Shown here piece by piece: positions 1 to 21,445 of a DNA stretch of 21,445 nucleotides. Positions within the stretch are counted from its first letter, which is position 1; each line of letters opens with the position of its first letter. The translations under genes and the position numbers were made by a program. The stretch comes from Halieaceae bacterium (GTDB lineage: Bacteria; Pseudomonadota; Gammaproteobacteria; Pseudomonadales; Halieaceae), in the NCBI GenBank assembly GCA_003331685.1, contig QOPK01000016.1, positions 1 through 21,445 of the forward strand. Direction: 5' to 3'. A model generated the notes under the pieces. That model saw only the letters and a list, made by a program, of their open reading frames with translations, had not been told where the DNA came from and made no database searches.

Positions 1-321
<321 letters not shown>

Positions 322-596
322 TATAATCCAAGTTATTTGTAGTGGATCTCTTAGCCGAAAGGCGCAGTTGCAACATTTCAGTTGCAGCATAAAGAGGAAA
401 GCTCAGAAGACTTCGGCATCGCGCGAAAGCGTGATGGTTCGAGTCTCAACCTAGGTGGCAACACTTAGCGCGGTGACGAGAGCGTGTTGTGATCGAGTCA
501 TAGTGTGTTGTCGGTGTAATCGCCCGACTGATTCAGCTTCGATTTACCGCCCTATTTGAATGGTTCTTAGCGTGCTATTTGCCATTCACACCAGTT
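322..596 (+). other. 23S-5S rRNA internal transcribed spacer
   Basis: About 275 nt separate the 23S and 5S genes, much longer than the ~90 nt in E. coli. The spacer holds no tRNA and no convincing ORF. It contains an 8-bp hairpin with a GAAA tetraloop (417-424 pairing 429-436, one G-U pair). It also holds a duplicated CAGTTGCA motif around 365-390 and weaker CAACAC/GTGTTG pairings near 459-490. These are probably rRNA processing structures, which is inferred from position alone. Confidence 0.75.
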
Positions 597-715
597 TGCC
601 TGGCGACAATAGAGTACTGGAACCACCTGATCCATTCCGAACTCAGCAGTGAAACGGTGCATCGCCGATGGTAGTGTGGGGTTTCCCCATGTGAGAGTAG
701 GTCATCGCCAGGCTT
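597..715 (+). rRNA. rrf: 5S ribosomal RNA
   Basis: This is a complete 5S rRNA gene of about 119 nt. Helix I is visible as GCCTGGCGA (598-606) pairing perfectly with TCGCCAGGC (705-713). Conserved internal stretches CCGAACTCAG, GTGAAACG, GCCGATGGTAGTGTGGGG and GAGAGTAGG match gammaproteobacterial 5S. The ends are set by comparison with E. coli 5S and are accurate to 1-2 nt. Confidence 0.97.
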
Positions 716-727
716 CAAAAAAGAAAA

Positions 728-757
728 CCCCGATCGCGCTAGCGGTCGGGGTTTTTT
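728..757 (+). terminator. rRNA operon intrinsic terminator
   Basis: A 10-bp stem (728-737 with 742-751, one G-U pair) closes a GCTA tetraloop and is followed by six T (752-757). It sits 12 nt after 5S and ends the rRNA transcript. The stem is preceded by AAAA, so a weak reverse function is possible. The ~160 bases from here to the next gene hold no further feature I can support. Confidence 0.93.
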
Positions 758-915
758 CGTCAGCCTTTATCGAAGTCGGGTCTGGCTTGCGTTTTCGTTC
801 CGCCCAAGAGAATCCCAGTGGCCTGACGGAAAAGCCCCACACAAATCTGCTGGTAGTGCTCTGACGCCAGCCGAACTGGATATTCACTGCCTTAACACGC
901 TGGTATTCTGCGCCC

Positions 916-1773
916 ATGAAGCCTCCAGCCACACCTCAATCGTTGCCCGATCTGGCTGTGAGCGTGGTGCTTCATCTCAGCCCGCTTGAACAGCTTCAGG
1001 CGCTGTTGGACTCGATTAGCCGCGCCGCCATTGAGGCCAAGCTGAGTCACGTTGAAGTGGTCTGTGTGGACCACAGTTGCGATGCTGACTATGCCGCCAG
1101 TTCCCAGATATTTGTTGAGGCTTACAGCGCGCACATCGATGACTCCAGTGGCCTGCAGATCAGTCTGGTCAATCCGGGCATCAATCGGGGTTACGGAGCG
1201 GGCCACAACCTCGCTATGGCCGAGGTACAGAGCCAATTCCATCTCATTCTGAATCCTGACGTGGAGCTGGCCTCGGATTCGCTGAAATTGGCGCTCGGTG
1301 CACTGATAGAGCAGCACGACATCGCGCTACTGGCTCCACAGGGCTTCAGTCCGACGGGTGAGCCCGAATTTCTGGCTAAGGCCTATCCCTCTGTTTGGGT
1401 TCTAGGACTGCGGTCTTTGGCATCGCGTTCGTTAAAAACCCGATGGGATGGTGCGCTGGCACGTTATGAGATGCGAGACGCGCCGAGCGATACTTCGCTG
1501 AGGCCAATTACGCTGGCCTCGGGCTGTTGCATGTGGGTCAGACGCGCTTTGTTTGACGAAGTTGGGGGATTTGACGAGTCTTACTTCCTGTATTTTGAGG
1601 ACTACGATCTGTCGCTGAAGCTCGCGCGAAAGGGCACCGTGATTGAGCATCGCGACATCCGGGTTGTGCATCACGGTGGCAATGCGTCGCGCAAGGGCTT
1701 TCAGCATATTCGTTGGTTCGTTGGCGGCGCGGCAAGGTTTTTTCACCGTTGGGGGTGGCGATGGTTCGGGTAA
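916..1773 (+). CDS. Family 2 glycosyltransferase (rhamnosyltransferase-like)
   Basis: Predicted cytoplasmic, inverting GT-A glycosyltransferase of family GT2, similar to WbbL/RfbF-type rhamnosyltransferases, moving a sugar from a nucleotide donor onto a glycan or lipid acceptor. At 285 aa it has the usual family length. Visible motifs are an N-terminal nucleotide-binding beta strand (SVVLHLSP, ~16-23), N-RGYGAGHN (90-98) typical of this branch, and the metal-binding NPDVEL (113-118, D115). An ASGCCMWVRR strand (201-210) and the acceptor-side acidic motif YFEDYDLSLK (226-235, E228/D229) follow, then VHHGG (251-255). No membrane segment follows. It stands alone, not in a polysaccharide cluster, so substrate and product are unknown. 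The ATG has no clear Shine-Dalgarno sequence, so the start is moderately certain. Confidence 0.88.
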   Translation: MKPPATPQSLPDLAVSVVLHLSPLEQLQALLDSISRAAIEAKLSHVEVVCVDHSCDADYAASSQIFVEAYSAHIDDSSGLQISLVNPGINRGYGAGHNLAMAEVQSQFHLILNPDVELASDSLKLALGALIEQHDIALLAPQGFSPTGEPEFLAKAYPSVWVLGLRSLASRSLKTRWDGALARYEMRDAPSDTSLRPITLASGCCMWVRRALFDEVGGFDESYFLYFEDYDLSLKLARKGTVIEHRDIRVVHHGGNASRKGFQHIRWFVGGAARFFHRWGWRWFG

Positions 1774-1800
1774 GCGTTGAAGCCATGAGATACTGCTCGT

Positions 1801-2562
1801 ATGGCTGATTCAGAACCAAATCCAGTTGATGCCCAAGACCTGTTGTGGGAGGCGGAGCGTGCCCGCCGAGCGCTACTCAGTCACCTCGGTATCACACCGC
1901 TGGTCAGTCGGTCTGATCCCGTAGGAGCCAAACCAGCTCAACGATTTGATGTGCCGACAGGCTCCGTTGATGTGATGCATTCGAGCGCCCCCGCAAGAGC
2001 GAAGAGCGGTGATGAGATGCAGGCTCCCCAACTTCGGGAGATTTTGCGACGCGATGCGGATGCAGGCGCGACATTCCGACCATCCGCTGAAGAATCGGAC
2101 GATATAGTGACCGATCGCAGCGAGTCACTGGCCAGCGCTCAGAGCAATGTGGGAGGTGATACGCCCCTCTCCTTATTGCTGGTGACTAGCGGTGATGTGC
2201 TGTGGGTCGAGGTACTCGAAGATCAGCTCTTGCGACAGGAGCAGCTGCAGTTGATTGCCGCCATGGCGCGAGCCATTCGGGGTGCCTCGGTCCGTTGCGC
2301 GCATCAGCAGTTTGATTGGCCTCCTGCCGCAGGGTCTGCCATCGCGGCGGCGGAGGGCATGGAAGGCATGCTCTCAGGCTTTCTGCACCGGCTGACTAGC
2401 GATCATGCGACCCGGTGTATTGTGCAGCTCGGAGCCTTCGAGGGATTCCCTGCCCCGGATCTGCCGATCCATCAGATTCCGTCCAGTCTGGAGATGCTGA
2501 GAGAGGGCTCGCTCAAGCAGTCCGCGTGGTCTGTATTAAAACCACTGCGTGCTGGTGACTGA
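1801..2562 (+). CDS. holD: DNA polymerase III psi subunit-like protein, enlarged
   Basis: Likely the psi subunit of the replicase clamp loader, which links the DnaX complex to chi and hence to SSB. Three lines support this. It directly precedes and overlaps rimI, as holD does in E. coli. Its N-terminus (RRALLSHLGITPLVSR, 22-37) parallels E. coli psi RRDWQLQQLGITQWSLRR, the segment that contacts DnaX. Its end (SSLEMLREGSLKQSAWSVL) parallels E. coli SPALTDLRANPTARAALWQQ. At 253 aa it is nearly twice the E. coli length (137 aa). The extra is a low-complexity, Ala/Pro/Asp-rich linker at about 40-120, before a folded half starting at PLSLLLVTSGD. A large psi is also known in Pseudomonas (from memory). 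The similarity is distant, so a different function is not excluded. Confidence 0.7.
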   Translation: MADSEPNPVDAQDLLWEAERARRALLSHLGITPLVSRSDPVGAKPAQRFDVPTGSVDVMHSSAPARAKSGDEMQAPQLREILRRDADAGATFRPSAEESDDIVTDRSESLASAQSNVGGDTPLSLLLVTSGDVLWVEVLEDQLLRQEQLQLIAAMARAIRGASVRCAHQQFDWPPAAGSAIAAAEGMEGMLSGFLHRLTSDHATRCIVQLGAFEGFPAPDLPIHQIPSSLEMLREGSLKQSAWSVLKPLRAGD

Positions 2563-3022
2563 TGCGCAACTATCACTGCGGGCGTTGAGTGACCCCGCGG
2601 ACCTCGAGCAGTTAAAGCCACTTTATGAGCGGTCAGATGGTCCCTCGTACGGTTTTTTACAGGGCTTGCTGGATCAACCTTACTGTCGAGCTTGGCGCCT
2701 GTTAAAAGGCAAACAGCCGGTGGCCGCAATCTGGTACCAGTGCGCGGCGGAGCAGGCGGAAATGCTTGACCTGAGGGTGTTGGCCTCTCAGCGGCGGCAA
2801 GGCTTAGGCCGTCACTTGCTCGGGGCCTCCTTGACTGCGCTCGAGGACGTCGACGCCGTCGCACTGGAGGTGCGCTCATCTAATTCGGCAGCGCGAGTAC
2901 TCTATCAGTCGTTGGGCTTTAGTGAGACCGGCGCGCGACCCAATTACTATGCCACCCCTGATGGCCGCGAGGATGCCATATTGATGACGCTGACGCTCAA
3001 TATCGGTGGCAGCGTAAGGTGA
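2549..3022 (+). CDS. rimI: Ribosomal protein S18 alanine N-acetyltransferase RimI
   Basis: GNAT-fold acetyltransferase that transfers acetyl from acetyl-CoA to the N-terminal alanine of ribosomal protein S18; 157 aa against 148 in E. coli. The acetyl-CoA pyrophosphate loop R-x-x-G-x-G is R82-RQ-G85-L-G87. The segment LEVRSSNSAARVLYQSLGF (106-124) matches E. coli RimI nearly residue for residue and gives the catalytic pair E107 and Y119 (E. coli E103 and Y115). The GTG start at 2549 lies 14 nt inside the end of holD, so translation is probably coupled; a second GTG at 2555 is an alternative. No good ribosome-binding site is seen for either. Confidence 0.93.
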   Translation: MLVTDAQLSLRALSDPADLEQLKPLYERSDGPSYGFLQGLLDQPYCRAWRLLKGKQPVAAIWYQCAAEQAEMLDLRVLASQRRQGLGRHLLGASLTALEDVDAVALEVRSSNSAARVLYQSLGFSETGARPNYYATPDGREDAILMTLTLNIGGSVR

Positions 3023-3027
3023 ACACC

Positions 3028-3120
3028 ATGTCCGACATACTGAAGGCCGTTGACCCAGATTGGCGCATTAAAGTGGGCAGGCTAGAGCATTATCGCTCTC
3101 AGAGGGAGTGCAGGTTATGA
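3028..3120 (+). CDS. Putative 30-aa protein, coupled to next gene
   Basis: An ATG ORF of 30 codons begins 5 nt after the rimI stop. A ribosome-binding site (TAAGGT, 3015-3020) stands 7 nt before it. Its TGA overlaps the ATG of the next gene as ATGA, the usual sign of translational coupling. The peptide begins MSDILKAVDPDWRIKVGRLE and is slightly basic, with 5 Arg and 2 Lys. I recognise no family. It could be a true small protein, a leader peptide that feeds ribosomes to the next gene, or the remnant of a longer gene. Confidence 0.45.
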   Translation: MSDILKAVDPDWRIKVGRLEHYRSQRECRL

Positions 3121-3527
3121 ACATTGTTGAGACTGACTACTGGTGCCTCATGTTGCCCCCCGAATGGTCAGCAGTGGAAGAAGACGGCAGTGTGTTGATC
3201 ACCGATCAGGATGGTATTGGTGAGCTGGCAATCACCACGCTGGTCCGCGAGCCGGAGAACGCGCCAGAGACGAGTCTTTTGGAGATCGCTCACACGGAAT
3301 CGCCGGAGGTCAGCAGTTGGGCCAACGCCAATTTCGGTGATTTTTCGGGCGTCACGGGGCAGTTCACCGAAGAAGGGGCGGTATTGCAAGAGTGGTACCT
3401 CAGCCACCGTATTGCGCTGCTGTACTGCACCTATGCCTGTGACGTCGAGGACGCTGGCATGGATATGGCGGCTGTGGAGGAGATTCTGGGCACGCTGGTA
3501 CCGGGAGATGCACTGTTGGCCGACTAG
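3117..3527 (+). CDS. Hypothetical, strongly acidic lysine-free protein
   Basis: Unrecognised 136-aa protein with no signal peptide or membrane segment. Its composition is unusual: 27 Asp/Glu, only two Arg and no Lys, so the net charge is about -25. It starts with aromatic/hydrophobic strands (YWCLMLPPEW) alternating with acidic turns and looks like a small alpha/beta or beta-rich domain. A PsbP/Mog1-like or immunity-protein-like fold is possible, but I cannot show it. I chose ATG 3117 because GAGGG at 3102-3106 lies 10 nt before it and because it overlaps the upstream 30-aa ORF as ATGA. The upstream in-frame GTG at 3108 would leave almost no spacing to that site. It ends the rimI-side + strand group. 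Confidence 0.75.
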   Translation: MNIVETDYWCLMLPPEWSAVEEDGSVLITDQDGIGELAITTLVREPENAPETSLLEIAHTESPEVSSWANANFGDFSGVTGQFTEEGAVLQEWYLSHRIALLYCTYACDVEDAGMDMAAVEEILGTLVPGDALLAD

Positions 3528-3544
3528 CTGAAACTATATGAGCA

Positions 3545-3558
3545 GGCGGCAAGCCGCC
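3545..3558. terminator. Hairpin between converging genes
   Basis: GGCGG-CAAG-CCGCC forms a 5-bp GC stem with a 4-nt loop inside the 34-nt gap between the convergent acidic-protein gene and rsxE. There is no T-run on either side, so it is at best a weak or factor-assisted terminator for both directions. Confidence 0.3.
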
Positions 3559-3561
3559 GGT

Positions 3562-4275
3562 CTAGGATACGGTTCCGGTTACCCGCACCCGTTTACTGCC
3601 CGCAACGGGCGCCTCGGCCTGCGCTTTCGCGCGCTGTTCGATGCTGGTGTCGATCTGGTTCTTGAGCGCAATTAGACAGCCAGTGACCAGAAATGCGCCG
3701 GGTGGCAGGATCGCCACCAAAAAGGGGTAGTCCACGTTAAATATCTGCCAGCGCCAGGACGCCGCGCCCGTGCCGAACAGGAGCTGCATGTCTGCAAAGA
3801 GCGCGCCTGTTCCTAGCAATTCGCGGATTGCCCCTAACAACACCAATACGGCCCCAAAGCCCACCCCCATGATGAAGCCATCATAGAGTGCAGCAGGGAC
3901 TGCGTTTTTCCGAGCGAAGGCATCGGCCCGGCCCAGAATGATGCAGTTGGTCGTGATCAGCGGCAGGAAAATGCCGAGAATCTGATAGAGCTCGTAGCTA
4001 TAGGCCTGCATGAGCAGTTCGGTGACGGTGACTGCCGCGGCGATGATCATTACAAATACAGGAAGCCGGATGGTGTCAGACACCACTGCGCGAATAAGCG
4101 ACACGGTGGTATTGGAAACCACCAGTACAAAAAGCGTCGCCGCAGCCAACCCGAGTGCATTGACGGTAGAGGCGGTGACCGCAAGCAACGGACACAGTCC
4201 CAACAACTGGACCAGAGCGGGGTTGTTCTTCCATAGCCCGTTGAGCGTTAGTTGCCGATAAGAGGTGCTGCTCAT
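3562..4275 (-). CDS. rsxE: Electron transport complex subunit RsxE/RnfE
   Basis: Polytopic inner-membrane subunit of the Rsx/Rnf complex, paired with RsxA in the membrane core; 237 aa against 231 in E. coli. It carries the two inverted-repeat signatures of the RnfA/RnfE/NqrD/NqrE family: [11 protein letters not shown] (24-34, C28) and [12 protein letters not shown] (104-115, C111). In NqrD/E these cysteines bind an iron centre inside the membrane. About six hydrophobic helices are visible, then a charged C-terminal tail. It is the last gene of the operon and its ATG overlaps the rsxG stop (ATGA). The nth gene that often follows rsxE in enterobacteria is absent; a convergent unrelated gene follows. 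Confidence 0.96.
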
Positions 4276-4907
4276 GCGGAGTCCGCTTCCGTTTCAAAAA
4301 GGATACTCGCGTTCAGGGTAGCGTATTCGAGGGCCCGCCGTGTGGCGAGGATCACCGCGCGGGGGGTCACTGTTGCCCCTGTGAACTGGTCGAAAACGCC
4401 ACCTTCTTTCTCCACATTCCATGCCCTCAAAGCCGGGTTGGTCAGGCTGCGCTCGTTAAAGTCGAGGATCCAGTCGGATTTGCGAAGATCGACCTTGTCA
4501 CCGAGTCCAGGCGTTTCGCGGTGCGCGACTACGCGTACCCCTGCCACCGAGCCATCCCGGCGTACACCCACCAGAGCGCGGATATCGCCGCTGTACCCGT
4601 CCCGGGCGGTGGCGGGCAGAATCACGCCGATCACGTTATTTCCCTGTCTCACACGATAACCCTGACGGCGCTCTCTGATGCCTAGTAGCGCGGTCTCTGC
4701 GGCCACCTCAAACACGTCGTCGATGATCTCGTTGTCATGCGTGTCAGGCGGAAAAATCTCCAACAGTTGCCGCGCCTCCGCGCGCCGCACCTCAAAGTCG
4801 ATTTGTGCCTCGGTGCCGAGGTAGGTCCAGCCAATAGCAATAGACGTGATGGCCGCAAATAGCGCAAGCACCGTGCCGCTCAGGCCGATCGATGCCAGCC
4901 ACTTCAT
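4272..4907 (-). CDS. rsxG: Electron transport complex subunit RsxG/RnfG, FMN-carrying
   Basis: Periplasm-facing flavoprotein subunit of the Rsx/Rnf complex, 211 aa. One N-terminal membrane anchor (about 7-29) is followed by a soluble FMN-binding domain. The covalent-FMN motif D-x-x-[S/T]-G-A-T is present as D173-QF-T176-G-A-T179; T179 is the expected flavinylated residue. The conserved loop ETPGLG is at 131-136. Attachment of FMN needs an ApbE flavin transferase, which is not in this window. Both ends overlap the neighbours by ATGA (with rsxD upstream, rsxE downstream), so translation is coupled. Confidence 0.96.
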
Positions 4908-5926
4908 GAGTCACGACTCCTGGTGCCGTAAACCCTCGGCTGGGTGTAGTGATCGATAAAGGGCGCACAGAAATTCAGGATCAATACCGCGAACGCGACG
5001 GCGTCGGGGTAATTACCCAGCGTACGAATGAGATAAATCAAGACACCGATCAGGGCACCGAATATCAGCCGCCCCTTGTTCGATACTGCGGAGCTGACGG
5101 GGTCGGTGATTATAAAAAACGCCGCAAACATAGTGGCGCCGCTGAACAGGTGGAACAGAGCGCTACCGCCGCTTTGGGAGCTGCCGCCGTCATAACCTAT
5201 GAGCGCACAGAGAGCGAGAGCCGCGAGCATTGCGATTGGTGCATGCCAGGTAAACACGCGCCGGTAAAGTAGCCACGCGCCACCCAATAGAAAGGCGAGG
5301 TTGGCCTCGAACCAGCCAATACCACCCCAACCGGTAAGCTCAGGACTACTGGTGAGCAAATCTTCAAACAGCAGTCCGGTGTTCTGCCGGAGTAAGTCGA
5401 GCGGCGTGGCGGCGGTGACCGCGTCGATCGTTGACGGGGAGAAAAGGTGCTGGAAGGTGTCGGTGATGCCAGGGACCTCCGTCAAACCTCTCGGTGAGGC
5501 CCAGGCACTCATCTGGACCGGGAAGGAAATCAACAGGACGACGTAGCCCACCATGGCGGGGTTGAAGGGGTTGTAGCCCAACCCGCCAAAGACTTGCTTG
5601 CCGAGTAATACCGACGTCAAAACGCCGATCGTAATCAGCCACCAGGGGGCATAGGGCGGCAGCGCAATACAGAGTAGCGTCGACGTCACGAGTACGCTCA
5701 AATCGCTCACCGCAAGGCTCGGGTCGCGATCGCGCAGCGCCACAATGGCGTATTCGCAGGCGACGGCAATCAGGCCACCAAAGATGATGTTGACCAGCGT
5801 ACCCGGTCCAAAATAAGCGGTCAGCGCCACGACCCCGGGTAGCGTGGCCAACAGGACATCTCGCATGACCGCGGATACTCGGCTGTGGCCAGAGGCGTGC
5901 GGTGAGGTGACCCTGAGTAGACTCAA
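4904..5926 (-). CDS. rsxD: Electron transport complex subunit RsxD/RnfD
   Basis: Multi-helix inner-membrane flavoprotein of the Rsx/Rnf complex, 340 aa, homologous to NqrB. Family signatures include LGYNPFNPAMVGYVVLLISF (116-135), which is almost identical to E. coli. The covalent-FMN site aligns with E. coli DGISQATPLD as D168-AVTAA-T174-PLD, so T174 is the expected attachment site although the Gly of the usual SGAT motif is Ala. A separate SGATMFAAFFIITDPV segment is conserved. The start is TTG at 5926: the N-terminus lines up with E. coli RsxD from there, GGAG lies 9 nt upstream, and it overlaps the rsxC stop (TTGA). Confidence 0.95.
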   Translation of the reverse strand: MSLLRVTSPHASGHSRVSAVMRDVLLATLPGVVALTAYFGPGTLVNIIFGGLIAVACEYAIVALRDRDPSLAVSDLSVLVTSTLLCIALPPYAPWWLITIGVLTSVLLGKQVFGGLGYNPFNPAMVGYVVLLISFPVQMSAWASPRGLTEVPGITDTFQHLFSPSTIDAVTAATPLDLLRQNTGLLFEDLLTSSPELTGWGGIGWFEANLAFLLGGAWLLYRRVFTWHAPIAMLAALALCALIGYDGGSSQSGGSALFHLFSGATMFAAFFIITDPVSSAVSNKGRLIFGALIGVLIYLIRTLGNYPDAVAFAVLILNFCAPFIDHYTQPRVYGTRSRDS

Positions 5927-7464
5927 GGCGTCTGCTCCGGTTCTGAAGCCTGGTCTGCTTTGCGCGCTTTGGCGCGCTCAATGGCGGCTTGAATGGGATC
6001 GACCCCGTCTTCGGCTGCTTTACTCTGCGCTGCGGCTTTGCGGGCGGCGCGGTTGGCTTCTCTTTCGGCAGCCTCGGTTTCCAGTCGCACCTGCCGCGCT
6101 TCAAATCGTTCTCGTGAATTATCCGAGCGCTGCTTTTCCTGCTCGCTATCGCGAATTTGTCCCTTGGCGGCGCGGTAGTACTGCACCAGCGGAATCTGGC
6201 TTGGGCAGACATAGGCGCAGGCGCCACATTCGATGCAGTCAAATAGGCGGTGCTCTGTCAGCTGCTCATGATCTTTGGCCCGCGCATACCAATAGAGTTG
6301 TTGGGGCAGTAGCGATGCGGGGCAAGCCTCAGCGCAGTGACCACAGCGAATGCAGGGCTTCGCGGGCTCGGGCAACGGTAGCTCTGTAGGCGTGGGGGCG
6401 AGCAGACAGTTGGTGATCTTGGTGATCGGCGCGCGTAGATCCGATACGGCAAACCCCATCATGGGCCCGCCGTGGATGATGCGCTGCTGTGGTTCGGTGT
6501 TGAAGCCCGCGTGGGTCAGGAGTGCTGTGATCGGCGTGCCGAGGCATGCGGTCACATTCTGCGGTGTCGCCAGCGCCTCGCCAGTTAGCGTGACGATGCG
6601 ATGCGTCAGCGGCGCGCCGTCAATGATGGCTCGCTTGGCGGCGACCGCCGTTCCCGGATTCACACAAACGAGACCGAGGTCGGCCGGGATGCCGCCTGAG
6701 GGCACCTGTTGGCCGGTCAGGATTTCGATGATCTGTTTTTCGCCACCCGACGGGTACTTGGTAGGGAACGTCGCCAGTTCAACTTCAGCCCCTGATCGCG
6801 CGATGGCGGCCTCGACACTGGCGATGGCATCAGGCTTGTTGTCTTCGATTCCGATCAGGATCGACTCCGCCGAGACGATATGCGCCAAAATCAGCGCACC
6901 TTCGATCAGCGCGTCTGCCTGACACTGCATCAGTGTGTCATCGGCGGTGATATAGGGCTCGCACTCGGTACCATTGACCAGCAACGTTTCAATCGATCGT
7001 GCAGGCCCCGGACTCAGTTTTACAGCGGTGGGAAAGCCGGCGCCACCCATACCGGCAATGCCGGCTGCCCGCACCCGCTCCACCAGTGCGGCGGCGTCAA
7101 GGTCCTGCCAATCGGCTATGCCGGTGAAGGACAGCCACTCATCCTGACCATCGGTCTCGATCACAATGCATTGGTCTTGAAGCCCGGAGGCGTGGGCAAT
7201 GGGCCGCGCTTCGATCGCCGTTACGGTGCCAGACGTCGGCGCATGCACCGGCACACTCATCACGCCTTGTGCCTCGGCGATCGTTTGCCCGCCTAATACA
7301 CGGTCTCCGACAGTCACGACCGGCAGCGCCGGCACGCCAAGGTGCTGGCGCAGAGGCAGCACCAAAACGGCTGGAATAGGCGCAGTGCCCAGTTCTCCCG
7401 GCCGGGACAACGCTTTGCGTTCGGGAGGATGGATGCCACCGTGAATATCGTGGATCGTTCTCAT
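5923..7464 (-). CDS. rsxC: Electron transport complex subunit RsxC/RnfC
   Basis: Peripheral, cytoplasmic NADH/FMN-binding and Fe-S subunit of the Rsx/Rnf complex, the point where electrons enter. The glycine-rich nucleotide/FMN motif [12 protein letters not shown] is at 135-146 and [10 protein letters not shown] at 236-245. Two [4Fe-4S] motifs are C371[10 protein letters not shown]381 and C410[10 protein letters not shown]420. The C-terminal tail (about 435-513) is charged, Arg/Glu/Ala-rich and probably helical. It is much shorter than the Ala/Lys repeat tail of E. coli RsxC (about 740 aa in all), close to the minimal RnfC size. The ATG overlaps the rsxB stop (ATGA). Confidence 0.96.
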
Positions 7465-8072
7465 GCGGCGTCCCGCTTCGCCACATCGGTCGCAATCACG
7501 TCGAAACGAGGCGCGCTGTCTTCAGGCAGTGGCCAGTGCCAGAAACCAATGCCCTCTTTGCGGGGAATCAGGTCAATGCAATCGACTGGGCACGGTTCAA
7601 TACACAGGTCGCAACCTGTGCACTCGTCCGCAATTACCGTATGCATCACCTTGGCGGCGCCGAGAATGGCATCCACTGGGCAGGCCTGAATACATTTTGT
7701 GCAGCCAATGCATTCATCCTCGCGAATCCAGGCGACCACGGGTTCTTTTTCCACGCCATGCTCAGCATCAAGCGGTTGAGGCTCGACGTCTAATAAATCG
7801 GCCAGCGCCTGAATGGTCTCTTCACCACCCGGAGGGCACTTGTTGATAGCATCGCCATCGGCAATTGCCTCGGAATATGGCCGGCAACCCGGATACCCAC
7901 ACTGGCCACATTGGGTCTGAGGTAACAGCGCATTGATCTGCTCGCTAATGGGGTTGCCCTCTACCCGGAACCGAATGGCGGCGAAGCCAAGTAAGGCTCC
8001 AAAAATCGCGCCCAGTCCGAGCAGTGCACAGAGTGCAGCTAGCAGTGGTTGCTCACTGAGTAGGGTTAACAT
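7461..8072 (-). CDS. rsxB: Electron transport complex subunit RsxB/RnfB, ferredoxin-like
   Basis: Membrane-anchored Fe-S subunit that carries electrons between RsxC and the membrane subunits, 203 aa. It has an N-terminal transmembrane helix (about 10-30). Next comes the Fe-S domain CGQCGYPGC (C55, C58, C63) with a fourth Cys at C79. Two ferredoxin [4Fe-4S] motifs follow: C121[10 protein letters not shown]131 and C151[10 protein letters not shown]161. This is the full set of twelve ligands expected for RnfB. Start ATG overlaps the rsxA stop by one base (TGATG), and its stop overlaps the rsxC start. Confidence 0.97.
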
Positions 8073-8650
8073 CAGATCAACCCCGCAAAGCCCATAAAGG
8101 CCAGGGAGGCCAGTCCCGCAGTGATCATGCCAATCGCCGCGCCCTGAAAGGGCTCGGGCACGTCAGCAACGGTTAATCGCTCGCGCATGGCCGCAAAGAG
8201 CACCAGTACGAGCGAGAACCCGAGTGCAGCACCTAGGCCGTAGAACAGCGACTCAATGAAATTATGGGCCTGATTGATATTCAGCAGCGCGACACCGAGT
8301 ACCGCGCAGTTGGTGGTAATGAGCGGTAGAAAAACGCCTAGCACCCGGTGCAGCAGAGGGCTGGTCTTACGCACCACCATTTCGGTGAACTGTACCACTA
8401 CGGCAATCACCAGAATAAAGCTGATGGTTCGCAAATAGGCGAGATCTAGGGGGACCAGCAGGTAGTTATAGGTCAGGTAGCTGCAGACTGACGCAAGCGT
8501 CAGCACAAAGGTGGTTGCAACCGACATGCCCATGGCGGTCTCGAGTTTGTTGGACACACCCATGAACGGGCACAGCCCTAAAAACTGCACCAACACGAAG
8601 TTGTTGACCAAGACCGCGCCCACCAAAAGCAGCGCGATATCACCCAGCAT
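8072..8650 (-). CDS. rsxA: Electron transport complex subunit RsxA/RnfA
   Basis: Six-helix inner-membrane subunit, 192 aa (193 in E. coli), partner of RsxE. The paired signatures are [11 protein letters not shown] (23-33, C27) and [12 protein letters not shown] (108-119, C115), the cysteines expected to hold the intramembrane iron centre. It is the first gene of rsxABCDGE. A GGGGGAT ribosome-binding site lies just before the ATG. The 86 nt between it and metG hold AT-rich hexamers (TATATT, TACTAT on the - strand) but no convincing -35 partner. I therefore cannot say whether the operon has its own promoter or is read through from metG. Confidence 0.97.
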
Positions 8651-8736
8651 GTCATCCCCCTGCGGCGGACTGAAATCGACTCAAAACCGCAATAGTAAGC
8701 AATATATCAGGTGTCTGGCAGGAAGTATGTGGCGTC

Positions 8737-10386
8737 TCAGGCGCCGCCTTTGCTGGCCTCTACCATCGCCGTCACCGCGTCAGCATCGACCCGCTGGAGC
8801 AGCGGCTCAAACGGGGCGAGTTCATGTGCGACCAGTGGCGCATCAAGCGCCGTCCAGTCGAGGGAACACCGCAGGAAAGCCTCTGATTTCTTGGCCATCT
8901 CGGGCAGCACGGGCTTCAGATATGTGGCCAGCACGCGGAATAGATTGATACCAACAGAGCAGACTGCCTGTACTTCGTCCTCGAGGGCCTCGTCCTTGGC
9001 CATCACCCAGGGCTTTTTGTCATCAATATACTGATTGGCCCGGTCGGCAAGGGCGATGATCTCGCGCATGGCGCGATTGAACTCCCTTGCCTCATAGAGC
9101 GCGGCAATCTCGTCGCCGGCGCCAATAAAAGACTGGACCAGTTCCTGCTCTGCGCAGTTGTCGCTCATCTGATTGTCAAACTTCTTGCGCAGGAACCCTG
9201 CGCAGCGGCTGGCGATGTTGACGACCTTACCGATGAGGTCCGAATTGACGCGTTGCACAAAGTCATCAAGGTTGAGGTCAATGTCGTCGACGCCGCCGGA
9301 GAGCTTGGCCGCAAAGTAGTAGCGCAAATACTCAGGGTCCAAGTGCTCAAGGTAGGTGTCTGCCAGAATAAAGGTGCCACGGCTCTTAGACATCTTGACC
9401 CCATTCACCGTGAGAAAACCGTGGGCATAGACAGCTGTCGGTTGCCTAAGCCCGGCGGCGTTTAGCATCGCCGGCCAGAACAGGCCGTGAAAGTTCACAA
9501 TGTCTTTGCCGATGAAGTGATAAAGCTCGGTGTCACCTCCCGGCAACCAGTAGGCGTCAAAATCATCACCCTGTTCGCGGCAAAGGACCTCGTGGCTGGC
9601 CATGTACCCGATTGGCGCATCGAGCCAGACATAAAAGTACTTCTCGGGGTACCCGGGGATCTCGAAACCAAAGTAGGGGGCATCCCGGCTGATGTCCCAG
9701 TCTTGCAGTCCGGCTTCGAGCCATTCTTTCAGCTTGTTGGCAATCGGGGGTTGCAGTTGGCCGCTATTGATCCAGTCAGTCAAAAGCGCTTCGAAATGGC
9801 CGAGCTGGAAAAACAAGTGGCTAGAGTCTCTATCGACAGGCTCTGCACCCGAGAGCGCCGAGACTGGGTTAATCAGGTCGGCCGGGGAGTAGGTGGCACC
9901 GCAGGCCTCGCAGTTGTCACCGTATTGGTCCGGGGCTTTGCACTTTGGGCACGTGCCTTTGATGAATCGATCCGCAAGGAACAGGCCTTTCTCAGGGTCG
10001 AACGCCTGGGTGATGTCTCGCATGGCAATGTGCCCGCCTGCCTCCAGTCTCTCGAAAATGGTCTCGGACCACCGCTGATTTTCAGGCGAATGGGTTGAAT
10101 GGTATTGGTCGAACTGGATCAGGAAGCCTGCCGAATCTCGCTCGTGCTGGGCCTGAATCGCGGCGATGTGGTCTTCCGGCGTGCGATTCGCGGCTTCGGC
10201 CGAGAGCATGATGGCCGTGCCGTGGGCATCGTCAGCGCACACGTAACGGCAGTGATGCCCGCGAGATCGCTGAAAGCGCACCCAGATATCGGTTTGCGCC
10301 TGCTCGAGCATATGTCCGAGATGCAGGGGCGCATTGGCATAGGGTAATGCCGACGTCACCAGTATGTTTCTCGGGGTGGTAGTCAT
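8737..10386 (-). CDS. metG: Methionyl-tRNA synthetase, without C-terminal domain
   Basis: Charges tRNA-Met with methionine in the cytoplasm. Class I motifs are clear: HLGH at 22-25 and KMSKS at 331-335. The connective-peptide zinc site has C146-PK-C149 and C159-EA-C162. The N-terminus aligns with E. coli MetRS from the first residues. The protein stops at 549 aa, right after VEASK, the point where E. coli enters the linker to its ~120-residue tRNA-binding, dimer-forming C-terminal domain (677 aa in all). The E. coli catalytic core cut near residue 550 is known to be an active monomer, so this is probably functional. It is divergent from mrp, as in E. coli. Confidence 0.97.
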
Positions 10387-10478
10387 GAGGCGCGCGATCC
10401 GGCGTGAAACGGCGCGCAGTCTACCGGATTTTCGCCCTTTTCGCTGTGGAGGGTGATCGCAAGGTGGTGCCGGCGCGG

Positions 10479-10484
10479 TATACT
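10479..10484 (+). promoter_or_regulatory. Possible -10 element of the mrp promoter
   Basis: TATACT lies 29 nt before the mrp start in the metG-mrp divergent gap and is a good sigma-70 -10 hexamer. The matching -35 region is weak (ATCGCA at 17 nt spacing), so this is tentative. Confidence 0.35.
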
Positions 10485-10512
10485 TACCCGATAGCTTTGA
10501 ACAAGGATAAAA

Positions 10513-11319
10513 GTGGTGTCATCACCCCACCACGTGGTCGCTGTGGCCTCGGGAAAAGGCGGCGTCGGTAAGTCGACGGTCACCGCAAATCTGGCCGTCG
10601 CCCTCAGGCAGCAGGGGCTGTCTGTTGGCTTGCTGGATGCCGATATCTACGGACCAAGCCAACAACATATGCTGGGCGTATCTGACAGCGTGACCCCCGA
10701 CCAGCAAGACGGCGAGTTCCTTCTGCCGGTGGAAGCGCATGGATTGAAAACCATGTCGATGGGTTACCTGGGCTCCGCCAAGACCCCCATGGTTTGGCGC
10801 GGTCCCATGGCCAGTTCGGCGATGGCGCAACTCTTGGAAAAAACGCTGTGGGGCGATCTCGACGTCTTGCTGGTTGATATGCCTCCGGGCACGGGGGATA
10901 TCCAGCTGACCCTGGCACAACGGGCGACGCTCGCTGGTGCCGTGATCGTCACCACGCCACAGGACATCGCGCTCCTCGATGCGCGCAAGGGCATTGAGAT
11001 GTTTCAAAAAGTGGAAGTGCCGGTGCTGGGCCTTATTGAGAATATGGCAGCCCATGTCTGTAACAAGTGTGGACACGTGGAGCCCCTCTTCGGCGAGGCG
11101 GGTGGTGAGCAGCTAGCCGCTCGCTACGAAGTGCCGTTGCTGGGTCAAATCCCCCTCGATAAAGCGATACGCGAGCAGTCGGATGCTGGCCGGCCGATCG
11201 TCTTGGCGGAGCCAGACGGCCCGATTGCAGAAATCTACCGAAACGCCGCAACGCAAGTGATGGCCGTTCTGGGTCAGAAGCAGCCCGCAGCGGCACCCGT
11301 TATCAGCATGGGTGATTAA
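10513..11319 (+). CDS. mrp: Mrp/ApbC-family Fe-S cluster carrier ATPase
   Basis: P-loop ATPase of the Mrp/NBP35 (ParA/MinD-like) family that binds and delivers [4Fe-4S] clusters to apoproteins in the cytoplasm. The deviant Walker A is G14-KGGVG-KS21. [11 protein letters not shown] (40-50) and VDMPPGTGD (121-129) are family signatures. The cluster-bridging C183-NK-C186 is present. It has 268 aa, about 100 fewer than E. coli Mrp (369), because the N-terminal MIP18/DUF59-like domain is missing; such short forms exist elsewhere. Two GTG codons are adjacent (10513, 10516). AAGGA at 10503-10507 is 5 or 8 nt away, so the start is uncertain by one codon. Confidence 0.95.
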
Positions 11320-11359
11320 TTCAATTCAATCGCCGCCCCTCAGTAGCAGGAGAACACCC

Positions 11360-11926
11360 TTGAGTATCAAATCAGACCGATGGATTCGCCGCATGGCAGA
11401 GCAGGAGGGCATGATCGAGCCTTTCGCCCCCGACCAGATCCGTATGGACGGTGACCGGCGACTGATTTCTTATGGCACATCGAGCTACGGCTACGACGTG
11501 CGCTGCTCGCGAGAGTTCAAGGTTTTTACCAATATTCACTCAGCGACGGTCGACCCCAAGCATTTTGACGAGGACAGTTTTGTCCATGTAGAAGGAGATG
11601 TTTGCGTGATTCCGCCCAACTCCTTCGCACTGGCTTGCACGGTGGAGTACTTCCGCATTCCGCGCAATGTGCTCACCATTTGCTTGGGCAAATCGACCTA
11701 TGCGCGCTGCGGCATCATTGTCAACGTGACACCACTTGAACCCGAATGGGAGGGCCATGTCACGCTGGAGTTTTCCAACACCACAACCCTACCCGCGAAG
11801 ATCTATGCCAACGAGGGTGTCGCACAAGTGCTGTTCTTTGAGTCTGATGAGGTTTGTGAGACCAGCTATGCAGACCGGGGTGGGAAGTATCAGGGTCAGC
11901 GTGGTGTCACGCTGCCCAGAGCCTAG
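11360..11926 (+). CDS. dcd: dCTP deaminase
   Basis: Homotrimeric enzyme that deaminates dCTP to dUTP, the main source of dUMP for thymidylate. The 188-residue product is nearly identical in layout to the Pseudomonas form. It has SYGYDVRC (42-49), the GKSTYARCG nucleotide loop (110-118), VTLEFSNT with the expected catalytic E137, and [13 protein letters not shown] at the C-terminus. I chose TTG at 11360 because the conserved N-terminus MSIKSD-WIRRMA begins exactly there and AGGAG (11348-11352) lies 7 nt before it. A longer reading from GTG 11312 would add unconserved residues and overlap mrp. It may be co-transcribed with mrp. Confidence 0.96.
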
Positions 11927-11997
11927 GCACATTTGCATGGCCCCTCTCAGCGTGGCTCGACGCCTACTCCTCGACGTCTACTCTAAGATCCGTGAAC

Positions 11998-12723
11998 TCA
12001 GGGCGCCCGCCCCGTAACAGCCCGTCCTTCAATGTTGGCGCTCTCCAGTTGAATAACTGTCTCTGAGCCTTTTTCGACATGTTCCGTGCGGACCATCAGA
12101 AAGTCGTGGTGGACCGCGAGCCAGGTATCCGAGCTACGCTCATCGGGTTCGTCGTGAATCAGTCGGTAATGCACCGTTTCCATAGCGCCCACTGGTGTCT
12201 CGAGCACCTCGGTTTCGATCAGATCAAAATGCTTTACCTTGATTTTCGGGCCATCCACTATGGAGAGGGAAATGCGTGCAGGCGGTGTCTCTGCGAGCAA
12301 CAGCTTGAGTCGTATCTGTTCCTGTTGGCTAAGTCGGTCGAGCACTTCGGGTGACCAGGGGTGCTCGGTCCACTCTTTCTTGCGCAGGCTGCGGATCGTC
12401 CCCGCCTCTTCATCAAACAGCACCTCGCGCCGGCGGTTACTTACTCCGCTTAGCTGATACAAGAAGCGCTCACCGACGATCTGGTCGCCGTTTACCGAGA
12501 AGTGTGAGTCTTCCCTCAGTTTGATCATAAAGGCCTTTTTGCCGCCTTGAGTGAGGTGGTAGCGACCTTCTTCTCTAGTAAGGGTGCGCTTCAGCGTGAG
12601 GCCCAGCCCAGACATTTTGGTCTTGTACTCTGCCGTATACGGCGACAGCGCGCTCTCAGGGAATGCGGACTCAGCGACTAAAAGTGCCCCGATCAACAGG
12701 CCCGTGACTGGCCAAAGTTTCAT
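11998..12723 (-). CDS. DUF3108 family periplasmic protein
   Basis: Conserved protein of unknown function, 241 aa. An N-terminal signal peptide (MKLWPVTGLLIGALLVAESA) suggests export to the periplasm. The mature part begins SPYTAEYKTKMSGLGLTLKR, a typical DUF3108 opening, and continues as an all-beta protein with a conserved EVLETPVGAMETVHY segment. The start at 12723 is supported by GGGAGG 7 nt upstream and by an ATGA overlap with the purN stop; the in-frame ATG further upstream would destroy the signal peptide. The gene is downstream of purM-purN, an arrangement also seen in pseudomonads (from memory). Nothing in the sequence ties it to purine synthesis. Confidence 0.87.
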   Translation of the reverse strand: MKLWPVTGLLIGALLVAESAFPESALSPYTAEYKTKMSGLGLTLKRTLTREEGRYHLTQGGKKAFMIKLREDSHFSVNGDQIVGERFLYQLSGVSNRRREVLFDEEAGTIRSLRKKEWTEHPWSPEVLDRLSQQEQIRLKLLLAETPPARISLSIVDGPKIKVKHFDLIETEVLETPVGAMETVHYRLIHDEPDERSSDTWLAVHHDFLMVRTEHVEKGSETVIQLESANIEGRAVTGRAP

Positions 12724-13370
12724 GACGCGACCTCCCATAATTCTCCCGATGGCGGCACCGGCAAGCCATCTTTTAGCAAGTTGCCATCTTGCCATGTCAG
12801 CCGATCGGTCAGGTGCCAGTTTACAGCCACGGGGTAAATCCGATGCTCTATCTCTAATACGCGACCTGCCAGCATATCGGCATCGTCCCCTGAATTGACT
12901 GGAACCCTAGCCTGCAAGACCGGCGGGCCACCATCAAGTTCCCCGGTGACGTAATGCACCGTCGCGCCCGCATGACTGTCCCCGTTGTCCAGCGCACGCT
13001 GGTGGGTATGCAGGCCCGGATACAGTGGCAGTAGTGAGGGGTGAATATTCATCAGCCGCCCGGCAAAGCGTGCCACAAATTCTGGGGTCAGGATGCGCAT
13101 GAAGCCAGCGAGCACGATTAGATCAGATTGCGCGCTGTCTACAACGCCTGCCAGATCCTGATCAAAAGCCTCTCGCGTTGTGTAGCGCTGATGGTCTATC
13201 AGGGCGGTCTCAATACCGGCGTTATGAGCAATGGTGAGCCCGCCAGCGCCGGGGCGATTGCTGACCACCAGCGAGATCTCTCCGCCCAACGATCCCTCGA
13301 GGCTCGCGGTCAGCAACGACTGTAAATTTGAGCCACGGCCCGACAACAATACAGCGACGCGCTTTGTCAC
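12720..13370 (-). CDS. purN: Phosphoribosylglycinamide formyltransferase (GART)
   Basis: Third step of de novo purine synthesis: moves a formyl group from 10-formyltetrahydrofolate to GAR. With the chosen start it has 216 aa (E. coli 212). The phosphate-binding loop is SGRGSNLQ (10-17). The catalytic trio N108, H110 (NIHPSLLP) and D146 (ELDGGP) corresponds to E. coli N106, H108 and D144. GTG at 13370 is preferred: the protein aligns with E. coli from there, AGGG lies 8 nt upstream, and it begins 10 nt after the purM stop. A longer ATG reading from 13421 would overlap purM and add residues not found in the family. Operon purM-purN-DUF3108. Confidence 0.95.
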   Translation of the reverse strand: MTKRVAVLLSGRGSNLQSLLTASLEGSLGGEISLVVSNRPGAGGLTIAHNAGIETALIDHQRYTTREAFDQDLAGVVDSAQSDLIVLAGFMRILTPEFVARFAGRLMNIHPSLLPLYPGLHTHQRALDNGDSHAGATVHYVTGELDGGPPVLQARVPVNSGDDADMLAGRVLEIEHRIYPVAVNWHLTDRLTWQDGNLLKDGLPVPPSGELWEVAS

Positions 13371-13380
13371 ACCGGAAGCC

Positions 13381-14421
13381 CTAGCAGAGTTCGACGCCGA
13401 TCGCGGCGTCAGAGATCTCACCCAGTCCCCAGCCCGATAGCCCTAGTGCGTTAAGTTGGCTAAGGGTATCAGCGGCATGCTCGGCCGCGACCACCATAAT
13501 CATGCCGACACCACAGTTGAACGTGCGCATCATCTCCAGCTCGTCGATGTTGCCGCCAGCCTGCAGCCAATTAAAAACGGGTGGCAGGGACCAGCTGTCG
13601 CGATGCACGCGCGCGCCCACCCCTTCGGGTAACACTCTGGGCAGGTTTTCCAGAATGCCGCCGCCGGTGATATGCGCCATGGCTTTGATGTGAACGGATT
13701 TCTGCAACGAGAGCAGCGGTCGGTTGTAGATCGTGGTGGGGGCCAGCAGCGCTTCGCCCAGACTGACCTCGCCGCAGTCTTGCTGTGGATCCGCGCCTGT
13801 ATGCTCAAGCACCTTGCGAATGAGCGAGTAACCGTTGGAATGCGGGCCGCTGGAAGGCAGGGCGATCAGCGTGTCACCGGCCTGAACCGTACATCCGTCA
13901 ATGATATGGGCGCGCTCCACGACGCCGACGCAGAAACCCGCCAGATCGTAGTCTTCGCCCTCGTACATGCCAGGCATTTCAGCTGTCTCACCACCGACCA
14001 GTGCCGCGCCAGCCAGCTCGCAGCCCTTGCCAATACCGGACACGACTGCTGCAGCCACGTCGACATTGAGCTTGCCGGTCGCGTAATAGTCGAGGAAAAA
14101 CAGCGGTTCTGCGCCCACAACGGCAATGTCGTTACTGCACATCGCCACTAAATCGATGCCGATGGTGTCGTGGATGCCCAAATCCATTGCCAGTCGTAAC
14201 TTGGTGCCCACTCCATCGGTGCCGGACACCAGGATCGGTTCTACGTAGCCCGGCGGTATCGCGCACAGCGCACCGAATCCTCCCAGTCCGGTCAGCACCT
14301 CGGGGCGGAGCGTCGCCTGACTGACCGACTTGATGCGTTCTACCAAGGCATTGCCCGCATCGATATCGACGCCGGCATCGCGGTAGGTCAGCGAGGGTTC
14401 TGAGGAGGATGGGTCGGCCAT
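13381..14421 (-). CDS. purM: Phosphoribosylformylglycinamidine cyclo-ligase (AIR synthetase)
   Basis: Fifth step of purine synthesis: ATP-dependent closure of FGAM to AIR. The 346-aa product (E. coli 345) follows E. coli PurM closely: [18 protein letters not shown] near the N-terminus, the ATP/substrate loop GTDGVGTKL (67-75), [11 protein letters not shown] (143-153), [10 protein letters not shown], and FNCGVGMI near the end. The ATG at 14421 gives the family length; the upstream TTG at 14442 has no ribosome-binding site. The gene leads the operon with purN and is divergent from the DUF2066 gene across ~200 nt. I see no PurR-like palindrome there. Confidence 0.97.
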
Positions 14422-14573
14422 GCCGTGGTCTCGTCCAGTCAAACTGAGATACTAATCTGCCGGCCCTATTGAGGAAAGCAAAGCAGTGCACTTTGGTTGA
14501 TAATAAGGCTCGCCGATAGCGGCACCGCCAACAGGTCGCCAGAGAAGACACCGTCAGTGCAGCAGAAAACAAA

Positions 14574-14622
14574 CAGTGCCTCATTGGCAAACAGCGTCGG
14601 ACCTCGGGGTGGAGAGGCACTG
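14574..14622 (+). promoter_or_regulatory. Inverted repeat sequestering the DUF2066 ribosome-binding site
   Basis: CAGTGCCTC (14574-14582) and GAGGCACTG (14614-14622) are perfect 9-bp complements with a 31-nt loop. The right arm covers the end of the Shine-Dalgarno stretch GGAGAGG (14611-14617) and the first base of the GTG start. As RNA this hairpin would hide the translation start. It may also be a DNA operator, since CAGTGC recurs at 14484 and 14555. Function is inferred. Confidence 0.45.
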
Positions 14623-15701
14623 TGAGCTGCTTGTTCGCCCAAAAAGGGTGCTTGGCTATTCGAGCTGCGATCCGCGTCCTACTACTTGCCTGTGTGATGA
14701 CCGGCCTATCGCAGTGTGTGCTGGCACAGAGCGGCGAGGTGGTCATTCGCATCGAGGTTGAGGATCGCAGCGAGGACACTATCGACCGTGCGGCTCGGGA
14801 GGCCCTGCAGACTGCGCTTTTGAAGCGGTCCGGCGATCGGGGGTTGCTGCAACACCCCGCCGTCAAGGCGGCATTGGCCTCGGCACGGACGCAGTTGTCT
14901 CTATATCAGTTTGAGCGGATTGGTGGGATGACGCGATTTGTTGCGCAAATCGACCAGGCGGTTGTTGAGAGCTTAATTAAAGCAGCGAACGGCACCTTCT
15001 GGGCAGAAGCTCGCCCACCCATTTTGCTTTGGCTAGTGATCGATGATCCCGCGGGTCGTCGTTTCGGCAACACTCAGGCAGAACAGCCTCTCTGGGAGCG
15101 CCTCAGCGAGACTTTCGATGGTCTGGGCGTCAAGCTGAGACGCCCGCTATACGATCTCTCCGATGCGGTGCTGGTGTCTCCCGATGGGCTGTGGCGGCGC
15201 GACTTTGGACCCATTGTTGAAGCATCGGAGCGCTATGGTATGACCCATCTACTGCTGGGGCGATTGATTCGTCTCAGTGACGGGCGCTATATCGGTGAGT
15301 GGGTGTATCGCGATGTTTCGGTGGAGAGAGCGATATCCGTGCAGGCGGGCTCTTTAGAGGCATTAATCGACCCCGGCGTAACGCTGGCTATGGATGAAAT
15401 GCTCCGGCAGTATGCTGTGGCACTGACCATAGACAATGCGACGCAGGCGTTGCTGATTCGCGTGCAAAATGTAGTGACCCGAGACGACTACCGGGCGGTC
15501 ACGGCTGTCATGAACGGGATTCAAACCCTGAATCATGTTCGTCCTGTGGCGGTGCAGGGAGACACTCTGACGCTCGAACTGCAGGGTGTCGGCGATGCCG
15601 AGACGTTGCTAAGGCTTATGGCCTCGCGGAACGATTTAATCTGGGTGAGCAACGACCCGGATAGCGAAGAAGGTTTGGTGCTCGCCTGGCAAGCGCCTTG
15701 A
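14622..15701 (+). CDS. DUF2066 family exported protein
   Basis: Conserved protein of unknown function, 359 aa. The N-terminus has a basic stretch then a hydrophobic core (IRVLLLACVMTGLSQCVLA) with a likely signal peptidase I site after VLA, so it is probably periplasmic. C31 lacks a proper lipobox, so a lipoprotein is less likely. The N-terminal half (VEDRSEDTIDRAAREALQTALLKRSGD) and the segment PPILLWLVIDD are typical of DUF2066. The GTG at 14622 is supported by GGAG 7 nt upstream. It lies directly before hda, a pairing conserved in pseudomonads (from memory) but unexplained. A 9-bp inverted repeat overlaps its ribosome-binding site. Confidence 0.85.
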   Translation: MSCLFAQKGCLAIRAAIRVLLLACVMTGLSQCVLAQSGEVVIRIEVEDRSEDTIDRAAREALQTALLKRSGDRGLLQHPAVKAALASARTQLSLYQFERIGGMTRFVAQIDQAVVESLIKAANGTFWAEARPPILLWLVIDDPAGRRFGNTQAEQPLWERLSETFDGLGVKLRRPLYDLSDAVLVSPDGLWRRDFGPIVEASERYGMTHLLLGRLIRLSDGRYIGEWVYRDVSVERAISVQAGSLEALIDPGVTLAMDEMLRQYAVALTIDNATQALLIRVQNVVTRDDYRAVTAVMNGIQTLNHVRPVAVQGDTLTLELQGVGDAETLLRLMASRNDLIWVSNDPDSEEGLVLAWQAP

Positions 15702-15728
15702 CGGTAGCGCGGTAAGATCGAACAACTG

Positions 15729-16433
15729 ATGGCACAAGAACCTGGACAAATCCCGCTACTGATGCGGAGCGAAGATCTCGCAACCTGGGATAACTGGCTC
15801 AGCCGCCCCGAGACCGCGGCCCTCGAGCAACTGCTCGTAGGTCAGGTGTCCGAGCACAGCGCCTATGTATGGGGCGGTGAAGGGATGGGCAAGAGCCATA
15901 TCCTGCAGGCCTGCTGCGATGCAGAGGGGCTGGATGCTCGCTATATTCCACTCCGGGATCTGGTCGGCTTTGCGCCTGAACAGGTGCTGGCGGATGTCGA
16001 GATTGCGCGTCTCATTGCGATCGACGACATTGATTGCGTGGAGTCTCGGGCTGGCTGGCAGGAGGCACTGTTCGCATTGTTTAACGCTTCACGGGAGACG
16101 GGTGCGCAGCTTTTGGTAACGGCGCGGAAGGCACCTCAGCAACTGCTTGAGGCACTGCCCGATCTCCGCTCTCGATTGAGCAGCCTGCCGGTTTTTCAGA
16201 TGCCGCGTTTTACCGAGGATCATATTGCCGAGCTGCTTGCGCTGCGCGGCGTGGAGGCGGGTATCGAGCTCTCGGATGACGTCGCCCGCTACTGTTCGCT
16301 GAGACTGCCAAGGCACCCGCCTGCCGTCGTGAACTTTATCAATCAGCTCGATCAGCTCAGTCTGGCGCAGCGTCGCGCCGTGACCATCCCGTTTGTCAGG
16401 GAGTCGGGATTGCTTCGTCAGGCTGAGGGATAG
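15729..16433 (+). CDS. hda: DnaA regulatory inactivator Hda
   Basis: AAA+ protein that, bound to the DNA-loaded beta clamp, stimulates hydrolysis of DnaA-ATP and so blocks re-initiation of replication; 234 aa, usual length. It has an N-terminal clamp-binding motif of the QLPLxx kind (QIPLLM, 7-12), Walker A GGEGMGKSH (49-57), Walker B LIAIDDID (95-102), DLRSRL (145-150, sensor/arginine region), and the C-terminal hallmark LSLAQRRAVTIPFVRE. The motif usually read as LPRD is here LPRHPP. The ribosome-binding site is poor. The 27-nt gap to DUF2066 suggests co-transcription. Its last 38 nt overlap the convergent transporter gene. Confidence 0.94.
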   Translation: MAQEPGQIPLLMRSEDLATWDNWLSRPETAALEQLLVGQVSEHSAYVWGGEGMGKSHILQACCDAEGLDARYIPLRDLVGFAPEQVLADVEIARLIAIDDIDCVESRAGWQEALFALFNASRETGAQLLVTARKAPQQLLEALPDLRSRLSSLPVFQMPRFTEDHIAELLALRGVEAGIELSDDVARYCSLRLPRHPPAVVNFINQLDQLSLAQRRAVTIPFVRESGLLRQAEG

Positions 16434-17184
16434 CGTACTGGTCAGGCTCTAGCTCCAGATAGCCCCGTAACCAATGCACCAATAGATACAGCGGCACCGT
16501 ATCGATCAATGCGCACACAGCCTTGAACGCGTAGTTACTGCCTACCAGGGTGAGTAGGGCGGCCGCGGCAATATCGCCCGCCAAAAAAGTCGCACCGAAG
16601 GTTACGGTCACCACCATGATGGAATCCACCAGTTGGCTCAAGAGTGTGCTGAAGTTATTTCTGAGCCATAGGTGTTTGCCCCGAGTGAGCCGCTTCCAGA
16701 AGTGGTAGATCTGCACGTCACAGTATTGTGCGGCGATGTAGGCCAGCATCGAGGCAAAAACCGCGCCTGATGTGGTGGCGTAAATCAGCTGAAAGAGTCC
16801 GATTTCAGACTCCACCACGGTGCCATTCGGGAGCGTGACCGGGGCGGCCAGCTGCAGCACCTGCCAGGGAGGCATCACTGCTTCAGGCACTGAGGGCGCC
16901 ACAGCACCCACTGTCAGCACACCCAGAATGAGGAGGTTAATGCCCAGACCCACGCTGACGAGAAAATTCGCGCGGGCCTTGCCATAGAGTTCACTGATTA
17001 AGTCAGTGCAGAGAAAAGTGAGCGGGTAAGGGAGCACCCCGACCGCAAGCGCCAACGGGCCAAATTGGATAAAGCGGGTGATGCCCACCACATTGAGCAA
17101 CGTCATGGCCGAGAGAAAAATACCCGCTAGGACTAAAAATGTGCGCTCACGGCGCTCGCTGATGGCAGCGGTGCTGGCGGTCAT
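16396..17184 (-). CDS. yhhQ: YhhQ/VUT-family (DUF165) queuosine-precursor-type transporter
   Basis: Inner-membrane protein of about six helices, 262 aa. The hallmarks are LPYPLTFLCTDLISELYGK (51-69) and LRNNFSTLLSQLVDS (174-188). E. coli YhhQ imports the queuosine precursors preQ0/preQ1, so uptake of a 7-deazapurine is the best guess; the substrate here is not proven. Between helices it carries an inserted loop (about 96-125), and its C-terminus is acidic/proline-rich. The start at 17184 is set by GGAG 7 nt upstream and by its place 1 nt after the SDR stop (TGACATG); a longer ATG reading runs back into the SDR gene. The 3' end overlaps hda by 38 nt on the opposite strand. Confidence 0.9.
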   Translation of the reverse strand: MTASTAAISERRERTFLVLAGIFLSAMTLLNVVGITRFIQFGPLALAVGVLPYPLTFLCTDLISELYGKARANFLVSVGLGINLLILGVLTVGAVAPSVPEAVMPPWQVLQLAAPVTLPNGTVVESEIGLFQLIYATTSGAVFASMLAYIAAQYCDVQIYHFWKRLTRGKHLWLRNNFSTLLSQLVDSIMVVTVTFGATFLAGDIAAAALLTLVGSNYAFKAVCALIDTVPLYLLVHWLRGYLELEPDQYAIPQPDEAIPTP

Positions 17185-17185
17185 G

Positions 17186-17896
17186 TCAGTGCTCCACCTG
17201 CCCCAGATTGCCATGCATGACTGAACCGTTAATGACGGGGTGGTGGTGAGCCCAAAGGATGAGGTCTGCAATTTCATCGGGGGCGACGAGTCTGCCGAAG
17301 CTATTCATTTTCCCCAGGCTGTCGAGCACGGTGTCATCATGGCCGACGTGCTGGCGCAGCATGCTGGTGTCGGTGAAGCCTGGACAGATGAGCGCGGTGT
17401 GAATGCCTCTGCCCATCAGGTCCTGACAGGTTGCCCGCATCATGCCCAGCTGGGCGTGTTTGCTGACGATGTAACTGAATGCACCAGCCACGGCCTTTTC
17501 AGATAGCGTAGAGCCCACGTAGAGCACGCTGGAACCGGTTGGCATCAGCGGCAGCAAGTTGCGATTCAGCGAGTTGATACCCACCACGTTCACCGACAGG
17601 ACCCGAGACAAGTCGGAGTCCTCGGTGGTGTCGCATTGGTCCTTTAGCATCAAGGATGCATTGTGAACCAAACACACTGGTCCGCCGCCGGCGTCCGACA
17701 CTGTGGCTGCTACTGCTGTGCAGGTTCTGGCCGTGGACTGCTCGTCAGCCAAGTCAGTGGTCAGTGTCTCGACACCGGGCACGGGGCAGTCACGGCGGGA
17801 AATATTGATGACCGTAAATCCGCACTCAACAAATCGCTCCGCCGCTGCTGCGCCAATACCGGAGCTCGCTCCGGTCAGTATCGCGATCGGGTCCAT
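17186..17896 (-). CDS. Short-chain dehydrogenase/reductase, pteridine-reductase-like candidate
   Basis: Classical-size NAD(P)-dependent SDR, 236 aa. Visible are the cofactor motif T8-GASSGIG15, N103, the catalytic S129-x12-Y142-xxx-K146 and CPGFTDT (171-177). The usual NNAG is VHNAS (77-81). NAS in this place is also seen in the pteridine reductases FolM (E. coli) and PTR1 and so hints at a pterin substrate, though other SDRs have it too. R34-R35 after the second strand would favour NADPH. AGGAG lies 5 nt before the ATG. It is co-transcribed with yhhQ (1-nt gap) and divergent from a PTPS-family gene, as would suit a pterin or sepiapterin reductase. Substrate assignment is inference. Confidence 0.88.
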   Translation of the reverse strand: MDPIAILTGASSGIGAAAAERFVECGFTVINISRRDCPVPGVETLTTDLADEQSTARTCTAVAATVSDAGGGPVCLVHNASLMLKDQCDTTEDSDLSRVLSVNVVGINSLNRNLLPLMPTGSSVLYVGSTLSEKAVAGAFSYIVSKHAQLGMMRATCQDLMGRGIHTALICPGFTDTSMLRQHVGHDDTVLDSLGKMNSFGRLVAPDEIADLILWAHHHPVINGSVMHGNLGQVEH

Positions 17897-18052
17897 AAGG
17901 ACTCCTGAGAAATTTCAGAGGGCGACAGGGTACTGCAGGCACAGCTTAGGGTCACGGACTTGCTGCGCGGCGCTAGCTGGGTGGCCGCGCCTGCGGACTT
18001 GCCGAAGTTGGACGCATCACCCACCATAACGGCAAACGGTGAGGGATCTCCC

Positions 18053-18535
18053 ATGAGCCAGCTGGCGACACTGCACATTGACAAACAAGCGCACAAGTTT
18101 TCTGCGGCCCATTTCACCATTTTCTCCGAGACCGACCGGGAGCGCTTGCATGGACACAACTACGGCGTGTCCGCACGCATTGTGGCGGCGATGGGAGACA
18201 ACGGTTTTTCTGCCGACTACAACGTATACAAACGGGCGCTGCAGCGGCTTTGCGATGACCACGATGAGTACATGTTGCTGCCGAGTCAGTCGCGCTGGCT
18301 GAGGGTGACTGAGGAGGAGGGCGAATATCTGGCGACCTTCGATGGCAAGACACTGCGCTTCCCAATCGACGAGACGCTTCTTCTGCCCATCACCAATGTC
18401 ACTGTAGAGGCGCTGGCCCATTACTTGCTGAATCGGCTGATGGAAGAGGCAGAGTTGGGTGATCTTGTGGAACTGGAGCTGTTTGTCAGCTCTGGCGATG
18501 GGCAAATGAGCTCGGCCTGCTGGCGAGCACCCTAA
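18053..18535 (+). CDS. 6-pyruvoyltetrahydropterin synthase/QueD family protein, atypical
   Basis: Pterin-synthase (T-fold) protein, 160 aa. Zinc ligands are clear: H20 in KFSAAHF and H33/H35 in LHGHNYGV. The Cys that acts as base in QueD (CxxxHGH) is Arg29 here. Glu30 gives ExxHGH, the pattern described for PTPS-III, the variant that can replace FolB in folate synthesis. H70 (CDDHDEY) and T117-x-E119 (NVTVEALAHYL) are retained. The usual pterin-anchoring Glu near the C-terminus seems replaced (FVSSGDGQMSSACW). A ~40-residue insert (about 71-112, LLP...LLPI) recalls archaeal-type homologues. The ATG at 18053 has GAGG 8 nt upstream; the longer reading from 17960 adds an unconserved tail. Fold certain, reaction not. 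Confidence 0.85.
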   Translation: MSQLATLHIDKQAHKFSAAHFTIFSETDRERLHGHNYGVSARIVAAMGDNGFSADYNVYKRALQRLCDDHDEYMLLPSQSRWLRVTEEEGEYLATFDGKTLRFPIDETLLLPITNVTVEALAHYLLNRLMEEAELGDLVELELFVSSGDGQMSSACWRAP

Positions 18536-18550
18536 AAAAACGCTTTTTTT

Positions 18551-18578
18551 GGAACTTTTCGCTCAAACCTCTGTCATA
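18551..18578 (+). promoter_or_regulatory. ECF/RpoE-type sigma factor promoter
   Basis: GGAAC (18551-18555), exactly 17 nt, then GTC (18573-18575) followed by ATA matches the general ECF promoter form GGAAC-N17-GTC. It also resembles RpoE/AlgU (GAACTT-N16-TCnnA). A7-CGC-T7 (18534-18550) directly upstream could act as an A/T-rich UP element, or as a weak terminator hairpin for the preceding gene. The start of transcription would be near 18581-18583. Confidence 0.55.
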
Positions 18579-18581
18579 GAG

Positions 18582-18715
18582 ACAGTTGTTGAGATGGCGA
18601 TGTCCGCGGGTGCACCGCAAGGGAAACATCTGAGCAGCGAGGGTCCGACTACTGAGATCCTCCCCGTTTTGAGTGGCTCCTTCATTGCCGGCTGATATTC
18701 AGCCGGCTTTTTTTT
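18582..18715 (+). ncRNA. Candidate ECF-controlled small RNA (~130 nt)
   Basis: A transcript from the ECF-like promoter to the strong terminator would be about 134 nt and lies wholly between genes. It can fold into three stems. In stem 1, GATGT (18599-18603) pairs with ACATC and encloses GCGG-GTGCA-CCGC. In stem 2, GAGGGTC (18639-18645) pairs with GATCCTC (18656-18662), 7 bp with one G-U. Stem 3 is the terminator with a U8 tail, as favoured by Hfq. A 33-codon ORF (18594-18695) also fits inside, without a ribosome-binding site. The RNA is predicted from sequence only; I recognise no known sRNA family. Confidence 0.5.
18687..18715 (+). terminator. Strong intrinsic terminator
   Basis: GCCGGCTGA (18687-18695) and TCAGCCGGC (18699-18707) form a perfect 9-bp stem with a 3-nt loop, followed by eight T (18708-18715). 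It works on the + strand only, since the reverse side has no T-run. It ends the candidate small RNA and any read-through from the PTPS-family gene. Confidence 0.95.
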
Positions 18716-18747
18716 GCCTGCGTTTCGCGGTGAAAATTAGGTGCTCG

Positions 18748-19167
18748 CTATCGCTCTGAGCGCCCTCGCCATACGGTGAGCAGGCTTTCTAGAGTTTGAG
18801 GGCCGACAAGCGTGTCTGTCACCGCGCCCTGCGGGTTGACCAGTAGCGTCGTCGGCAGCACGCGAGGTCGCTCAACGCCAAGGGTGGCGCCCGGGTCCTG
18901 CTCAAGCAAGGTGAATGTGATCCCCATCTCAGCGGCCTGCGCCTGCAGAGCCTCACCGTTTTGACCGTCGTAGTTCACGGCAAAGACCATCAGCTCGGTG
19001 CGGTCATCTAGGGCATTCAGTTCCGGTATTTCTTCCCGGCAGGGAGCGCACCAGATGGCCCAGTAGTTGATCACCCGCCACTGACCGGCTCCTGGCAACT
19101 CATCGCCCGGTTGCGTGCAACCCGTAAGCCAAAATGCCATGAACACGATCAGGATGAGTAGCTTCAT
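18748..19167 (-). CDS. TlpA/ResA-like thioredoxin-fold lipoprotein
   Basis: Predicted membrane-anchored periplasmic thiol-disulfide protein, 139 aa. The N-terminus is a lipoprotein signal with lipobox LTGC (C17 lipidated). The redox motif is WC40-AP-C43 after VINYWAIW, and the cis-proline is P105 in VLPTTLLV. The family normally reduces disulfides in exported proteins, for example during cytochrome c maturation; the target here is unknown. It is rather short for TlpA. The ATG overlaps the yihY stop (ATGA), so it is translated with yihY. The same yihY-thioredoxin association occurs in pseudomonads (from memory). Confidence 0.9.
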   Translation of the reverse strand: MKLLILIVFMAFWLTGCTQPGDELPGAGQWRVINYWAIWCAPCREEIPELNALDDRTELMVFAVNYDGQNGEALQAQAAEMGITFTLLEQDPGATLGVERPRVLPTTLLVNPQGAVTDTLVGPQTLESLLTVWRGRSER

Positions 19168-20402
19168 ACCAATGGGGTTTGCTCGGTGGCAAAGAGCTCT
19201 GCAAGGGGGATCGCCAACAGTGACGACTCCTGATCGATATTACTCTGGAGCAGCGCAGCGGCCGTTTTTTGCCAGAGCATGGCCTGCTCGGCCAGTGCAT
19301 AGCTGGGCTCTGCTCTGAGTAACTCAGCGAGTTCAGCCAGAGTGAAATGGTGGAGGTCGCGGCTGAGTAGATAGTGCCCTCTGTCCAACCGCTTGAGCAG
19401 TTGAGCGCCGATAAATGTATCGCGAATGCTGCGCCAGCTGTCGGCATCGATACCACCCGGCAGCACATCGTTGGCGCGAATAATTTCCAGTTCAGAGATG
19501 CCCCGACCTTCCTTCTGAGCGCGCCAGAACAGAAAGAGAATATCCAGTGCCTTAATCAGGGTGGGTGTCTGTGCTTGTTCTTCGGTCTGGTAGCTGGAGA
19601 GGCTGTGGGCCAAAACTGCGCCCATCAAAACAATGATCCAGGTCACATAAATCCAGAGCAGGAACAAGGGCACCGCAGCGAAAGCGCCGTAAACCAGGGT
19701 GTAGCTAGATTTAGCCATGATGGCAGTGAAAAGCATTCTGGCAACGGTGAAGGTGATTGCCGCGAAGACACCGCCGATCAGGGCATGACGCAAAGGGACC
19801 TGACAGTTGGGTACTACGGCATAGAGGCAGGTGAGGCCAATTGCACTGATCACAAAGGGCAGCAGACTGATCAGTAGAGAGTCCAGCCCAAAGAGATGCA
19901 GGCCGCCCCAGTCATTGGTTGCCGCAAACAGGTAGGCGCGAACGCCCAGTCCGAATCCGATTGCAGCCGGCCCGAGGCTCAGTACAGCCCAATACAGTAG
20001 GAAACTCGCCAGTGGTTTCCGGTTGGCGCGATTGCGCCAAATGTCATTGAGGGCTTTTTCTACGTTCCGCAGCATCAAAATCGCCGACATAAGCAAAATG
20101 ATGACGCCAAACGCCGTCAGCGAGCGCGCCTGGGAAATAAAGGTCGACAGGTACTGAACGACCTGTGTGGAGCTTTCCGGAAGAAGGAACTGCAACAGGA
20201 ACTCGTTCAATTTACCTTCGATGTTGCCGGCGGCCGGGAGCGCCGACGCAATCGACAGCGTGACCGTCAGCAGCGGCACCAGTGCGAACAGGCTGACAAA
20301 AGTGAGCGCCGCTGCACCGGCGTTGAGCCGGTCCTCGACAAACCGGTTAAGGAGATAGCGCAGGCGGAGGCTCGCGTTTTGCAGTGTGGGATGCGTTACC
20401 AT
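19164..20402 (-). CDS. yihY: YihY/UPF0761 family inner-membrane protein
   Basis: Polytopic membrane protein of the YihY/BrkB family (COG1295), once mis-named ribonuclease BN; its function is unknown. The 412 residues comprise about six helices in the first ~280, with family signatures ALTFVSLFALVPLLTV near the N-terminus and YGAFAAVPLFLLWIYVTWII before the last helix. A soluble C-terminal part of ~130 residues follows that E. coli YihY (290 aa) lacks but pseudomonad homologues have. It resembles a winged-helix-like domain (GHYLLSRDLHHFTLAELAELL). No good ribosome-binding site is seen at the ATG. A GATAAT hexamer on the - strand (20439-20434) could be its -10 element. It is divergent from wrbA. 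Confidence 0.92.
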   Translation of the reverse strand: MVTHPTLQNASLRLRYLLNRFVEDRLNAGAAALTFVSLFALVPLLTVTLSIASALPAAGNIEGKLNEFLLQFLLPESSTQVVQYLSTFISQARSLTAFGVIILLMSAILMLRNVEKALNDIWRNRANRKPLASFLLYWAVLSLGPAAIGFGLGVRAYLFAATNDWGGLHLFGLDSLLISLLPFVISAIGLTCLYAVVPNCQVPLRHALIGGVFAAITFTVARMLFTAIMAKSSYTLVYGAFAAVPLFLLWIYVTWIIVLMGAVLAHSLSSYQTEEQAQTPTLIKALDILFLFWRAQKEGRGISELEIIRANDVLPGGIDADSWRSIRDTFIGAQLLKRLDRGHYLLSRDLHHFTLAELAELLRAEPSYALAEQAMLWQKTAAALLQSNIDQESSLLAIPLAELFATEQTPLV

Positions 20403-20482
20403 TGCACGTAGACCATGTGAGCGGTGCTAATGGATTATCCCACATTACCCTGTGCCCAGAATTGCCCTCGAGTGGCCATTAA

Positions 20483-21109
<627 letters not shown>

Positions 21110-21113
21110 AGAG

Positions 21114-21445
21114 ATGGTGACGCCGCGATCGACGCCGCGGGGGCGGCTCACTGGCACCTTGTGGGGCCTAATGTGGCTCACATGGCTGGGTTTCATAGCG
21201 CAACAGGCAGCCGACGTGGAACGATTTTCGGGCACTTGGGTGCTGATTGGGTTGCGCGGCGCACCCCTGCTGCTTTTCTTGTTGGCGACGTTTACTGACA
21301 GTGTGCGTCTGTTTATTTGGTTTGAGCTGGTGCTCCTGTTTTATTTTATCTCAGCAGTTGAGGCGGCTTTTGCCTATCAGGCGGATGTACTGTCGATCAC
21401 GGGGCTTGCGCTGGTGGTGATCAACTTCACTGCGTGCATGCTTTA
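21114..21445 (+). CDS. DUF2069 membrane protein (partial, runs off the window)
   Basis: The first 110 codons of a small integral membrane protein. Three to four hydrophobic helices are visible (LTGTLWGLMWLTWLGFIAQQ, GLRGAPLLLFLLATF, LFIWFELVLLFYFISAVEAA, and a fourth reaching the window end). The L-R-G-A-P-L turn, the FYF-S-VEAAFA helix and the TGLALVVINF segment suit DUF2069, which in pseudomonads also follows wrbA (from memory). The ATG at 21114 starts 4 nt after the wrbA stop. Only a weak purine-rich AGAGAG precedes it, and GTG at 21117 is an alternative. Function unknown. Confidence 0.75.
   Translation, partial: MVTPRSTPRGRLTGTLWGLMWLTWLGFIAQQAADVERFSGTWVLIGLRGAPLLLFLLATFTDSVRLFIWFELVLLFYFISAVEAAFAYQADVLSITGLALVVINFTACML

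Follow-up and report, generated by a model that had tools for sequence, protein, structure and literature searches.

Proteins of the COG0720 family are distinguished by their motifs, ExxHGH for PTPS-III and CxxxxxHGH for PTPS-II, and are frequently misannotated (PMC5041015). In the malarial enzyme, Glu38 is required for the formation of 6-hydroxymethyl-dihydropterin (PMC2229834), while E161 and T127 were described as key in substrate recognition (PMC7546909). Pteridine reductases are recognised by the signature TGX3RXG combined with YX3K (PMC13259868), and COG1738 is a family of queuosine-precursor transporters (PMC5372724).

A PTPS homologue, an SDR oxidoreductase and a COG1738 transporter are encoded together in the window analysed here, a stretch of 21,445 nucleotides (Halieaceae bacterium, GCA_003331685.1, contig QOPK01000016.1, positions 1 to 21,445), the nearest kin of which are Luminiphilus-like Halieaceae. 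The three genes (Table 1), for which Pfam and NCBIfam gave concordant family assignments, lie where the initial annotation had placed them. As it had also proposed, the SDR and transporter genes form a closely spaced pair, with 1 nt between the SDR stop codon and the transporter ATG, and the PTPS homologue is divergent from this pair, the spacing being 156 nt instead of about 155. Comparison of the window with 11 relatives shows conserved patches in the intergenic region, which yielded no sigma-70-like site.

Table 1. Features of the PTPS-like/SDR/transporter locus (positions in the window)
Feature	Position	Strand	Size and characteristics
PTPS-like zinc-site T-fold protein	18053..18535	+	160 aa; R29, E30xxHGH, D71-E72, V118, S147-G-x-G-Q151
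SDR oxidoreductase	17186..17896	-	236 aa; TGASSGIG, Ser-Tyr-Lys, HNAS motifs; conserved NLGQxE tail
COG1738 (YhhQ/QPTR, Vut_1) membrane transporter	16396..17184	-	262 aa
Divergent intergenic region	17897..18052	.	156 nt

Among 245 genomes of the same order as the window, the PTPS homologue was found in 54 and the SDR in 55, including all of these 54. The two genes are less than 2 kb apart in 49 of the 54 genomes, and in the remaining five the SDR is located elsewhere in the genome or on a different contig; the linkage is thus conserved in relatives, as the initial proposal required. In 30 genomes the PTPS gene has a transporter gene no more than 6 kb away. In nineteen others a COG1738 gene is present but distant (in 13 cases on another contig, where in G131 it adjoins the SDR gene), and five gave no COG1738 match, one of them (G238) carrying a fragment at the end of a contig. 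The transporter is therefore not obligate to the module. Six three-gene arrangements occur among 123 loci. Chance linkage or mere synteny was ruled out, since gene orders change and the co-occurrence persists in genomes where the genes are unlinked. The near-perfect co-occurrence of the PTPS homologue and the SDR, their close linkage, the shifting arrangement of the genes and a transporter clade associated with the pair (see below) strongly support the three genes being one functional module. The linkage of these genes in marine gammaproteobacteria points to a putative, hitherto undescribed pathway that would handle a small cyclic molecule.

Neighbouring genes were clustered for 43 non-Halieaceae and 80 Halieaceae-like loci, with Pfam applied to chosen neighbours only. 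Beyond the trio, the non-Halieaceae loci contain genes of an MFS transporter (8), a luciferase-like protein (7), and PrkA, DUF444 and SpoVR (9 each). These extra neighbours appear to track sublineages, and no pathway emerges from them. No match was obtained among plasmids or phages. The module occurs in cultured Halieaceae and Spongiibacteraceae.

The PTPS homologue belongs to a distinct branch of COG0720; among proteins of solved structure, this branch is best matched by the Plasmodium PTPS enzymes (E 7.6e-33 for the family profile). The predicted zinc histidines H20, H33 and H35, Arg29 at the Cys position and Glu30 of ExxHGH had been correctly located, and H20, H33, H35, E30, D71, E72, E119, S147 and Q151 are invariant in a family alignment of 43 rows. 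The PTPS-III motif is present as E30-R-L-H-G-H, with G34 likewise invariant; E30 is the equivalent of Glu38 of the malarial enzyme. The pterin-anchoring Glu (E161 in P. falciparum) is indeed missing, as had been noticed earlier: alignment to the solved Plasmodium enzymes puts Ser147 at its position, and all 43 family rows have this serine. In a second alignment, of PTPS-III and QueD rows, the same position is Glu in 24 of 24 rows with a residue and a gap in four. Val118 is the counterpart of Thr127 of the malarial enzyme. Asp71 is followed by Glu72, as opposed to His in Plasmodium and QueD, although Glu also occurs there in all seven other eukaryotic rows and in six of ten mixed rows. The insert of about 40 residues, previously taken as peculiar to this protein, is carried by Plasmodium, diatom and other ExxHGH proteins too.

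Membership in QueD (PTPS-I) is contradicted by Arg29 at the Cys of CxxxHGH and by an NCBIfam score of 42.5 bits, where the cut-off is 89.25; clustering with QueD, which would have told against the initial interpretation, was not seen, the homologue forming a separate clade. The CxxxxxHGH motif of PTPS-II is also absent. Named members of the family are labelled 6-pyruvoyl- or 6-carboxytetrahydropterin synthase, yet lack defining residues of both. The alteration of two substrate-contact residues and of the His of Plasmodium and QueD might even mean that the protein is no longer an enzyme and serves as a ligand-binding sensor or an assembly partner of the SDR, but this is highly improbable, because neither the three zinc-ligand His nor the Glu base nor E119 varies in the 43 rows, a constancy uncommon in an enzyme that has lost its activity.

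The ExxHGH motif, published as that of PTPS-III (PMC5041015), and the position of the Plasmodium enzymes as best solved relatives suggest that the homologue could do a folate job, making 6-hydroxymethyl-7,8-dihydropterin instead of FolB or in addition to it. FolB was found in 16/22 and 5/13 genomes and gave no match in 6/22 and 8/13, including the 5.1 Mb genome of Halioglobus japonicus BC5_1 (G011), and its replacement was first suggested by FolB-less drafts of close relatives. A control with TsaD undid this suggestion, G011 being outside the control. TsaD gave a strong match in nine of 21 genomes, and FolB directly follows it in eight of the nine (truncated at a contig end in one), while the contig of the ninth terminates within TsaD. 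Within the control, the FolB absences follow assembly gaps, the neighbouring gene also being missing or cut in those assemblies. Replacement of FolB by a PTPS-III-like gene, which the earlier interpretation had entertained, is thus disfavoured, FolB being present after TsaD wherever that region was assembled. QueD, too, has a gene of its own in 17 of 22 Halieaceae genomes; with both genes separate, the PTPS homologue is no evident substitute for either. The anchoring Glu, missing throughout the family, and the constant SDR partner further weigh against a folate role, which we consider quite improbable; we know of no role for an SDR in the formation of 6-hydroxymethyl-7,8-dihydropterin.

FolM and PTR1 carry an HNAS-like motif, and the SDR of the window had been tied to them by its own HNAS. 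This tie does not hold. In many relatives the motif is HNAA, HNAG or HNAC, so HNAS is not diagnostic of FolM/PTR1, and the motif TGASSGIG is not TGX3RXG: Gly13, at the position of the Arg, is invariant in 30 rows, Y142 and K146 of YX3K being present. A FolM/PTR1-like SDR was ruled out on this ground. Among solved structures, the SDR is best matched by generic FabG-like and glucose-dehydrogenase-like SDRs. In G110, a lower-scoring relative of the SDR lies among acyl-CoA genes, with no PTPS partner.

Tetrahydrobiopterin synthesis is known to combine a PTPS with a sepiapterin reductase (PMC5041015). By analogy, the PTPS homologue might turn dihydroneopterin triphosphate into a keto-pterin for a sepiapterin-reductase-like SDR, in a pathway to tetrahydrobiopterin or a monapterin-like cofactor or signal. 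A Biopterin_H-domain protein in nine of 15 module-bearing Halieaceae genomes is in line with this, as are two unlinked SDR genes (G037, G048) that adjoin GGDEF proteins. However, Biopterin_H gave no match in the other six genomes, neither the catalytic Cys nor the anchoring Glu is retained, the SDR has no TGX3RXG, and no tetrahydrobiopterin-type pathway is known to us to need a COG1738 transporter. Such a pathway is therefore unlikely.

The transporter scored 112.6 bits with TIGR00697, the model of COG1738 queuosine-precursor transporters (cut-off 50.95), and 38.2 with PRK11212, the 7-cyano/7-aminomethyl-deazaguanine transporter model, far under the cut-off of 252. In the transporter tree all 21 linked copies included fall in one clade (100/99), together with four unlinked copies from PTPS-positive genomes, and 12 of the 16 unlinked copies included fall outside it. 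Given its family (PMC5372724), the transporter might import queuine or a derivative, to be trimmed by the SDR and the PTPS-like protein to a 7-deazaguanine usable by TGT. Of 39 genomes, 37 encode TGT, and none of six close-relative genomes (G001-G006), four of which have TGT, gave a full QueC match. Nevertheless, 22 of 31 module genomes have full-length QueC, making salvage unnecessary in those, many module genomes have no nearby transporter, four (G015, G018, G022, G233) possess an additional COG1738 gene that does not group with the module clade, and a riboswitch search in 20 sources gave no match. Moreover, the edge presented by a 7-deazaguanine is the one normally read by the Glu that is lost here. 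Queuosine-precursor salvage is thus improbable.

We tentatively favour a dedicated metabolic module in which PTPS-like side-chain chemistry and SDR redox are combined with COG1738 transport of the substrate or product. The PTPS-like protein, a predicted zinc-binding T-fold enzyme, would use Glu30 as a catalytic base, like malarial PTPS, and act on a small planar heterocycle, possibly an atypical pterin or deazapurine, by cleaving or rearranging its hydroxylated side chain. With Ser147 in place of the anchoring Glu, this heterocycle is probably gripped differently from an ordinary pterin, and an ordinary pterin or ordinary deazapurine is a less certain substrate, although Ser147 and main-chain contacts might still hold a pterin. 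The SDR would perform NAD(P)H-linked redox on a carbonyl or alcohol, before or after the PTPS-like step. The transporter may either import the substrate or move the product; where it is absent, another route would have to serve. Telling against this reading are the non-obligate transporter, the unlinked copies outside the module clade, the generic SDR matches and the partnerless SDR relative of G110.

Neither the gene trio nor the PTPS subfamily is described among the literature matches listed, subscription papers being mostly outside the search. According to a 2026 review, pterins cross membranes by an unknown mechanism, and systems for pterin efflux are yet to be identified (PMC13259868); the COG1738 clade tied to the PTPS/SDR pair is a concrete candidate for pterin membrane transport. 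With a constant SDR partner the pathway is testable, and the cultured carriers provide material for this. It is possible, if speculative, that these proteins include a T-fold enzyme of a new class, which has lost the Glu used to read the 2-amino-4-oxo edge in pterins and deazaguanines. With the SDR and the transporter it would form an undescribed pathway of marine bacteria by which a non-standard pterin-like compound is either taken up and converted or made and exported.

Compared with known systems, the PTPS homologue most resembles PTPS-III of Plasmodium (PDB 1y13, 2a0s) and the long-insert ExxHGH proteins of diatoms and bacteria, sharing the zinc His triad, RExxHGH, the long insert and the C-terminal Gln. 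It differs from Plasmodium PTPS-III in Ser147, Val118 and Glu72 (His80 in the parasite; Glu72 is common to diatoms and others), as well as in its genome context, with FolB retained in most genomes and a constant SDR partner. With QueD it shares the PF01242 family and zinc-ligand His, but not the catalytic Cys, and its score is below the cut-off, its clade separate and QueD a distinct gene in most Halieaceae genomes. The pairing with an SDR recalls PTPS-II with sepiapterin reductase, although CxxxxxHGH is absent and the SDR is only a putative sepiapterin reductase. That SDR has the fold and HNAS-like motif of the FolM, PTR1 and PruA pteridine reductases without their TGX3RXG, and the transporter matches YhhQ/QPTR (COG1738) by TIGR00697 while failing PRK11212, its linked copies forming a clade of their own.

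The transporter and SDR genes both lie on the minus strand and are spaced by one base, while 156 nt separate this pair from the divergent PTPS-family gene, practically the ~155 nt initially estimated. The closest loci in the genome collection belong to Halieaceae/Luminiphilus-like draft genomes (PTPS identity 92-96% in loci L001-L004), and all genome-wide counts concern relatives of the window's organism. The Hda and transporter genes overlap tail-to-tail by 38 nt (window 16396-16433), and the window starts with the 3' end of a 23S rRNA gene (1-322) and a 5S rRNA gene (599-713).

Features of the locus
Feature	Position (nt)	Strand	Basis and context
COG1738/Vut_1 transporter, SDR and PTPS-family gene	16396-18535	transporter and SDR (-); PTPS divergent	family models, ORFs
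Candidate small RNA	18551-18708	(+)	strong nucleotide conservation, window vs 7 relatives; between PTPS stop and TlpA-like gene

Co-occurrence was analysed in 245 genomes (at least 90% completeness requested) from the order of Luminiphilus syltensis (G009), which is Cellvibrionales according to NCBI and Pseudomonadales in GTDB. The PTPS profile matched 59 genomes at E 1e-3, of which five with E above 1e-4 were dropped; the weakest of the 54 retained matches had E 9.9e-40. All 54 are among the 55 genomes found with the SDR profile at E 1e-45 (Fisher p 7e-54, a rough guide that ignores kinship), and the two genes lie within 2 kb in 49, being apart or on different contigs in five. One genome, G233, carries the PTPS and the SDR gene in two copies each. 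In a sample of 397 genomes of the phylum, the PTPS profile at 1e-12 matched only two, the centre genome and G582; named carriers of the family include Halieaceae, Zhongshania and Spongiibacter. Among 80 loci of the genome collection, the SDR gene is beside the PTPS gene in 77 and the transporter gene too in 68, all in the window order; in the three loci lacking a scored SDR the PTPS gene is at most 363 bases from the end of the available sequence, and one of them (L038) has an SDR fragment. The 43 non-Halieaceae loci (a 44th, in G131, is truncated at a contig end and was excluded) have the SDR in 39 and the transporter in 20, with five further three-gene arrangements, counting genes within 9 kb with others possibly between. 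Since gene order changes and proximity lasts, the data point to a common function rather than inherited synteny. The linkage proposed in the initial annotation is thus conserved across relatives, in six arrangements overall.

The PTPS homologue falls below the cut-offs of both the QueD model (42.5 against 89.25 bits) and TIGR00039 (33.7 against 125.5 bits). Among solved structures, Plasmodium PTPS is the closest by sequence (phmmer E 7.6e-19), and the family profile matched Plasmodium PTPS at E 7.6e-33 and the best QueD at E 1.5e-5. In a 50-row tree, 22 family rows (every second one of the 43-row family alignment) formed a single clade (100/100) apart from eight Halieaceae QueD rows, with no resolved position among Plasmodium, diatom and other ExxHGH rows. 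Judging by these scores, matches and the separate clade, the protein is a derived branch of the long-insert ExxHGH (PTPS-III motif) group and not a QueD. A further PTPS-domain protein, a 333-aa open frame with two domain matches, was seen in Halioglobus pacificus (L206, G010:C1:630000-642000).

H20, R29, E30, H33, H35, D71, E72, E119, S147 and Q151 are invariant in the 43 rows, bearing out the earlier reading of retained zinc histidines (H20, H33, H35) and Arg at the Cys position. Position 147, where loss of a pterin-anchoring Glu had been claimed, is Ser in 22/22 family rows and Glu in every comparison row with a residue: 3/3 Plasmodium, 7/7 other eukaryotic-group, 8/8 QueD and 6/6 mixed rows, four more mixed rows having a gap ('eukaryotic' and 'mixed' being labels assigned here from source names and lengths). 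Position 118 is Val, Ile or Leu in the family and elsewhere Thr, Ser or Ala, save Val in 2/10 mixed rows. Glu72 is not family-specific, because Glu also occurs in 7/7 eukaryotic and 6/10 mixed rows. In the E30 column one of three Plasmodium rows has Ala; altered forms of the P. vivax protein are among the solved sequences. The anchoring Glu is a general T-fold anchor. Its role in PTPS is supported by PMC7546909, which reports H29, H41, H43, H80, T127 and E161 as active-site or catalytically important residues of the P. falciparum enzyme, and Glu38 (E30 here) is required for 6-hydroxymethyl-dihydropterin formation according to PMC2229834. By column comparison with these residues, the homologue retains the catalytic base and has two reported substrate contacts altered. 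The lost Glu suggests that the substrate is read unlike ordinary pterins or 7-deazaguanines; a rival to such an enzymatic role is a non-enzymatic sensor.

The SDR retains the glycine motif, Asn103, Ser129, Tyr142 and Lys146, and its NLGQxE tail is invariant in 30 aligned members. Its closest solved sequences are FabG-like and glucose-dehydrogenase-like, matches that tell little of the substrate. The extra SDR genome, G110, scored 319.7 bits against at least 340.7 for the top-scoring SDR of every one of the 54 PTPS genomes; we regard this SDR as a probable paralogue, which is only a judgement on a narrow gap, because second copies in G193, G212 and G078 scored 336.1, 331.4 and 305.4 bits. The G110 gene is surrounded by genes for acyl-CoA dehydrogenase, TetR, glyoxalase and thiolase, and the second copy of G078 has a similar layout (L267 and L270; neighbours annotated for G110 only).

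COG1738 proteins occur in 109/245 genomes, so the family is not module-specific; they are present in 49 of the 54 PTPS genomes, within 6 kb of the PTPS gene in 30. A 61-sequence tree included 21 linked transporters (from 23 in 31 chosen loci, two truncated ones left out), 20 unlinked (from 16 of 19 distant-copy genomes, plus second copies of G233, G015, G018 and G022) and 20 from the 60 genomes with COG1738 but without the PTPS homologue. A single clade (100/99) takes all 21 linked and four unlinked transporters, 16 unlinked falling outside; its joins to neighbouring clades are unsure because the program warns of long branches. As the linked transporters share one clade, there is a module-specific branch, at times alongside a second COG1738 gene.

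Separate queD and folB genes, suggested for checking in the initial annotation, occur in relatives: a strong QueD match in 17/22 Halieaceae genomes, and FolB in 16/22 and in 5/13 further close relatives. A TsaD search of 21 genomes gave a strong match in nine; in eight more the only hit was weak and to a related member of the family. FolB directly follows TsaD in eight of the nine, truncated in G003 where the contig stops; in the ninth, G633, the contig ends inside TsaD. Where FolB was not found in the TsaD-searched genomes, its absence thus tracks missing assembly. The FolB profile search had no match in G011, a genome outside the TsaD control. The PTPS homologue does not evidently stand in for FolB or QueD, and a folate bypass, the rival reading in which it would replace FolB, is disfavoured. 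Queuosine salvage is a further rival. Of 31 genomes searched, 22 have a full-length QueC and G182 has one split into two pieces; matches were absent or only weak in G001-G006, G017 and G256. The six genomes G001-G006 (those of L001, L003, L008, L010, L013 and L017) all lack a full QueC match, three lack a separate QueD and four have TGT. Possibly preQ0 synthesis was lost in the window's lineage, or these are draft-genome gaps; given TGT with QueC lacking, the close relatives may salvage queuosine precursors. A queuosine link is thus possible in this lineage, yet does not explain the module elsewhere.

The candidate small RNA starts with GGAACTTTT, which we take to resemble a sigma-E promoter element, and closes with a terminator-like stem of 9 pairs (18687-18707) and a T run, such sites being no more numerous in the scanned region than by chance. 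In 22/80 loci a core 13-mer is present on the strand of the PTPS gene, downstream of it; the fold z-score is -2.93, and Rfam gave only sub-threshold matches.

The zinc-ligand residues and the PTPS-III-type Glu are conserved, the SDR is a constant partner and one transporter clade is often linked; on this basis the module might work as follows: the PTPS homologue would cleave or rearrange the side chain of a planar heterocycle, the SDR would perform a partner redox step, and the transporter would provide membrane transport for the pathway. The literature searched gave no description of the trio or the PTPS subfamily; neither is mentioned in the available parts of PMC5041015, PMC5372724, PMC11130926, PMC5445326 and PMC13259868, and six terms relating to pterins, queuosine or vitamins are all absent from a Halieaceae genomics paper (PMC10100682). 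The homologue may be the same as the little-described PTPS-V (of the IV-VI set). In 9/15 Halieaceae genomes an open frame of 504-622 aa has two Biopterin_H matches (L123-L132), perhaps encoding aromatic amino acid hydroxylases. The remaining rival is a tetrahydropterin pathway. TGX3RXG is the mark of pteridine reductases according to PMC13259868, and the module SDR, unlike those enzymes, lacks it in all 30 aligned members. With P. falciparum PTPS the window family shares the Glu base, but differs from it at two reported substrate-contact positions.
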